Positions 1-64,000 of a stretch of DNA of 64,000 nt are shown piece by piece (position 1 is the first letter of the stretch; each line of letters begins with the position of its first letter). Both the position numbers and the translations under genes were made by a program. The DNA lies in NCBI GenBank assembly GCA_002238505.1, contig MPMM01000002.1, forward strand, positions 124,001-188,000, given 5' to 3'. This stretch comes from SAR202 cluster bacterium bin22. GTDB lineage: Bacteria > Chloroflexota > Dehalococcoidia > Lucifugimonadales > UBA3495. The notes beneath the pieces are model-generated. The model worked only from the letters and a program-made list of their open reading frames with translations, did not search any database and was not told the DNA's origin.

Positions 1-124
1 GGTTGGTTTCGTGGGGATCCTTGGATAACGTGGTCTAAGTGTTCCATTGTTTGAGGCAATTTCAACGTTTTGTCTCTCTAGGGAATGCATAAATTTGATG
101 CGTAAAAGAGGTAGAGATTAAGGA

Positions 125-1645
125 ATGGGCATACGCATTCAGCCTCGGTCAGTACAAATACCGAAAGACGATCCCTTCAAGAACGATTTACTCGAAAGAA
201 GGGAATCGGCTGAGGTTCTCACGAACTTAGTAGGAAATATGGAGGGCCCATGTGTTTTGGCAGTTGACGCGGGGTGGGGCACTGGAAAGACAACCTTCCT
301 GAAAATGTGGAGTCAACAGCTTCAAAATGAAGGCTTCACAGTTGTACAGCTAAACGCTTGGGAAACCGACTTTACCGGAGACCCGTTCCTGTCCATTTCA
401 GCTGAGGTTACGAGACAGTTGGAATGCACAGAAAATTCGGCCCTCAGAAATAAAGTGGAACAGGCGAAAAAGACAGCCGGCGAAGTGGCTATAAGGGCCA
501 TTCCTGCTCTTGTTCGAATCGGGACAGCTGGGATACTTGATCTTTCACCTGCAATGGAAGGAGAGATAGGACGTGGCCTTGCCTCCGTCGCTGAAGACCG
601 GTTAGCAAGATACAGTGAAGCACAGGGTTCATTATCAAAGTTCAAGAAATCCTTGCAGGAATTGGCCGAGAATATTGCGTCTTCTAGTGAAGGACTTCCG
701 CTGATAATTGTGGTTGATGAATTGGACAGATGTCGGCCCACCTATGCTGTTGAAATGCTTGAGGTCGCAAAGCATCTCTTTTCAGCAGATCACGTGATCT
801 TTGTTCTGGCCATCAACAGGGAGCAGATCATTCACTCGGTCGGGGCCGTATATGGCTCAGGTTTTGATTCAGACATTTACTTGCAGAGATTCATTGACGT
901 TGACTTTCGATTGAGAGCCCCTGATAGAAATCGGTTCATATGGTCTACGATAGATAGCCTGAAAATCGAGGAATACTTCGTAAAGACCACCGATAAAGCG
1001 GCAAGGCACGAATTTGAACACGCAAAAAGGCTGCTATCGTCATTCTTAAGCAATTCTGGAGTTAGCCTTAGGGAAATTGAGCAGGCTCTGAATCGGCTTG
1101 CATTAGTCTTCGCATCCTTGAGAAGTGACACTCGCGTGTTGGGAATCGCCGTTGCCGTGGCTTTAATCCTCAGGACAATTGACAAGGGCCTATATCGTCA
1201 ATTCATTCGAGGAGAAATTGAAGACCTGGAACTAGCAGACGCTATTTTCTGTAGAGGTGGATTGGCCTCTGTGCGCAGCGATCCAGCGGCGTGGCTCTTC
1301 GAATCAGTTCTTATTGTGGGTGAGCTGGAAGTTAAGGGGATCGAAGCTACCCAACAGGGAAATCGGGTCTCGCCTTTGTGGAACCACTACAAGAGAATTA
1401 TGGAAAGGGAAGAATCTGAGAATATGCCAGTTTCACGCCGACAAACATCTGCAGGTCAGATCATACACACAGTAAGTGAACTAATGGCAAATGGGTCCAC
1501 TTACAACAACAATACGCCTCTATTCTTTCAATCAGCCACTTCTATCGGATTTGGTCGTGCAGTTGAGAGGTTGGAATTGTTTGCGAATGACCTAATCGAT
1601 ATCGACTCGGCAAAAGAAGAACCAGCAGCGACTGACGAAGACTAA
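125..1645 (+). CDS. KAP family P-loop NTPase
   Basis: Predicted STAND-like ATPase of the KAP family, 506 aa. The Walker A loop GWGTGKTT is at residues 50-57 and the Walker B stretch LIIVVDELDRC at about 193-203, followed by the RPTYAVEMLE helix typical of KAP NTPases. Many KAP proteins carry membrane helices between the two motifs; here I see only a weak hydrophobic patch near residues 122-140, so this may be a soluble form. Base composition is clearly AT-richer than the genes that follow, which suggests transfer. KAP proteins are known from phage-exclusion and membrane-associated signalling settings, but the function here is not established. It converges with the HemQ-like gene with only 3 nt between stop codons. 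The start ATG at 125 directly follows AAGGA, a tight spacing, so the start is only moderately sure. Confidence 0.85.
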   Translation: MGIRIQPRSVQIPKDDPFKNDLLERRESAEVLTNLVGNMEGPCVLAVDAGWGTGKTTFLKMWSQQLQNEGFTVVQLNAWETDFTGDPFLSISAEVTRQLECTENSALRNKVEQAKKTAGEVAIRAIPALVRIGTAGILDLSPAMEGEIGRGLASVAEDRLARYSEAQGSLSKFKKSLQELAENIASSSEGLPLIIVVDELDRCRPTYAVEMLEVAKHLFSADHVIFVLAINREQIIHSVGAVYGSGFDSDIYLQRFIDVDFRLRAPDRNRFIWSTIDSLKIEEYFVKTTDKAARHEFEHAKRLLSSFLSNSGVSLREIEQALNRLALVFASLRSDTRVLGIAVAVALILRTIDKGLYRQFIRGEIEDLELADAIFCRGGLASVRSDPAAWLFESVLIVGELEVKGIEATQQGNRVSPLWNHYKRIMEREESENMPVSRRQTSAGQIIHTVSELMANGSTYNNNTPLFFQSATSIGFGRAVERLELFANDLIDIDSAKEEPAATDED

Positions 1646-1648
1646 CAC

Positions 1649-2344
1649 TTACCCTAAGTCATCCAGGCACTCCCGCACCGGTTTGGCGAGGCAGGTGAAG
1701 ATGGGGGTGTCGCGCTCGGTGTAGGGGCGGGCTTCGGAGTTGCGGAGATCCATTACCAAGTCCAGGAAGGTGCCGGGGTGGTCGGTTTCGAAGCCTAGGA
1801 CGAATTCCTGGTCGTCGAGGCCGAAGGAGTAGGACGTGCTGATTTTGACGTCGGGGTACTTGTGGCCAATGACGAAGTGTTCGCTCATCATCCGCTGCCG
1901 CTCTTCCTGGGGCTGCTGGTACCAGTCGTGGGTCTTGACGAAGGGATAGACGAAGAGATACTTGCGGCCCACGATGCGCATGGTGGCTGACGTCCCCTCC
2001 TGACCCTCGTGGCGGTGGTCGTCCACGTAGGGAGAGCGGCGGGTCATGGCCAGGTAGGAGTGGGGTGTGCTAAGGTAGCCGGCCAGTTCGGTACGGTTCA
2101 GCTGGGCCATCAGTTCGTCAATGGCTTCCAGGGAGCGGCTGACCTTCCACAGCATGAAGTCCACGTCGCCGCGGGTGCCGACCAGGCTGTAGCTGTTCAT
2201 GTCGATGCGGTCGGTGAACTCGCCGAGGGTGGCGGCAAATTCCGCCTTGCTGCGCGCCCTGGTTTCCGGTGGCAACTGCCGCCATTCGGGGGCCACCTTG
2301 TAGAAGGAATACTTTACGAAGTCCCGAGCCTCTTCCTGGGTCAT
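1649..2344 (-). CDS. Chlorite dismutase/HemQ-like heme protein (coproheme decarboxylase family)
   Basis: 231-aa member of the chlorite-dismutase superfamily, closest in appearance to HemQ/ChdC, which converts coproheme to protoheme in the last step of the coproporphyrin-dependent heme pathway. Family hallmarks are GRKYLFVYPFVKTHDWY (the catalytic-Tyr motif), the RQRMMSEHFVIGHKYP segment that holds the proximal His, and the C-terminal SFGLDDQEFVLGFE and LRNSEARPY...DTPIF stretches. The open frame extends to 2395, but the ATG at 2344 is preceded by GGGAGAAG at good spacing and matches the usual family N-terminus. No other heme genes are nearby. Alternative: a non-decarboxylating Cld-like peroxidase. 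Confidence 0.85.
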   Translation of the reverse strand: MTQEEARDFVKYSFYKVAPEWRQLPPETRARSKAEFAATLGEFTDRIDMNSYSLVGTRGDVDFMLWKVSRSLEAIDELMAQLNRTELAGYLSTPHSYLAMTRRSPYVDDHRHEGQEGTSATMRIVGRKYLFVYPFVKTHDWYQQPQEERQRMMSEHFVIGHKYPDVKISTSYSFGLDDQEFVLGFETDHPGTFLDLVMDLRNSEARPYTERDTPIFTCLAKPVRECLDDLG

Positions 2345-2408
2345 CTGCAACTTCTCCCGCCTGCTTTCATTGTTTTCGTCCCTTGATGATAGCAACCCTT
2401 AACCGTCT

Positions 2409-2494
2409 ATTCAAACATGGATGGACGGGATATACAGGATGTTGTTGGTTGCCCTGGAGCATATCCTGTTCATTATGTGTATCGATGTTTGAAT
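2409..2494. repeat. Dispersed imperfect palindrome, copy 1
   Basis: The ends form an inverted repeat (ATTCAAACAT at the left, ATGTTTGAAT at the right). Inside, GGATATACAGGAT is loosely mirrored by ATATCCTGTTCAT. The left half recurs at 5141-5178. It lies in the gap between HemQ and the NHL gene and looks like a small non-coding, hairpin-forming dispersed repeat. Confidence 0.7.
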
Positions 2495-2575
2495 CAGTGG
2501 TGGAGGTGTTACAATCTCCCCTGTCCGCCCCCTTGGGCGGTACGACCGAAAATCTGCCGCAACGAGGTTTTTGCT

Positions 2576-3520
2576 ATGGTGGAACTGGGTTCTGGCGATT
2601 ATATCTACGAAGTGGCCGAGGGCTGGGGTACGCTGCCCGACGGCTGGTCATTCAAGGAAGTGGCCGCGGTGGGCGTGGACGCTAACGACAACGTTTATGC
2701 CTTCAACCGGGGCGAGCACCCCATGATAGTTTTTGACAAGGACGGGAACTTCCTGAGGTCGTGGGGCGAGGGTGTTTACCCGCGGGCCCACGGAATAACG
2801 ATGGCTCCCGACGACACCATGTTCTTGAGCGATGACGGGGACCATACCATCCGCAAGTGCAAGCTGGACGGCACGGTGCTGTTCACCCTGGGCGTCAGCG
2901 GGCAGCCCTCGGGGTTTATGAGCGGCGACCCCTTTAACCGCTGCACCCACGTGGCCATTGACCCGCGCAACGGCGATTTCTATGTCTCCGACGGGTATGG
3001 CAATGCCCGGGTCCACAAGTATTCTCCCGACGGCACCCACCTCTTTTCCTGGGGCGCTTCGGGCACCGACCCGGGGTGCTTCAACATTGCCCATAACGTC
3101 TGCACCGACAAGGATGGCTGGGTGTTTGTGGCTGACCGGGAGAACCACCGGGTGCAGGTGTTTGACTCTAACGGCAAGTTCGAGACCCAGTGGGTGAACA
3201 TGGCGCGCCCCTGCGGCCTGTACATTGACCAGGACGCTGAGCGCACTTACATAGGTGAGCTGGGCGTGCCCATCGGCCCCAACTTTGAGGCCACCGACCT
3301 GGGCCCCCGAGTTTCCATCTATGACACCAAGGGCAACGTGCTGGCAAGGCTGGGGCACGAGACGGAGGGCTGGACACCGGGCCGGTTCATCGCCCCCCAC
3401 GGCATCTGTATCGATTCGCGGGAAGACATTTACGTGGGCGAGGTTTCCTGGACGCACACCCGCAGCTACTCCAATCCGCCGGACAACCCGCGGACCCTGC
3501 AGAAGCTGGTCAAGAAGTAG
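2576..3520 (+). CDS. NHL-repeat six-bladed beta-propeller protein
   Basis: 314-aa propeller made of repeated NHL-type strands, for example the blades VGVDANDNVYAFNR, VAIDPRNGDFYVSDGYGN, VCTDKDGWVFVADRENHRVQVFD and ICIDSREDIYVGEVS. No signal peptide is visible, so it is probably cytoplasmic. Such proteins serve as binding scaffolds or lyase/lactonase-like enzymes; the substrate cannot be told. I chose the ATG at 2576 over the longer frame from 2417 because the extension reads through the palindromic repeat. The HAD gene begins 4 nt after its stop, so the two are probably co-transcribed. A second NHL protein lies at 26035-27066. Confidence 0.8.
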   Translation: MVELGSGDYIYEVAEGWGTLPDGWSFKEVAAVGVDANDNVYAFNRGEHPMIVFDKDGNFLRSWGEGVYPRAHGITMAPDDTMFLSDDGDHTIRKCKLDGTVLFTLGVSGQPSGFMSGDPFNRCTHVAIDPRNGDFYVSDGYGNARVHKYSPDGTHLFSWGASGTDPGCFNIAHNVCTDKDGWVFVADRENHRVQVFDSNGKFETQWVNMARPCGLYIDQDAERTYIGELGVPIGPNFEATDLGPRVSIYDTKGNVLARLGHETEGWTPGRFIAPHGICIDSREDIYVGEVSWTHTRSYSNPPDNPRTLQKLVKK

Positions 3521-3524
3521 TCCA

Positions 3525-4400
3525 ATGGCCCAGGACGTCATTGCCATAATCTGCGACTGTGACGGCACCCTGTGTCCGGACACATCGGACCGACTGGTAA
3601 GAGAGCTGGGCATCGACTCCCGGGAGTTCTGGAAGAACCGGGTGAACCCGCTGGTAGAGGATGGCTGGGACCCGCCGCTGGCTTATCTCCAGCAGTTGCT
3701 GGTGGAAGCTCGGGAGTCTGACGGTGGAGGCCTGACCCAGGAAAGGCTGAATGCTGTGGGCGCCGGGGTGGAATTCTACCCCGGCGCCCTGGATTTTGTG
3801 CCCCGCCTGAGGGCCCTGCTGTCGGCCAACGCCGATTTTGCGGAAGCCAATGTCACCATTGAGTGGTTCATAGTAAGCAGCGGCATCGAAGCTGTCCTGA
3901 CGGCCACGCCGCTGGTCACGGAGGCCAACGAAATTTTCGGCTGCGCCTATGCCTACGACGACGAAGGAAGGGCGGTGGCGGTAAAGCGAGCGGTTACATT
4001 CACGGAGAAGACCAAGTTCATCTACTCGATCAACAAGGGTATTTCGGGCGCGGAACTTCGCCGCAACCCGTACCGGGTCAACGATGCCATGGGGCAGGCC
4101 GACCGCCGGGTTCCCTTCAGAAATATGATCTACGTGGGGGACGGACCCAGCGACATCCCCTGTTTCTCGATGATCCGCTACCTGGGTGGGAAGGCTGTCG
4201 GGGTGACCCCGCCTGACGACTCGGACTTCCGGCGTCCCTATGAACTGGCCGAGGGGCAGCGCCTGACCGTTGGCCCGTACACGGCCAATTATGAGGAGGG
4301 GTCGGACCTGTACCGGATGATGGCGAGGCTGGTAACCGGCATTGCCGATTCCATTCTGGAAGAGAGGGAGCACAGCCTTAGGCGCGCCCCCAGTCATTAG
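3525..4400 (+). CDS. HAD-superfamily phosphatase-like hydrolase
   Basis: 291-aa haloacid-dehalogenase fold protein. Motif I is CDCDGTLCPD (nucleophile D11, acid/base D13) and motif IV is IYVGDGPSDIPCF near residue 205. A large cap sits between them. The start at 3525 is 4 nt after the NHL stop, which indicates translational coupling. Substrate unknown. The neighbouring ComB-family gene downstream (about 40 nt away) also encodes a phosphatase, so the three genes may act in one small phosphate-ester pathway; that is inference. Confidence 0.82.
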   Translation: MAQDVIAIICDCDGTLCPDTSDRLVRELGIDSREFWKNRVNPLVEDGWDPPLAYLQQLLVEARESDGGGLTQERLNAVGAGVEFYPGALDFVPRLRALLSANADFAEANVTIEWFIVSSGIEAVLTATPLVTEANEIFGCAYAYDDEGRAVAVKRAVTFTEKTKFIYSINKGISGAELRRNPYRVNDAMGQADRRVPFRNMIYVGDGPSDIPCFSMIRYLGGKAVGVTPPDDSDFRRPYELAEGQRLTVGPYTANYEEGSDLYRMMARLVTGIADSILEEREHSLRRAPSH

Positions 4401-4437
4401 TTTGGGCAGTACGGGCCCACAAGGGGATATACATTCT

Positions 4438-5136
4438 ATGGAAATACGATTGGGCAGCCTGGTACGAGACGCGCGGGAGGCAGCGGGAACGGTTATCGTA
4501 ATTGACGTGTTTCGCGCCTTTACCACCGCCGCCATTGCTTTCGATAACGGGGCTACCGACATTACCCTGGTGGCCGAAGCCGCCGATGCCCTGGCCCTGC
4601 ACCAAAGCGGTGTCGGGGATGTGCTGATGGGGGAGGTGGACGGCAAGCGCCCGGAGGGGTTTGACTACGGCAATTCGCCTTTTGAAATTGCGGGCGTGGA
4701 CCTGACGGGCAAATCCCTTGTCCAGTCAACCCGGGCGGGTACCGTGGGTGTGGCAACCGCCTTTGACGCTCCAGGCACGGAATCCATTTACCTGGGTTCC
4801 TTCGCCGTGGCGGACGCTACCGTCAAGGCGGTGCTGCAGGATAGTCCGGACCTGGTTACCATCCTGGCCATGGGCGACCAGGGCGCGGTGCGGGCGGACG
4901 AGGACGAGCAGTGCGGCATCTACCTGCGCAACCTGCTGGAAGGCCGCCGCCCGGACCCGGAGGCGGTGCGCAGCCTGATTATGACCGGCGGCGCGACTCA
5001 GAAGTTCTTCGACGACAGCCAGCCTCAGTACCACCCCGGGGATGTGGAACTGGCGCTGCAGTTCAGCAAGTACCCCTTCGCCATGAAGGTGAGCCGAGAG
5101 AACGGCCGACCGGTGGCCCGGGTTGACCGCCCCTGA
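4438..5136 (+). CDS. comB: 2-phosphosulfolactate phosphatase (ComB family)
   Basis: 232-aa ComB-type acid phosphatase, known from coenzyme M biosynthesis, where it converts 2-phosphosulfolactate to sulfolactate. Visible family motifs are VIVIDVFRAFTTAAIAFDNGA near the N-terminus, PEGFDYGNSPFEI, and LVQSTRAGTVG followed by ILAMGDQGAVRADEDEQCG. The ATG at 4438 follows AAGGGGAT. Other CoM genes (comA, comC) are not in the window. In bacteria the family can act outside CoM synthesis, in sulfolactate or other phosphoester metabolism, so the exact substrate is unsettled. Confidence 0.82.
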   Translation: MEIRLGSLVRDAREAAGTVIVIDVFRAFTTAAIAFDNGATDITLVAEAADALALHQSGVGDVLMGEVDGKRPEGFDYGNSPFEIAGVDLTGKSLVQSTRAGTVGVATAFDAPGTESIYLGSFAVADATVKAVLQDSPDLVTILAMGDQGAVRADEDEQCGIYLRNLLEGRRPDPEAVRSLIMTGGATQKFFDDSQPQYHPGDVELALQFSKYPFAMKVSRENGRPVARVDRP

Positions 5137-5140
5137 GCTA

Positions 5141-5215
5141 GTTCAAACATCGATGGACAGGATAGACAGGATTTGTTGGTCTTATGCTGTAGATACTGTG
5201 CATCTCTGTCCTGGT
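5141..5215. repeat. Dispersed imperfect palindrome, copy 2
   Basis: GTTCAAACATCGATGGACAG and the following GATAGACAGGATTTGTTGG closely match the left half of the element at 2409-2494. The right half is more degraded but keeps a CTCTGTCCTGG stretch. It fills the convergent gap between ComB and the FAD oxidoreductase. Confidence 0.65.
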
Positions 5216-5222
5216 TTTCGGT

Positions 5223-6353
5223 TCAGGTTTGGAAACGGGTGAGGGAGAGGGCGGGAAAGTCGGGGATGGTGGTGGAGCCCTTGAGGATGAGGTCGGACAG
5301 GGCGTGGGCCATGCCGGTGCTCCAGAGGATGCCCTTGCGGCCTCCGCCGGTGATGAGGTGGAGGTTGTCCCAGCCGGGGATGGTATCGACGATGGGCATG
5401 CCGTCGGCTGACAGGGGACGCAGGCAGGCAGTCTGCTGCACAAGCTCCGCCTCAGCCAGGGACGGCGCCATTTTCAGCAGGTCTCCCAGGACCTTGTCCC
5501 GAGCGGCGGTGGTCAACTCCTCGTCAAAACCAACGTCTTCCTCGGTGGTTCCGGCCCAGATAAGGCCGTCGGGCTTGGAGGCGGCGTAGCTTCCGGCGTA
5601 GTTCAGGGACGCAACCATGGGATTCTCAGAGAGTTGCAGGCGGACAATCTGCCCCTTCAACGGCCGTACAGGAATCTCCACCCCGCACCATTCCGACATC
5701 CCGCCGCTCCAGGGACCGCCAGCCAACACCACGGCGCCGGCCTCCATTTGGCCGTTCTCCAGCTTTACGCCCCGGCAAATGCCGCCTTCACCCAACAGGC
5801 CGGTGACGCGACGTTGCAGGATAGTGGCGCCGTGTTTCTCCGCGGCCTGGGCCACTGCCAGGTTGTAGCGGTAGGCCTCCACCGCCCCGGTTCCCTGCGC
5901 GTAAGATGCGCCGACGCAGTTGGGGTTGGTGCGCGGCTCCGCTTTTACCGCGCCTTCCGGGTTCAGCCATTCCACCCGAAAGCCGGGGAGTTTTGACTGC
6001 CAGGAAATGGCCTGTTTCTGGTGGTCCGCCTCTTCTTCGGTAAAGGCCAGGTTCAGCCGGTCGCGCAGGTGGAACTGGGTGTCTATGCCAGTTTCCTGCA
6101 GTAGTTCTTCGTAGATGGTCTTGTGTCGTTCAAAGCACCAGACGCTGAAGTCGAGGATATGGTCGGGAATGCCGGGACCTTCCAGCGGACCCAGGCCGCC
6201 GAAGGCGAAACCCGAGGCATGGCTGCCCACCGAGTCGGCTTCCAGGATGGTCACGCTGGCGCCGGATTTGGCCAGCAGCCAGGCGGTCAGGCAACCGGCA
6301 ATGCCGGCGCCCACCACGATGATGTCGGGATTGGAGGCAGAACTACTGGTCAT
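5223..6353 (-). CDS. FAD-dependent amino-acid oxidase/glycine oxidase-like oxidoreductase (DAO family)
   Basis: 376-aa DAO-family flavoprotein. The N-terminal dinucleotide-binding motif is DIIVVGAGIAGCLTAWLL, followed by the ADSVGSHASGFAFGGLGP flavin contact loop. The C-terminus has the second FAD motif, LRPLSADGMPIVDTIPG...LHLITGGGRKGILWSTGMA. It probably oxidises a secondary or primary amine (sarcosine, glycine, proline-like); the substrate is not evident. The ATG at 6353 is preceded by AGGGGAC. It stands alone on the minus strand. Confidence 0.88.
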   Translation of the reverse strand: MTSSSASNPDIIVVGAGIAGCLTAWLLAKSGASVTILEADSVGSHASGFAFGGLGPLEGPGIPDHILDFSVWCFERHKTIYEELLQETGIDTQFHLRDRLNLAFTEEEADHQKQAISWQSKLPGFRVEWLNPEGAVKAEPRTNPNCVGASYAQGTGAVEAYRYNLAVAQAAEKHGATILQRRVTGLLGEGGICRGVKLENGQMEAGAVVLAGGPWSGGMSEWCGVEIPVRPLKGQIVRLQLSENPMVASLNYAGSYAASKPDGLIWAGTTEEDVGFDEELTTAARDKVLGDLLKMAPSLAEAELVQQTACLRPLSADGMPIVDTIPGWDNLHLITGGGRKGILWSTGMAHALSDLILKGSTTIPDFPALSLTRFQT

Positions 6354-6647
6354 GGCCTGTCCCCTGAGTTGGAGTCCATGGTGATGGCAACAACCATATT
6401 ACAGCCCAGGGAAGGAATGGCAAGGGCGGGGCATTTCCGCGGGCAAGGCAATTGCGTTACTGAGAAATTTGATGTGGGTCCCTTTGGCAGGCTCAGGGGG
6501 ATATGGTCTAGTTGTCGAATGGGCTTATGCAATTTGCTGCCAGGCTGAAGCGCAATTGCCCTGGTGCTGCATTGTCAAAGCCGCCGCACCGGGCTTACCA
6601 TTCATTTGCATGATGACTATGACGTCGGATTTCGTCAGAGGTTTTGT

Positions 6648-7109
6648 TTGCTATCGCTGACTCCGGAACAGTTCCAACGACTGGCGGCGGCGCCGGTGGG
6701 ACACCTCTCGACTGCGGGCAAGTCCGGCGTTCCCCACGTGATCCCGGTGTGCTTTGCAGTAAGCCAGTGTGAAGATGGAGCGGCGGTTTATATCGCGCTG
6801 GACCAGAAGCCCAAGCGGGCGTCCCTGACCAGGCTGCGGCGGGTCCGCAACATCCTGGAAAACCCGCAGGTAGCCCTGGTGGTGGACCACTACGACCCGG
6901 ACTGGACCCAGCTTTGGTACGTTCTTCTGTCGGGTACGGCACGCCTGCTGGAGGACGGCCCGGGAGAAACTGAAGAACGCCGCACGGCCATCCTCACCCT
7001 GCGCCAGAAGTACCCGCAGTACCGGGAAATGGAAATCGACGACAATCCGGTTATCAGGATAACTCCCCTTCGGGCCACGGCCTGGTCTTACACCTCTGAG
7101 GCTGGCTGA
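6648..7109 (+). CDS. PPOX-class (F420- or FMN-dependent) oxidoreductase
   Basis: Split-barrel protein of the pyridoxamine-phosphate-oxidase superfamily, 153 aa from the start chosen here. It resembles the actinobacterial F420-dependent subgroup: LAAAPVGHLSTAGKSGVPHVIPVCF, then LRRVRNILENPQVALVVDHYDPDWTQLWYVLLSGTARLL. The open frame reaches a GTG at 6564, but the family N-terminus begins at LSLTPEQF. The TTG at 6648 has an AGAGG at 6636-6640, so I favour TTG. The hotdog gene follows 44 nt later. DDN- and LLM-type proteins elsewhere in the window fit an F420-using host. Confidence 0.8.
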   Translation: MLSLTPEQFQRLAAAPVGHLSTAGKSGVPHVIPVCFAVSQCEDGAAVYIALDQKPKRASLTRLRRVRNILENPQVALVVDHYDPDWTQLWYVLLSGTARLLEDGPGETEERRTAILTLRQKYPQYREMEIDDNPVIRITPLRATAWSYTSEAG

Positions 7110-7153
7110 CAAAAAGTCGGCCTTTCCCAGATTTCTGTGCTAAATTAACGCCC

Positions 7154-7600
7154 ATGACGTACACATGGGACAGGGCCAAGGTGGGCGACACCGCGCCTCC
7201 TTCCTCTCGGGTATTAGCCGACGTGGAGATTGCGGAATACTGCCGGGCCGCCCGCTACGAGAACCTGGTATATACCAACCAGCCGGCAGCGCAGGAAACC
7301 GGCCTGCCTGGCATAGTCGCGCCTCCTGCCATGATTCTGGCCATCGCCCAACCCCAGTTGGCGGATCTGGCAGCCGGGCAGAGGTGCGACCTGCCCGCCT
7401 CCCTTTCCCTGAACCCCACCGCCATAACCATCCGCTACCAGGGAGTTTTTGTACGACCTGAGGATGTAATTGCTTCCCAAACCTGCGTCGCCAGCAAGGA
7501 AGAAAGGGAAGAAAAGCGCTACCTGACTTTTACGGTGAAAGTCCATAACCAGGATGGGCAATTGGTGGCGGAGTATGACGTTGAGTATATGTGGGAGTAG
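7154..7600 (+). CDS. MaoC-like hotdog-fold dehydratase
   Basis: 148-aa single hotdog domain. It resembles the N-terminal MaoC/FAS1-type dehydratase: VGDTAPPSSRVLADVEIAEYCRAARYENLVYTNQPAAQ, the PGIVAPPAMILAIAQPQL core helix, and the TITIRYQGVFVRPEDVIASQTCV beta strands. Such proteins hydrate or dehydrate enoyl-CoA or related thioesters. The exact catalytic Asp/His pair is not clear, so activity is uncertain. It lies directly after the PPOX gene and before the TPP enzyme on the same strand, a possible short operon. Confidence 0.72.
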   Translation: MTYTWDRAKVGDTAPPSSRVLADVEIAEYCRAARYENLVYTNQPAAQETGLPGIVAPPAMILAIAQPQLADLAAGQRCDLPASLSLNPTAITIRYQGVFVRPEDVIASQTCVASKEEREEKRYLTFTVKVHNQDGQLVAEYDVEYMWE

Positions 7601-7785
7601 CGAGGGGAAAACGGATAGACGGATAGCGCGTGGCGCGCGTGTCCCCGCCAGCCTGGCGCAACAGGTCATTGATTTAATCGGCTGGCCGCATTTTTCGTCA
7701 CAGGGTGAGTCGCCACATCTGCTGGGAAGAAAACCCCGTTTCCTCTCAGCCGTACAGCAAATCCACATTCAGGAGGCACAATAGA

Positions 7786-9435
7786 ATGGACGGCATAACT
7801 GCAATCGCCAACGTATTGAAACTGGAAGGGGTGGACTTTGTCGGCTGTATGCCATCCAGTCCTCTCATTGAAGCGGCCGCCGTGGCTGGTATCCGGCCCA
7901 TTGTCGTGAGACAGGAGCGGACCGGTGTGCACATGGCCGACGGGTTTTCCCGGATCAACAACGGCAAGCGCACGGGCATTTTCCTGATGCAAGCCGGACC
8001 TGGAGCCGAGAATGCCTTTGGCGGGGTGGCCCAGGCCTACGCCGACTCGGTGCCAATTCTCCTGCTGCCGGCCGGCGCGGGTCGGCACCGGCAGGGGATT
8101 GACCCGGTGTTCAGTCCCACCCGCAGCTACGAAAGCATCACCAAGTGGGCTGCCCAGATCAATTATGCCGACCGGGTTCCCGAACTGATGCGCCAGGCCT
8201 TTACCAGGCTTCGGTCCGGCAAGCCGGGGCCGGTGCTGCTGGAAATTCCCGGTGACCTCATATCCGAGGACATCAGCGAGGAGCAGTTCGACTACCAGCC
8301 ACCGGAAGGAATGCGCACTGCCGGTGACCCCGAGGCCGTGGCCCGCGCGGCCCGTGCCCTCCTTTCCGCACAGCGGCCGGTAATCACTGCCGGACAGGGC
8401 GTTCTGTATGCTGAGGCCACCGACCAGTTGGTGGAACTGGCTGAATACCTGCAGATTCCGGTAATGACGACGCTGGAGGGCAAGAGCGCTTTTCCTGAGA
8501 ACCACCCCCTGTCCCTGGGGATTGGCGGTTCCAGCCAGACAGGCCAGGTGCACCGCTTCCTTACCGGAGCAGATACGGTATTTGCGGTAGGGGCCAGCAT
8601 GATCAAGAGCAACTTTACTGCGCCTCTGCCGCCGGGCAAGACTCTTATCCACACCACCAACGCCGATGTGGATATCAACAAGGACTACAGGGCCGACTAC
8701 CCGGTGGTGGGCGATGCCAGGCTGGTGCTGGGCCAGTTCCTGGAGGAAATCAAGCGGCAGACGGGCGGCCAGGCTCGTCCTGCCAATCGCGAGCTTACCG
8801 ACGAGATTGCCGCTACCCGTCAGGAGTGGCTGGACCAGTGGCTGGCCCGCCTGACCTCCGATGAGGTCCCCCTGAATCCGTACCGGGTTATCTGGGAAAT
8901 CATGCACACGGTGGACCTGAATAACACCATCGTCACCCACGAGTCTGGCAGCCCGCGAGAGCAGGTCTCGGCCTTCTGGGAAGCGCGAGACCCGCGCAGC
9001 TTTATTGGCTGGGGCAAGTCCACCCAGCTGGGCTATAGCCTGGGCCTGGCCATGGGCGCCAAGTTGGCCGCCCCGGAAAAGATGGTGATTAACTTCATGG
9101 GCGACACGGCCTTCGGAATGGTGGGCCTGGACGTGGAGACGGCGGTGCGCGAAGGAATCGCAATAACCACCGTGGTTTTGAACAATAACACCATGGCCAT
9201 TTACCCGGACAGCCGGATGCCCACTGCCGTGTCCCGATACCACACCAAGGAGACGGGCGGGAATTACGCCGATATGTCACGGGCCATGGGTGCGTGGGCC
9301 GAGCGGGTTACCGACCCGGACCAGATCGGCCTCGCTATGCGCCGGGCCCAGGAACGGAACGAGGCCGGCGAATTTGCCCTGCTGGAGTACATAACCAAGG
9401 AGGAAGGGGCCTACTCCAAGTACCAGTTTGTTTAG
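7786..9435 (+). CDS. Thiamine-pyrophosphate-dependent enzyme (acetolactate synthase/decarboxylase-like)
   Basis: 549-aa enzyme of the POX/AHAS family. The N-terminal PYR domain carries the activating Glu in VVRQERTGVHMADGFSR. A central domain with VITAGQGVLYAEATDQLVELAE follows. The C-terminal PP domain holds the metal/TPP motif GDTAFGMVGLDVETAVREG...VVLNNN. The start at 7786 has a perfect AGGAGG. The substrate is unknown; no regulatory acetolactate-synthase subunit or isoleucine/valine genes are near, so a 2-oxoacid decarboxylase or lyase role outside branched-chain synthesis is more likely. Confidence 0.87.
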   Translation: MDGITAIANVLKLEGVDFVGCMPSSPLIEAAAVAGIRPIVVRQERTGVHMADGFSRINNGKRTGIFLMQAGPGAENAFGGVAQAYADSVPILLLPAGAGRHRQGIDPVFSPTRSYESITKWAAQINYADRVPELMRQAFTRLRSGKPGPVLLEIPGDLISEDISEEQFDYQPPEGMRTAGDPEAVARAARALLSAQRPVITAGQGVLYAEATDQLVELAEYLQIPVMTTLEGKSAFPENHPLSLGIGGSSQTGQVHRFLTGADTVFAVGASMIKSNFTAPLPPGKTLIHTTNADVDINKDYRADYPVVGDARLVLGQFLEEIKRQTGGQARPANRELTDEIAATRQEWLDQWLARLTSDEVPLNPYRVIWEIMHTVDLNNTIVTHESGSPREQVSAFWEARDPRSFIGWGKSTQLGYSLGLAMGAKLAAPEKMVINFMGDTAFGMVGLDVETAVREGIAITTVVLNNNTMAIYPDSRMPTAVSRYHTKETGGNYADMSRAMGAWAERVTDPDQIGLAMRRAQERNEAGEFALLEYITKEEGAYSKYQFV

Positions 9436-9580
9436 CTCCTTGAACCAGCGATTGCGGGATAAAATCACTTCAATAGAGGTGCCTGCTTCACCGGATATAA
9501 ACCACTGACATTCGGTCATTGCGGCGCCGGTCACGTGTCCGCCACAATACGGGGGCGCGACCGGCGCACGAGAGAAGCCA

Positions 9581-10354
9581 ATGACCATCACCACTTTGCC
9601 GGATGCAGAGGCCGACCTGGTTCAGGTACTGGATGAAGGGGTGGGCACGACCCCATCGGATTCCTGCGGTTCCACCGTACGCGACATGCCCCAGGGGGAA
9701 CGCCCCCGCGAGCGGCTGCGGGACTACGGGGCCCGCTATCTCAGCAATGCAGAGCTTATAGCCATTCTGCTCCGCACGGGAATGCAGGGCGAGAATGTGT
9801 TGACCATGTCCACGCGCCTGCTTAGCCGCTTTGGCGGGCTGGATGGCCTGGGACGGGCCAGCTTTGCGGAATTGTGTGCCGAACGAGGTCTCAGTGAAGC
9901 CAAGACTTGCCAGTTGATGGCCGCCCTGGAACTGGGACGTCGCTTTATTTCCCTGGTTCCCGAAGACCGGGCAGTTATAAACTCACCCCAGGACGTGGCC
10001 AATTTGCTGCAGGCTGAAATGGCCACGCTGGAGCAGGAACACCTGAAGGTGCTGCTGCTGAACACCAGAAACCAGGTGCTGCGAACGGTGGAGGTGTATG
10101 TGGGAAACGTCAACAGTTCCATCGTTCGCCCTTCAGAGGTGTTCCGACCGGCGGTTCGCGACAACGCTCCCTCAATTATCGTGGCCCACAACCACCCTTC
10201 GGGAGACCCGACGCCCAGTCCTGAAGACGTGGCCATAACCCGGGACCTGGTTTCCGCCGGAAAGCTGCTGGGCATAGACCTGCTGGACCACCTGGTTATT
10301 GGCGGTGGCGGGCGGTACGTCAGTCTGAACGAACGGAAACTGGGGTTCGACTAG
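9581..10354 (+). CDS. radC: RadC family JAB/MPN-domain protein
   Basis: 257 aa. It has the helix-hairpin-helix N-terminal part (ERPRERLRDYGARYLSNAELIAILLRTG) and the C-terminal JAMM metalloprotease-like core, with HNHPSGDPTPSPED at residues 203-216 and the downstream LLDHLVIGGGGRYVSLNE. RadC homologs are historically linked to DNA repair, but the biochemical role remains unclear. The first 35 residues are an extra tail relative to the usual family start at MPQGERPRERL (9686); AGAGAAG upstream of 9581 supports the longer form. A NurA nuclease gene follows 61 nt later. Confidence 0.9.
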   Translation: MTITTLPDAEADLVQVLDEGVGTTPSDSCGSTVRDMPQGERPRERLRDYGARYLSNAELIAILLRTGMQGENVLTMSTRLLSRFGGLDGLGRASFAELCAERGLSEAKTCQLMAALELGRRFISLVPEDRAVINSPQDVANLLQAEMATLEQEHLKVLLLNTRNQVLRTVEVYVGNVNSSIVRPSEVFRPAVRDNAPSIIVAHNHPSGDPTPSPEDVAITRDLVSAGKLLGIDLLDHLVIGGGGRYVSLNERKLGFD

Positions 10355-10415
10355 AGTTCAGGCAGGAGTATTTTCCCGCCTTTTGGCCTGTTGATTCTGT
10401 GGAGTGTGAAACGAT

Positions 10416-11624
10416 ATGTCCCTGGATTTGGCCGCAACCATCAGCCAAATTGACCAGGTATCCCAGTCGCTGGTGAAGGACCGCTCGGACAGACAGCGGC
10501 GGTTGAGGGGATTGCTGGAAGCGGCCGCCGAAATATCCCCCCAGCAGGCCATGGAACGGACTCGCGAAGCAGGTGTTCCTTTCCTGGCCGCACAGGTGGT
10601 GGACGCCCTGCTGGACAGCATACCTCCACCTGCCGCGCCCCCAGACTGGACGGCCCTTTCGGTGGACGGTTCCCACATAGATGTGGACCGGCACCTGCCG
10701 GTGCCCTGCTACCTCATTAACCTGGGCGGATGCGAAATCACTTACGGCTCCGGGGCCGAGGCACGTTTCTTTAGCCGACCCCATCTGGCGGCACAGCCGG
10801 AGGAGTTGTACCTGCGCAGCGCCGAAGAGCCCAATGTGGAAGAGGCGGTAACCGGAAACCTGCTGGGCATGTACCGCACGGTTCGGGAATTGTCGGTTCT
10901 GCTGGAAGAAACGCGTCATTGTCCTGCCAGCCAGCCTGTCCTGGCCCTGGTGGACGGCACCCTGGTGATGTGGGGACTGGCCGGCCGCGCCTATCCTGAG
11001 TTTGTGCGCCGCCACATTATTGAAGAAGGATTACTGGAGGCACTCAGGGGTTTTCAGGACCTGGCTCGCGAGGGGAAAGTAACGCTGGCAGCCTATGTAT
11101 CGCTGCCCCGGACGACCGAGGTGGTAAACGCCATCCGGCGTTGCCTTTGCAGTCACAACCTGGAGAGTTGCCAGAGGGCATGTAGCAACCGCCGCTCGGA
11201 TCTGGAGCCCTGCAGCCAGGCCAACGATTTTCTGGATCGGGACATTCTTGGTGACGCATTGCTGCCCTACCACCGGTCTCCGGTTTACCGGACTTTATCG
11301 TCGGTGCCGCGGGACCTTTACGGGCCTGGTCAGCAGGTTTATTTCTACTACCTGAATGCAGGGGAGGAGATTGCCCGCATAGAGGTGCCAGAATGGGTTG
11401 CCATGGATGAAGCTCTACTGGCCCAAAGTCACAGCCTTATTGTGGAGCAGTGCCGGCGGGGGCAGGGCTACCCGGTGGTGATCACCGAGGCCCACGAGCA
11501 GGCGGTGATAACCGGGCGGGACCGGCAGTTGTTCCGGGAAATGGTGTCGCAAACGCTGGAACGCCAGGGTTTGCCCAGCTACACGTCGCAAAAGGAACGG
11601 TCCAAGCAGCGGCCCTGGGTTTAG
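10416..11624 (+). CDS. NurA-domain nuclease with a cysteine cluster
   Basis: 402-aa NurA-fold nuclease. Family metal-site acidic residues appear in LSVDGSHIDVDRH (D84) and LALVDGTLVMW (D180). NurA acts with the HerA helicase in DNA end resection in archaea and some bacteria; no HerA gene is in this window. Unusually, five Cys cluster between residues 243 and 266 (CLC...C...C...C), right after the conserved LPRTTEVVNAIR helix, which would suit a metal or Fe-S site. It follows RadC on the same strand, which supports a DNA-processing role. Confidence 0.8.
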   Translation: MSLDLAATISQIDQVSQSLVKDRSDRQRRLRGLLEAAAEISPQQAMERTREAGVPFLAAQVVDALLDSIPPPAAPPDWTALSVDGSHIDVDRHLPVPCYLINLGGCEITYGSGAEARFFSRPHLAAQPEELYLRSAEEPNVEEAVTGNLLGMYRTVRELSVLLEETRHCPASQPVLALVDGTLVMWGLAGRAYPEFVRRHIIEEGLLEALRGFQDLAREGKVTLAAYVSLPRTTEVVNAIRRCLCSHNLESCQRACSNRRSDLEPCSQANDFLDRDILGDALLPYHRSPVYRTLSSVPRDLYGPGQQVYFYYLNAGEEIARIEVPEWVAMDEALLAQSHSLIVEQCRRGQGYPVVITEAHEQAVITGRDRQLFREMVSQTLERQGLPSYTSQKERSKQRPWV

Positions 11625-11837
11625 CGCGAGCGGGGTTGGAGGCTGAAGGTCAATCGTGCTTTAACTCGTTCGCAATTTGCACGGGATCTTTCAGCAAGAA
11701 ATGAATGTCCCTCTGAGGTTGTCGAAGGGCTTGGGGTGAATGAGATACTCGGCCACGATTTCAATTGTGGCAGCCCGCTGGTCCCTGCCGAGGCTGGTGA
11801 ATCCGCATTCAGGCTTGTGCAGGTCCCTCTGTAGAGC

Positions 11838-13160
11838 TTACCCCTGTGCTTTTGGAGCCGCCGCGCTCTCGAGATTTTCCCAGTAGGCCAGGTATTCCGC
11901 GTACGTGCCAAATTGGGCCACAGTGTCTAGGAATTCTCCAAGGGAACTGCTGAGGCGGCGTATTTCCCGCATTTGTTCGCCGATGGGGCTGATGGACCCC
12001 GGGCCCGTGGCGTAGGAACCGTAGAAGGCAAAATAGGCCTGGTTCAATTTGCGGATGTTGTAGCCGGCGGCCACAAAGAATTTGCGTCGCTCCTCCATAT
12101 AGGCCTCCGCTCCCTCAATATCCCCCTGGTCCAGGAGTTGCTCGGCCTTCTGGCGGGTTTCACGCATCTCAGCGGTGAAGTCCAATCCGTTGGGGCGGCC
12201 GCGAACCCAGGGACGGGTTACCTCTCCACCGGTCAGCGCCGTGTATGCCATGTCGCCCAGTTCCTGGCCGGCTATCGTGGCGGCGGTCTCGTTCAGGGTT
12301 AGCATTTCAGGGCTTCGGTTGAAATTACGGCCCAGGGGACGGAAGAAGAGCCAGTGGTGCAGCCATTCGTGGGCCGCAACTTCCATGGCATATCGCAGTC
12401 CCAAGGCGTCCGCCACTACGCTGGGATAGACCGACAGCCCGGCGGTGCCAGCCACTACCGCCGATAAGTCCTCGGTTTCCAGGGCCACAGTCTCCAGGTC
12501 TTCCTTGATGTCAATGGTGAGGTCGGGGTCTAGAAGGAAGCCGTCCTGCCGGTAGATACGGTCGCGGGGCGACAGGATCAGCACGTTGGGGGACTCGCCA
12601 AAAGTGGTGTCCACCGGCGGGAAAACCCCCAGCCAGCGGGTGTCCAACCCCTGTTCCCGCACAACGCGGGCTATCGTCTGTTCCACGATGTACTCGACGT
12701 GGGGCAGCAGTTCCCTGCGTTGTTCCCGGTTCTTTGCGATTGCTGTGTCGAGGTAGGCGGGCCCGGGCAGGGGAACAGAAGCGCTGCCGTCGCTGGAAAG
12801 TCCACCCCTTCCCAGTTCCACCTGCCGCTGCTGTCTCTCCAGATTCTGCGCCGCTTGGGCAAGGTCGAAATACTCTTCCACCAGTTGGGACTTTTCGGCG
12901 TCGCTCAATTCATGGCGGCCCGGCAGCAGGAGGCTGGCGGCGTGGGTCCACTTGTGGGATAGGTGGGCCAACTCCCATTTCAGGATGCTGTACCGGTGAG
13001 GGGCCATGGCGGTTTCAAGCTCGGTTGGGCGGTAGTCGGAATGCCCGGCTGCAACGACAAGGAGAGCCAGGAACAGCAGCAACATGCCCCGGCGCAGCTT
13101 TCGCAACGCTTGCCGAACGCCGGTTCCTGTGGATTTAGAGGCTTCTGCAGGGGAGGTCAT
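11838..13160 (-). CDS. Membrane-anchored zincin-like protein (HExxH)
   Basis: 440 aa from the ATG at 13160. A single N-terminal membrane helix (MLLLFLALLVVAAGH, about residues 26-40) is followed by a helical region and a zinc-protease signature: HEWLH at residues 264-268 and a downstream NETAATIAGQELG (E291) as likely third ligand. Sequence before the HExxH (SAVVAGTAGLSVYPSVV) resembles uncharacterised membrane-anchored peptidases. The catalytic domain would face outward. The open frame extends to 13541, but the upstream part has no protein-like conservation and overlaps the opposite-strand zinc-ribbon gene. No clear ribosome site was seen, so the start could be a few codons later. Confidence 0.7.
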   Translation of the reverse strand: MTSPAEASKSTGTGVRQALRKLRRGMLLLFLALLVVAAGHSDYRPTELETAMAPHRYSILKWELAHLSHKWTHAASLLLPGRHELSDAEKSQLVEEYFDLAQAAQNLERQQRQVELGRGGLSSDGSASVPLPGPAYLDTAIAKNREQRRELLPHVEYIVEQTIARVVREQGLDTRWLGVFPPVDTTFGESPNVLILSPRDRIYRQDGFLLDPDLTIDIKEDLETVALETEDLSAVVAGTAGLSVYPSVVADALGLRYAMEVAAHEWLHHWLFFRPLGRNFNRSPEMLTLNETAATIAGQELGDMAYTALTGGEVTRPWVRGRPNGLDFTAEMRETRQKAEQLLDQGDIEGAEAYMEERRKFFVAAGYNIRKLNQAYFAFYGSYATGPGSISPIGEQMREIRRLSSSLGEFLDTVAQFGTYAEYLAYWENLESAAAPKAQG

Positions 13161-13289
13161 GGCATCCAGAAATCTGCCAGAAATGCCGAAAAATATGGGG
13201 TTGACATGCCTTTTAGTGTAAGGCCGCCTGGCGGGCCGGGGGTAGCTGCCCCGCTGCCGGACCATATTTTCCGGAGGTATGAATATATT

Positions 13290-13571
13290 ATGCCCGACAT
13301 TACCAATGAAAAGCTTGTAGTGCATAAGCGGCTTCGCCCTTTCCAGCCTATTGCGACCGAGAAGGGGTGCCTGTTCTGTCCTCACCGGGATCGGGAGCAT
13401 ACGGGAAAGGCTATTGGTGTGCGCCGCGAGGGACGTAAGAACCGGCGGTTTGTGCTGCATGCCGTCTTTTGCGAAGCCTGCGCCTTTGAGAAGGGTGTAA
13501 CCCAGGTGGTCTGCTGGCAGATGCCCCAACGGGTCTATCAAAACTTCAGCGGTTACGGAGTGGAATTGTGA
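13290..13571 (+). CDS. Small CxxC zinc-ribbon-like protein
   Basis: 93-aa unrecognised protein. Two CxxC knuckles (GCLFCPHRD and FCEACAFEKG) are separated by about 30 basic residues (RREGRKNRR), which would suit a zinc ribbon. GGAGGT lies 11 nt upstream of the ATG, a slightly long spacing. It is divergent from the zincin gene. It could be a nucleic-acid-binding or chaperone-like small protein; no function is assigned. Confidence 0.5.
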   Translation: MPDITNEKLVVHKRLRPFQPIATEKGCLFCPHRDREHTGKAIGVRREGRKNRRFVLHAVFCEACAFEKGVTQVVCWQMPQRVYQNFSGYGVEL

Positions 13572-13579
13572 AGCAATCA

Positions 13580-13750
13580 GGTTGCGGTCACGGGGTCACC
13601 CTCTACGTTGAGTCGCCAGCGCTTCGGGTCCCGGGCAATATTGGGCGAGTTGTTGCGAACGAAGAAGAGGTGGTTTGGGGTGATGCTACCCTGCATGTCT
13701 TCGAGACAGGTCTCCGGACCCTTGCTAGCACGAATTATGAAGGGAGGCGG
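13580..13750 (-). pseudogene. Relic of a molybdopterin sulfite-oxidase-like gene
   Basis: On the minus strand the stretch GPETCLEDMQGSITPNHLFF followed by VRNNSPN...DPKRWRLNVEGD closely matches the N-terminal substrate/Moco domain of sulfite-oxidase-family oxidoreductases (family pattern: ITPN-x-LFFVRN ... D-x-x-x-WRL-x-V-x-G). It then runs into a TGA at 13577-13579. No further family sequence is seen on either side, so only about 55 codons survive. It sits in a 405-nt gap that otherwise holds no gene. Confidence 0.65.
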
Positions 13751-13976
13751 GTGCTTGAACCAGGGGAGCCTGTTATGCGCACGGGGGTGGCCGCAGCTTA
13801 ACAGAGTGGGCCGGAGGCGAATGCGGCCTGTACCCGGATGGTGGTTGCGGTTGAAGGATGGGGCGCTTGGCATGCAACGCAGCCGTCGTCCCTGGCGATA
13901 CCAGCCGCAGCCACAGCATCGCCGCAAGTGTTAAAATCCCCCCGATACGTGGAAGCGAAAATCCGGATATGGGCCG

Positions 13977-15998
13977 ATGGTGAGAGTCCCTCGGCTCCCA
14001 GGAGGCGTCTTGGCGATAACAGAGTTGGAAATCACAAAGCGCAGCAGCTTTGCCTCGGGAGAAAGCTTTGGTGAGGTGGGTCCGTACGAACTGCTGGAGG
14101 GTACGGCCTATTATGCGGTGGACCCACTGCACCCCAGGAATCAGGGGATTACGGACCTGGACCTGGCGCCCCAAAACACTGGCGGCAAGGTGGAATTTAC
14201 GGCAGACTTCGCCATGCTGCAGCCGGTGAATCCTGACCGTGGGAACCGGCGCATACTGTTTGACGTGGTGAACCGGGGACGGAAGACCGCCCTGACTTTG
14301 AACAGCGTTCCGACAGCGACCGATCCCACGGCGCCCCTCGAAGCCGGCAATGGTTACCTGATGCGCCGGGGCTACACGGTGGTGTGGGCCGGCTGGCAGG
14401 CGGATGTGCCGCCCACACCCGGGCTTATTGGGCTGCATGCGCCGGAGGCGGTGGGACCGGAAGGCCCGCTGACGGGCAAGATTATGTGCCAGTTCCAGTG
14501 CGACCAGGCGACGCAGGTGTTCTTGCTGGCAGACCGACAGCACCTGGCCAATCCCGCCGCAGACCCGGAAGAGGCGGAAGCCACGCTGACGGTGCGCGAC
14601 CTGCCCAACAGCCCGGCCACCCCCGTTGACCGGGGACAGTGGTCCTTCGTGCGGGTGGAGGATGAGGACCTGGAACCGCAGCACAGCCACATCTACATGC
14701 CTTCCGGTTTTGAACCGGGCCGGATATACCAGTTGGTGTACACCACCACCGGCAGCCGCATAGTGGGGCTGGGGTTTGCTGCCATGCGGGACGCGGTGTC
14801 GTTCCTCAAGTACGCCCAACCCGCCTCCGGAAACCCCTGCGCCGGCAGTATTGACTATGCCTACGCCATGGGCCGGTCCCAGAGCGGACGCTTCCTGCGC
14901 CAGTACATTCACACGGGCATTAACGAGGATGAAGAGGACCGGATGGCGCTGGACGGCATCCTTCCCCACGTGGCCGGCGGGATGAGGGGCGAGTTCAACC
15001 TGCGATTCGGGCAGCCCTCCAAGGATGTCTGCTACATCATCCCGGAAATGTTCCCATTTACCGACACGCCTCAGACTGACCCGGTGACCGGCGCCCAGGG
15101 GTCCCTGCTGGATGCCCTGGAACAACGGGGCAATATCCCCAAGATAATGTTCACCAATACTTCCGCCGAATACTGGCGGGGAGATTCGGCGCTGATCCAC
15201 ACCGACCTGGAAACCCTGACCGACGCGCCGGAATCTCTCCACGCGCGACGGTACCACTTTGCCGGTTGCCAGCACGGGTCGGGAGACTTCCCGCCCCTGG
15301 ATGTCAGGCCGTCCGATGGTCTCAAGGGGCAGTTGCCATTTAACAGCGTGGACTACGCGCCCCTTTCCCGGGCCATCCTGGAGAACCTGGACCGGTGGGT
15401 CACTACGGGGGAAGAACCGCCGGCCAGCCGTCATCCCAGCCTGAACGACGGAACGGCGGTGGAATCCCACACCCTGCTGGAACGGTTTGCCCAGCTTCCC
15501 GGCGTGAAGGTTCCGTCGGAGGCTACCAGGGCCATCAGGCTGGACTACGGCCCCGAGACTCACCTGGGGCGTACCACGACTTTGCCAGCGGAGGAGGGAG
15601 AGGAATTCCCCGCGCTGGTGGCTGATCTGGACGACTCGTTCAATGAGCGAGGGGGTATCCGATTGCCGGACCTGTCGGTGCCCGTGGCCACCTATACGGG
15701 CTGGAACCTGCGGGACGAGAGTATCGGCAATCCTAACCTGTTCATCGGCATTACCGGCGGCCTGGCCGGGTGGACCCTTCCGCTGCCCATAACCAGGGAG
15801 GATCGGGAGTCCACAGGCGACCCGAGGGCGTCCATCGAGGAACGATATGCCAGCCGCGAGGACTACCTGGAGCAGGTAACCCGGGCAGCCATGGACCTGG
15901 TCGGTGAAGGCTACCTGCTGGAAGAGGACGTGGAAGAGGTGGTGGAACTGGCGAGAAGGAAGTATGACCATTTTGCGGGCGATGGAGATGCGGGCTGA
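13977..15998 (+). CDS. Alpha/beta-hydrolase domain protein (Abhydrolase_10-like)
   Basis: 673-aa protein of the large alpha/beta-hydrolase domain family. Recognisable features are the N-terminal LEITKRSSFASGESFGEVGPYE, then AVDPLHPRNQGITDLDLAP and ILFDVVNRGRKTAL, and the nucleophile elbow region YAMGRSQSGRFLRQYIH near residue 305. An acid/His pair is expected toward the C-terminal half. Probably an intracellular esterase of unknown substrate. The ATG at 13977 has no clear ribosome site; a TTG at 14010, preceded by AGGAGG (14000-14005) and matching the usual family N-terminus, is an attractive alternative start. Confidence 0.82.
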   Translation: MVRVPRLPGGVLAITELEITKRSSFASGESFGEVGPYELLEGTAYYAVDPLHPRNQGITDLDLAPQNTGGKVEFTADFAMLQPVNPDRGNRRILFDVVNRGRKTALTLNSVPTATDPTAPLEAGNGYLMRRGYTVVWAGWQADVPPTPGLIGLHAPEAVGPEGPLTGKIMCQFQCDQATQVFLLADRQHLANPAADPEEAEATLTVRDLPNSPATPVDRGQWSFVRVEDEDLEPQHSHIYMPSGFEPGRIYQLVYTTTGSRIVGLGFAAMRDAVSFLKYAQPASGNPCAGSIDYAYAMGRSQSGRFLRQYIHTGINEDEEDRMALDGILPHVAGGMRGEFNLRFGQPSKDVCYIIPEMFPFTDTPQTDPVTGAQGSLLDALEQRGNIPKIMFTNTSAEYWRGDSALIHTDLETLTDAPESLHARRYHFAGCQHGSGDFPPLDVRPSDGLKGQLPFNSVDYAPLSRAILENLDRWVTTGEEPPASRHPSLNDGTAVESHTLLERFAQLPGVKVPSEATRAIRLDYGPETHLGRTTTLPAEEGEEFPALVADLDDSFNERGGIRLPDLSVPVATYTGWNLRDESIGNPNLFIGITGGLAGWTLPLPITREDRESTGDPRASIEERYASREDYLEQVTRAAMDLVGEGYLLEEDVEEVVELARRKYDHFAGDGDAG

Positions 15999-16147
15999 CG
16001 CTTCGGAGTACAGGCCCGCGATTCGCTTCCTTCTCTATGGGTGCGGAAGTCTCGGTATGGAAGACCCGGTGGGCAGGGCACTGAATGGCACCCAGGGTTG
16101 GGCGTTATTTCCTAGTTTTGCCCCGTTCCCAGTGGTAAGGAGACAGC

Positions 16148-17602
16148 ATGACTAAAGTATTGGTAGTGGTCTTTGACGGGCTGCAACCGGCCCAGGTGAA
16201 TGAGAAACTGATGCCCAACCTGGCCGCCTTCGCTGCTTCGGGGGTGACTTTTGCAAGCCACCATGCCGTTTATCCCAGCGTGACCCGCGCCAATGCCTCC
16301 AGTATGGTGACGGGTCTCCATCCTGGCGGCCACGGCCTTTCCGCCAACACGTTGATGGTGCCCGACTTTGACCCAGACCAGGCGATTCCCGCACTGGAAC
16401 CTCAACTGGAGGAGGTGGGACGGAAAACGGGGCGCGTACTGCTAGCGCCGACCCTGGCTGAAATGCTGTCCGGCCAGGGCCAGGAGTATGTGGCCATCGG
16501 TGTGGGGACCAGCGGCAATGCCTATCTGCACAATCCCAATGCCCAGGCCTGCGGTGGAGCGACCATCCACCCCGAGTTTACCCTGCCCCGCGCCCTGCAC
16601 GAGGATATTACGGCCCGCTTCGGTCCCTGGCCCGAAGAGAGTCGTCCCAATACGCCGAGAATGGCCCAGGCAGTGCGAATCCTGACCGAGTATATCCTTC
16701 CCGAGCGGGACCCGTCGGTGGCGCTTATCTGGTCCTCGGAACCGGACAAGTCCCAGCACGATGCCGGAGTTGGGTCTGACCTGTCAGATACAGCCGTCAG
16801 GGAGGCCGACGCCCAGTTCGGACGTATCCTAAGCTGGCTGTCCGAGACGGGAAGAGCTGAAGAGACTAACGTGATGGTAATTTCCGACCATGGCTACTCC
16901 ACCATTGCCGAGGTGGTCAATGTGCAGGCATTGGTTCGGGAGGCCGGTTTTCCGCCTGGGGGTGAACCGGGCGGCGTGGCAGTGGCCCATAACGGCGGCG
17001 CGGTCCTGTTCTATGCTACTCCCTGGGATCGGGAAACGGTGGCAAAGCTGGCCCAGTGGCTGATGGCCCAGCCCTGGTGCGGGAATATAACCGTCGGCCA
17101 GCGGTCCGGTGAAATTCCGGGGACTCTGCCGGAGTCCTTGACGGGCAGCGAGGGCGAGCGCGCTCCCGACCTCACTATGTCCATGCGCTGGCGTCCCGAC
17201 GCCAATGATGCTGGATACGACGGGACAATTTACTCGACGGGGGGAATGCCAGGGCAGGGCCAGCACGGGTCCATGGGGCAGTCGGAACTTCACAATATCC
17301 TTTTTGCCCGTGGCCCCGGATTCAAGAAGAACATTAAGGTGGAGACTCCCTCGGGCAACATCGACCTTACCCCGACCATCCTGAAGCTGCTGGGGTTGCC
17401 AGCAGGCGAGGGCATGGAGGGCCGTGCACTGGTAGAAGCCCTGGAGGGGGGGCCGGATCAGTCGGAAATAGAGTGGTCTTCCGATTTCTACAGCGCCCAG
17501 TGCCAGGCCGGAGACCGAATTTACCGGCAGCAGATAAAGTTGTGCCGGGTTGGCAACTCGGTGTACGTGGACGGCGGAACCAGCAGCCTGGTTGACCGTT
17601 AA
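16148..17602 (+). CDS. Alkaline-phosphatase-superfamily phosphodiesterase/nucleotide pyrophosphatase
   Basis: 484-aa enzyme of the type I phosphodiesterase/NPP group. Metal ligands and nucleophile are visible in VVVFDGLQP (first Asp), YPSVTRANASSMVTG (catalytic Thr), SSEPDKSQHDAGVGS (Asp/His metal site) and VMVISDHGYSTIAE (Asp-His pair), with a further His in GQGQHGSMG. It hydrolyses phosphodiester or related bonds; the substrate is unknown. No signal peptide, so it may be cytoplasmic. The ATG at 16148 follows AAGGAGACAGC. Confidence 0.85.
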   Translation: MTKVLVVVFDGLQPAQVNEKLMPNLAAFAASGVTFASHHAVYPSVTRANASSMVTGLHPGGHGLSANTLMVPDFDPDQAIPALEPQLEEVGRKTGRVLLAPTLAEMLSGQGQEYVAIGVGTSGNAYLHNPNAQACGGATIHPEFTLPRALHEDITARFGPWPEESRPNTPRMAQAVRILTEYILPERDPSVALIWSSEPDKSQHDAGVGSDLSDTAVREADAQFGRILSWLSETGRAEETNVMVISDHGYSTIAEVVNVQALVREAGFPPGGEPGGVAVAHNGGAVLFYATPWDRETVAKLAQWLMAQPWCGNITVGQRSGEIPGTLPESLTGSEGERAPDLTMSMRWRPDANDAGYDGTIYSTGGMPGQGQHGSMGQSELHNILFARGPGFKKNIKVETPSGNIDLTPTILKLLGLPAGEGMEGRALVEALEGGPDQSEIEWSSDFYSAQCQAGDRIYRQQIKLCRVGNSVYVDGGTSSLVDR

Positions 17603-17738
17603 ACTCCCGTGGCGCTGTCAATTCGGGACGGCTGCCCCTGAGGTCCTTGCATCAAGTGCATCCATTACCATATTGCGCCGTGCGAGACGGGGCCTGGATG
17701 TGTGCTAATATGGCCCAAAACAGCTTCAGGAGATAAGC

Positions 17739-18173
17739 ATGGCCGACTATATTCCTTCCACCAGGGACTGGGTACGCGAGCAGGTTGAACTTTACGAGCG
17801 GACCAATGGGGCCGAGGGCACAACCCTTCGCGACACCGGACTTCCGGTAATTATCGTAACCAACCAGGGCAACAAGACCGGCTCCGTACGCAAGACGCCG
17901 TTGATGCGGGTAAAGGACGGGGAAAACTATGTGCTGGTGGGTTCCATGGGGGGCGCGCCCAAGAACCCGGTATGGGTATATAACCTGCGGTCCGACGGCA
18001 GTGTCCAGATTCGGGACAAGGCCGAGGTAACCGATATGACAGTCAGCGAGGTTCTTGACGATGCCGAACGGGCGCGACTGTGGGCCCTGGCCGTAGAGGC
18101 CTACCCTCCCTATGAGGAATACCAGGAGCGCACCAGCCGCAAGATTCCCGTTTTTATTGCCAGACCGGCGTAG
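17739..18173 (+). CDS. DDN-type deazaflavin (F420)-dependent nitroreductase family protein
   Basis: 144-aa split-barrel protein of the F420-dependent DDN family. Signature stretches are LPVIIVTNQGNKTGSVRKTPLMRVKDGENYVLVGSMGGAPKNPVWVYNL and the C-terminal YEEYQERTSRKIPVFIARP. Known members reduce quinones or nitro compounds with F420H2. The ATG follows AGGAGATAAGC. It is a single gene; a G/C-rich inverted repeat at 18282-18308 lies downstream. Confidence 0.88.
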   Translation: MADYIPSTRDWVREQVELYERTNGAEGTTLRDTGLPVIIVTNQGNKTGSVRKTPLMRVKDGENYVLVGSMGGAPKNPVWVYNLRSDGSVQIRDKAEVTDMTVSEVLDDAERARLWALAVEAYPPYEEYQERTSRKIPVFIARPA

Positions 18174-18281
18174 GTAACCTGCACGGTGACGGCGTGACCA
18201 GGAGGGTTGCGCCGGTTCTGGCCGGGAACCCTCTTTCCTGTTGGCGCTGTCGTGGCACGGGCAGGGCTATTCTGTTTTTAC

Positions 18282-18308
18282 CAGGGGCGGGTTGCAGACC
18301 TGCCCCTG
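18282..18308. repeat. GGGGCGGGT-type palindrome
   Basis: An 11-bp inverted repeat with one wobble pair (CAGGGGCGGGT / ACCTGCCCCTG, 5-nt loop). It belongs to a family of similar G/C palindromes also seen at 20676, 40352 and 57691. It lies between the convergent DDN and NUDIX genes, so it could also work as a bidirectional terminator. Confidence 0.6.
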
Positions 18309-18351
18309 CGCCATTAGTTAAGGACGGGATTGGGGCAATTGCGGCCGGCGC

Positions 18352-18840
18352 CTAACCAATAAACAGCATGTAAGTCAGGCCGGTGGGCTGGGTGACCATC
18401 TGGGGGTCCAGCAGGCGCCGCTCGGGGTCCAGGGCTCGGCGGGCCACCTCCCGGTTGATGGGCGGCACCTGCTCCAGGGCGTCAATCTCTTCCAGGGAGA
18501 AGTAGCCGGCCATGTCCACCTCGTGTTCGTCAGGAGTGGGTTCTCCCTCCACAGGGCTCAGGGCCAGGATGACGTAGGTGCTGTTGTCACTGTCGGGGTC
18601 GTAGCGGTTACGGATGCCCAGCACGCCCTGTACTCGAGCGGTTACTCCGGCCTCTTCCTGCACCTCTCGGACCACTGCCTGTTCCATGGTCTCGTCCTGC
18701 TCCACGAAGCCGCCGGGTATCTGCCAGTTGCCCCGGCCCCTACGGGAAGCCCGGCGCACCAACAGTAGCTTGCCGTCCTTGACGACTGCCCCTCCTACGC
18801 CCAGGTTGTAACGGGTGTTGTATCGTTCCGGTGGCGGCAT
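18352..18840 (-). CDS. NUDIX hydrolase
   Basis: 162 aa with a complete Nudix box GFVEQDETMEQAVVREVQEEAG (residues 44-65; pattern G-x5-E-x7-REV-x-EE-x-G) preceded by the RGRGNWQIPGG strand. Members hydrolyse nucleoside diphosphates linked to other moieties; the substrate cannot be read from sequence. GGAGG lies 9 nt upstream of the ATG at 18840. The LiaF-like gene lies just upstream on the same strand. Confidence 0.9.
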   Translation of the reverse strand: MPPPERYNTRYNLGVGGAVVKDGKLLLVRRASRRGRGNWQIPGGFVEQDETMEQAVVREVQEEAGVTARVQGVLGIRNRYDPDSDNSTYVILALSPVEGEPTPDEHEVDMAGYFSLEEIDALEQVPPINREVARRALDPERRLLDPQMVTQPTGLTYMLFIG

Positions 18841-18907
18841 GATGTCTAACCTCCAAGGGTCGTGCAGATTCCCCGCTCTCAGAGAATGGGGGCTGAGGAC
18901 GGGGCCC

Positions 18908-19630
18908 TTACCCCGAAATCTCCAGGTTTCCGAAGTTGACTGTACCCACTATGGTTAACTCTCCAGCTACAGTAGTGGATGATGGTTTCGGGCGGTCGTC
19001 CTTCAGCTCGCCGAAGTGGGTATTGACTCCGTCGATGTTGATATGCCAGTTGGCTGGCGTTCTGAGGTGCAGTCGGCCGAAGGTAAGGTTGACGTCCAGG
19101 CGCGCTGAGCCGCCGACCAGTGTTGAGCCCCGCAAGTCGAGGGCGACGTCGCCGAAGTTGGTTTCCACTTCGCCACCCCGAAACTCCTGCCCGGCGCAGC
19201 TTTCCTCGACGCTGTTGAAGATCGCCCGCCACAAGTCGCGGGAACCGGTACGGGATACGGTTGTACCCTCGATGATCAGCCCCGACTGTTGCACTCGATT
19301 TCGGTGGGCTCGCCGTCCCAGCAGGATGGACAGCCCCACAATCACAATCAGGGCTGGCCAAACTACCGAGAAGTCCCACTCCCACAGGCCCAGGGCGGAA
19401 AGCTGGAAACCAATCCCCAGCAAGAGCAAGACGATTGGCCAAATCCGGAAACGAAATCCGCCGGAGACCAGATCCCAAAGGCCCCATACTATCAAGAGGA
19501 CCGGCCACCACGCTTTGGCAAAGTCCCAGCCCCAGTCCAGGTTGACCACTGTGGTGTTGCTTAACAGCAGCAGTGCGCCCAGGCCGACCAGGGCTGCGCC
19601 GATAATGTAGCGGGATGAACCGGTCCTCAT
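18908..19630 (-). CDS. LiaF-like/DUF5668 membrane protein
   Basis: 240 aa. Four hydrophobic helices occupy about residues 10-105 (IIGAALVGLGALLLL, WWPVLLIVWGLWDLV, IWPIVLLLLGIGF, VVWPALIVIVGLSILL). A soluble C-terminal repetitive beta region follows, with NFGDVALDLRGSTLVGGSARLDVNLTFGRLHLRTP, as in the LiaF/toast-rack type of envelope-stress proteins. Related proteins modulate cell-envelope stress two-component systems; none is nearby, so the role is inferred only. AGAGGA precedes the ATG at 19630. Confidence 0.75.
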   Translation of the reverse strand: MRTGSSRYIIGAALVGLGALLLLSNTTVVNLDWGWDFAKAWWPVLLIVWGLWDLVSGGFRFRIWPIVLLLLGIGFQLSALGLWEWDFSVVWPALIVIVGLSILLGRRAHRNRVQQSGLIIEGTTVSRTGSRDLWRAIFNSVEESCAGQEFRGGEVETNFGDVALDLRGSTLVGGSARLDVNLTFGRLHLRTPANWHINIDGVNTHFGELKDDRPKPSSTTVAGELTIVGTVNFGNLEISG

Positions 19631-19708
19631 AAACTCAATCCTCTTTGGATGGAACCCGGGCTTCTTTGTCCGGCCAAGTCAGATGCCTAACCGCCCGGGC
19701 AGGCCGGC

Positions 19709-20605
19709 TTAGCCGCCGGCTGGCACCGGCAGTCCCGGTACGTTAACCGGAACGTGGCCCAGGGTGTGGCGGGTGGTGTAGTACAGCGTCTTCCAGTCAT
19801 CGCCGCCAAAGGCCATGTTGGTGGTGCTGGCCTCCCCGTGGACGATGATGCCCAGGTGTTTGCCGGTGGGATCCATTACCCAAATGCCGCCGGAACCGCC
19901 GCAATATACGTTGCCCTCAGTGTCCACCTTCATGCCATCGGGGTTGCCGTCTCTTTCGCCGCCCAGGTCGCAGAAGACGCGGTCGGTGGCAATCAGGGGC
20001 ATGCCGTTGGCTTCCAGGTCAAAGGCCCGGATGTGGCGGCGGCGAGTGTCGTTGATGTACAGGACGCTTTCGTCCGGCGACAGAGCCAGCCCGTTGGGGC
20101 GGCTGAAGTCCCACACTATCAGGGTAATGGTTCCCAGGTCGGGGGTAACGTGATAGACGCCGTTCCAGTCCAAGTCCATTCCAGGCGCGGGAAAACCCGG
20201 ATCGGTGAAGTAAATGTCTCCCTTTGAACTGACGATGACGTCGTTGGGTCGGTTGAGGCGTCGCCCGCGATAGTTGCTGGCCACCACGGTGATGCTGCCG
20301 TCGGGTTCCATGCGGGTAACGCGGCGGGTCAGGTGCTCGCAGGCCAGCAGGCGGCCACTGGGGTCGCGGGTAAGACCGTTGGCCCGGTTGGTAGGTTCCA
20401 GGAACAGGCTGACCCCGTCCTGGGCAGTCCACTTCATCCGGCGGTTGTTGTGGATGTCGCTGAACAGCAGGTATCCGCCTTCGTGCCACCACAGGGGGCC
20501 CTCCGCTGGTCCGTTCTCGCCGCCGTAGCCGTTGCTTAATTCGGCAACGGTGGCGTCCGACGAAACAACTCGTTCCAGGTCCGCTGATACTACTTCGATA
20601 GGCAT
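19709..20605 (-). CDS. SMP-30/gluconolactonase family protein, paralog A
   Basis: 298-aa six-bladed propeller of the SMP-30/gluconolactonase family. Family metal-site stretches are visible: EGPLWWHEGGYLLFSDIHNNRRMKW, RANGLTRDPSGRLLACEH, RPNDVIVSSKGDIYFTDPGF, GLALSPDESVLYINDTRRRHIRAFD and DGMKVDTEGNVYCGGSGG. Likely a lactonase or lactone-like hydrolase. It is closely related to the gene immediately upstream on the same strand (20748-21656), so the two arose by tandem duplication. The ATG is preceded by AAGGAG. Confidence 0.88.
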   Translation of the reverse strand: MPIEVVSADLERVVSSDATVAELSNGYGGENGPAEGPLWWHEGGYLLFSDIHNNRRMKWTAQDGVSLFLEPTNRANGLTRDPSGRLLACEHLTRRVTRMEPDGSITVVASNYRGRRLNRPNDVIVSSKGDIYFTDPGFPAPGMDLDWNGVYHVTPDLGTITLIVWDFSRPNGLALSPDESVLYINDTRRRHIRAFDLEANGMPLIATDRVFCDLGGERDGNPDGMKVDTEGNVYCGGSGGIWVMDPTGKHLGIIVHGEASTTNMAFGGDDWKTLYYTTRHTLGHVPVNVPGLPVPAGG

Positions 20606-20675
20606 GGTTGTTCTCCTTACGGTGCAAGATGTTGATGGGGCCCTATCTTATGCAAAGAAACAGGGAGGCAATGGC

Positions 20676-20699
20676 AGGGGCGCACGGCCGTGCGCCCCT
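20676..20699. repeat. Perfect 24-nt G/C palindrome
   Basis: AGGGGCGCAC-GGCC-GTGCGCCCCT is a perfect palindrome in the 142-nt gap between the two SMP-30 paralogs. The motif resembles the G/C palindromes at 18282, 40352 and 57691, and similar sequences are common as dispersed intergenic elements in other bacteria. It may attenuate read-through between the paralogs. Confidence 0.75.
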
Positions 20700-20747
20700 A
20701 CGGCTGTTGTCACATCTCCCCCAAGGAAAGGGACCAGGGTGATGGGG

Positions 20748-21656
20748 CTACCGGTCCGTGGGCGCGGGAATGCCTGCTATCTTGATCTGTACGCTGCCCA
20801 GGGTGCCTCGGGTGGTGAAGAACAGGGTCTTCCAGTCCGCGCCGCCCATGCACAGGTTAGTAGTGGCTTCCTGGCCGTGCACTACCGTGCCCAGGTGCTT
20901 GCCGCTGGAGTCCAGGATCCACAGGCCGCCCGAGCCGCCACAGTAAACATTGCCTTCTAGGTCCACCTTCATGCCGTCGGGAACTCCCGGGCGGTCGCCC
21001 CGCAAGTCTGCGAAGACCCGGTCCGACGACAGGGCAATTCCACCGGTGGGCAGCACGTCAAAGGCGCGGATGTGTCCCCGGCGGGAATCATTGACGTACA
21101 GGATGCTCTCGTCCGGTGAGAATGCCAGGCCATTGGGCAAGGTGAAATCGGCCACCAGCAGGGTCATGGTGCCCAGGTCCGGGGAGACGCGGTAAACGCC
21201 GGAGATGGTCTGTTCCCACTGGTTGGCCACACGGGGGAAGGTCCAGGGGTCGGTGAAATAGATGCTGCCGTCGGACTTGACGATAACATCATTGGGTCGG
21301 TTAAGCTGGCGGCCCTGGAAGCTGTTGGCGATGACGGTCACCCGTTCTCCGTCCCGACTGAGCCTGGCCACGCGGCGGCCGTCGTGTTCGGCGGAGAGGA
21401 GGCGACCCTGCAGGTCGCGGGTCAGGCCGTTGGCCCGGTTGGTACCCTCGGTATGGACAGTTACACCGTCGCCTTCGGCCCACTTCATGCGACGGTCGTT
21501 GTGAATGTCGCTGAACAGCAGGTAGTTACCTTCGTGCCACCACAGGGGGCCCTCGGCCGGCCCGTTGGCGCCGCCGTATCCCGTGCCCAGTTCCTTGATT
21601 TCAGCATTCAAGTCAATGATTTGCTCCAGTTCCGGAGCCATCTGTTCGACAGGCAT
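20748..21656 (-). CDS. SMP-30/gluconolactonase family protein, paralog B
   Basis: 302-aa paralog of the gene at 19709-20605, with the same ordered motifs (EGPLWWHEGNYLLFSDIHNDRRMKW, RANGLTRDLQGRLLSAEH, RPNDVIVKSDGSIYFTDPW, GLAFSPDESILYVNDSRRGHIRAFD, DGMKVDLEGNVYCGGSGG). It differs by a small insertion after FTDPWTFPRVANQWEQ. The ATG at 21656 is preceded by GGAGG. A TATAAT box lies about 75 nt upstream, so it probably starts the two-gene transcript. Confidence 0.88.
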   Translation of the reverse strand: MPVEQMAPELEQIIDLNAEIKELGTGYGGANGPAEGPLWWHEGNYLLFSDIHNDRRMKWAEGDGVTVHTEGTNRANGLTRDLQGRLLSAEHDGRRVARLSRDGERVTVIANSFQGRQLNRPNDVIVKSDGSIYFTDPWTFPRVANQWEQTISGVYRVSPDLGTMTLLVADFTLPNGLAFSPDESILYVNDSRRGHIRAFDVLPTGGIALSSDRVFADLRGDRPGVPDGMKVDLEGNVYCGGSGGLWILDSSGKHLGTVVHGQEATTNLCMGGADWKTLFFTTRGTLGSVQIKIAGIPAPTDR

Positions 21657-21731
21657 ATTGACGTCCTCCAGTCGCGTTAGTTTGGGTCAGCCTCCGGCCA
21701 CCGATGGCTATTTCTACCGAGGCTCTCCGGC

Positions 21732-21737
21732 ATTATA
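21732..21737 (-). promoter_or_regulatory. Candidate -10 box for the SMP-30 pair
   Basis: On the minus strand TATAAT lies 75 nt upstream of the 21656 start codon. The best -35 at 17 nt (ATGAAT) is weak, so only the -10 is convincing. Confidence 0.45.
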
Positions 21738-22524
21738 CGAGATAGCTGCTTTATATTCATGCGCAGTTCGCAAGTGAAGTTAACATGCAGAGTTCTATAC
21801 ACCAGCATTGCGATGGCGGGCAACCGAATCTGAATGTCCGTAGTCTCGCTGAATTTCGGGTCTCGGGCAGGAGGAAGTTCGGAGTCAGACGGTATCCCAA
21901 ATACCGCGATTGGGAGAAAGCCCGATTTTTGTTCAATTTTGGAATTTGTTCACCTTGCGGCATTGATTGACAATGCGGTTTAATAGTTAGACCAGGCCAG
22001 AAGGGTAGGTGTGGAGCAGGGCGCGAGAGACCATTTTCAACTGGAAGGCGCCGCTGCAGGTTGTGAGGCTGCTGGAATCGAGGAGCAGGGAGGTGGCAGA
22101 AGATAGATACCAATACCGACCCGTTTAGAGGTCAACCGCCCGGTTAGTCTGGGCGGGGAAAATCGAGAATATACTCAGGGCATGGCAGCACGACTGAATA
22201 GCCAATCCAGAGGATGGTGGGTCGCTGGCAGCAGGTGAGCCCGAGAGCAGGCTAAAGAGTCCGGTAAACAATTCGAGGAATATTCGCAAGTTTCTTTTTT
22301 CCGGTTGGCGCCTCCATATTGAGCCGCTGGCCACTTCCGGACAATATCGCCGCTCCAGTATTTCCTGCAACCGCCTGGCATTCCCCTCCAACGCCTCTGT
22401 AACGGACCTCAGTACCGCTGTGCCCACGGATCCGAAAGGATCCGCCTTATAGATCGTCCGGCCCTTCTAGGCCGAGGCGACGCTTATAACACACCTATTC
22501 ACAACCGATAAGGAGTGGCACGAT
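21738..22524. other. Long intergenic region without a recognisable gene
   Basis: About 790 nt with no open frame that looks like protein on either strand; the short ORFs lack motifs and ribosome sites. Toward the right end are two short inverted repeats, GGATCCgaaaGGATCC near 22430 and GGCCcttctaGGCC near 22460, just upstream of the coiled-coil gene. Confidence 0.5.
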
Positions 22525-23118
22525 ATGGTAACTCGCATCAATAACGATTTGCAGGAACGTTTGCGCAAGGCCGAAGAGGCCGAAAACGCGGTAAACCGCC
22601 TGGGTGGCCTGGCCGCAGAGGCTCCGGTGCTCCGGCACGAACTGGCCCGAGCCCAGCGCCAACAGGGCTGGGACCGCGCCCGCAAGAACGCCATGGAAGA
22701 ATGCAACCGCAAGATGGAGACGGTTTACGAAAAGCAGGCTCGGGTGCCCCAACTGCTGGAAGAAGTCTCCACCATGGTCTCTTCCCTCTACCAGTTGTTC
22801 AAGGAAATTGACTCCCAGCGCCGGGAAGCCCTGGAGCAGATGGCCATTGTTGACCGGGTTGACTACGAGGCCGAGCTGACCGACATGGAAGCGGAACAGG
22901 AAGCCATGGGACGCGACCCCGGCAGCGTTGAGTACCTGGTTGCGTCCCGCCACGGCTACGCGCGGGTCAAGAAGATGATGGACGAGACCTTCCCCAACTT
23001 CAGCTACCTGAAGGACTGCGACATGGAAGACCCCATGCGCCGGGACGTGGCCCAGTTCATCCTCGCTCACGTGGTGCCCATAGAGGAAATCTCAGTGGTA
23101 CACAACGCGGAGATCTAG
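22525..23118 (+). CDS. Uncharacterised coiled-coil protein
   Basis: 197-aa soluble, highly charged, helix-rich protein with no family I recognise. The N-terminal half (LQERLRKAEEAENAVNRLGG to KQARVPQLLEEVSTM) has heptad-like spacing typical of coiled coils. The C-terminal part contains PGSVEYLVASRHGYARVKKMMDETFPNFSYLKDCDMEDPMRRDVAQFILAH. GATAAGGAG precedes the ATG, and a strong terminator follows at 23158. It has the look of a phage or structural-type helical protein, but there are no supporting neighbours. Confidence 0.65.
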   Translation: MVTRINNDLQERLRKAEEAENAVNRLGGLAAEAPVLRHELARAQRQQGWDRARKNAMEECNRKMETVYEKQARVPQLLEEVSTMVSSLYQLFKEIDSQRREALEQMAIVDRVDYEAELTDMEAEQEAMGRDPGSVEYLVASRHGYARVKKMMDETFPNFSYLKDCDMEDPMRRDVAQFILAHVVPIEEISVVHNAEI

Positions 23119-23157
23119 ACCCCCAGCGTCCGCGCAAACGCTGCGGGTGTATGAGAT

Positions 23158-23191
23158 CGGCCCCTGTATCGAACAGGGGCCGGTTGCTTTT
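23158..23191 (+). terminator. Intrinsic terminator after the coiled-coil gene
   Basis: A 10-bp perfect stem (CGGCCCCTGT / ACAGGGGCCG, 5-nt loop) is followed by GTTGCTTTT. It lies in the convergent gap with the rhodanese gene and may serve both strands. Confidence 0.8.
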
Positions 23192-23259
23192 GCGTTTCCG
23201 CCAGGGAGTCTTTTGCCCGGGGACTCCTCGCGCATTTTCGGGGACTATACTGATTGCCT

Positions 23260-24090
23260 CTAGACTTCCAGCGGGGTGTCCTCCCGGTTGGCCCACTCAC
23301 CCATGGAGCCGTCGTAGTTCTTGGCCCGGTCGTAGCCCAACAGCTTGAGCAGGAAGGTGCCGTGCGCCGCACGGATGCCGCCCTGTCAATAGGCAAATAC
23401 TGCCTTGTCCGGCGTAATGCCCTTGTCGCTGAGCATTTGCCGGATTTCAGCGGCGGGCTTGAACTTGTGGCTGTCCCGCTCCATGACGCTAAACCATTCC
23501 AGGTGCACCGCCCCGGGAATATGTCCCGCCCGCTTGTTGCCCCGGTCGTTGGCGCCGGAGTACTCGCCATCGCTGCGGACGTCCCAGATGATAGCGTCGT
23601 CGAGGCTGCAGGCTGCATTCAACTCATCCACCTTCACCATGATGGACTCATCGGTCTTTGGAGTGAATGTGCCGCCGGCGTTCGGTGAAACGCGGTCGAA
23701 GCTTATGGGACGGCCTTCGTTTACCCAGGTGCGCCAGCCGCCGTCCAGCACCTTGACATTAGTGTGGCCATAGTAATTGAGGCACCACCAGAGCCGTCCC
23801 GAATACAGGCCCTGGTTGTTGTCATACACAACCACCAGTGTGTCGTCGCCGATGCCCAGGTTCTGGCAGAATGCAGCGAACTTTTCCGGAGCCAGGATGT
23901 GGACCCGACCGGTTTCAGGGTCCTTGGCATAGTTGTCGGGTACCAGCACGGCGCCAGGAATGTGGCCCCGCAGGTAGCCGGCCTCCAGGTCGCCGTCCAC
24001 CACCACCACGTTGGCGTCGTTCAGGCGTTCCTCCACCCAGGCTGCGTCCACCAGCAAATCGGGCCTAGCGAATCCGTCTCCCGTTGTCAT
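23260..24090 (-). CDS. Selenocysteine-containing thiosulfate sulfurtransferase (rhodanese), copy 1
   Basis: Tandem-domain rhodanese, 276 aa when the TGA at 23386-23388 is read as Sec at residue 235. The N-terminal domain (ANVVVVDGDLEAGYLRGHIPGAVLVPDN ... VYDNNQGLYSGRLWWCLNYYGHTNVKVLDGGW) is followed by a C-terminal domain that runs up to VFAY. The frame then continues after the TGA as QGGIRAAH-GTFLLKLLGYD and KNYDGSMGEWANRE, the normal end of a rhodanese, to a TAG at 23260-23262. In ordinary homologs the TGA position is the catalytic Cys of the CxxGxR active-site loop. A SECIS-like hairpin follows. AGAGGTG precedes the ATG. A naive call stops at 23386. It is paralogous to the next gene upstream. 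Confidence 0.92.
23360..23374 (-). promoter_or_regulatory. Candidate bacterial SECIS hairpin, rhodanese copy 1
   Basis: A perfect hairpin CCGTGC-GGC-GCACGG starts 11 nt after the TGA, so the GGC loop lies 18-20 nt downstream of it. Bacterial SECIS elements sit inside the coding region just after UGA with a loop G at about this distance, which SelB recognises. Confidence 0.82.
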
Positions 24091-24105
24091 AATGTCACCT
24101 CTTTT

Positions 24106-24120
24106 CCTGGATAATCCAGG
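24106..24120 (-). promoter_or_regulatory. Candidate operator palindrome upstream of rhodanese copy 1
   Basis: CCTGGAT-A-ATCCAGG is a perfect 7-bp-arm palindrome 16 nt before the ATG, immediately upstream of the ribosome site. It could bind a regulator or form a leader hairpin that limits ribosome access. Confidence 0.4.
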
Positions 24121-24197
24121 TGCAAGTTTTTTGGCTTATTTATTGCGCGGGTTCAGCAGATTGAAAGCCAGTATCCTGACCACCGGCTAACCACCGG

Positions 24198-25052
24198 CTA
24201 ACCATCGGCTTCCATGGGCGCCTGGGCTTCTTCCAGGTTGGCCCATTCGTACATTGAACCGTCGTAATTGCGGGCCCGCTGGTAGCCCAGCAGGTTCAGC
24301 AGAAACACGCCGTGCGCCGCACGGAGGCCAGCCTGTCAATAGGCAAAGACCGCCTTGTCCGGAGTCATTCCGGCCTGGCCCAGCAGTTCCCGCAACTCGG
24401 TCAGGGACCTGAAGCGGTGGGTTTGCCCATCCATCAGGTCCATCCAGTCCAGGTGGACGGCGCCGGAAACGTGCCCGGGCCGATTGTTGCGGCTGACGGC
24501 GCCGGAATATTCAGCCGTGGTTCGGGTGTCCCAGATGACCGTGTCGGCGGCGTTCGCCCCGCCAATGCTGCAACCGGCTCGCACCTCGTCGTAGCCCACG
24601 ATGAGGGATTGGTCTATTTGCGGTGTGAACCCTGCCGATTCGCCGGGAGCCTTGAGGTCAAAGGCCACCTCGCCTCCCTCGGCTACCCAGCGGCGCCAGC
24701 CACCGTCCAGCACCTGAACATTACGGTGCCCGTAGTAGCTCAATGTCCACCAGAAGCGGGCGGCGTGAAGGCTCATGTTGTTGTCGTAGGCTACCACCAG
24801 GGTTTCATCGCCAATGCCCAGGGACTGGCAGACGGCGGCAAACCGTTCGGGGGGCATAGTGTCCACCCAGCCGGTTTCCGGATTGCGTTCGTAGTTGTTG
24901 TCGAGGAAAACCGCCCCGGGGATGTGCCCACGCAGGTATCCTGCTTCGGCGTCCAGGTCAACAATTACCAGGTCGGGATCGGTCCGGTGGGTTCGCAGCC
25001 AGTCGGGGTTGGCCAGGTATTCGGGGTGAGCGAGTTGTGATTCAGTTGTCAT
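24198..25052 (-). CDS. Selenocysteine-containing thiosulfate sulfurtransferase (rhodanese), copy 2
   Basis: Tandem-domain rhodanese, 284 aa with the TGA at 24336-24338 read as Sec at residue 239. Before it are PDLVIVDLDAEAGYLRGHIPGAVFLDNN, AYDNNMSLHAARFWWTLSYYGHRNVQVLDGGW and TVIWDTRTTAEYSG...PGHVSGAVHLDW, ending in VFAY. After the TGA comes QAGLRAAHGVFLLNLLGYQ then ARNYDGSMYEWANLEE, to a TAG at 24198-24200. The Sec again replaces the catalytic Cys. The start MTTESQLAH at 25052 has no ribosome site, but a TTGCCC-17-TACAAT promoter ends 9 nt before it, which would give a leaderless message. The open frame extends to 25148, without support. Confidence 0.92.
24310..24324 (-). promoter_or_regulatory. 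Candidate bacterial SECIS hairpin, rhodanese copy 2
   Basis: The same hairpin as in copy 1, CCGTGC-GGC-GCACGG, again starts 11 nt after the TGA although neighbouring codons have diverged. Confidence 0.82.
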
Positions 25053-25061
25053 AGCAGGCAG

Positions 25062-25090
25062 ATTGTAGGGCAAGGAGGCAGGAAGGGCAA
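25062..25090 (-). promoter_or_regulatory. Candidate promoter of rhodanese copy 2 (leaderless)
   Basis: On the minus strand: -35 TTGCCC, 17-nt spacer, -10 TACAAT. Transcription would begin at or next to the start codon at 25052. Confidence 0.45.
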
Positions 25091-25439
25091 GGAGGGCGAT
25101 GTGCGGCAAGTATGCCGCAGGGTCATTCGACATTATGTATGGCTTCAAGCAGCTAGTTCACCCCGGTCTTGGCGAAGGGGCGGCACTTCGTGGTTCGACA
25201 AGCTCACCACGAACGGACTCGAGGGATTGTCTTGAACGGATTAGAAGGATTTCCACCGACAATTGAAAATCTCTTAAGTTTCTTCACGGCCAGCTTGATG
25301 AAGGAATCGTAATGGGGGATGACATCGCCAATTGCGAGGCAGTGAACTCGCCGGTGCGGCAACGGCCTTAAAAGCGCAAAAGGGAAACAGAAGCAAATGG
25401 GAAGGGCTCAGGCAGCCCCGGCGTACGTCGCCAGCCCGG
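25091..25439. other. Intergenic region with a dispersed-repeat fragment
   Basis: No gene was found. It contains GGTTCGACAAGCTCACCACG (25194-25213), a member of the widespread CCTTCGACAAGCTCAGG-type intergenic repeats; related pieces are at about 11706 and 46830. Confidence 0.45.
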
Positions 25440-25874
25440 TTAGTTGGCGGAGGCGAGTCGGCAGCCTGGGCACCAGCCGTAGAAGTCCACGCGCTGTGAG
25501 GAGACCTGGAAGTCGTCGCTGCCGCTGATGATGTCCGTAAGTTCGGACACCATTTCCTGACCCACATCGGCGTCCACTACCATGCCGCAGGTGACGCAGA
25601 CCAGGTTGGCATGGGGAGACAGGTTGGCGTCATAACGGGACGAACGCTGGAAGGGCAGTTCGCGAACTATGCCGGCCTTTTCCAGCACATCCAGGGTGGA
25701 ATAGACGGTGGCAATGGTAACGTAGGGGAAGAAATCCCTTACCCGTTCGTAGATGTCGCGCACCGAGGGATGGTCGGCCGAGTTGACCACCACTTCTGCG
25801 ATAGCCAGGCGCTGCGGGGTCAAACGCAGGCCGAGGGGCCTAAGCCTGGCAACTAGTTCTTCCTGGGTGGTCAA
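25440..25874 (-). CDS. Fur/PerR-family metalloregulator
   Basis: 144 aa. The winged-helix N-terminal domain (GLRLTPQRLAIAEVV, IYERVRDFFPYVTIATVYSTLDVLEKAGIV) is followed by the dimerisation domain, with two CxxC structural-zinc pairs (C93/C96, C135/C138) and the regulatory SPHANLVC His region. This is consistent with an iron or peroxide sensor. The open frame starts at 26000, but homology begins at TTQEELVARL, so I use the TTG at 25874, which has a GGAG 9 nt upstream. Targets are unknown; no exact Fur box was verified nearby. Confidence 0.85.
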   Translation of the reverse strand: MTTQEELVARLRPLGLRLTPQRLAIAEVVVNSADHPSVRDIYERVRDFFPYVTIATVYSTLDVLEKAGIVRELPFQRSSRYDANLSPHANLVCVTCGMVVDADVGQEMVSELTDIISGSDDFQVSSQRVDFYGWCPGCRLASAN

Positions 25875-25974
25875 GGTTTGCGCTCCAGTGCGGCGGTATG
25901 GGCCGACAAAATGAGTGGGTAGGGTGACCGAGTGAATAACCTGGGCATTATAGCATGGGCGACCCAGCCGCCCA

Positions 25975-26011
25975 CAAAAACCAACAGGGACGGGATGCAT
26001 TCCCGTCCCTG
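25975..26011 (-). terminator. Intrinsic terminator of the DUF1800-DUF1501-NHL operon
   Basis: On the minus strand an 11-bp stem (CAGGGACGGGA / TCCCGTCCCTG, 5-nt loop) is followed by TTGGTTTTTGTG, 24 nt beyond the NHL stop codon. Confidence 0.8.
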
Positions 26012-26034
26012 AATTTCTGCCGTGAGGGCGGGAC

Positions 26035-27066
26035 CTACAGGTTGATCTGCGGGTCCATGTATTCGTGGTCCTTTTCGTACACCTGAACTCGGTTGCGGGC
26101 GGTGTCCACCACGAACAAAAGGTTGTTGTCCCGATCGTAGGTGCAGGCGGCGGGCTTGACGAACCTCCGCTGCTGCTCGATCAGGTCGGGCACCCGGCGG
26201 CGGGCCTTTACCATGTCCGGGTTGGCGTCCAGACCCATCTGACCCCACTTGGAGACCTCTACCGCGTCCCCTTCCAGGTAAGCGATGGGCTTGGCATCGG
26301 GGTCGTAGATGACCACGCGGTCGTTCATCCAGTCGGTAATGTACACATCGCCGTCGCCGTCCACGCAGACGTCGGTGGGATGGTTAAGAGCATCCCGCCC
26401 GTTGACCTGGTGGGCGAAAGTGCGGAGATGGGTGCCACCGGGGGTGAATTTCTGGACTCGGTTGTTGCCCCAGTCGGCGATATAGAGGTCGCCGTTGCCG
26501 TCGATCTCGATGCCGTCGGGCATTTCAAACTGGCCTTCGGCTTCGCCCTTGGAGCCAAAACCGCTGATGAACTGGCCGTCTTTGGTGAACTTCTGGATGC
26601 GGCTGTTGAAAGAGTTGACGACCCATACGTTGTCGTCAGCGTCAAAAGCCATTCCCGCAGGGCCGCTGAGCTCGCCTTCGCCTTCGCCCTTGACACCCCA
26701 ACCGGTGAGGGGGTTGCCGTCGGCGTCAAAGACCGCGACGCGACACTGCCATTCGTCGGCTACGTAAACGTTGCCTACCTTGTCCAGGGCAACGCCGGAA
26801 ATCCAGGTAAAAGTGGTGGGTTCGTCGCTGCCGTATGCCAGTCCCTGGCGACCGAATTCACCCAGGTACTCCTGCTCCACGGTGAACTTGGTAACGCGGA
26901 TGCCGCCCGGGTTCTGCTCGGTGGCCCGGTTGGTGACGTACAGGACGCCATCGTTGGCGGCGGCAATACTGACAGGCTGGCTGAAACCCATACCGGCGGC
27001 GCCGTTGCGGCCGATGTTGTGGCTGTAAAGCCAGGCACGCCCGGCGGCTACAGTATTCTGTGCCAT
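26035..27066 (-). CDS. NHL-repeat beta-propeller protein
   Basis: 343-aa propeller with at least six clear NHL blades, including VALDKVGNVYVADEWQCRVAVFD, MAFDADDNVWVVNSFNSRIQKF, IEIDGNGDLYIADWGNNRVQKF and VCVDGDGDVYITDWMNDRVVIYD. No signal peptide. It is the last gene of a three-gene minus-strand run behind DUF1800 and DUF1501, and a terminator follows. Propellers of this type often bind ligands or partner proteins; function unknown. The ATG is preceded by AAGGAGACG. Confidence 0.85.
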   Translation of the reverse strand: MAQNTVAAGRAWLYSHNIGRNGAAGMGFSQPVSIAAANDGVLYVTNRATEQNPGGIRVTKFTVEQEYLGEFGRQGLAYGSDEPTTFTWISGVALDKVGNVYVADEWQCRVAVFDADGNPLTGWGVKGEGEGELSGPAGMAFDADDNVWVVNSFNSRIQKFTKDGQFISGFGSKGEAEGQFEMPDGIEIDGNGDLYIADWGNNRVQKFTPGGTHLRTFAHQVNGRDALNHPTDVCVDGDGDVYITDWMNDRVVIYDPDAKPIAYLEGDAVEVSKWGQMGLDANPDMVKARRRVPDLIEQQRRFVKPAACTYDRDNNLLFVVDTARNRVQVYEKDHEYMDPQINL

Positions 27067-27221
27067 TTTCGTCTCCTTTACGTAAAACTATTTGTCAACA
27101 AGGGCCGGGGAACCGCCCCGGTTGGGAAAGTTCACCCGGCCCTCAAACTCAATCTTGGTTGGCTTCGATCCTTGAATCGGGCTGCTCGATTGAGCGCCAG
27201 GTCTCGAGTTTAAGCGCCTGT

Positions 27222-28352
27222 TTACTTCAGGTAGCCCATCTTCTCGAAGTTGCCGTTGACGATGGGGGTGGAGTCCAGTCCGAACCAGTCTTCCACGATG
27301 GTGGTGTAAGCGCCGCGGAAGTCGTAGTTGGGAACCAGGTCACCCTGTTCCAGGTCCTTGGCTTCGCGGGACGGGTACTCTCCGTACATTCCGCCCTTGA
27401 CCGAATTACCGATGGCGAAGGCAACGCCGGCTGCACCGTGGTCGGTGCCGGAGCCGTTGTCACGGACTCGGCGGCCGAACTCGGAGAACAGATACATGAT
27501 CACGTTCTCGCCGGTATTGTGCTCCTTCAGGTCCTCGAAGAAAGCGGACACACCCTCGGAGATGTCCTTCCACAGGGCAGGGTGAGCGGCATACTCGCCT
27601 GCGTGTGTGTCAAAGCTGGCGTGCTGGGTGTAGAAGACCCGGGTTCCAAGGTCGGCCATGTAAACCTGGGCGATGTCGCGCAGGTGCTGGGCGATGGCGG
27701 AACTGGGATATTCCACGTTGGAGCTGTAGCTCTCGGGGGCGACCTTGACGATGTCGGCGCCGATCATGGCTTCCGTGCCGGTGGAACGGAGGTAGTCGGT
27801 TACGAAGCTGCCGCCCACAGTGGGGGAGTACATGCGGCTGAACAGGTCGAGGGCCTTGGCCCGCTGGTCCTGGTCGCTGATGCCGGTGAGCAGACCATAG
27901 GTGCCCAGGTCGGAGATGGCGGCAACGGGAACGCCCGGCACTGCCAGGGCCCGGGGCAGGCCGTGACCGAAGTTAATGGCGGTCAGTACGTTTTCCTTGT
28001 TTGGGTCCAGCTCGCGAGCGACGCGGCCGGCCCAGCCTTCCGTCCCAACCTTGTCCGGCTCACAGGTGTGCCAAATGTCCATGGAGCGGAAGTGGGAGCG
28101 CGGGGAATCAGGATAACCGATCCCGTGGATGACCGCGACCTTGCCCTGGTCGTACATTTCCTTGATGGGACCCATGGCGGGCATGAAGCCCAGGGTGTCA
28201 TCTACCTTGATGATGTCTTCCATCTTGTAGCCGACGTTGGGCCGGTTCTCATAGTAGAGAGGGTCGTTGTAGGGAATAACCGTGTTCATGTAGTCGTTGC
28301 CGCCGGTGAGCTGCAACACGACTATGACCGGATCTTTCTTGGTTGAAGTCAT
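27222..28352 (-). CDS. DUF1501 family protein
   Basis: 376 aa. DUF1501 members belong to the alkaline-phosphatase/sulfatase-like fold and are usually paired with DUF1800 proteins, as here. Family features: VVLQLTGGNDYMNTVIPYND near the N-terminus, AVIHGIGYPDSPRSHFRSMDIWHT, and the C-terminal MYLFSEFGRRVRDNGSGTDHGAAGVAFAIG. Many relatives have a Tat signal peptide; this one starts directly with MTSTKKDPVIVVLQ and so appears cytoplasmic. AAGGAGACAGC precedes the ATG. Confidence 0.9.
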   Translation of the reverse strand: MTSTKKDPVIVVLQLTGGNDYMNTVIPYNDPLYYENRPNVGYKMEDIIKVDDTLGFMPAMGPIKEMYDQGKVAVIHGIGYPDSPRSHFRSMDIWHTCEPDKVGTEGWAGRVARELDPNKENVLTAINFGHGLPRALAVPGVPVAAISDLGTYGLLTGISDQDQRAKALDLFSRMYSPTVGGSFVTDYLRSTGTEAMIGADIVKVAPESYSSNVEYPSSAIAQHLRDIAQVYMADLGTRVFYTQHASFDTHAGEYAAHPALWKDISEGVSAFFEDLKEHNTGENVIMYLFSEFGRRVRDNGSGTDHGAAGVAFAIGNSVKGGMYGEYPSREAKDLEQGDLVPNYDFRGAYTTIVEDWFGLDSTPIVNGNFEKMGYLK

Positions 28353-28403
28353 TGCTGTCTCCTTCTTTAAGGTTAATGCTCAGTGGTCCGGAACGGGCAC
28401 CAA

Positions 28404-29804
28404 CTAGGCAAACTGGTACTCAGTGGTGGCGCTGATAAGGGCCATCATCTCGGCGATGCGGACGGAGGCGGCAGCCTCGTCGCTCCAGTCCATGTTTCCA
28501 CTGGCCTGGGCGTGGGTGCTCAACTGCTCGCGGGTCTCAGCACTGAGTTCCAGGAATCCCATGTGGTCCAGGCAGCTGTTGAGCAGGTCGTCCGGCGTGT
28601 TGATGTCTTCAGTCTTCATGTGACTGATGATGGCCTGCATGCCGGGCATACTGGTCTTGTTGACGTTGTCGGCCACGAAGTTGATGCGGGCCAACAGGGA
28701 GCCGCTGTTAATCCACTCGGAGCCGGTGTGCCAGCCTTCCACGCTGGGGGGATCCAGGATGTCCTGTCCCATGTAGCCGGGCTCGCGACAGATCTTGGCC
28801 AGGCCGGGATCCGGGAATTCGTAGGCGCCGACCATCTTCATGGTGCTGGCGACGACTTCGGCCGGGCTCTTGATCTTGGAGAAGCGGGCTTCCTTGAACC
28901 ACTCGGACTTGAACATGAAGCGCAGTACTTCGCGAATCTCGTAGTTGGATTCTTCGAAGACGGTGCACATGGCGTCCAGGGCTTCCTCGTCGCGGGCGGG
29001 CTCGATGGTCCAGGCAGGAACCTGGGGCTCGTCGGCTACGAAGAAGTTGTAAAGGTGGCGGCAGATGAAGCGGGCGGTGGCCGGTTCCTTGACGACGATG
29101 TCGATGATGTCTTCGCCATTGAAGTTGCCGGTCTGTCCGAGGAAGGTCTTCTCTTCGAAGTCGTGGTCCTCTTCCCGGTATTCAAAGCGCCAGGGATAGC
29201 GGCCGTAGGGCTGGCGAGGGAGCTTGGGGGTGATGGTCCAGCCGGTAAAGGCCCGGGAGGCTTCCCGTACGTCCACCTCGGTGTAGTTGCTGACGCCCAT
29301 GGTAAAGAGCTCCAGCAGCTCACGACCCCAGTTCTCGTTTACGGCGTCGCGGTGGTTCTCGTTGTTGTCCAGCCAGTAAATCATGGCCGGGTTTTTGGAC
29401 AGTTCCATGATCAGATCCTGATAGTTGCCCATGCCCAGTTCGCGGAACATTTCGATCTGGGTCAACATCTGGTCGCAGTTATCCAGCTTGGAGTTGCCGG
29501 TTGCGAACACATGGTGCCAGAAAAGGGCCATCTTCTCTTCCAGGGGCTTGTCGGTGCTTACCATGTTATAGAGCCAGTTGGCCTGACCCATCACCGGGTT
29601 GCCGCCAGGGAGAAGAACTCCGGGATGATAGCGAAGGAGCAGTTCGGCCTTGCCGCCATGGCGATCAGCGGGCGGATCTACCAGTTCTTCCACAACCGCG
29701 TCGTAGCCCTTGGCAACAAGCGCTTCCAACTCTTCCCGGTTGGCGCCGAAGCCGGCACGCCGCATCAGGTGAGCCATTAACGAGAGGTCTTCTTTGTTTG
29801 ACAT
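28404..29804 (-). CDS. DUF1800 family protein
   Basis: 466 aa. The family start (LMAHLMRRAGFGANREELEALVAKGYDAVVEELVDP) is followed by ALFWHHVFATGNSKLDN, ENWGRELLELFTMGV..YTEVDVREASRAFTGWTI and PPSVEGWHTGSEWINS. Function unknown; it is almost always adjacent to DUF1501 in planctomycetes, proteobacteria and Chloroflexota. It is the first gene of the operon: GAGGAGG precedes the ATG and a good promoter lies at 29874-29902. Confidence 0.9.
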   Translation of the reverse strand: MSNKEDLSLMAHLMRRAGFGANREELEALVAKGYDAVVEELVDPPADRHGGKAELLLRYHPGVLLPGGNPVMGQANWLYNMVSTDKPLEEKMALFWHHVFATGNSKLDNCDQMLTQIEMFRELGMGNYQDLIMELSKNPAMIYWLDNNENHRDAVNENWGRELLELFTMGVSNYTEVDVREASRAFTGWTITPKLPRQPYGRYPWRFEYREEDHDFEEKTFLGQTGNFNGEDIIDIVVKEPATARFICRHLYNFFVADEPQVPAWTIEPARDEEALDAMCTVFEESNYEIREVLRFMFKSEWFKEARFSKIKSPAEVVASTMKMVGAYEFPDPGLAKICREPGYMGQDILDPPSVEGWHTGSEWINSGSLLARINFVADNVNKTSMPGMQAIISHMKTEDINTPDDLLNSCLDHMGFLELSAETREQLSTHAQASGNMDWSDEAAASVRIAEMMALISATTEYQFA

Positions 29805-29873
29805 CCGATGCCTCCTCTTAGATTTTTTGTTGCCTGTTCACGGGTCGCAATTCTACCCAATGACTTATCGGGG

Positions 29874-29902
29874 ATTTTAGGCAAACTCTGAGGACGTGTC
29901 AA
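29874..29902 (-). promoter_or_regulatory. Promoter of the DUF1800-DUF1501-NHL operon
   Basis: On the minus strand: TTGACA, an exact 17-nt spacer, TAAAAT. It lies about 70 nt upstream of the start codon at 29804. Confidence 0.7.
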
Positions 29903-29926
29903 CAGTTTTCGGGGATTTTCAGGACA

Positions 29927-29954
29927 TTGGGTGTATTTTGATAATGATTATAAT
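29927..29954 (+). promoter_or_regulatory. Candidate promoter upstream of the Uma2 gene
   Basis: TTGGGT, 16-nt spacer, TATAAT. The spacer holds GATAATGAT, which resembles half of a Fur/PerR-type box, so metal regulation is possible but unproven. The region is divergent with the DUF1800 promoter. Confidence 0.4.
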
Positions 29955-30085
29955 GTGGAAGTGGGGTGGGAGGTGACCGTGCGAGGCGAGGTTGTGTTGA
30001 AGGGGTGCGGGTGAAAGTTTATCATGGGTGGTGGAGTTGATGCTTTTCTTGCCTTTCCATCCGAATTTCCCCGGCGAGGTGCCAG

Positions 30086-30745
30086 ATGACCACGCCAACC
30101 AAAACCCCCGCGCAGACGGCAAAATCGGAAGCTAAAGAGTTCCCCAAGACCCGCAAGTTCACCGTGGGAGAGTACTACCGCATGGCGGAGGTGGGAATTC
30201 TGCACCCTGATGAACGCGTCGAGCTTATCTGCGGAGAAATCGTGCTAATGGCCCCTATTGGTAATCCCCATGCCACCGGCGTACGCCGGATTGAAAGGTT
30301 TTTTAGCCGAGCACTGGGGGATGCCGTCACCATTAGCGGCCAGAATCCTGTCCTCGTGGGAGAGCATTCCACGCCCCAGCCGGATATTGCTGTCCTGCTG
30401 TTTCGTGAAGATGATTATTCCGGCAAATCGCCCAGCTCCGAGGATGTGCTGTTGCTCGTTGAAGTCTCCGACTCCACCCTGGCCTACGATCGGGAGGTCA
30501 AACTCAGTCTCTACGCCCAGGCCAGTATCCCCGAAACCTGGATAATGAACCTGGTGGACGACTGCATTGAGTCGTTTACCGAACCGGGCCCCGATGGATA
30601 TTCCCGGAATACCGTTTACCGGCGCGGCGACCGGATCGCGCCGTCCACGGTGGCTGATGTGGAGTTTGAGGTGGAGGACTTGCTGCCGCCGGTCCCCCTG
30701 TCCACCGATTCTGAAATTCAGAACGAAGGGGAGTCGGGGGCCTGA
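30086..30745 (+). CDS. Uma2 family (PD-(D/E)XK-like) protein
   Basis: 219-aa Uma2/DUF820 protein, a predicted restriction-endonuclease-like fold abundant in cyanobacteria and Chloroflexota. Motifs: YYRMAEVGILHPDERVELICGEIVLMAPIGNPH near the N-terminus, then the catalytic-type STPQPDIAVL and DVLLLVEVSDSTLAYDREVKLSLYAQASIPETWI. The D...E-x-S core residues are intact. The biological role of the family is unclear. No partner gene is next to it. Confidence 0.87.
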   Translation: MTTPTKTPAQTAKSEAKEFPKTRKFTVGEYYRMAEVGILHPDERVELICGEIVLMAPIGNPHATGVRRIERFFSRALGDAVTISGQNPVLVGEHSTPQPDIAVLLFREDDYSGKSPSSEDVLLLVEVSDSTLAYDREVKLSLYAQASIPETWIMNLVDDCIESFTEPGPDGYSRNTVYRRGDRIAPSTVADVEFEVEDLLPPVPLSTDSEIQNEGESGA

Positions 30746-30801
30746 ACCTTTGCGTCCCTCCCAGATTGGATAACGCCGCAAATCCTGTTCATACATATCA
30801 A

Positions 30802-31731
30802 TTACTTCTCAGACCTCTCCGCCAATATTGCTCCGTAGTCCTCCCGCCGCCACCGGTAGGGTGACGCCACTATCTTGCCCGGTTCTGTAGCTGTTGCCAG
30901 CACCTGGAGGGCGTCTTCCAGCACCACCCGTTGCTGTTGGGGGTTGCCAGGGGCGCCGAAGGGGCGGCCGAAAGGGAAGCGCAGGATGAGGCCCCTGGGC
31001 ACAGACATGGTGGCCGCTTTCTGCCGGTCCACCATTACCACCACCGTGGGTACGCCGGCCGATTCAATGGCCCGGGCTATCAGTCCGCCGGACTGATGGC
31101 AGCGGGGTCAAGTGGTGCCGATGACGGCGCCGTCCACCTCTTCGTCTTTAAGGCGCTGGGCCACCTCCGGGGCAGTGACTTCTATAAGGCCGGCCACGTC
31201 TCGGATGTAGCCCATGAAGCTGTAAGTGGGGCTCTGGGCCTCGCCCACAACACCTTCGGCCGCCAGTTCCTGCAGGCGGTGGATGGCAAAGACCGCATCC
31301 ACGTCCTCGGCCACGCCAACCGTGTCGTAATGGGTGTGGGCCACCCTGAAATCTTCCAGGGGCGTATCCAGGGGAATCTCCCGGTAGCTGTGGTCGCCGT
31401 CGACGTTGAAAGGTTCCTGGTCGCAGGTGTGGATGCCGCCGGTGGTAAGGACCGCGATGCGGGCTTGGGAGAGGGACTTGGTAAATGGCGCCCAGGGCGC
31501 GGTATCGAAGGCCAGGGGCAGTTCCAGGCGGTCGGTGAGGATTTCTTCCCAGCGGTTCAGGAACTGTTCCACCGGTCGCCAGTCATCCTCCTCCTTTGCC
31601 AGGGCTGCCAGGTTAAAGAGTTCGTTCATGAAGCGGGTGACGTCCTCTTCCGATTGACGCACCAGGTACTTCAGCCGGGAGAAGGGAGTGGTCTCGGGGT
31701 TTCTTACCAGGTCACGCAGGTCAATAGGCAT
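30802..31731 (-). CDS. GrdB-like selenoprotein (glycine/sarcosine/betaine reductase selenoprotein B family)
   Basis: 309 aa when the TGA at 31108-31110 is read as Sec at residue 208. The upstream part has the family motifs AVLTTGGIHTCDQEPFN, GDHSYREIPLDTPLEDFRVAHTHYD and DAVFAIHRLQELAAEGVVG. It ends in GAVIGTT, then Sec, then PRCHQSGGLIARAIESAGVPTVVV, where relatives have Cys in a CPxCH motif, and runs on to a TAA at 30802. A hairpin with an 8-bp stem follows the TGA. CAGGAG precedes the ATG. No GrdA, GrdC/D/E or thioredoxin partners are present, so it is probably not the classical glycine reductase but a stand-alone redox or C-S/C-N-acting relative. The antiporter gene ends 46 nt upstream on the same strand. 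Confidence 0.92.
31079..31097 (-). promoter_or_regulatory. Candidate bacterial SECIS hairpin, GrdB-like gene
   Basis: ATCAGTCC-GGC-GGACTGAT is a perfect 8-bp stem with a GGC loop. It begins 10 nt after the TGA, placing the loop 19-21 nt downstream. Loop sequence and distance match those of the two rhodanese hairpins although the stem sequence is unrelated. Confidence 0.83.
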
Positions 31732-31777
31732 CGTGTAACTCCTGCATAAAATAAGGTTAGGCGTTCGCAACTGCGCT

Positions 31778-33421
31778 TTAGATGTCGCGTCCACCGGCAG
31801 TCAAAAGAATCATCTCCAGTATCTCATAGCTGGATATGGAGCCCTCGAAGTCCCCGGTATCCGGGTCCACGACGGGAAAGACGGTAAGGGAACTGTCCAG
31901 CATGCGCTGCAGGGCATCCTCCACCAACTCATTGGGGGAGGCGGTGGGAGTGCCCTGGCGCAATACCTCCACCAGGGTAGTGTTGCCCCACTGGCTCCTG
32001 GGCAGGTATCGCAGGAAACTCAGGGAGACTACGCCGGCAAGCTGGGAGCCGTCAACCACTACGTAGTCATGCTGCTCCGACGTGGTCCAGTGTTCCACAA
32101 AATTCCGCACGGTGATGGACTGGTCCGGGTAGATGCGAGTATGGTCCAAAACATCCTCAACATGGACGTCGCCCAGGACGAAACGGTCCAGTAAGTGGGG
32201 TATGTCGCTGTCGTCGACATCTTCGGTGTGGCGTACCCTCCGGATTGCGAAGGTGATGCCCATGGGAGTCACCAGAATGTAACCGAACATGATCACCACC
32301 AGCAGGGAAAAGAGGGCTTCATCGATGACGTGCCCGTGCAGCATGACCAGCAGCAGGGCAATTTCAGCGACTCCCTTGGCCATCAGACCGCTGGCCACGG
32401 CGAATGGCGACTCCAGGCGGGTAATGTAAGCGCTGATGAAGGCGCCGGCGAACTTGGCGGCCAGGGGCACGAAGACCAGCGCGGCTATTACCTCCGGGTG
32501 CAGTTGCAGGAAGGTGAGGTTCAAGTTCAGTCCGGCCGAGGCAAAGAACAGGGGAACGAACAGTCCCTCGGCCGTGCTGCGCATTCCGGGCATGGAATCG
32601 TGTCTTAGCTGGTAGGGCAGGGGCGACAGGGCCGCTCCAAACAGCAGGGCGCCCAGGGAACCGTGCAGGCCCACCTTTTCGGCCGCCACTATTACCAGGA
32701 ACAGGCCGCCCAGAAGCAGCCCATAGGATAGCTGGGGAACCTGCAACACCCGGTGGAGCAACACCAGTACCCGGGGTATTACCTTGTTGCAGACCAGCCA
32801 GGTAACGATGGTGAAGGCAGCCAGTTCGCCAAGGAGAAGTAGGACGCTGGTGACCACATTAAGGCGGCCCTCCGACTCCAGGAAGGCGTGTTCGCTGATG
32901 GCGAATCCCACGATGAACAACACCAGAAGTTCGGCAATGACGACTCCGGTGAAGATCTGGATGCCCACCGGTTCCTTCAGCCGCTCTTCGTCGATAAGCA
33001 CCTTGGCCACGATGCCCAGGCTGGAGAGGGAAAGGACTCCCGCCACGGCCATGGCGTCGGTGAAGGCCAACCCCAGGCCCACGTCGAAAAGGACGTCGGT
33101 GGTTACCAGCATGGAACCCACCATAGAGATGGCCACCGAAAGGACTGCGGCAACGAAGAGTCTGCCCTTGATGGCAGATATGAAGCCGGAGATGTCCAGT
33201 TCGTCCAGGCCTACCAGGAAAAAGAAGACAAAAATGCCGATGTTCAGCAGGAGTTGTATGTCCTGGTTAGGTTCTACGAGGCCGGTTGCTGGCCCCAGGA
33301 TTACGCCGGCCACGGCATAGGCGAATATGGAATTGATGCCGATGCGCTTGAACAGCCCCTCCAGCAGCTTGGCTACCACCAGCAACAGACCTATGGCGAA
33401 TAATGCGTCAAATATTTCCAT
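31778..33421 (-). CDS. CPA2-type cation/proton antiporter with CBS domains
   Basis: 547 aa. About 12 membrane helices fill residues 1-390, with the Na+/H+-exchanger core (GVILGPATGLVEPNQDIQLLLNIGIFVFFFLVGLDELD; AFTDAMAVAGVLSLSSLGIVAKVLIDE; VPLFFASAGLNLNLTFL). A cytoplasmic tail (about 410-545) carries a CBS pair (HVEDVLDHTRIYPDQSITVRNFVEHW; ELVEDALQRMLDSSLTVFPVVDPDTGDFEGSISSYEIL). It probably exchanges K+ or Na+ for protons under nucleotide or ionic control through the CBS module. AAAGGAA precedes the ATG. The GrdB-like selenoprotein gene follows at 46 nt, so the two are likely co-transcribed. Confidence 0.9.
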   Translation of the reverse strand: MEIFDALFAIGLLLVVAKLLEGLFKRIGINSIFAYAVAGVILGPATGLVEPNQDIQLLLNIGIFVFFFLVGLDELDISGFISAIKGRLFVAAVLSVAISMVGSMLVTTDVLFDVGLGLAFTDAMAVAGVLSLSSLGIVAKVLIDEERLKEPVGIQIFTGVVIAELLVLFIVGFAISEHAFLESEGRLNVVTSVLLLLGELAAFTIVTWLVCNKVIPRVLVLLHRVLQVPQLSYGLLLGGLFLVIVAAEKVGLHGSLGALLFGAALSPLPYQLRHDSMPGMRSTAEGLFVPLFFASAGLNLNLTFLQLHPEVIAALVFVPLAAKFAGAFISAYITRLESPFAVASGLMAKGVAEIALLLVMLHGHVIDEALFSLLVVIMFGYILVTPMGITFAIRRVRHTEDVDDSDIPHLLDRFVLGDVHVEDVLDHTRIYPDQSITVRNFVEHWTTSEQHDYVVVDGSQLAGVVSLSFLRYLPRSQWGNTTLVEVLRQGTPTASPNELVEDALQRMLDSSLTVFPVVDPDTGDFEGSISSYEILEMILLTAGGRDI

Positions 33422-33939
33422 ATGCTGTGTATTCCTTTGCTAAGGGATTACGGGGTTGAAAGGGGAAAGGAACCGGGCGGTTGCGCGTGCCCGGCAGAGT
33501 TGAATGGGGCCCCTAAACTGAACCGGACTATGGTGGATTAGATTTACATAGGGTGTCAAGGGTTACTCAAAGCCTGACAGCTTTCCGGTCATTGAACTAG
33601 TGGTGTTTGAGACGGCAGGGGCGCCCTGCGGCAGCCCTCGCCCTGCGTCCTTGACGCATGAGCACGGAGTCCCGTACTAGTCGTAGCGTCAGCTGGTCGG
33701 CGGTTCAAGTTCGGTGGTTTGGTGGCGAGGCAGTAATTGATTATGGGTTGTGGAGGCGATTCGCGAACCTCCTCTTCGGACATGACCCTGACCCCCGGGG
33801 GAGGCGCCAGGGGCTTTGTTTTTGTTGGCGTGGGACTTTTTTCTCCGTTCATCCTGTGCCTGCCAAAGGGCTTAGCACAAACGGCTTCCGGGGACTGCTC
33901 ATAGATAATCGAACGTCTCCCGTGACGCTACTTCATACG
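33422..33939. other. Intergenic region, no gene seen
   Basis: About 520 nt between divergent genes. Short open frames on both strands show no family features. A G/C-rich stretch at 33612-33660 has local inverted symmetry only. Confidence 0.4.
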
Positions 33940-33968
33940 TTGACGCTGTAAGCTGACCGGGCTATTAT
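33940..33968 (+). promoter_or_regulatory. Promoter of the 34015 LLM gene
   Basis: TTGACG, exact 17-nt spacer, TATTAT. The LLM start codon follows 46 nt later with AGGAGGGG as ribosome site. Confidence 0.7.
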
Positions 33969-34014
33969 CGGAGACAAATAGGAATATCCCCAAACAGGAA
34001 CAGGAGGGGCAGAC

Positions 34015-35130
34015 ATGGATTTTGGACTGTTTACCACCTGGAACGCCGTCTATGATGGTGGAAAGGTTCCCTGGGACCCAGAATACCAGGGTGGAAAGCT
34101 CCAGGAAGCTGCGGCCTACAAGCAGAACTTCAAGGAAATTGACCACATCGAGGACGCCGGCTGGGACTACGTCTGGTTTGGCGGCAGCCACTTCTCCATC
34201 CAGGGCAGCATGGACCCCCAGCCAATAATGCTGTCTGCCATAGTGGCCAGCCATACCAAGAACATCAGGATTGGCACATCCATCCACCGTCCCACCCTGC
34301 GGTTGCCCGGGGAGGAACCATCCGCGAGGGCGTTGCCCCACGAACGGTACGCCTTTGACAACCTGCAGGATGAGGACCCCTTCCAGGTCGCGGAGCAGGT
34401 CGCCATCGTTGACCAGATCAGCGAGGGACGCTTCATCTACGGGCCTGGCGCCCGCACCCGTGGCTCCGACGAGCGGCGGGAGTATTTCTTCGAGTACCTG
34501 GAACTGTTGAAACAGTTGTGGAACGAGGACCGGTTCTCCGGTTTCGAGGGCAAATACTTCAACTACCCCGCCTTCTACGAGGGCTACATGAGCATCCCCA
34601 AGCCGGTGCAAAGGCCCCTGCCCATGCTGCTGCCGGTGGACAGCCAGGAGAGCTTCGTGCCCATGGGCGAGCAGGGCTACAAGATCGCCATTGGCGCCGG
34701 CAGTTCCCCCCACAACCTGCGGGGTTCCGCCGTTCTGCGCGAGGACGTCAACGCCTATCGCAGGGCCTACATAGACGCCGGACACGAAGGTGAACCTACC
34801 ACCGTGGTGCGGGTGCCCACCCTGGTTGCCGACACCCAGAAGAAGGCTGATGAGCGGGTGGAACACCTGATGAACCTGGCCCGCCTCTATTACGCCGGCC
34901 GCATCGCCATCGGCAGCACCGACGCCGGGAGCGCGGGACCCGAGGCCACCGAGGAAGTCAACCTCTTCGGCACTCCGGAAGAGGTGGTCGAAAAAATCCA
35001 CATGTTCCGCGAAGCTTTCACCACCGACGAGATCATGTTCGAGTGCAACTGGACTGCCTCCGTACCCCGCGAGGTGGTAATGGATACGTTGAAGTGTTTG
35101 AGCGAGGACGTAATTCCGCACTTTAAGTAA
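34015..35130 (+). CDS. LLM-class flavin/F420-dependent oxidoreductase
   Basis: 371-aa luciferase-like monooxygenase-fold TIM-barrel protein: MDFGLFTTWN start, EIDHIEDAGWDYVWFGGSHFS, MLSAIVASHTKNIRIGTSI, VAEQVAIVDQISEGRFIYGPGART, EYLELLKQLWNEDRF, then a C-terminal FGTPEEVVEKIHMF. FMN or F420 is the expected cofactor; the substrate is unknown. It has its own promoter and terminator. A decayed copy of its 3' end lies about 2 kb downstream, across the membrane-protein gene. Confidence 0.9.
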   Translation: MDFGLFTTWNAVYDGGKVPWDPEYQGGKLQEAAAYKQNFKEIDHIEDAGWDYVWFGGSHFSIQGSMDPQPIMLSAIVASHTKNIRIGTSIHRPTLRLPGEEPSARALPHERYAFDNLQDEDPFQVAEQVAIVDQISEGRFIYGPGARTRGSDERREYFFEYLELLKQLWNEDRFSGFEGKYFNYPAFYEGYMSIPKPVQRPLPMLLPVDSQESFVPMGEQGYKIAIGAGSSPHNLRGSAVLREDVNAYRRAYIDAGHEGEPTTVVRVPTLVADTQKKADERVEHLMNLARLYYAGRIAIGSTDAGSAGPEATEEVNLFGTPEEVVEKIHMFREAFTTDEIMFECNWTASVPREVVMDTLKCLSEDVIPHFK

Positions 35131-35155
35131 GCGCACAGGGATTGGGAAAATCAGG

Positions 35156-35189
35156 ACGGGCCGCCAATTGGCGGCCCGTTTCATTTTTT
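35156..35189 (+). terminator. Intrinsic terminator of the 34015 LLM gene
   Basis: A 10-bp stem (ACGGGCCGCC / GGCGGCCCGT, loop AATT) followed by TTCATTTTTTC. Confidence 0.85.
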
Positions 35190-35235
35190 CTGCAAAGTTC
35201 CTGGGGAAGCAGGGAAGACTGCCCCTGAGTTCGTA

Positions 35236-36972
35236 CTACGTGGAGTTCCCGCTGCCGGGAGGCGGAGTCACAACCGGGACAGTCTTGTTGCGCCAGACGA
35301 GTACGGCCAGGGCAGCGATTATTGCCAGCGCCAGTACAATCACCTTTGCCAGGGAGATTCCCATCTCAGGAATGCCCACTAGAAAGCCGAAGAAGCTGAG
35401 GAAGCAGATGGCTGCCAGGCTCACCAGTATGTAGGGAAAGTCTTTGACTCTGGGAAGGCTTAATGCCAGCGCCAAGAAGCCAAAGGACAAGGCAGTTATT
35501 GAGAAAACCTGGCTGGGAATGATTCCGGAAAACCCGCTCCAGCTGATATTGGTGGAGAATGAGAAAGGAGCGATAAAGGCCGGCAGAATACTGGCGGCGG
35601 CAAGAATTACTGCCAGGTCGCTGCAGGCATCAACCCAGTCCTTTTCGAAGGCCTTCCTTTGAACCAGAAAGAAGGCCAGGATGGCCATAACCAACAAAAG
35701 GGGGAAAATGGCTACACCCGGAACAAGTGACGGTACCGCAGCCAGTGGAAGCGATAGCATTGATCCAATTACTGGAAGAGCCACCCAGCCAATCAACCCG
35801 ATCACACCCAACAGGACGGTTTTCCTTCTTGATGTCTGCCGGTGGCTGGTGACGGTCATGACAACGGCGGTGAAGGCAACGCCCAGCGCAAGGATTATCA
35901 GCAGAAGCTCCCAGTCCCGTACCAAATAGAGCATCTGCCCCGAAAACGAAAAGTCGGTAGGTTCATAGGGCCCCACGGCAACCGGAGTCCACAGGCCATC
36001 CGGCGTGCCGACAAGCGCTCCCTGTATGCCCATGGCCGCAACTACATTGCCGGTGCCGGGGTGGTAGGAGAGGGCAACGGGCCCTTCGGACAGGTGCCGA
36101 TTTTGCAGGTTTCTAGTGACCATTTCCTGAATCCTGAGGTTCTGTGGAGAGTTGAAGAAGCTCGCGTCATAAGCTATGTGTTGACCCTGGTCGGAGGTCA
36201 AGACTATTTCCGATCCGCTGGCGCTGATTTCGTAAATCCCTCGAGGTGTTTCTATCTCCGTGTACTTAAGTTGGTTCGGGTAGTCTGACAGTGGACCGCC
36301 TTCATTCCAGGTGAAACCACCGTCTGAACTGGTCCAGATATGAGAACCACCACGGACACTCAGGCTACCGTCTCCCTGGAGCCAGACGCGATACACCCCC
36401 GGGTCTCGGGCGGGAGGCGATGATGCGAGCGAGGCAACAACGGCGATGACGGCAACGGAATATGACAGGGTCGAACGGTTAAGGCGGGGCCACGCCAACC
36501 CTTGTGTCAGCATCTTGAAAGCGTTGGATCTCGTTTCGGCACGTCTAAACCAGACCCAGAGAGCTATTGCCAGCCCCAGGGGGATTACCAGGGAGTCAGT
36601 CGGGTCGGGTGATGTGCCTGAAACGTTCACGAGACCAAGGGTCAACATCCGAAGGATGGCTTCGTTGACGATTACAAAGGTGTTGAACAGCAGGTACAGC
36701 AGGGGGAGTCCCACGTAGGAAGCAACGAAGGCCACGCGCTGCCCCAGCGGCTTTCGCCCCACGACAAAGGAAAGCAGGAAGGCGAGGAGCGGGGACGCGA
36801 AAATCACCCACGCCAGGTCACTGAGTTTTCCTGTGGTCCAGTCGTTCTGCCACAGGGCCTTCAATGCCCAGTCGTTGACCACCAGTACGATGATGGCGAC
36901 CAGCGTCACGGGATGGGTCAGAGCCTGCTGGGATTTACTTCTGAAAGTTGGGGGCTTTGGCTGGTCGGTCAA
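35236..36972 (-). CDS. Polytopic membrane protein with an Asp-box (BNR-like) extracellular segment
   Basis: 578 aa, unrecognised overall. About five N-terminal membrane helices (VTLVAIIVLVVNDWAL, LAWVIFASPLLAFLLSF, LPLLYLLFNTFVIV, LVIPLGLAIALWVWF, YSVAVIAVVASLA) precede a soluble loop (about 195-340). That loop carries an Asp-box, HIWTSSDGGFTWNEGG, and a second strand-turn LTSDQGQHI. Six or more further helices follow. Asp-boxes occur in sialidase-type propellers, but one to two boxes are too few for a full propeller. The start is a TTG at 36972. Direct copies of the LLM 3' end flank the gene. Confidence 0.65.
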   Translation of the reverse strand: MTDQPKPPTFRSKSQQALTHPVTLVAIIVLVVNDWALKALWQNDWTTGKLSDLAWVIFASPLLAFLLSFVVGRKPLGQRVAFVASYVGLPLLYLLFNTFVIVNEAILRMLTLGLVNVSGTSPDPTDSLVIPLGLAIALWVWFRRAETRSNAFKMLTQGLAWPRLNRSTLSYSVAVIAVVASLASSPPARDPGVYRVWLQGDGSLSVRGGSHIWTSSDGGFTWNEGGPLSDYPNQLKYTEIETPRGIYEISASGSEIVLTSDQGQHIAYDASFFNSPQNLRIQEMVTRNLQNRHLSEGPVALSYHPGTGNVVAAMGIQGALVGTPDGLWTPVAVGPYEPTDFSFSGQMLYLVRDWELLLIILALGVAFTAVVMTVTSHRQTSRRKTVLLGVIGLIGWVALPVIGSMLSLPLAAVPSLVPGVAIFPLLLVMAILAFFLVQRKAFEKDWVDACSDLAVILAAASILPAFIAPFSFSTNISWSGFSGIIPSQVFSITALSFGFLALALSLPRVKDFPYILVSLAAICFLSFFGFLVGIPEMGISLAKVIVLALAIIAALAVLVWRNKTVPVVTPPPGSGNST

Positions 36973-37058
36973 TATGGCGGTCCTGAATCAAAGAGTAAGA
37001 AAGTGAAGGAGACCGAATGATAACACCCGTGAAATGCCCACTGATTGAAGATGGGCCT

Positions 37059-37200
37059 TGTACCTGGAGCAAGCCAGTCTCAGGGAGGTGGCAATGCATA
37101 TTCCGAAGCGCTTGAGCGAGGATATGATTCGGCATTTAAGGTAGGGGTGAGTGGTATCGGCGGAATTAAGGCGACCCGCCAATCGGTGGCCCGTTATTGG
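37059..37200 (+). pseudogene. Relic of an LLM oxidoreductase 3' end plus terminator
   Basis: The segment ending EVAMHIPKRLSEDMIRHLR-stop (stop at 37142-37144) aligns with the 34015 gene's EVVMDTLKCLSEDVIPHFK-stop. The DNA matches at roughly three positions in four with no gaps over the last 60 nt, and one indel further upstream. Beyond the stop, CGACCCGCCAATCGGTGGCCCG resembles the LLM terminator hairpin. Confidence 0.65.
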
Positions 37201-37235
37201 TTGCTGACACAATCCCATGCAGGTGCTGACCTGGG

Positions 37236-38621
37236 TTAAAGTGGCACTTCTTCATTCAGAGATGCCGTGATTGTTCCTTTGACAGTAACACTTTGCTCGT
37301 CTACTCCAATAACCTTACCCTTGAGAATCGTAATGAACCCCTGCTCCATCTCTGCTGAAGGGAATACAGCCAAGGCATCACCCACACTCAAGTGGTGCCC
37401 CTCGTCCCAAAATTCTAGTTTGAATATTTGTTCTAACGGGTTCATGTCATCGGGGTTCGATGATGCTTGGCTAAAGTCTTGCTCCGGAAAATAATCTTGG
37501 ATTCCGAATACTCGTAACTGCTTACTGTCGGATCCCAATTTAACAGTCACCTTGAACGTTTGCCTGTCAACTAGGTGGTTCTTGGCATCTTTAAGTTTCC
37601 AAGCCGCAGGTGCAATAGGCTTGGCACTTTGTCCCAAAGGCATAACTGCCCAAGCCCCGTCGGGCTGCTTTTGGACGAATCCCAAGCACGTTCCCTTAGG
37701 AGTGTTCACTTGGCCGTACAGGTCTTGTTGTAGCCAATCAATTACAGGACTTGCATCGGCGTGTTGGGGTTGAGACCCTTCTGGCAGATAGGTGAGCTTG
37801 TGGATAAAATACTTAACGGCTGGATCCTCAGCTTGTTGTATATCGTCCCATCCCTCCTTAAAGACCTGATCAATGTATTCGTGACCAAAGCTAAGTGATG
37901 CACTGTGCACTTTGGACCATAGGGCGGCACGGGGAGACTCAAACTCATTCTTCAGCCAGTTGCGGTACAACTCTATTGCTGTTTTCCTTTCCTCATCCCC
38001 ATTCGTCAAGCAAATGTGCCTTCTATCCCACATAGCGAATAAAATCTGGGAGTCGACACGGCTTGAAGTAGTTTCAGATCTTGAAATGAGAAGCGATCGC
38101 AGTGCGCAAAGAATCTCCCTGTGAATAGGTGGCGAAATGAACTTTATCGCAGTTTCGCCAGTACCTGGGTCCCCGATAGCCCAGTATCGTAGCGCATCAA
38201 ATGCCTTCTTCCCGCCAACCTTCGAAAAATACTCTTCCAAGGACTTGAACTGTTCGAACCCGGACCGCTTAGGATTATATCCATAGAACTCGACAGCATC
38301 TTTAAAGGCTCTAGCTAGAAAGTCAGCTGAATCAGGATCGACATTCTTAATACTCGAGTAGAGATTTCCAAGGGAGTGCGTTTCTTCCTGACCCCCTTCC
38401 ACGCGTTTTAGGAGTCCTTTCATCCCCCTTTCAATCGCTAAATGAGCAACAGGGATTCGGTTGGTCAACTGTACTAGATTCCTCTCCGGCATCAAATCCA
38501 GCTGAATAGGCGCCGAATCCAGAATAGTCAAAACGTCCTCAATAGAGTTCTCTATTATGTATGCATCCATCAGGTTGGTGACTTTCTCATCATCCATTAT
38601 TGGCAGGTAACCCCCTAGCAT
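37236..38621 (-). CDS. Uncharacterised protein in an AT-richer patch
   Basis: 461 aa, no recognised family. It is mostly helical and soluble in the first 300 residues (for example ERNLVQLTNRIPVAHLAIERG, AIGDPGTGETAIKFISPPIHREIL). The C-terminal 100 residues are beta-rich (FKVTVKLGSDSKQLRVFGIQD; VIGVDEQSVTVKGTITASL). A nucleotide-like GDPGTGET occurs but is not a P-loop. Base composition is AT-richer than neighbours, which suggests recent acquisition. Either ATG at 38621 or 38597 could start it. It lies next to the LLM relic and a probable recombination site. Confidence 0.6.
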   Translation of the reverse strand: MLGGYLPIMDDEKVTNLMDAYIIENSIEDVLTILDSAPIQLDLMPERNLVQLTNRIPVAHLAIERGMKGLLKRVEGGQEETHSLGNLYSSIKNVDPDSADFLARAFKDAVEFYGYNPKRSGFEQFKSLEEYFSKVGGKKAFDALRYWAIGDPGTGETAIKFISPPIHREILCALRSLLISRSETTSSRVDSQILFAMWDRRHICLTNGDEERKTAIELYRNWLKNEFESPRAALWSKVHSASLSFGHEYIDQVFKEGWDDIQQAEDPAVKYFIHKLTYLPEGSQPQHADASPVIDWLQQDLYGQVNTPKGTCLGFVQKQPDGAWAVMPLGQSAKPIAPAAWKLKDAKNHLVDRQTFKVTVKLGSDSKQLRVFGIQDYFPEQDFSQASSNPDDMNPLEQIFKLEFWDEGHHLSVGDALAVFPSAEMEQGFITILKGKVIGVDEQSVTVKGTITASLNEEVPL

Positions 38622-39079
38622 GTCCTTAGCATCTCACAAGAAACCAGCTTTCCAACACTCTCACTATTCTACAGCCGGATAAATAACTATAGGAAGGATT
38701 CCCGGCATGGCTCAGGTGCCAACTTTTACACACCCCCACTGACCCCACTCCTGGACACCCCGCAAAACACCCTACTACCATAATTCTTAAACAGTCCAAA
38801 TTCTCCGGCCCCCGCCGGAACGCCAACCTTGGCGGACCCACAGCCAATTGCCCGCCACGCGCCGCTGCTCCCCAACGGGGAATGGGCGGGAATGACTGGA
38901 AATGGCCGCAAAATCCAGTTTTTTCAGGAGAGAGTACGATGTACACCCTTTCCCAACCCGGGCGTCAGTTCGCGCTTGTCTCAGTATGGCCCGTCACCCT
39001 CAACCTGGCCGACCCTTTTTGCTCCCGAAATACGCTATAATCCCCGCAACCCCCATCCTTTCTCAAGGAGGAACCCTTT
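38622..39079. other. Intergenic region with a -10 box
   Basis: 458 nt without a convincing gene. TATAAT near 39036 lies about 40 nt upstream of the next LLM start and is the likely -10 element; no good -35 is seen. Confidence 0.45.
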
Positions 39080-40305
39080 ATGCAGTTTGGGCTTTTGTTT
39101 GAGTGCCAGCGGCCCTATGAGGGTACTGAAATTGACTGGAACTCGCTGTACAAGGAAACCCTGGCCCAGTGCGAACTGGCCGACCAGGTCGGGTTCGACA
39201 ACCTGTGGTTCGTCGAGCACCACTTCCTCACCGGCTTTTCCGGTTCGCCCAGCCAGGACGCCATGTTCGGCGCGCTGAGCCGCATCACCAAGAACATCCG
39301 CATTGGCTACGGCGTCTGCATCCTGCCTTACCACCATCCCGTGCGCGTCGCCGAGCGGGTTGCGCTGGTTGACCAGCTTACCGACGGACGCGTGGAGTTC
39401 GGCACCGGCCGCTCCAATGCCTACGAGCAGACGGGCCTGGGCGTGGACCCCCGCAACACCCGCTCCCTGTGGGAAGAGTCCATCGCCATGCTGCCCCAAA
39501 TCTGGCAGTCGGACGAGTTCGAGTGGGAGGGCGAGCACTGGCAGGTACCGAAGCGGCGGGGGCTGCCCCAACCCCTCCAGCAACCCCCTCCCCGCACTTA
39601 CCCAAGCCCGTCCAGCAGCCCCATCCCCGCATGTACCTGGCCTGCACCCAGCAGGACAGCTTCCGGCTGGCCGCGGAAAAGGGCCTGGGCGTACTGTCTT
39701 CCGCCTCCTACGCCACCTCGGTGCTGGCCGAGCAGGTCAAGGTTTACCGGGATGCCCTGAAGAACGTCAACCCGGTTGGCGCCTTCGCCACCGAGTTCTG
39801 GGGCAACAACGTTCACGCCTACTGCGGCACCGACAACGACGAGGCGCGGGAACTGGCCGCCCTGTCAATGAAGACTTTCTTTGGCCCCGACAAGCCCTAC
39901 ATTGCGGGTCGCATCGGCGCCTACGAGGAACTGCTGGAGGCCTGGGGCGGCGTCCCTGACCACTTGCAGGCCGACTTTGGCCGGTGGCTGCGCCAGTCCG
40001 ACGAGGCCCACCGGGCCCAGGCCGAGGAATCGGGCATCTCCCTGGACGCTGGCCCCGGCGCCGCCCGGGCCGCCATCGCCCAGCTGGACGCCAACACCCT
40101 GGCCGACCGGGGCGTCATCATCGCTGGCGACCCCGACAGCTGCGCCACCGCCGTCCAGATGTACGAGGACATTGGCGTGGACCAGGTTATGATGATCATG
40201 CAGACGGAGACCATCCCTCACGAGAAGGTGATGTCTTCCATCGAGCTGTTCGGCAAAGAGGTTATACCCCGCTTCCGCAATGGCAACGGCGGCAACGGCA
40301 AGTAG
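39080..40305 (+). pseudogene. LLM-class flavin-dependent oxidoreductase, frameshifted
   Basis: Two frames together make one complete LLM protein. Frame 1 from the ATG at 39080 (AAGGAGG upstream) runs MQFGLLFECQRPYEGTEIDW to GEHWQVPKRRG. Frame 2 continues LPKPVQQPHPRMYLACTQQDSF to IELFGKEVIPRFRNGN and stops at 40305. The break is an imperfect 35-nt tandem duplication (39563-39597 and 39598-39632): the first unit encodes LPQPLQQPPPR in frame 1, the second LPKPVQQPHPR in frame 2. Removing one unit restores a full-length enzyme. Either a real disabling mutation or an assembly artefact that joined two strain variants. Confidence 0.8.
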
Positions 40306-40350
40306 GACACGGCTGTCCTCCGACAGCCTCAGGACTAAGGAATTCTAATG

Positions 40351-40379
40351 CAGGGGCGGGCAGCAAACCCGCCCCTTTG
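40351..40379 (+). terminator. G/C palindrome/terminator after the frameshifted LLM gene
   Basis: AGGGGCGGG / CCCGCCCCT with a 7-nt loop, followed by TTTGG. Same palindrome family as at 18282 and 57691. Confidence 0.6.
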
Positions 40380-40390
40380 GAGTCAGGGAA

Positions 40391-40861
40391 ATGCCCGCAA
40401 AGAAGCCCAGCGCCAGGACCAAAGCCCCGGAAAGGCCGCCTCTGCCGGTGAACGAAAACGGCGTGCCGATTCTGTCCGGCGGCAACCCCCAGATTCCCAG
40501 GGGCGACGGCGACGGGCCGGTGCAGATGTACATTGCCAATATGCCAGAGTGGAAGCGCGACGTGGGCCGCCAGTTTGACGACCTGATTGTGCGCACCGTG
40601 CCCAACGTGCAGAAGGCGGTGCGGTGGAACTCGCCCTTCTACGGCGTGGAGGGCCAGGGGTGGTTCATCAGCTACCACGTCTTCGCCCGATACGTGAAGG
40701 TTACCTTCCTCAAAGGCAAGTCGCTGGACCCAATGCCCCCCATAGACTCAAAGGACCCCGACGCCCGCTACTACCACATCTTTGAGGATGGTATGGACGA
40801 GGGGCAGATGGAGGAATGGGTGCGCCAGGCGGCGGCGGTGCCGGGGTGGGACGGGTTTTAG
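40391..40861 (+). CDS. DUF1801 (YdhG-like) protein
   Basis: 156 aa. A positively charged N-terminal tail (KKPSARTKAPERP) precedes a DUF1801 domain: VQMYIANMPEWKRDVGRQFDDLIVRTVPNVQKAVRWNSPFYGVEGQGWFISYHVFARYVKVTFLKG. The family is small and of unknown or iron-chaperone-like function. It sits directly after the broken LLM gene and a G/C palindrome, with a weak AGGGA before the ATG. Confidence 0.8.
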   Translation: MPAKKPSARTKAPERPPLPVNENGVPILSGGNPQIPRGDGDGPVQMYIANMPEWKRDVGRQFDDLIVRTVPNVQKAVRWNSPFYGVEGQGWFISYHVFARYVKVTFLKGKSLDPMPPIDSKDPDARYYHIFEDGMDEGQMEEWVRQAAAVPGWDGF

Positions 40862-41159
40862 GGGGGTGCAGCGATTCTTGCAATCCTTGTGACGAAGCTA
40901 TACACAGAAATGGTAAGATTGCCCAAGGGAAGAGCCTGCATTTTCCTTCAATTGCGAATGCCAGCCAATCTATGCAGAACTGCTACACCGCCACAATCCA
41001 CAGTCACTAAGTTGATGCATTAGACCACCGATTCATAGCCTGCAATGGATGGTTGCTCGGAGCGGTACAATTTTAGCAGAATTTTCCTAGTTTCTAGTTC
41101 AAATAGAATCGCTGTATGAAGGAACCGTTGGTTGGTTTTCGTACAGCAGGAAAAAGATT
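40862..41159. other. AT-richer intergenic boundary
   Basis: 298 nt with no gene. Composition shifts here from G/C-rich to AT-richer, marking the left edge of the DUF262-HEPN patch. Confidence 0.45.
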
Positions 41160-42233
41160 ATGGAACCTCTAGATGTTACGAGAACTCTTTACAGAGTAAG
41201 TGATTTTCTCTCTTGGCAAAGGGCAAGAACTTTAGTCCTTAGCCCCAGTTTTCAGAGACGCGCTGTTTGGAACAAAGGTGCTAAGTCGTACCTTGTTGAC
41301 ACCATATTCAGAGGGCTACCAATTCCGATTCTATTCTTGCGCGACCAGAGGTCGGATCTGAACAGCTTCGAACCAAGACGCGAAGTTGTAGATGGACAGC
41401 AAAGAATCAGAACTCTTATTTCCTATATAGATCCATCAGCGCTCGAAGACTATACAGTTGGGCGTGACGATTTTTGTGTACAGCCGCTCCACAATCCACT
41501 AATTGCAAACCAGTCTTTCGATCAGCTTTCGCCAGACTTCCAACACAGGATTCTGGACTACCAGTTTAGTGTTCATGTATTGTCCTCAGGAGTAGATGAT
41601 CGCGAGGTTTTGAGCATTTTTGCGCGCATGAACTCTACCGGCGTCAAACTAAACCCGCAAGAATTGCGAAATGCAGGGTTCTTCGGCGAGTTCAAGACAT
41701 CTATGTACGAAACAGCGGCTGCCCATCTTCAGCGGTGGCGGGAATGGGGCGTTTTCAGTGAAGACGACATAGCGAGAATGCTAGAGGTTGAGCTTTCTTC
41801 TGAATTCGCTCTGTTGATGCTGAATGGTTTGACAGGCAAGAGACAACCCGCTTTAGATAGTACATATAAAGAAAAGGACGAGACGTTTCCGGAACGAAAA
41901 GAAGTTGAGCGGAGATTTAACGTCGTTATGGATACAATCGACGATAAATTAAGCAACAGAATAAAATCCTTACCATTTAGCCGCAAGACATTATTCTACA
42001 GCTTGTTTGCATACCTCTATGATTATCAGTTTGGCATAGGTTCCCCTCTGGAGCATATGAGACCCAAGATGGTACCTAATCAGGTAGTTTCAAGCATAAA
42101 TGCTGTAGGAGAAGGCATCATCAAGAAAACTGCTCCTGAAGGTGTGCTGCAGTCGGTAACTAGAAGGACCACTAACCCTCAGGAACGGTCGATAATTCAT
42201 AACTATTTGAAAGAGGTAGCTGGTAGTGGCTAA
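41160..42233 (+). CDS. DUF262 (GmrS/ParB-like) domain protein
   Basis: 357 aa. The DUF262 core is clear: LVLSPSFQRRAVWNKGAKSYLVDTIFRGLPIPILFL (about residues 26-60) and REVVDGQQRIRTLISYI (DGQQR at 78-82), a ParB/sulfiredoxin-like nucleotide-binding fold. In GmrSD type IV restriction enzymes this domain uses NTP and is fused to a DUF1524 HNH nuclease; no HNH motif is visible here. Its stop overlaps the start of the HEPN gene by 8 nt, so the two are a unit. AT-richer than the flanking genes; AGGAAAAAG precedes the ATG. Confidence 0.85.
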   Translation: MEPLDVTRTLYRVSDFLSWQRARTLVLSPSFQRRAVWNKGAKSYLVDTIFRGLPIPILFLRDQRSDLNSFEPRREVVDGQQRIRTLISYIDPSALEDYTVGRDDFCVQPLHNPLIANQSFDQLSPDFQHRILDYQFSVHVLSSGVDDREVLSIFARMNSTGVKLNPQELRNAGFFGEFKTSMYETAAAHLQRWREWGVFSEDDIARMLEVELSSEFALLMLNGLTGKRQPALDSTYKEKDETFPERKEVERRFNVVMDTIDDKLSNRIKSLPFSRKTLFYSLFAYLYDYQFGIGSPLEHMRPKMVPNQVVSSINAVGEGIIKKTAPEGVLQSVTRRTTNPQERSIIHNYLKEVAGSG

Positions 42234-42843
42234 ATCGGCTATTTGCCTTTCTGAGGAATTCTCAGGTCATCTAGGTTATTTGGAACAAACCCGCAACAAA
42301 ATGGAGCGTCTCTTCCTTGAAGGTTCAGTAGTAAATCGGGACATGAACCAGGTTTATGTTGGCCTTTACTTTGAAGCCATAACGTCCTTCGAACGTCTGA
42401 TTGAGGAGTTGTTTGTCGGATTGCTTTCCGGCCGATTTGTAACCAGCTCGGCGCCAGTGGTTCCGTTATTGCAGTTCAGCAACAGGCGAGCGGTCCGTTC
42501 CGTAGTATACGGTGGTCGAGACTATGTCGATTGGCTGCCTTATGATCGTACAGAGGATTTGGCCAATCGTTTTTTTCGAAAAGGAGTGCCTTTCACTAGC
42601 CTGGATACGGGAGAAAAGACCCTCATCAGATCCTGCCTTGACATACGTAATGCCATCGCCCACAAGAGTAGGCACTCGGTTCAGACATTTGAGCGACGTG
42701 TTCTGGGTAGTCAGAACCTAATGCAACGGGAAAAAACCCCTCCAGGATATCTGAGGAGCATTTTTCGTACTGCTCCCATACAAAGGCGATACCAATATTA
42801 CGTCTTTTCAATGTCTTCGATAGCCCATAAATTGTGCTCTTAA
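42226..42843 (+). CDS. HEPN-domain protein partnered with DUF262
   Basis: 205-aa all-helical protein. The C-terminal half has the HEPN RNase motif Rx4H as RNAIAH (residues 141-146) within LIRSCLDIRNAIAHKSRHS, preceded by a helical N-terminal region (VYVGLYFEAITSFERLIEELFVGLL). HEPN proteins are typically RNases in toxin-antitoxin or antiviral systems. Starts at a GTG inside the end of the DUF262 gene (8-nt overlap), so tight translational coupling is expected. The assignment rests on the motif and helical pattern only. Confidence 0.7.
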   Translation: MAKSAICLSEEFSGHLGYLEQTRNKMERLFLEGSVVNRDMNQVYVGLYFEAITSFERLIEELFVGLLSGRFVTSSAPVVPLLQFSNRRAVRSVVYGGRDYVDWLPYDRTEDLANRFFRKGVPFTSLDTGEKTLIRSCLDIRNAIAHKSRHSVQTFERRVLGSQNLMQREKTPPGYLRSIFRTAPIQRRYQYYVFSMSSIAHKLCS

Positions 42844-42986
42844 GGGTATTGTTCAAGCATCAACTTGAGCAATCTTTAGGGTAATCGAAGACGCAGTCAT
42901 AATGTTTGAATAGAAACAGTACCAATTCCAAGTAAGTATTGCATGCCGACTTAACATTAAGCTTGAGCAAGAGAGGAATACATACC

Positions 42987-43823
42987 ATGACCACCAACAC
43001 CAAACCCGTAGCAGTAGTAATCGGGGCTACTTCCAAGTGGCAGGCCGATGGGCGGAATACCCAGATGATTCACGGCGGCGCTATTGATGACAGCGACCTG
43101 CCAGTGGGTATCCGCTTTGGCATTGGGGGCGCCGTTGCCCAGAAGTTCGCCCAGGAGGGGTTCCTGACGGTGCTGACCACCCGCAACGCCGCCAACGCCG
43201 CGTCGCTGAATGCCGCTATCCGCGAGCAGGGCGGCGACACCCTGGTCGTGGAACTGGACCTGGCGTCGCAGGAGTCCATTTCCGAGGCCTTTGCCCAGAT
43301 TCGCGCCGAGGCTGGCGACCCCCTGGTGCTGGTGTATAACGCCGGTTACCTGGAGGGGCGGGACCTGCCGCCGGAGATGGAACTGCTGGAGCACATGCCC
43401 TACGAAATGTTCGAGACGGCCCAGCACATCTCCAGCAGCGGCCCCTTCCTGGTGGCCAAGGAGGTGCTGCCAGCCATGCGGGAACGGGGCGAGGGCAGCA
43501 TCCTGTTCTCCAACAACCCCGCCTCCCTGCGAGGCCGGAAGCGGTACACCGGCCAGTCGCTGTACTACCCGCGCGTGATGATGCGGACCCTGTCCCAGGC
43601 CTTGACCGAAGAGTACTCGGAGCACGGCGTCCACGTGGCCAACGTGGTCATTGACGGCACCATAGACTCGCCGGGGACGCGGGCCCGGGCCGGCCAGGAT
43701 CCGGAACTGCTGGTCAATCCGATGGCCATTGCCGATGCCTTCTACTACCTGCACAGCCAGGACAAGTCGTGCTGGTCGCATGAGATTCAGTTGACGCCCC
43801 ACCGGGCGAAACCCGCCTACTAG
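42987..43823 (+). CDS. Atypical SDR-family oxidoreductase
   Basis: 278-aa Rossmann-fold protein of the short-chain dehydrogenase type. The nucleotide-binding loop is split: VAVVIGATSKW is followed by an inserted segment of about 25 residues before GIGGAVAQKFAQEG. The NAG motif is present (VLVYNAGYLEG). The usual YxxxK catalytic motif is altered: SLYYPRVMMRTLSQAL has Tyr but no Lys at +4. It may be inactive or use another mechanism. The ATG at 42987 follows AGAGGAAT; the open frame upstream to 42939 is spurious. Followed after 168 nt by an LLM gene. Confidence 0.78.
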   Translation: MTTNTKPVAVVIGATSKWQADGRNTQMIHGGAIDDSDLPVGIRFGIGGAVAQKFAQEGFLTVLTTRNAANAASLNAAIREQGGDTLVVELDLASQESISEAFAQIRAEAGDPLVLVYNAGYLEGRDLPPEMELLEHMPYEMFETAQHISSSGPFLVAKEVLPAMRERGEGSILFSNNPASLRGRKRYTGQSLYYPRVMMRTLSQALTEEYSEHGVHVANVVIDGTIDSPGTRARAGQDPELLVNPMAIADAFYYLHSQDKSCWSHEIQLTPHRAKPAY

Positions 43824-43844
43824 GGACGTTTGTCACTCTTCCCG

Positions 43845-43950
43845 CCCGTCATTCCGGACTTGATCCGGAACCCAGGACGGAGCGGGGAAGGATATGGCGA
43901 TTGGGGGTCGGGAGACTGGATTTCGGCCTTCGCCGGAAAGACGGGGTTGA
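43845..43950. repeat. Dispersed CATTCCGG/GGAACCC-type repeat
   Basis: CATTCCGGACTTGATCCGG and, 45 nt on, GGATTTCGGCCTTCGCCGGAA form a degenerate inverted pair of the GGATTCCGGC-TTTCGCCGGAAT type that is widespread in intergenic DNA of many bacteria. Relatives occur at about 48290 and 48430-48505. It produces a false in-frame extension (VIPDLIRNPG) of the next LLM gene. Confidence 0.6.
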
Positions 43951-43991
43951 AGGGACGAAGTCGCCGCGAATCGGATGAAAGGAGTAATTCC

Positions 43992-45056
43992 ATGGACGTG
44001 GGAATGATGATGATCTTCTCCAGCTATGGCTGGGAGAAGGGTTCCGATGCGTTGATGTGGGAGGAGGAACTGCGCCTGGCAGATATTGCCGCCGACTCGG
44101 GCTTTGACTGCCTGTGGTCCGCCGAGCACCACTTTAACGACTACTCCTTTGTGCCCGATAACCTGCAACTGATGACTCACATCGCCGCCAGGCACCCCGA
44201 CATTGACGTGGGTACGGCGGCGGTGATCCTGCCTTGGCACAACCCCCTGCGAGTGGCGGAGAACGCCGCCGTCCTGGACCTGCTCAGCGGCGGGCGGCTG
44301 CGTTTGGGATTCGGTCGGGGCCTGGCGCGGCGGGAGTTTGCGACCTTCGGCATCAGCATGGACGAGTCCCGCGCCCGTTTCGACGAGGCGGCCCCCATGA
44401 TCGTGGAGGCCCTGCGGACGGGGTACATCGAGGGCGATGGGCCCCACTACCCGCAGGCGCGTACGGAAATCCGGCCACGGCCCGAGCATTCCTTCGACGG
44501 CCGCATCTACGCAGTGGCCGCCAGCGACGACTCGGTTTATTCGGCGGCCCAGCTGGGCGCCCACGTCATCATGTTCGCCGACCGGCCCTGGGAGATGCGT
44601 ATGCCGGGCATTGAGCGGGGGCGCGCCCTGCACCGCGAGTTTCACGGCACGGAGCCGCCAGCCCTGATGATGACCGAGTTTGTCGTCTGCGGCGAAAACC
44701 TGGCCCAGTGCGAGGAGGAAGCCCGCCAGTACCAGGGCAAGTTCGTGGAAAGCAACTTCCACCACTACGAGTTCCTTGGCGACCACTTCGGGTCGGTTAA
44801 GGGTTACGATGCCTACCAGCAGAAGGCGGCCATCGCCCGCGAGGCCGGCCTGGACGGAGCGGTGGAAGGGTTTATGAAGGCGGCCAGCTGGGGCACCCCT
44901 GACAAGATTCTGCGGGGCCTGGAAGATCGCAGGGAACTGCTGGGCGACTTTGAACTGAACGTTTCCTTCAGGTTCGGCGGCACCCCACTTGAGGTTGCGG
45001 AACGGGGCCTGAAGCTCTTTGCGAAAGAGGTGCTGCCCGTCCTGAAATCCTGGTAG
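43992..45056 (+). CDS. LLM-class flavin-dependent oxidoreductase
   Basis: 354 aa. Luciferase-like features: MDVGMMMIFSSYGW start, LADIAADSGFDCLWSAEHHFNDYSF, THIAARHPDIDVGTAAVILPWHNPLRVAENAAVLDLLSGGRLRLGFGRG, and the C-terminal LKLFAKEVLPVLKSW. The EHHF motif fits flavin-dependent alkanal-type monooxygenases. Starts at 43992 after AAAGGAG; the upstream extension is repeat DNA. Substrate unknown. Confidence 0.9.
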   Translation: MDVGMMMIFSSYGWEKGSDALMWEEELRLADIAADSGFDCLWSAEHHFNDYSFVPDNLQLMTHIAARHPDIDVGTAAVILPWHNPLRVAENAAVLDLLSGGRLRLGFGRGLARREFATFGISMDESRARFDEAAPMIVEALRTGYIEGDGPHYPQARTEIRPRPEHSFDGRIYAVAASDDSVYSAAQLGAHVIMFADRPWEMRMPGIERGRALHREFHGTEPPALMMTEFVVCGENLAQCEEEARQYQGKFVESNFHHYEFLGDHFGSVKGYDAYQQKAAIAREAGLDGAVEGFMKAASWGTPDKILRGLEDRRELLGDFELNVSFRFGGTPLEVAERGLKLFAKEVLPVLKSW

Positions 45057-45257
45057 CAACCCGGGCCCTGCCGGCCACGCTGCCTGCCAGCCAATCTTAT
45101 AACCAGCCTTGAGACTCTCTCTTCGGCGAGAATCCCCCCATGCCTCCCTCCCGTCGTTGCTGCTCACGATATTTTCCTTGCGATTGTAAGCTGCCGCGCG
45201 AGTCTGCTAGTCTTCAATAAGCCAGTAATACATTTATGCCGAACCACGAGGTAAACC

Positions 45258-46751
45258 ATGCGCTTTGTATTCCCAGTTGTGTTGATGATTGCCCTGATTG
45301 GCGCTTTGGCAGCCTGCCAGGGCGCTGCCGGTCCGGCCGGTGAGCAGGGTGTCCCAGGGCCCCAGGGCGAACCCGGAGCGGCGGGGCCCCCGGGCCCTTC
45401 AGGCGGGGCGGGGGGGGTGGTGGGACCCCAGGGTCCTTCAGGCGTGGCGGGAGTGGTGGGACCCCAGGGTCCTTCGGGCGCTGCTGGAGCCACCGGTCCG
45501 GCGGGACCTGCGGGGGCGGCAGGTGAGGTGGACCCGGCCGAGCTGGAAGCCCTGCTGTACCAGTTGACCGCAATGGCCATGGCCGAACCCATAGCCCCTG
45601 CCCGGTGGATGCCTGCTGAGTACACGAGGTACTACGTTCAACAGGCCATAAAGATGTACGAGGCCAATGGCCTGGAAGCGACTGTCGAATACTACAACAC
45701 CGATGAAAGCGTTGATGGGCAGTGGTACATGTTCATTGTTGACGAGAACGAGACTATGGTTGCCCACGCCAATCCTGACCTGGTGGGGGTAGGTGTTAAC
45801 GACATCCTGGGCCCCAACGGCTATCCGTCGGGAGCCGCCGTGTACGCGACTGCCGACGAGGATGGGGCCTGGTTCGACTACACCTTCCCCAACCTGGCCA
45901 CCGGCGAAGTGGAGACCAAGCATTCCTGGATGGTACGCCACGACGGGATAGTGTTCGGCTCGGGCTGGTACGAGCGGGGACCCAGCAGGACTGACGGCCC
46001 GGCCTACACCAAGGAGCTGGTCCAGCAGTCCATCAACCTGTACAACGCCGTGGGGCTGGAGTCCACCGTTGACTATTACAATAGCCAGGAGAGCACAGAC
46101 GGCCCCTGGTACATCTTCATCATCGATGAGGACGAGAACTTCCTGGCCCACGGCGCCAACCCTGCGTATGTCGGTCAGCACGTCTCGGTGGCCATCGGGC
46201 CCAACGGTTTTCCTGCAGGCGCAGCGGTCGCCGCATCTGCTGAACCTGAGGGCGCCTGGTTCGATTACACCTTCCTGAACCCGGCCACCGGAGCGGCGGA
46301 AACCAAGCATTCCTGGATGGTGGTCCACGATGACCTGACCTTCGGGACCGGCTGGTACGAGGATGGGCCGCGCAAGACCGACGTGGAAGCCTACACCATG
46401 TCAGTGGTCCAGCAGGCTATCAACCTGTACAACGCCGTTGGCCTGGACGACACGCTTGCCTACTACAACACGCCGGAGAGCGTGGACGGTCAGTGGTATG
46501 CCTTTATCGTGGACGCCGAGAGCGGGGTTACTATCGGCCACCATAATCCGGCGCTGCGGGACCGGGACCCCAGTCTGCGGGTGGATGCTACTGGCTATTT
46601 CTATGGGGACGACTTGCTGGCCGCTACGGAGTCGGGCCGCTGGAGTAGTTACGTCATAGTCAATCCGGGTTCGGGGCAGGAGCAGCGCAAGCACACCTTC
46701 GCCGTGCTGCATGACGGCTACATCTTCGCTTCGGGCTGGTACGAGCAGTAG
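45258..46751 (+). CDS. Lipoprotein with collagen-like repeats and three Cache-like domains
   Basis: 497 aa. Lipobox at LIGALAAC (Cys20). Residues about 21-92 are a collagen-like Gly-x-y run ([20 protein letters not shown] and similar). Three tandem repeats of about 125 aa follow, each with Y-(T/V)xxxVQQAI-x-(L/M)Y, YYN(T/S)xES-DG-W-x-FI(V/I)D and a closing KHSWMV-x-HD-x-x-FG(S/T)GWYE, like single-Cache ligand-sensing modules. A membrane-anchored extracellular stalk that displays small-molecule-binding domains is the simplest reading. There is no TM or signalling domain to relay a signal, so it is not a classical chemoreceptor. A terminator follows at 46885. Confidence 0.8.
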
Positions 46752-46884
46752 TCTCCAACGGTCTGACATCCTGGTATAGACGGGCAGGGTGAGTCCGTTC
46801 GCGGAGAGCCTTGCGGCAGCACAATGGCAGGCCCTTCGAGAGCCTCAGGGTGAACGGGATGGTTGGTTATTGCGCCATTTGATG

Positions 46885-46919
46885 GGGCCCACGCTAATCG
46901 GTTAGCGTGGGCCCTTTGG
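46885..46919 (+). terminator. Bidirectional terminator between convergent genes
   Basis: A 13-bp perfect stem (GGGCCCACGCTAA / TTAGCGTGGGCCC, loop TCGG) followed by TTTGGGTTT. It sits between the Cache lipoprotein and the esterase gene. Confidence 0.8.
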
Positions 46920-46968
46920 GTTTACGGCGCGGTCAAGACCCGGTATGAGTCTGACCCTTGTTACGGGA

Positions 46969-47841
46969 TCAGGCCAGGTGCTGGTTGATGAAGGAAGTCA
47001 TCTGTTCGAGGGCCCGCTGGGCAACGTCGGTGGAAAGGTCGCGGAGGACGCCGTCACCTTCTTCCTCGAAGATGGTTACGTCGATCTGGCCGCCGGCATT
47101 GCGGTACTGGGAGATGAACTCGTCCAGGTCGGGGCGGGGGTGGGCCGCTTCATAGTTGCGGGCCAGGCACAGAGCGGGGGGCAGTTCGGTGCGCTCGCCG
47201 CCAGCCAGGGCGCGGGCGGGGGCCGCCTCGGCCATGGCCTCTTCGGTTACCCAGTACATGTCGTGCATGGCCACGGTGCGCTCGCCCACCGACTCGGGGG
47301 GCTTGATGTCTTCGCGGATGCCCTTGGCGTAGTTGTAACGACCCAACGGGTCAATTACGGGAGAGACCATAATCACGCAACCGAGGCTGCCGTCCACGTC
47401 GGAGGCGCCGTTGGTCAGGGACAGGGCGGAGTAGCGGGAATCAGTGGGCCGCATGCCCAGAAGCATGGCCTGGTGGGCGCCACTGGAGGTACCCATAGCT
47501 CCGATGCTGTCGGGGTTGCCGTTCCACTCGGTGGCGTGGGCCTTGCACCAGCGGATGCCGTAGTGGATGTCCTGGAAGGACGCGGGGTAGGAGGCTTCGG
47601 GGGGAACGCGGAAGTCGAGGGCCGCGACGATTATCCCGTTGCGGGCCAGGGCTTCGTTGCCAGCGTTGCCGTTCTCGCGGGTGCCGTTTACCCAGGCGCC
47701 GCCGTGCAGTTCCACCATTACGGGGAAGGGACCGTCGCCCTTGGGCTTGAAGATACGGGCCAGGAAGGGCTTGTCGCCGTGCCGGAGGTACTCCACGTCC
47801 TGGATTTCAACCTCATAGGTAGTCTGCTTGCTGACAGTCAT
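46969..47841 (-). CDS. Alpha/beta-hydrolase (esterase/lipase-like)
   Basis: 290 aa. The nucleophile elbow is GTSSGAHQAMLLG (Ser at the second S of GxSxG), with MVELHGGAWVNGTRENGN as the oxyanion HGGAW motif near the N-terminus, as in hormone-sensitive-lipase/BD-FAE-type esterases. A later Asp/His pair is likely in the VTIFEEEGDGVLRDLS region. Starts at 47841 (AAGGAG upstream). Cytoplasmic; substrate unknown. Confidence 0.85.
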   Translation of the reverse strand: MTVSKQTTYEVEIQDVEYLRHGDKPFLARIFKPKGDGPFPVMVELHGGAWVNGTRENGNAGNEALARNGIIVAALDFRVPPEASYPASFQDIHYGIRWCKAHATEWNGNPDSIGAMGTSSGAHQAMLLGMRPTDSRYSALSLTNGASDVDGSLGCVIMVSPVIDPLGRYNYAKGIREDIKPPESVGERTVAMHDMYWVTEEAMAEAAPARALAGGERTELPPALCLARNYEAAHPRPDLDEFISQYRNAGGQIDVTIFEEEGDGVLRDLSTDVAQRALEQMTSFINQHLA

Positions 47842-47885
47842 GCCAAACTCCTTTTGCTGGTAAGACTTTGGTATCCGGTGTCCGT

Positions 47886-47914
47886 AGAGTAATTGGCCCA
47901 AACCGCTGCGTCAA
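47886..47914 (-). promoter_or_regulatory. Candidate promoter of the esterase gene
   Basis: On the minus strand: TTGACG, exact 17-nt spacer, TACTCT, 45 nt upstream of the start codon. Confidence 0.45.
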
Positions 47915-49020
47915 ATTTTGTTCCAGGGGCAATAGAGCCGGCGGGCCATCTGGCCCTGGCAGGAGAGGAAAAATGTTTTTTCCAAGCATTTCCTGTTATT
48001 TCCCCTCGTTTCGTATCTGGAGATTCTTTTCGATGACAGGAATTTTGTCCAGAATGAAAGGATTGTCCTCCATTTATTCCCTTGGGAATCCGATGTGCGA
48101 ATCAAAATATGTGGATCTCCGACAGGAATTGCCAGGGGTCCGGAAGGGCAGTGGCGATTTAAGGGATTGTCACCCCTGACAACCTAAGGGGTGTCGTCAA
48201 ATCAGCCATTACCGCCGGTCAGGTAACGGGTATAAACAGGTGACATACCAGAATCCTGGTATATCGCGGAACATATCACCCATTGACATGACGGATCTGA
48301 ATTCCGGCTTTCGCCAGAATGACGGTAAGTCCCCAACCCATCATTGCAAACCTGTTGCACCGCTAGTAGTTCAACAGCACTGAATTGACGAGAGGCAACG
48401 GTGTAATGTCTTTACGGCCCTGAGCCGGAATCCAGAACGGTTGCCAAGGGTCAACCGCAAGGTACAGGAAAGGCCCTTGATTCCGGCTTTCGCCAGAATG
48501 ACGACACTCGGCTTTTGACGACGCCCCCCAGGAGAGCAGTTCGGGCCCTTCGGCAGGGACCGGGTGACTTGACTCACGCTTGAGCACATAGCCTGAATAA
48601 AGCGGGACTGCCCCGGGTCTGTCACTGCAAATTCTCTTGTCATGATGGTAATGGTAGAGAAGGTTCAGGCAGGGGGGCAAGGGCGAAGTGTCAGTGAGAG
48701 GAGAGACTGGGAAAGCCTGGGCGGGCACTGCCCGACTGGTTTTCCGTCAGGCAGTGCTGCGTTCGTATGGCATTACACTTTACAAAATGCCCGAAAATGG
48801 TCTGGGCAGCGCGTAGGCTCTTGAAGCAAAGAATTGATAAATTGACATAGCGAGTCGAAATCGGAAAGGGCGAAGCAGGCCCTGACTGATGGCTGGCAGC
48901 GAGGGCGCAACGGTGGTGGAAGACGTGAGGTGGCGCCCGCCCCTCTAATTTTTCTATTTGTCTGGTCATCCCGCCGTCCCGCCCGGACGCACTATTTCGT
49001 AGATATGTTCCCGGGTAGCA
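47915..49020. other. Long intergenic region rich in dispersed repeats
   Basis: About 1.1 kb with no gene. It holds ATTCCGGCTTTCGCCAGAATGACG pieces at about 48292 and 48481, the hairpins ATACCAG...CTGGTAT (about 48245-48265) and CACCCCT...AGGGGTG (about 48170-48195), and a TAGTTCAACAGCA element at 48364 shared with 57610. Confidence 0.6.
48364..48440. repeat. TAGTTCAACAGCA dispersed repeat, copy 1
   Basis: The first 41 nt match the copy at 57610-57685 with about four mismatches. The trailing GAGCCGGAATCCAG also has a related end in the other copy. Non-coding. Confidence 0.7.
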
Positions 49021-49033
49021 GGGAGGAGTGGGT

Positions 49034-52000
49034 ATGCACCACAGGCCAATCGCTGGCACTACTCTATTTCCAATACTCGCAATTACTTTAGCCATTTTCG
49101 CAACCATTGGCCTGGCAATTCTGCTGTCAGGCCCGGTATTTGCCCAGAATAACGCCCCAGTATTCACTGAAGGCGAAACCGCCACCCGCTCGGTTAATGA
49201 GAACACCTCCTCGTACACCAACATCGGCGCACCGATTACTGCAACTGACGACGACCAGGATGACGTGGTCTATTCCATTCAGGACGGCGCTAAGACTCAC
49301 TTCGGCATTGACCCGTCCACGGGCCAGCTGTGGGTTGGCAACGAGCTGGACTATGAGTTTGAGAAGAGCTTCTCGGTGGTGGTGGTGGCCACCGACCCAG
49401 ATGGGGACGACGACGCTATCACCGTTACGATCACTGTTAATGACCTGGAGGAGGCTGGAAAAGTTACTCCCGACTGGCTGCGGCGGACTCAGGTCAATAA
49501 CAAGGTTACCGTGACCCTCTCCGACCCGGACGGCAGCGTATCCAGCGTTACCTGGCAGTGGTCCATTTCAACCAGCGCAACCGGCACCTTTACCGACATA
49601 AGCACCGCCACGACCGACAGCTACACTCCGGCTGCCTCCGATGCAACCAAGTTCCTGAAAGCAACAGCCACTTACACCGACAGCCGGGGTTCCGGCAAAA
49701 CGGCATCGATGGACCCCGCCATTTATGTGCGTGAGACACCGGACACCAACAACGCCCCGGTACTTTCCCCCGGAGAAAGCTTTCAATGCGGCGAGGATTC
49801 CTGCAAGCCCATCCATCCTTACTATCCGGTGGGTTCCTACATCTATAATCCCATCAGCGCGGCAGACGACGACCTTGGTGATAATTTTATTTACTCCATC
49901 TCGGGTCCTGATGCCCACCATTTTGAGATTGTCCAAGAGCGTACGTACGAATTTGCTGACCTGCTGACAAAAGCCACCCTGGATTACACGGCGAGCCGGT
50001 ACGAGGTACACGTAGAGGCCACTGACCTGAGCGGGGAAAAAGCTACAATGAAGCTGTTCCTCACTCCTCACATTCCCGGCGGCGACGCTGACGTGCCGGT
50101 GACGACGATCAAAGGGGTTGATAGATACCCTACAACTCGTGGCGTGTGGCTGGACTATTTCGAGAACTGTACCTGGCTGGTTGCGGATCTGGATACTGCC
50201 CGCCGGGACGGGAACCAAATGTCCGGTTGGAAGATTACCGGTCAGGATTCTGCCTACTTCACCATCGACAGCGACGGCATTCTGAACTTCAAGAAGCCGC
50301 CTGACTTCGACGCGCCCTCGGACGAGGATGGCAATAACGGGTACTCTATCCGGATTAGTCCCGATACAGGAGTCACTTACGAGAGTTCCCAGATAGACAT
50401 CACCGTCCGGGTTCAGGATGTGAGTGACGGCACTTCGGTGCAGGGTCCTGACCGGGTTTCCTTCAAGGAAAACGCCGCGGACGCCATCGGTACCTACACC
50501 GCTCCCAATTCCCAGACCCTCACGCTGTTCGGCACAGACGCCGATGACTTCCGGCTGGACAGCAACGGCGAACTGACCTTCATTAATCCGCCGGACTTCG
50601 AGACTCCAACCGATTCGGACGGGGACAATGTTTATGAGGTGTTCGTTGGGGTGACGCCGGAGGACGACACCGTCCAGGCCAGGTGCGTGTTCGTTACCGT
50701 AGCCGACGTCATTGAAGGCATTAACATCACTGGCGCGGACAGTCCTATAAACCACCCCGAGAACGACACCAACGCGGTGGATACCCTCACCGCCACTGAT
50801 CCCCAGAGAGGCAGCTTTAGCTGGACCATTTCCGGGGTTGACCGGGACCACTTCAGGCTGGACCTGTCCGGCGAAAGCGACGAGTACGCCAGCCTCCATT
50901 TCGACCCGACCCCCGACCACGAAGCCCCCAACGATGACGACGGGGACAATCATTACGAGATCACCTTGATCGCCTCCGCCAGCAGCAACGATGCCACCAG
51001 GGAAATTGAGATCAACGTTGTTGACGTAAACGAACCGCCAGTCTTTACCCGTGGAGAGGTTCTCAAGGACTTTGTGGAAGGCGACACTTCGGTGGTGGAA
51101 GACTACGACGCCGTGGACCCGGAAGGCGAGGACGTATCCTGGACGTTGGCGGGCGCCGATACCGACGACCTGGAAATAGACGCCGAGACGGGAGAACTGT
51201 CCTTCATCACTCCCCCTGACTACGACCAGCCTTCCAACGCCGGCAACGAGTATGTGGTGGACGTGGTGGCCACCGACGAGAGCGGCGTAAGCGCATCGAA
51301 GACGGTCACCGTGACCGTCACACCGGTGGACGAGCCCCCGGTCATCACCTACAACGGAAACACCGGCGACCAGACCATACTTTTTGACGAAAACGACACC
51401 TCGGCGGTGGGAACTTTTGTCGCCGCCGACCAGGACAGCAACACTATCACCTGGACCAAGTCCGGCGACGACGCATCCCTGTTCGCCCTCTCCAACGCCG
51501 GCGTGCTGAGTTTCATCTCGCCGCCGGATTATGAAGACGAAAGAGACCATGATACGGATAACGACTATGAACTGACTATAGAAGCATCGGACAGTGTCAA
51601 TGACGCAGAAATGAATGTTACGGTAAGGGTTGAGGACGTTGACGAAGATCCGGTGGTGACCGGCAATACCGGCCTTTCCGTTGTGGAAGGCAGCACGGGA
51701 AGTATCGCGAGCTACTCTGCTGAAGATCCCGAGGGATTAAGCACAAGCTGGGAAACCCCCACCGGGGACGACGGGAGCAAGTTCGAGATTTCTTCGGCCG
51801 GCAAGCTGTCCTTCAAGGCCGCGCCAGATTTTGAGACCCCGGGAAGCGCCGCCGGCACCAATGTGTACCAGGTTAAGGTAAACGCCAGCGACGGCACCAA
51901 CACCGGCAGCCTGGACGTTACCGTAACGGTGACCGGGGAGAACGAGACGATAGTCCGCGAGGGTACCTGGACGGCGTCCCGAGACTACCCGGAGAACAGC

Positions 52001-55000
52001 ACCGATACCGTTGCAACCTACAACGCCAGCGACCCGGAGGGCGTGGACATACAGTGGGACCTTGAAGGAAACGACGACGACAAGCTGTCCATCAGCAGCG
52101 CCGGTGTCCTGACTTTTAACACCATCCCGGACTTTGAGGACAAGAAGGACCACAACACCGACAACGTTTACGAAGTTACGGTGGTGGCCTCCGAGGGTGT
52201 GAACAAGGAGACCCAGGACGTCCGGATTACCGTAACCAACGTCAACGAGACACCGGTGCTCACTGTCGTGGAAGAGGTCACCTTCGCCGAGGGCAGTACG
52301 GGCACGGTTGTTACCTTCGAGGTTACAGACCCGGACGCCAATACCACGATCACGTGGTCTCTGTCCGGGGTTGACGCCGGCGATTTCAACGCCATCGCCA
52401 AGCCCACCAACGAACCGATGAAGGGACAACTGACCTTCAAGAATGCTCCGGACCGGGAAAACGCCGCCGACGCTAACATCGACAACGAGTACGAGATCAC
52501 GGTGAAGGCCACCGATGAGGGCAACGAATTTGATGAGATGGCCGTTACGATCATCGTATCGGACGAGGACGAGACGCCCACGCTTTCGGGCCCCACAGCT
52601 TTTGAGTGGCTGGAAAACGCCCAAACAACGGTCGCAACCTACGATGCGGCTGATCCAGAAGATGACGATATTGAGTGGGAACTGTTGGGGGATGATAAGG
52701 ACCTGTTCAACCTCACGGCCCAGTACACGGGCGCGTCAACGGCGCATCTCGCCTTCCGGTTCGCTCCGGACTTTGAGGAGTCGGACGCGGCAAAGCAGGA
52801 CCACGACAATGACGACGTCTATGAAATAACCATCCAGGCCACGGACGGCAACCCCAACCACGTTCAGACCATGGATGTGGCAATTACCGTAATCGACGTT
52901 AATGAAACGCCGGAGATTGGGGACATTACCATCGATGATTACGTGGAGAACGGGACGGGCGATGTGGGTGACTTCTCGGCTACCGACCCGGAAAATGACA
53001 CCCTGGAGTGGTCGCTGTCCGGCACGGACGACTCCTACTTCGACATAGACGACAGCACGGGGGTGCTCACTTTCAAGAGCCCGCCGGATTTCGAGCACGA
53101 GGTGAACGGGACCCAGAAGTACACCTATAACATCACGGTGCACGTCTCCGACGATGAGTTCACGGATGGGATGGACGTAACCATAACCGTGACCGACGTG
53201 GATGAGGATCCGGTGATTTCGGGGGAGACGGATGGCGACACCGCCGACCCCAACTTTGACCACGAAGAGAACGATGCGGCGCCGGTCCACCGGTTTTCTG
53301 CGGAAGACCCGGAGGGGACTGCAATAACCTGGGACCTGGAAGGGGTGGACGAAGCCCTGTTCAGTATCTCGGGTGGAGTGCTGGAATTCCTGAGCCCGCC
53401 TGACTTTGAAGACGCCAGGGACTCGGGTGGCAACAACGTCCACAACATCACGGTTAAGGTGACCGACAATACCGGTAACAGCGCCACACTGGTGGTAACG
53501 GTTACCGTCACCAACATTAACGAAGACCCTCAGTTCGACGCTGAAACCGCTACTGTATCGGTGGATGAAAACACGCCGGCCAACCGCAACATCGGCTCTC
53601 CGTTCAAGGCCACCGACGAGGACAGAGTGGACCGGCTTACCTACGACCTGAGCGGGACGGATGCCGCTTCCTTCGGCATGGTGGATAGCCACAGCACCGG
53701 GGCCCAGCTGCGTACCAAGGTGGCGCTGGATCACGAGACCAAGGACCAATACTCGGTGACCATCCTGGTGCGGGATGGGGTGGATGACACGGGAGACCCC
53801 AACGTCACGGCCGACGACACCATTAACATAACTATCAACGTCACCAACGTTGACGAAAACGGTGAAGTAACCCTGTCCAACGAGCAACCCGAGGAAGAGC
53901 AGCCCATAACCGCCAGCCTGGAAGACGATGACGGCGGCGTGACCAGCTTGACCTGGCAGTGGGCCACATCCTCCTCCAGGAGCGGTTCCTGGACCGACGC
54001 TACGGGCACGGGCACAACCAGCGCCACCTACACGCCGGTGACCGCTGATGTCAACAAGTACCTGCGGGCGACAGCGTCGTACACTGACGGCCAGGGCAGC
54101 GGCAAGACCGCCCACGGCATTGCCTCCAACAGGGTTGATCCCAGACCGCCGGACCCACAGCCGCCGGTGTTCTCGCAGGCCAGCGTAACCCGCCAGGTGG
54201 CTGAAAATGCTTCCATAGGTTCCAACGTGGGACGGCCGGTTACAGCGAGGGACCCCGAAGGAAAGGCATTGACCTATAGCCTGGAAGGGACGAATGCCGC
54301 CAGCTTCGACATAGTACAGTCCAGTGGGCAAATCCGGACCAAGGTAGCCCTGGACTATGAGACCAAGCAGAGTTACTCGGTAACTGTGAAGGCGACCGAT
54401 CCGTCCAACCTAACCGACACGATAGCGGTAACCATAAACTTGGTGGACGTCAATGAGCCGCCGGGTCGGGTGTCCATCAATACGGTTATGCCCAGTCCCG
54501 GGAATGAAAAGCGCGGCCTTATGGTCAAGTGGGAGCCACCGACGAACACCGGTCCGGGAATTAGCGGGTATAACCTGAAATACGCCCCAAAGGGATCAAG
54601 CAGCTGGCAGGAAGCCGAGTCGTCGGACACGGAGGAGGAGTTGACCGACCTGCTGCCGGACACGGAATACGTGGCTATGGTGAATGCCGAGAATGCGGAA
54701 GGAGAAGGCAGTTGGTCAGAGACGGGGGTGGGACGTACGGAAGCTAAACCCCAGGCCGAGTGGTTTGACCTGACAGCAAGCTTTGCTTCTTCCAGGTACT
54801 CGGTGAGGGAAGGCAACACGGTGACGATCAAGGTCAACCTGTCCCCGGCGGCGGACCGCCGTCAGTCCATTACCTTTGATGCTGCAAGCGAAACGGGCAC
54901 CAGCGCTATCTATGACATTCCATCCTCCGTAGGGTTTGTTCCAGGTGATGAGTCAATTGACCTGGTGTTCAGGGCGAATCATGATTCGGACAAGAGCAAT

Positions 55001-56434
55001 GAAACCGTGACAGTGTCCTTTGGCGCCAGCATGCCGACCAAGGTAACGGCAGGGACCATAGATTCGGTAACTGTGACGATTCGTGACGACGACAATGATC
55101 CACCTCCGCCTACGCGCCGGCCGGACCCGGCGCCGCAGCCAACGCCTACGCCGGCCCCGCCGTCCTTCCCGTCGCCGCCCAACACTGGGGGCGGAGGTGG
55201 CTTCAGTGGAGGTGGCTTCAGCGGTGGCAGCTTCGGCGGCGGCGGCAGCAGTGGCTCCTCCGGGGATCCCAACCGTCCGCCCTACTTTGAAGAGGGTGTA
55301 AGCACGTCCCGGGACGTGGAAGAACATACCGGGCTTGGCATATACATTGGCGACCCGGTAACGGCCATCGACCCGGATGGGGATGTACTGACGTACGGTC
55401 TGGGTGGAACCGATGCTGGCTCCTTCGCCCTGGACACGGCTACCGGCCAACTGATAACCCGGGCCACTCTGGACCTGGAAAGCAAGGCTGCCTATGAGGT
55501 AGTCATGACGGTGACCGATGGGCGGGGAGCTGTAGATGCCATAGAAGTCACCATAGATTTGACTGATGTACTGGAGGTGCCGATCTACAATCCGGCAACC
55601 CAGGCCTCCGGCAGGGTTGGGCCGGAAGACGTAACTACTGTTTGGACTCCTGACGGGTCCGCGGCGGTTACCTTCCCGGCAGGTTCCCGGTCCGGACATT
55701 ACTGGGTCAGAGTGGATTCGGCGTTGACGCGTTGTCCCTTTGACGCCGGTGATGAGGAGGTGCAGGCAGCCCTGGCCCTGGACTTCTTCGACAACTGGGG
55801 CACGCCGGAAACCGAGGTGGTGCTGATCAATGCGGCCACCATCCAGTTCCGTATGAAGGCCGAGGACTTCGGCAGCGCGGAGGTGGTGCGCGAGGCCCAG
55901 CGGCTGGGAGCGTTCACCGTATATGCCCGCGATTACGCAACCGGCGAGTGGAGACAGGTACAGTTCAGTTTCACCCTGGGTGACGATGGGTGGATAACCA
56001 TCAGGGTGTCGGGTCTGACGTCGCTGGACTGCTTCGTTTTGACGACGCTGGGGGCGCTGTTCGGCATTGTCGACCCGAGTCCGGAGGCTACACCGACACC
56101 GACGCCCACTCCGGCTCCCGGTGCGACTCCCGTACCCGCGACCCAACCGGAACCCACGCCTGAACCCGAGCAGCAAGGGATCAAGCTGCCACTGCTGATT
56201 CCGCAGGCGGTGGTCGAGGCGGGTGTCATAGTAACGCCTACTCCGCAGCCGGGGGCGTCGGCGGAATCTGAACCCACACCCGGGCCGCTATTGCAGGAAG
56301 CGCAACTGGTTCCGGAGACAGTGGACGAAGATGGGCTGTCGGTCTGGCCAATTTTGTTCATTGCGTTGGGTGCGGCTCTCCTGTCCCTCAGCTTATGGCT
56401 GTACTTCCGGGCCAGGCGTCGTCCCAGGTTCTAG
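49034..56434 (+). CDS. Giant cadherin-repeat cell-surface protein
   Basis: About 2,466 aa. A signal peptide (residues 1-38, ending near GPVFAQN) is followed by roughly 20 cadherin-like repeats. The common pattern is EN-x-T-x-x-V-x-x-Y-x-A-x-DPE-x-x-x-x-x-W-x-L-x-G-x-D-x-x-x-F, then LxFxxPPDFExxxDxDxDNxYxVTVxA. One fibronectin-III-like stretch (GISGYNLKYAPKGSSSWQEA) and a Calx-beta-like module (SRYSVREGNTVTIKVNLSPAADRR) precede a Gly/Ser linker and a last cadherin. A Pro/Thr-rich stalk and a C-terminal TM helix with a basic tail (LYFRARRRPRF) anchor it. Probably an adhesin or matrix protein. GGGAGG precedes the ATG at 49034; a GTG two codons earlier is less likely. Confidence 0.88.
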   Translation: MHHRPIAGTTLFPILAITLAIFATIGLAILLSGPVFAQNNAPVFTEGETATRSVNENTSSYTNIGAPITATDDDQDDVVYSIQDGAKTHFGIDPSTGQLWVGNELDYEFEKSFSVVVVATDPDGDDDAITVTITVNDLEEAGKVTPDWLRRTQVNNKVTVTLSDPDGSVSSVTWQWSISTSATGTFTDISTATTDSYTPAASDATKFLKATATYTDSRGSGKTASMDPAIYVRETPDTNNAPVLSPGESFQCGEDSCKPIHPYYPVGSYIYNPISAADDDLGDNFIYSISGPDAHHFEIVQERTYEFADLLTKATLDYTASRYEVHVEATDLSGEKATMKLFLTPHIPGGDADVPVTTIKGVDRYPTTRGVWLDYFENCTWLVADLDTARRDGNQMSGWKITGQDSAYFTIDSDGILNFKKPPDFDAPSDEDGNNGYSIRISPDTGVTYESSQIDITVRVQDVSDGTSVQGPDRVSFKENAADAIGTYTAPNSQTLTLFGTDADDFRLDSNGELTFINPPDFETPTDSDGDNVYEVFVGVTPEDDTVQARCVFVTVADVIEGINITGADSPINHPENDTNAVDTLTATDPQRGSFSWTISGVDRDHFRLDLSGESDEYASLHFDPTPDHEAPNDDDGDNHYEITLIASASSNDATREIEINVVDVNEPPVFTRGEVLKDFVEGDTSVVEDYDAVDPEGEDVSWTLAGADTDDLEIDAETGELSFITPPDYDQPSNAGNEYVVDVVATDESGVSASKTVTVTVTPVDEPPVITYNGNTGDQTILFDENDTSAVGTFVAADQDSNTITWTKSGDDASLFALSNAGVLSFISPPDYEDERDHDTDNDYELTIEASDSVNDAEMNVTVRVEDVDEDPVVTGNTGLSVVEGSTGSIASYSAEDPEGLSTSWETPTGDDGSKFEISSAGKLSFKAAPDFETPGSAAGTNVYQVKVNASDGTNTGSLDVTVTVTGENETIVREGTWTASRDYPENSTDTVATYNASDPEGVDIQWDLEGNDDDKLSISSAGVLTFNTIPDFEDKKDHNTDNVYEVTVVASEGVNKETQDVRITVTNVNETPVLTVVEEVTFAEGSTGTVVTFEVTDPDANTTITWSLSGVDAGDFNAIAKPTNEPMKGQLTFKNAPDRENAADANIDNEYEITVKATDEGNEFDEMAVTIIVSDEDETPTLSGPTAFEWLENAQTTVATYDAADPEDDDIEWELLGDDKDLFNLTAQYTGASTAHLAFRFAPDFEESDAAKQDHDNDDVYEITIQATDGNPNHVQTMDVAITVIDVNETPEIGDITIDDYVENGTGDVGDFSATDPENDTLEWSLSGTDDSYFDIDDSTGVLTFKSPPDFEHEVNGTQKYTYNITVHVSDDEFTDGMDVTITVTDVDEDPVISGETDGDTADPNFDHEENDAAPVHRFSAEDPEGTAITWDLEGVDEALFSISGGVLEFLSPPDFEDARDSGGNNVHNITVKVTDNTGNSATLVVTVTVTNINEDPQFDAETATVSVDENTPANRNIGSPFKATDEDRVDRLTYDLSGTDAASFGMVDSHSTGAQLRTKVALDHETKDQYSVTILVRDGVDDTGDPNVTADDTINITINVTNVDENGEVTLSNEQPEEEQPITASLEDDDGGVTSLTWQWATSSSRSGSWTDATGTGTTSATYTPVTADVNKYLRATASYTDGQGSGKTAHGIASNRVDPRPPDPQPPVFSQASVTRQVAENASIGSNVGRPVTARDPEGKALTYSLEGTNAASFDIVQSSGQIRTKVALDYETKQSYSVTVKATDPSNLTDTIAVTINLVDVNEPPGRVSINTVMPSPGNEKRGLMVKWEPPTNTGPGISGYNLKYAPKGSSSWQEAESSDTEEELTDLLPDTEYVAMVNAENAEGEGSWSETGVGRTEAKPQAEWFDLTASFASSRYSVREGNTVTIKVNLSPAADRRQSITFDAASETGTSAIYDIPSSVGFVPGDESIDLVFRANHDSDKSNETVTVSFGASMPTKVTAGTIDSVTVTIRDDDNDPPPPTRRPDPAPQPTPTPAPPSFPSPPNTGGGGGFSGGGFSGGSFGGGGSSGSSGDPNRPPYFEEGVSTSRDVEEHTGLGIYIGDPVTAIDPDGDVLTYGLGGTDAGSFALDTATGQLITRATLDLESKAAYEVVMTVTDGRGAVDAIEVTIDLTDVLEVPIYNPATQASGRVGPEDVTTVWTPDGSAAVTFPAGSRSGHYWVRVDSALTRCPFDAGDEEVQAALALDFFDNWGTPETEVVLINAATIQFRMKAEDFGSAEVVREAQRLGAFTVYARDYATGEWRQVQFSFTLGDDGWITIRVSGLTSLDCFVLTTLGALFGIVDPSPEATPTPTPTPAPGATPVPATQPEPTPEPEQQGIKLPLLIPQAVVEAGVIVTPTPQPGASAESEPTPGPLLQEAQLVPETVDEDGLSVWPILFIALGAALLSLSLWLYFRARRRPRF

Positions 56435-56464
56435 GAATGAAATCCCAATCATTGGGGAAAAAAG

Positions 56465-56494
56465 GACGCCGCTGTATCAGGCAGCGGCGTCTTT
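56465..56494 (+). terminator. Intrinsic terminator after the cadherin protein
   Basis: A 10-bp stem (GACGCCGCTG / CAGCGGCGTC, 7-nt loop) followed by TTTCGG. Confidence 0.75.
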
Positions 56495-56795
56495 CGGTGT
56501 CAAGTCCAGAAGGCCGATATTGGTCCGCATGTGAGGGCCCCAATGAGGACTATAGACCCTTCGGCTGCCTTCAATGTTAAATGCCTTTCCAGGTGGGGGA
56601 TTTACCCAATTTATTACCAGGTCAAAGCGCCATTACCCTGCTTACAGATAGAAACGTACGGGCCGGCTCTGAATGGGTATGCTAAACTGTACCCGCAGGC
56701 CCGGGTCCAATTGAGGAACTTGAGAGGGGCACAGGGCAGATGAAGAACTGCCCTCAATTCAAGAGCATCAGAAAACTTTTCCCGGCACACCTCCC

Positions 56796-57614
56796 ATGAC
56801 ACGACTGGTTCAATTTTCTTCCCGCCTGGTTAACTCCCATCTTTTCGAATACTTCATTATCGGCGTCATCATTGCCAATGGCGTCCTGCTGGGCCTGGAG
56901 ACTTCTCCCGAACTGAACCGCAGGTACGGCACCCTGATGCACCTGGGCAACCAGATTGCCCTGGGCATCTTTATGGCGGAAGCCGTACTGAAGCTGTTTG
57001 CCCTGTCCCCGCGCTCGTACCGGTACTTCCTGGACGGATGGAATGTATTCGATTTCCTGGTGATTGTGTTTGCGCTGGTCCCGGCCACGGGCCAGTTCGC
57101 AATGATTGCCCGCCTGGCCAGGCTGCTGCGAGTGGTACGGCTGGTATCGGCCATCCAGGATCTGCGCCTGATTGTGGCTGCGCTGGTGCGCTCAATCCCC
57201 AGCGTGATGCACGTCACCATACTGATGAGCATCGTCGTTTACATTTACGCCATCATGGGCTACCACCTGTTCCATGACCACGACCCCGAGAACTGGGGGA
57301 CCCTGGGCATCTCTGTCCTTACCCTGTTCAACATCATAACCCTGGAAGGGTGGACGGAAGTGATGTTTACGGCCATGGAAAGGCATCCGCTGGCGTGGAT
57401 TTACTTCGTCAGTTTTGTGGTGGTGGGCACCTTCGTGGTGATAAACATGTTTATTGCGATCATCATCAATAACCTGGACGAAGCCAAGCGGGAAAGGCTG
57501 GAGGAGCTGCAGACTCCTCCCTCCAGCGATCAGCTCATTAGAGAAATTCAAGCCACCCAGGAGGCCCTCCGCCGCCTGGAAGAACGCCTGGACCGGAGCC
57601 CGGAAGACCAGTAG
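56796..57614 (+). CDS. Voltage-gated ion channel, NavBac-like single domain
   Basis: 272 aa, six-helix channel subunit. The S4 voltage sensor has arginines at every third position, RLARLLRVVRLV (R106, R109, R112, R115). The pore has the selectivity-filter segment TLEGWTE (residues 182-188), close to the bacterial sodium-channel TLESW motif but with Gly in place of Ser. S6 is VVGTFVVINMFIAIIINNLDEAK, followed by a coiled-coil tail (ATQEALRRLEERLDR). It should form homotetramers and conduct Na+ (possibly Ca2+). The stop codon falls inside a dispersed repeat. No ribosome site was clear. Confidence 0.85.
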   Translation: MTRLVQFSSRLVNSHLFEYFIIGVIIANGVLLGLETSPELNRRYGTLMHLGNQIALGIFMAEAVLKLFALSPRSYRYFLDGWNVFDFLVIVFALVPATGQFAMIARLARLLRVVRLVSAIQDLRLIVAALVRSIPSVMHVTILMSIVVYIYAIMGYHLFHDHDPENWGTLGISVLTLFNIITLEGWTEVMFTAMERHPLAWIYFVSFVVVGTFVVINMFIAIIINNLDEAKRERLEELQTPPSSDQLIREIQATQEALRRLEERLDRSPEDQ

Positions 57615-57720
57615 TTCAACAGCATTGTATTGACGAGTGGCAACGATGTAGCGCCATTCCGGTTTTGAGCCCGAATCCATGAGGGCTACGAGGGCGGGTT
57701 TCAAACCCCTCCCTACGAAT
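57610..57720. repeat. TAGTTCAACAGCA repeat copy 2 and adjoining GGGCGGGTTT palindrome
   Basis: The first 41 nt match 48364-48404 with about four mismatches and supply the stop codon of the channel gene. Further on, AGGGCGGGTTTCAAACCCCTCCC (split by two spacer bases) belongs to the G/C palindrome family at 18282 and 40352. Confidence 0.65.
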
Positions 57721-57848
57721 GTTGCCGCCTGATTGAGAACGCTGGTTCGGTAATAGTTCGTCATTGCCCTTTCCCGTTCCCGCTAGTAGTATGGGCCTGC
57801 GTCGCCGCTTGGACCACAGCACAAGTTCTGCCCTGGAAATGGAGCACT

Positions 57849-59021
57849 ATGACTGCCAAGCCCATATCGTCAACCGCCGCACTTAACCGCGAACAACTGA
57901 TGGAGCGAGCCTCGGCCCTGATGCCCACCCTGAAGGACAGGGCTGCTGGCACCGAGGAGTTGCGCCGAGTCCCCGAGGAAACGGTCAGGGACATGCTGAA
58001 TGCGGGGCTTCATCTTATTGGAGTGCCCAAGCGGTATGGCGGGCTGGACATTGACTATGGAGTTTCCCACGATGTGGGAGTTGAACTGGCGCGGGGATGC
58101 GCATCTACCTCCTGGTGTTACTCGCTGTGGGTTGCCCACTCGTGGCTGGTGGGTTACTGGCCGCAGCAGGCGCAGGAAGAGGTCTTCGGCGAGGGCCCGG
58201 ATTACCTTTGCTCCAGTTCCCTCAGCCCGGGCAGGTCCACCTGCACGCCGACAGATGGCGGTTACCGACTCTCCGGCCGGTGGGAGTTTTCCAGCGGCTG
58301 CGATTCAGCTTCCTGGATAATGCTGGGTGTCCCGGGTATTGGAGCCCGAAACTGGGTTCTTGTCCCAAAGGGCGACTACCAGATAGTGGATACCTGGTAC
58401 GTTTCGGGACTGAAGGGGAGCGGCAGCAAGGATATAGTGGTAGAGGACATATTCATCCCGGCCCATCGGGTGGTGGAAGTAAGCACTGCCGGTGATTCCG
58501 ATTTAAGCGGGTGGGAACTGCATCACCAGGACCGTTACCGAGTGCCGGTTCCCGTATTGCTGGGCTGGGATCTGGTAGCCCCGATGATTGGCCTGGCACG
58601 GGGGATGATTGACGAGTTCGTAGAGAAGTTGTCGGGAACCTCCGGCCCGGGCAGGACTGCCGACTCACCGGCCATTCACCTGCGCCTTTCCCAGGCATGT
58701 GCTGAAGTGGACGCTTCCCAGGGCCTGATGGAACGGGATGTGGCCGAGACCCTGCGGAAGGGTCGGGAAGGCGAGCCTTTTACTGCCCTGGAAAGGGCCA
58801 AGTTCCGAAGGGATAAGGCCTATTGCACCCAGTTGGGTCTGCAGGCGGTCAATCGGCTCTTCGACTTGAGCGGCGGGCATGCCCTGTTCGACTCGGAACC
58901 CATGCAGCGGTATCACCGGGATGCCCAGGCCGTGGCCCACAGGGACGGGCTGATTATGGACCTGGGAGGCCAGCAGTTCGGGCGGGTGTTGCTGGGACTG
59001 GAACCGGACGGGTCAATCTAG
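57849..59021 (+). CDS. Acyl-CoA-dehydrogenase-fold flavin monooxygenase (HsaA/HpaB-like group D)
   Basis: 390 aa. Typical segments of the reduced-flavin monooxygenase group: LIGVPKRYGGLDIDYGVSHDVGVELARGCASTSWCYSLWVAH, YRLSGRWEFSSGCDSASWIMLG, and C-terminal AVNRLFDLSGGHALFDSEPMQRYHRDAQAVAHRDGL. The LSGG and RYHRDAQA motifs are shared with 3-hydroxy-9,10-secoandrostatrienedione and hydroxyphenylacetate-type enzymes. It would hydroxylate an aromatic or related substrate using FADH2/FMNH2 from a separate reductase, which is not nearby. GGAG precedes the ATG. Confidence 0.85.
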   Translation: MTAKPISSTAALNREQLMERASALMPTLKDRAAGTEELRRVPEETVRDMLNAGLHLIGVPKRYGGLDIDYGVSHDVGVELARGCASTSWCYSLWVAHSWLVGYWPQQAQEEVFGEGPDYLCSSSLSPGRSTCTPTDGGYRLSGRWEFSSGCDSASWIMLGVPGIGARNWVLVPKGDYQIVDTWYVSGLKGSGSKDIVVEDIFIPAHRVVEVSTAGDSDLSGWELHHQDRYRVPVPVLLGWDLVAPMIGLARGMIDEFVEKLSGTSGPGRTADSPAIHLRLSQACAEVDASQGLMERDVAETLRKGREGEPFTALERAKFRRDKAYCTQLGLQAVNRLFDLSGGHALFDSEPMQRYHRDAQAVAHRDGLIMDLGGQQFGRVLLGLEPDGSI

Positions 59022-59147
59022 GACCGACACCCCATTCCGCAAGGCCCAGCTAATGCGATTCCGGCAATCCGGTAACCGAATCGGGGAAGGTACCCCCAAG
59101 GGCTAGCCCTCGTCTCCTTTTTGCCCGTAGCTGGTACCAAGGTCTCC

Positions 59148-59176
59148 TTGAAGCTCCTGAAAGGCGGTGCTATTAT
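59148..59176 (+). promoter_or_regulatory. Promoter of the DUF1538-PII-CBS operon
   Basis: TTGAAG, exact 17-nt spacer, TATTAT. A leader of about 150 nt separates it from the first start codon. Confidence 0.65.
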
Positions 59177-59182
59177 CCCGAA

Positions 59183-59330
59183 ACGTCAGCTACCGCCAAG
59201 GGGAATAGGGACCGGAATCCTCGCGCCAACATTCCGCTGTCGCCTGTCTCCTGCACCGTTGAGCCGCTGCCGGAGGTAGCTGAGAACTGCTGGCTTTTGT
59301 GCCAGACTTTGCCCGTTCCTAGTTTTCGTG
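59183..59330 (+). promoter_or_regulatory. Structured 5' leader of the DUF1538 operon
   Basis: Closing arms TCAGCTACC and GGTAGCTGA pair over about 85 nt, and a second hairpin CTGGC-ttttgt-GCCAG follows before the ATG. I cannot match it to a known riboswitch class; cis-regulation by a small molecule or protein is possible. Confidence 0.4.
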
Positions 59331-60125
59331 ATGCCCCCTACCATCATTACCCTGGCCAGGCAAACCGAACGCCCAGTGGTTAGGCGACTGGCTCGCCATG
59401 TGGGCGGGGCATTGCATCGCATACTGCTTTCTCTTCGCGACCTGGCGCCGATAATCCTGGTTATCGCCTTTTTTCAGATCGTGGTGTTGCAGCAGCCCTT
59501 CCCAAACTTCTGGGGGGTAATGGCCGGTCTGTTATGCGTTGTGGGCGGACTTTCCTTGTTCATGCAGGGGCTGGAGTATGGCCTCTTTCCCCTGGGGGAG
59601 ACGCTGGCCCAGGGGTTTGCCAGCAAACGCAGCCTGACGGCCCTGCTGTCCTTCGCGTTTTGCCTGGGGTTTGGGGCCACGGTGGCGGAACCGGCGCTGA
59701 TTGCCATTGCCCAGGAGGCCGCCGAGGTGGCATCGCGAGGGGCGGCAATTGCGGATACGGCGGAGGCCCGTGACAGTTATGCCTTCAACCTGCGCATGGT
59801 GGTTGCCCTTTCCGTGGGAGCGGCGGTATTGCTCGGCGTGCTGCGCATACTCAAGGGCTGGCCCATTCACCGGCTGATTATTGGCGGCTATCTGATGGTT
59901 ACCTTGATGACGCTGTTTGCCCCGCCGGAGATAGTCGGGATTGCCTATGATTCGGGGGGCGTGACCACCAGCACCATGACGGTACCGCTGGTTACTGCCC
60001 TGGGGGTTGGCCTGGCTACTACCATACGCGGCCGGAACCCCCTGATTGACGGGTTTGGGATTATAGCCCTGGCCAGCCTGACGCCGATGTGCTTTGTGAT
60101 GGCCTACGGGATAATTGTGGCATGA
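59331..60125 (+). CDS. DUF1538 membrane protein, subunit 1
   Basis: 264-aa predicted transporter half with about six helices. Family motifs: [25 protein letters not shown] and [49 protein letters not shown]. It is a paralog of the next gene; other bacteria carry a DUF1538 protein of double length, so the two halves here likely form one heterodimeric carrier. Its TGA overlaps the next ATG (ATGA). The ATG at 59331 follows a GTG one codon earlier; no ribosome site. Confidence 0.85.
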
Positions 60126-60919
60126 GCGGAGGCTTCTTCGACACCCTGTGGACGGTGCTGTTGTCCACCGTGAGAGACGTGGCGCCCATTGTGGCGGTCC
60201 TGGCCTTCTTCCAGGTATTGGTGCTGAGACGGAGACTGCCCCACGCCCGCCGGATGATCGTGGGATTTTCCTTTGTGCTGGTGGGACTTGCGCTTTTCCT
60301 CATCGGCCTGGAGCAGGCTTTGTTTCCCATTGGGGAAACCATGGCCCGTCAGTTGACCGACCCCGAGATGCTGGGGACGCTGGGAATTGAAGGAGAAGTG
60401 GACTGGCGGAATTACTGGCTGGTCTATCTTTTCGCCGCCGCCATTGGATTTGCCACAACCGTGGCGGAACCGGCCCTTATTGCGGTATCGGTGAAGGCGG
60501 AGGAGGTCTCGGGCGGAGCCATACGGTCCTGGGGGCTTCGTTTCGCGGTGGCGGTGGGGGTCGCCGTGGGAGTGTCGCTGGGATGCTTCAGGATAGTTAC
60601 CGGCACTCCATTGCCCTGGTACATCATCGCCGCTTACCTCGTGGTGATTGTCCAGACCTTTCAGTCCAGCAGGACCATCATCCCGCTGGCCTATGACAGC
60701 GGAGGCGTAACCACGTCGACGGTCACCGTGCCGGTGGTAGCGGCCCTGGGCCTGGGGCTGGCGGCCAGCATTCCGGGCCGGAGTCCATTGATCGACGGAT
60801 TTGGCCTGATAGCGTTTGCCAGCGTTTTCCCTATAATTACTGTATTGGGTTACACCATGGCCACGTCCTACGCCAACCGCTGGAAAAACCGCAAGGCACA
60901 AAGGGGGAGCGAATTATGA
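60122..60919 (+). CDS. DUF1538 membrane protein, subunit 2
   Basis: 265-aa paralog of the preceding gene with the same motifs ([67 protein letters not shown]). Starts in the 4-nt ATGA overlap with gene 1 and ends in an ATGA overlap with the PII gene. Strict coupling of four genes suggests a fixed complex or regulated transporter. Confidence 0.87.
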
Positions 60920-61266
60920 GAATGAAATTAATCGTAGCCCTGGTAGATGACGGCAGAACCGAAGCGGTGATTGAGGCAGGCCGGGCCGGAGGGGCCACTG
61001 GAGCTACAATCATTACCAGTGTACGAGGCGAGGGTCTGGAGCCCCAAAAGACGTTCCTGGGGCTGCAGTTTGAGGCCCAGCGGGACCTGGTGCTGTTCAT
61101 AGTAGCCGAGACCCGAGCGAGACACATACTTGAAGGTATAAGGGATGCCGGGCACTTTGACCGGGAAAGCGGGGCCGGAATAGCGTTTCAGGTGGATATT
61201 GAGGACGCGGTGGGCCTGGTCAGCCAGCTGCCGGCAATCAGAGACGAGGTGAAGCAGGAGATATGA
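60916..61266 (+). CDS. P-II-like regulatory protein
   Basis: 116-aa GlnK/PII-fold protein: [40 protein letters not shown], a shortened T-loop region (LEPQKTFLGLQFEAQ) without the Tyr modified in classic GlnB, then VLFIVAETRARHILEGIRDAGHFDRESGAGIAFQVDIEDAVG. PII proteins sense nucleotides and 2-oxoglutarate and gate transporters; here the neighbour would be the DUF1538 carrier. Overlaps both flanking genes by 4 nt; GGGGGAG precedes the ATG. Confidence 0.85.
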   Translation: MRMKLIVALVDDGRTEAVIEAGRAGGATGATIITSVRGEGLEPQKTFLGLQFEAQRDLVLFIVAETRARHILEGIRDAGHFDRESGAGIAFQVDIEDAVGLVSQLPAIRDEVKQEI

Positions 61267-61664
61267 ACGCGGGAAAGGCTGTCAGGGTCAGAGATCTGAT
61301 GGCGACAGATATCCGGTCTGTTGATGGAATGGCCACGGTGGCGGATGCCATTTCCATGATGAAGGAACACGGCGTGTCTTCCCTGGCCGTAAACCGGCGG
61401 GACGAAGACGACGAAATCGGGCTGGTGCTGATTTCAGATATTGCGTCCAAAGTCACGGTGCCGGACCGGTCTCCGGACCGGGTTAACGTTTACGAAATTA
61501 TGAGCAAACCGGCCATAACGGTTTCGGAGGAAATGCTGGCCCGCTATGCCATTCGCCTGCTGGTGAGGTTTGACATCTCGCGGGCGATGGTACTGGACGC
61601 CGGCCGGAATCCGGTGGGAATAGTTACCCTGCGGGACCTGGTGCTGGGTGAGCACACAGAATAA
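61263..61664 (+). CDS. CBS-pair protein
   Basis: 133 aa made of two CBS motifs: VRDLMATDIRSVDGMATVADAISMMKEHGVSSLAVNRRDEDDEIGLVLISDIASKV and VYEIMSKPAITVSEEMLARYAIRLLVRFDISRAMVLDAGRNPVGIVTLRDLVLG. CBS pairs bind adenine nucleotides. Overlapping the PII gene by 4 nt, it probably adds a second nucleotide-sensing input to the same carrier. A strong convergent hairpin follows at 61785. Confidence 0.88.
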   Translation: MNAGKAVRVRDLMATDIRSVDGMATVADAISMMKEHGVSSLAVNRRDEDDEIGLVLISDIASKVTVPDRSPDRVNVYEIMSKPAITVSEEMLARYAIRLLVRFDISRAMVLDAGRNPVGIVTLRDLVLGEHTE

Positions 61665-61784
61665 TCGCGGTTGTTGAACCTTCCCTAGACCGCTGGTGGG
61701 AGTCGATGAAGACCATGTAAATTGACCCGGCCGGGTGGTTTGCTCTTCAGCTAGTCTGAGAACATCTTCTGTGGTACGCAAAGA

Positions 61785-61812
61785 GACGCCCCAGCCAAAC
61801 GGCTGGGGCGTC
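61785..61812. terminator. Convergent hairpin between the DUF1538 operon and the ABC binding protein
   Basis: A 12-bp perfect stem (GACGCCCCAGCC / GGCTGGGGCGTC, loop AAAC). There is no strong T-run on either side, so termination may be only partly intrinsic. Confidence 0.65.
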
Positions 61813-61857
61813 CTGTGTCCGAAACTCTATCCCAGAGGGATGAGGAGCGGAACGGGC

Positions 61858-63813
61858 TTACGGGGCGGTCAGGTCCATGATGTTGGCCCTGATCCGAGGC
61901 GCATAGTGGGGTTCCCATTCCAGGTCGGCAGCCAAACCGTAGATCTGTACGACCAGGAAGTTGGGTACGAAGTGGTAGTTGTTGTGAACCATATTGGCAA
62001 GTTCTTCCATACGCTGGCGGCGCAGGTCGCCGGACGGGGTCGCGTTGGCTACCTCGACCCGCTCCTCAAATTCATCGTAGCAGACACCGCTGGAGCGGCT
62101 GAAGCAGCTGTTCCGCAGGATGGCCTGCCTGGAGAAGTCCAGAGACTCGGTCGAGGTGGCCGGCGCGGTGATGTGCATTGAGGAGAAGTTGGGCATGCCG
62201 GGGCCCAGGGTGAGGCACTTTTCGTGCAGGGTTGAGCCGGCAGCGGCCTCAAAGTCCTCGCGAGTGCGACCGTGGCCGCAGTTGGAACGACCGGTGCCAG
62301 CGTGGATGGAGGACTCAACCACCAGCAACTCGACGTTGAATCCCACGTCACTCCAGAAGGTGATTACAGATTCGGCGTACTCTACGTCCTTTGGCACCCG
62401 CTGGGAGCGGATATGCAGCTTGATCAGGCTGTCTTCCGCCTCCGGGTCATAGCCTACCTGGGCCATTAGCTCCATGGCCCGTTCCGGATCGTAGGGGTAA
62501 CCGGCGGAGTTTTCCGGCGTAATACCTACGGTACCGGTCTGGGCGATGTTGCCATAGCATTCAAGGACGCCATCAAATATTTCCGCCATCACGGTTTCGC
62601 AGTCGATGGCCAGGTTCAAGGCTTCCCGAATTTCCTTCAGGCGAAGCCAGGGATGGTGCACCGTGTCAATGGCGTAAACGTAGGCCTCGTTATTGGTTGC
62701 GGAGACCCACTTGGGAGCCAGTTCACGGTCCTGGAAGGCGATTTCCGCCCAGTCAGCTTCTTGGGATGACAGAGCCGCAGCCCTGACCAGGGGCTCATTG
62801 CGCCACTGCTGATAAAGGGTCTTGATGGTGGGGGCGCGTGAGTAGTTAGTTGCCGGGTTGGGATTGTACCCTTCGTAGGCTTCCAGTTCCACTTCCAGGC
62901 CCGTGCGCCACTCTACGATTTTGTAGGGGCCAAGACCGACGGTGAAGCGTTCGACTTCGTCGGGCATTTCCTCTGGCAGGTCGGCGGCTGAACTCGCGCC
63001 CGTGACGTCAAGGAACCAGCCTACGTCCTGGAACTTGGTGAAAATGGTGGTGCGAGGAAGGATGGGGCACGCCTTGCCGCAGACTACGTCAAGGGTGTAT
63101 TCGTCCACCACTTCGCCACCGAACACGCCATGGAAGCTGAAGTCGTTGGAGTTATAGTGGCCGCTAGTTTCTTCGTCGCCGAAGAAGTCAATCCAGAAGG
63201 CGGCCTGCTCAGCATTCCAGGGAGCGCCGTTGTGGAAGGTGACACCCTGGCGCAAGTTGAACCGCCAGCGGTCAGCATCAATCTGCTCCCAGCCCTCTAT
63301 GCCGGTTAGCCCAACCACCCGGTAGTCGTTGTGGTCATCGATCCAGGTGAGGGGGTCGCTGGCGAGGTCGTCGCAAATGGTGTTCTGGATGTTGCCGCCG
63401 CAGTTGGCGCTGGCAGCGCCAATGGTGGTCGGTTCTTCCGCGGTGAGGAAGACCATGGAATCTCTGGCCGCTACAGCCGGCTCGGCGGGAACCGGAGTGG
63501 GCTGCGGAGCCGCAGTAGGCGCGGCAGCATCGGTTGATGTCTGAGGCGCAGGCGCTTCAGGCTGGGCCGCTTCCTGCATTTGTTCCGCAGGCTGGGCCGA
63601 CTCTTGCATCTGTTCCTGGGGCGCTTGAGTGGCAGGAATGGCCAAAGCCTGAGGCCTGGCGGTGTCAGGCTCCGCGGCGGGCGCTGCCGACCCGGAAGCG
63701 GGTTCTTCCGCGGTAGGAGAGCCGCACGCTACAGCAACCAGGGCCACCAGCGCCAGGATGGACATCAGCGCCCGGCTAAATCTGTATCGTCTTGCAGATT
63801 TGGTTGTTCTCAT
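61858..63813 (-). CDS. ABC transporter substrate-binding lipoprotein (family 5, peptide/oligopeptide type)
   Basis: 651 aa. Lipobox LVAVAC with Cys30, then a long Ala/Pro/Gln-rich linker (about 30-130, QESAQPAEQMQEAAQPEAPA), then a family-5 binding domain: TEEPTT-like VFLTAEEPTTIGAAS, RWRFNLRQGVTFHNGAPWNAEQAAFWIDF, VGLGPYKIVEWRTGLEVELEAYEGYNP, AYPYDPERAMELMAQVGYDPE-like GYPYDPERAMELM. It binds peptides or other solutes outside the membrane; permease and ATPase genes are not in the window and may lie beyond its right edge. GGAGGAG precedes the ATG. Confidence 0.9.
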   Translation of the reverse strand: MRTTKSARRYRFSRALMSILALVALVAVACGSPTAEEPASGSAAPAAEPDTARPQALAIPATQAPQEQMQESAQPAEQMQEAAQPEAPAPQTSTDAAAPTAAPQPTPVPAEPAVAARDSMVFLTAEEPTTIGAASANCGGNIQNTICDDLASDPLTWIDDHNDYRVVGLTGIEGWEQIDADRWRFNLRQGVTFHNGAPWNAEQAAFWIDFFGDEETSGHYNSNDFSFHGVFGGEVVDEYTLDVVCGKACPILPRTTIFTKFQDVGWFLDVTGASSAADLPEEMPDEVERFTVGLGPYKIVEWRTGLEVELEAYEGYNPNPATNYSRAPTIKTLYQQWRNEPLVRAAALSSQEADWAEIAFQDRELAPKWVSATNNEAYVYAIDTVHHPWLRLKEIREALNLAIDCETVMAEIFDGVLECYGNIAQTGTVGITPENSAGYPYDPERAMELMAQVGYDPEAEDSLIKLHIRSQRVPKDVEYAESVITFWSDVGFNVELLVVESSIHAGTGRSNCGHGRTREDFEAAAGSTLHEKCLTLGPGMPNFSSMHITAPATSTESLDFSRQAILRNSCFSRSSGVCYDEFEERVEVANATPSGDLRRQRMEELANMVHNNYHFVPNFLVVQIYGLAADLEWEPHYAPRIRANIMDLTAP

Positions 63814-63934
63814 TTCCGTGCTCCTCCAGAGACATGCTTAGAGGTATGCGTAAAAAAACTATATTTCTGTTTGATTTCCTTTGCCTCTTACCTCCTCTCC
63901 TGAAAGAATGCTTCTTTAGAAAGAAGTTCGTGAC

Positions 63935-63963
63935 TTTATATAATAGTTATCATCCAAAGTCAA
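63935..63963 (-). promoter_or_regulatory. Promoter of the ABC substrate-binding gene
   Basis: On the minus strand: TTGACT, exact 17-nt spacer, TATAAA, about 120 nt upstream of the ATG. The spacer contains GATAACTATTA, an AT-rich dyad. Confidence 0.65.
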
Positions 63964-64000
63964 TTGCTTCCCACGGGAACGGTAAAAAGATGCCGAAATG

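Follow-up and report, generated by a model that had tools for sequence, protein, structure and literature searches.

An orphan PrdB-like selenoprotein of a SAR202 cluster bacterium, probably active in the absence of a pyruvoyl partner

Background

The closest described relatives of the protein analysed here are PrdB, from the D-proline reductase of clostridia (TIGR04483), and GrdB, the protein B of glycine, sarcosine and betaine reductase. D-proline reduction, the activity assigned to PrdB-type selenoproteins, requires a partner subunit, and the pyruvoyl-forming partners, GrdE and PrdA, make up the family PF09338. In D-proline reductase, the selenolate is thought to attack a pyruvoyl-proline adduct, after which a thiol acts on the selenoether, both steps being debated (PMC10298544). 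PrdB-type selenocysteine (Sec) proteins have been reported since 2005 as a major Sec family of surface sea water (PMC1088965, PMC2398784): the Sargasso Sea survey counted 42 PrdB-type Sec genes (PMC1088965), and the GOS data contained 235 Sec versus 110 Cys PrdB homologues with the motif UxxC (PMC2398784). In later reviews, D-proline reductase/PrdB figures among the widespread bacterial selenoproteins (PMC9312934, PMC13188914). In our literature search, no paper was found that assigns PrdB-like proteins lacking PrdA a function.

We analysed a stretch of 64,000 nucleotides (hereafter the window) from SAR202 cluster bacterium bin22, in which a preliminary description had proposed an undescribed use of a GrdB-like Sec redox site, possibly tied to ion homeostasis. 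The sea-water surveys cited above mean that such proteins can no longer be called undescribed. The novelty is modest and consists of an N-terminally extended subfamily, together with evidence for working without the proline-reductase partner.

The gene and its coding status

The coding sequence runs on the minus strand from an ATG at 31731, through an in-frame TGA at 31110-31108, to a stop codon at 30804-30802 (Table 1). ORF calling with code table 11 splits it into two frames of 228 and 80 aa. The Sec site of the window protein has the motif U-P-R-C-H, and the string GTT-U-PRCHQSGGLIARA matches exactly. The claim that the sequence after the TGA is coding is confirmed: the 101 codons 3' of the TGA are homologous to those of the relatives, third-position GC is 0.75 both before and after the TGA, and the codon-position GC pattern is alike on the two sides. 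In comparison with the relative L042, dN/dS was 0.20 downstream of the TGA and 0.14 upstream (the upstream figure being near synonymous saturation), and closer pairs gave 0.05-0.12; as judged from these alignments, purifying selection acts on the codons after the TGA.

Table 1. Features of the PrdB-like selenoprotein locus and of its two flanking genes (window coordinates)
Feature	Position	Strand	Details and basis
PrdB-like selenoprotein CDS	30802..31731	minus	309 aa, Sec208; read-through translation, Pfam and NCBIfam matches
UGA read as selenocysteine, residue 208	31108..31110	minus	column is Sec or Cys in 58/58 orphan rows
Putative resolving cysteine Cys211 (UxxC motif)	31099..31101	minus	Cys in 58/58 rows
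bSECIS hairpin, 8-bp stem AUCAGUCC/GGACUGAU, GGC loop	31079..31097	minus	fixed position and covariation
N-terminal extension, ~77 aa, common to the clade of the window protein	31501..31731	minus	alignment, tree, model
CPA2-type antiporter, Na_H_Exchanger and CBS matches	31778..33421	minus	Pfam; judged outside the system, linkage not conserved
Uma2-family protein, convergent	30086..30745	plus	Pfam; not part of the system

A 272-aa ORF (30931-31749, plus strand) lies antisense to the gene, and similar antisense ORFs recur in the relatives; it is probably a codon-usage shadow of the sense gene. Promoter and terminator scans remained at chance level, an Rfam scan of the window gave no match and scans of viral contigs for relatives found none.

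Selenocysteine insertion

A search of 245 genomes from the class found relatives (E <= 1e-20) in 81. An in-frame TGA is present in 138 of the 140 listed stretches of the class, a few of them having another stop too; the two stretches without it are those of G057, which ends before the site, and G118, which has Cys. Sixty rows were read in detail (54 Sec and six Cys forms), comprising two clostridial PrdB and 58 orphan rows. The U-x-x-C motif carries TGA in all 54 Sec rows and Cys in the remaining six, in agreement with the earlier proposal that TGA stands in place of the motif Cys. Mapping of this column over the orphan rows gave Sec or Cys at position 208 without exception (58/58), and Cys211 is equally invariant.

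Directly past the UGA lies a textbook bacterial SECIS hairpin, ordered AUCAGUCC-GGC-GGACUGAU, its loop beginning with a G located 18 nt after the UGA. Of the 54 Sec rows, 45 have a hairpin by bSECIS-like rules, whereas synonymous shuffles would give about 20; among the six Cys rows there is one. The eight stem pairs are formed in 82% of the cells (53 distinct Sec rows), compared with 27-41% when the partner is slid, and changes affecting both sides of the stem were observed (CAGUCC/GGACUG to CACAC/GUGUG and GUGUC/GACAC). On the thermodynamic side the signal is slight, with a mean z-score of -0.73 for the region versus -0.22 for control stretches. Strong evidence for the SECIS comes instead from the hairpin's fixed position and from covariation.

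SelA, SelB and tRNA-Sec were all found in the genome of the window. Within the class, a SelA match is present in 70 of the 81 family-bearing genomes, versus 91 of the 164 others. Ten TGA-bearing genomes have no SelA match; since seven of these ten have SelB over the cut-off, the missing SelA genes are likely due to draft gaps. In G118, where alone in the class the relative has Cys, there is no SelA match and no SelB over the cut-off. The tree row nearest to its relative is a Sec form, so that a change from Sec to Cys is plausible in this genome. The SECIS, together with the Sec-to-Cys exchange in a relative from a genome in which neither SelA nor SelB was found, makes Sec use in this family a clean case. 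The reading of UGA 208 as selenocysteine, in a gene encoding a genuine selenoprotein, is strongly supported.

Family placement

The window protein matches the Pfam GRDB family (PF07355; 6.7e-12, 45.8 bits versus a cut-off of 22). Its best curated family is PrdB (TIGR04483; 2.8e-53, 180.8 bits), below the 300-bit cut-off; with the same model, a clostridial PrdB reaches 310 bits and the orphan relatives tested range from 76 to 202 bits. The GrdB model (TIGR01917) gives 64.9 bits (E 6.3e-18) versus a required 602, and the TIGR01918 subfamily is barely over its cut-off (66.4 versus 65.45 bits), close relatives being slightly under. In a maximum-likelihood tree of the 60 rows (midpoint root for drawing only), the window protein belongs to a ten-row clade (support 96/99); the clostridial PrdB rows branch elsewhere, still within the sampled family. 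Across the ten rows, the N-terminal extension is roughly 75 residues long, its first part being unrecovered in one row; it is modelled, with low confidence, as mostly helical. AlphaFold2 gave a pLDDT of 39 with one sequence and of 54.5 (pTM 0.56) with three sequences. A fold search with the weak three-sequence model returned nothing at E 0.001 or better, and the sole match in a profile search of solved structures was a designed protein, which was disregarded.

With PrdB, the window protein has in common Asp113, Arg117, His132, Asp143 and Arg246 in addition to U208/C211 (the UxxC motif), and it is about 34-38% identical to clostridial PrdB over the catalytic domain. It differs from PrdB by its score below the cut-off, by the absence of PrdA, by its N-terminal extension (~77 aa) and by its location outside a prd operon. 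GrdB has the Sec residue at the homologous position and the GRDB Pfam domain, and retains H132, D143, R246, Sec and Cys, but D113 and R117 differ; moreover, the window protein is devoid of the first half of GrdB (matches start at about profile position 182-208) and its genome has no GrdE-type match. Because D113 and R117 are shared with PrdB and not kept in GrdB, "PrdB-like" is, at the sequence level, a better name than the "GrdB-like" used previously. The latter was right as to the Sec site of the GRDB superfamily, but the protein is nearer to PrdB, as the E values of the two models indicate.

The Sargasso and GOS proteins resemble the window protein as a family (pfam07355, UxxC, Sec common, surface ocean), which does not imply clade membership of the reads. 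These reads were named "proline reductase", whereas the window protein scores below the PrdB cut-off, and no match to the partner family was obtained in its genome.

Relatives and additional copies

Cys relatives were found in Alphaproteobacteria (Chelatococcus, Roseomonas and Haematobacter). These proteins (L062-L065), annotated as "glycine/sarcosine/betaine reductase selenoprotein B family protein", have CxxC at the homologous site and are encoded outside a reductase operon; they differ from the window protein by Cys in place of Sec and by the missing SECIS hairpin. A genome-wide pattern scan, in which the Sec column was coded as a Cys codon, found two Cys relatives. At the phylum level, beyond the rows read in detail, there are further matches that have no TGA. 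The existence of Cys forms in culturable Alphaproteobacteria makes the function testable.

The genome of the window encodes another PrdB-like Sec protein, 399 aa long and extended by a long C-terminal tail (stretch L057, positions 7159-8358, from contig C39); the neighbours of its gene were named by eye as GNAT-like and alcohol-dehydrogenase-like ORFs. In another lineage (f28; L070, L071, L072 and L073), PrdB-like Sec proteins of ~443 aa with a C-terminal extension are encoded as tandem pairs or triplets, with up to five PrdB-like copies per genome; the SECIS stem is shorter in this lineage, and the short stem alone is retained in the tandem copies.

The missing pyruvoyl partner

Neither PF09338 nor PrdA (TIGR04480) gave a match in the genome of the window (draft, 97% complete), and a GrdE-type partner was thus not found. 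The positive control, the clostridial replicon W01, gave three PF09338 matches, one of them directly before prdB. The absence of PrdA is strong, though not absolute, the draft being 97% complete. In the window, no Grd or Prd genes adjoin the selenoprotein gene, and its location outside a glycine-reductase operon, as first described, is confirmed by these neighbours and by the lack of a PF09338 match.

Within the class, PF09338 is absent in 71 of 77 family-bearing genomes. In the three genomes that were examined out of the six with PF09338, a distant GrdB-like protein (~25-33% identical) is encoded beside the PF09338 gene, and since the two share the same stretch these loci look like separate complexes. 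Given the absence of PF09338 here and in 71 of 77 genomes, and exceptions of this kind, the orphan PrdB-like protein most likely functions with no partner of the pyruvoyl type. As the class relatives are mostly without the partner family, the name "PrdB" should not be taken as a function.

Genomic neighbourhood

The selenoprotein gene is a lone gene whose neighbours vary by lineage. In the window, a CBS-tailed antiporter gene lies, as originally noted, 46 nt upstream on the same strand (end at 31778; Na_H_Exchanger and CBS Pfam matches). Seven other genomes (G179, G221, G239, G006, G066, G132 and G186) have both a PrdB-like gene and a close antiporter homologue (59-62% identity in six genomes, 44% in G186), on different contigs in 7/7, the drafts being split into many contigs and several-kb flanks being read at most of these loci. 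The same holds in the genome of the window itself, where a second antiporter (C45) and the second PrdB-like gene (C39) are on separate contigs. None of the nine closest relatives (9/9) has an antiporter of this kind nearby; the genes beside them encode a pantoate-beta-alanine ligase, a ComA-like protein, an SDR, a luciferase-like monooxygenase, a 4Fe-4S protein, a methyltransferase with a beta-propeller/cytochrome protein, or unassigned ORFs. The linkage, whose conservation was in question, is therefore refuted as a conserved feature and is peculiar to this genome or nearly so, in view of the seven genomes in which both genes occur apart. The antiporter is an incidental neighbour, although the two genes may share a transcript in this genome.

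Ion transporters were seen in the vicinity of the family in three cases, namely the window antiporter, a CPA2 antiporter near L051 and trkG/trkA at L065. At L065 (5674-10269, on a Roseomonas plasmid), the Cys relative has the trkG/trkA potassium uptake genes on one side and SelO on the other, and there is no operon. A luciferase-like monooxygenase gene directly follows the PrdB-like gene at L049 (8944-9891) and L052 (1333-2247), with spacings of 28 and 54 nt; these adjacencies may be due to chance, since luciferase-like genes are common in these genomes.

Discussion

We consider that the protein is probably a stand-alone Sec-dependent thiol reductase from a PrdB-like branch of the GRDB superfamily, next to which the antiporter is incidental. 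In such an enzyme, the Sec selenolate would attack a small substrate (an electrophile, a peroxide or a disulfide); the resulting Se-S (or Se-C) intermediate would be resolved by Cys211, and the selenol regenerated by a general thiol donor, for example thioredoxin. A thiol-dependent reductase is the simplest reading because the U-x-x-C pair is invariant and no pyruvoyl partner was found, and we infer that the protein is neither a D-proline nor a glycine reductase.

A genuine PrdB or GrdB subunit acting in a Stickland-type pathway would account for the top curated match, for the shared catalytic-site residues and for the position of clostridial PrdB within the sampled tree. It is nevertheless very unlikely: the score is well short of the cut-off that clostridial PrdB passes, no Grd or Prd genes are adjacent, and PrdA and PF09338 gave no match in a genome searched with a working positive control, nor did PF09338 in 71 of 77 family-bearing genomes. 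The residues His132, Arg117 and Asp113 would also fit a PrdB-like C-N or C-X cleavage with another source of activation. A stand-alone enzyme with PrdB chemistry retained, cleaving a C-N, C-halogen or other C-X bond of a small carboxylate reductively and without a pyruvoyl partner, is unlikely but would explain why PrdB residues are conserved outside the UxxC motif; the scaffold may indeed be plastic, as C-F cleavage of fluoroacetate was proposed from transcriptomics for a GrdB/GrdE-type pair (PMC10838667). However, the known or proposed cases come with a GrdE/PrdA-type partner, and no substrate-linked gene is conserved beside the selenoprotein gene. In its more specific form, the idea is of a proline-reductase relative that, in aerobic-type bacteria, has no partner and performs Sec-based C-N/C-X cleavage on a substrate activated without a pyruvoyl group. 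This is likewise unlikely; if it were true, the common marine "PrdB" selenoproteins would bear the wrong name and catalyse a new reductive reaction.

The coupling to the antiporter suggested in the preliminary description, with redox control of ion homeostasis, draws on the same strand and 46-nt spacing, on a CPA2 antiporter (24% identical) ~1.4 kb from the L051 gene on the opposite strand, and on the adjacency of trkG/trkA to the alphaproteobacterial relative L065. With the two genes on different contigs in 7/7 genomes, the second copies of this genome also apart and unrelated neighbours in 9/9 closest relatives, we judge it highly improbable. A pseudogene or sequencing error in which the TGA is a genuine stop, as the two frames of 228 and 80 aa might suggest, is refuted by the TGA kept in 138 of 140 matches of the class, by the compensatory changes in the SECIS and by purifying selection past the TGA. 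The stand-alone thiol reductase remains our preferred reading.

Other genes of the window

The window also encodes luciferase-like monooxygenases, a chlorite-dismutase-family protein and a DAO-type flavoprotein, a gene content that fits an aerobic-type metabolism and does not prove it. The chlorite-dismutase-family protein (1649-2395, minus strand; Pfam 4.1e-56) is possibly of the HemQ type. One luciferase-like monooxygenase gene (39080-40305, plus strand) appears to be split, its frames 39080-39760 and 39469-40305 overlapping, and this points to a frameshift or a sequencing error near 39600. Finally, a 2,468-aa ORF with a good codon pattern extends from 49028 to 56434 on the plus strand.
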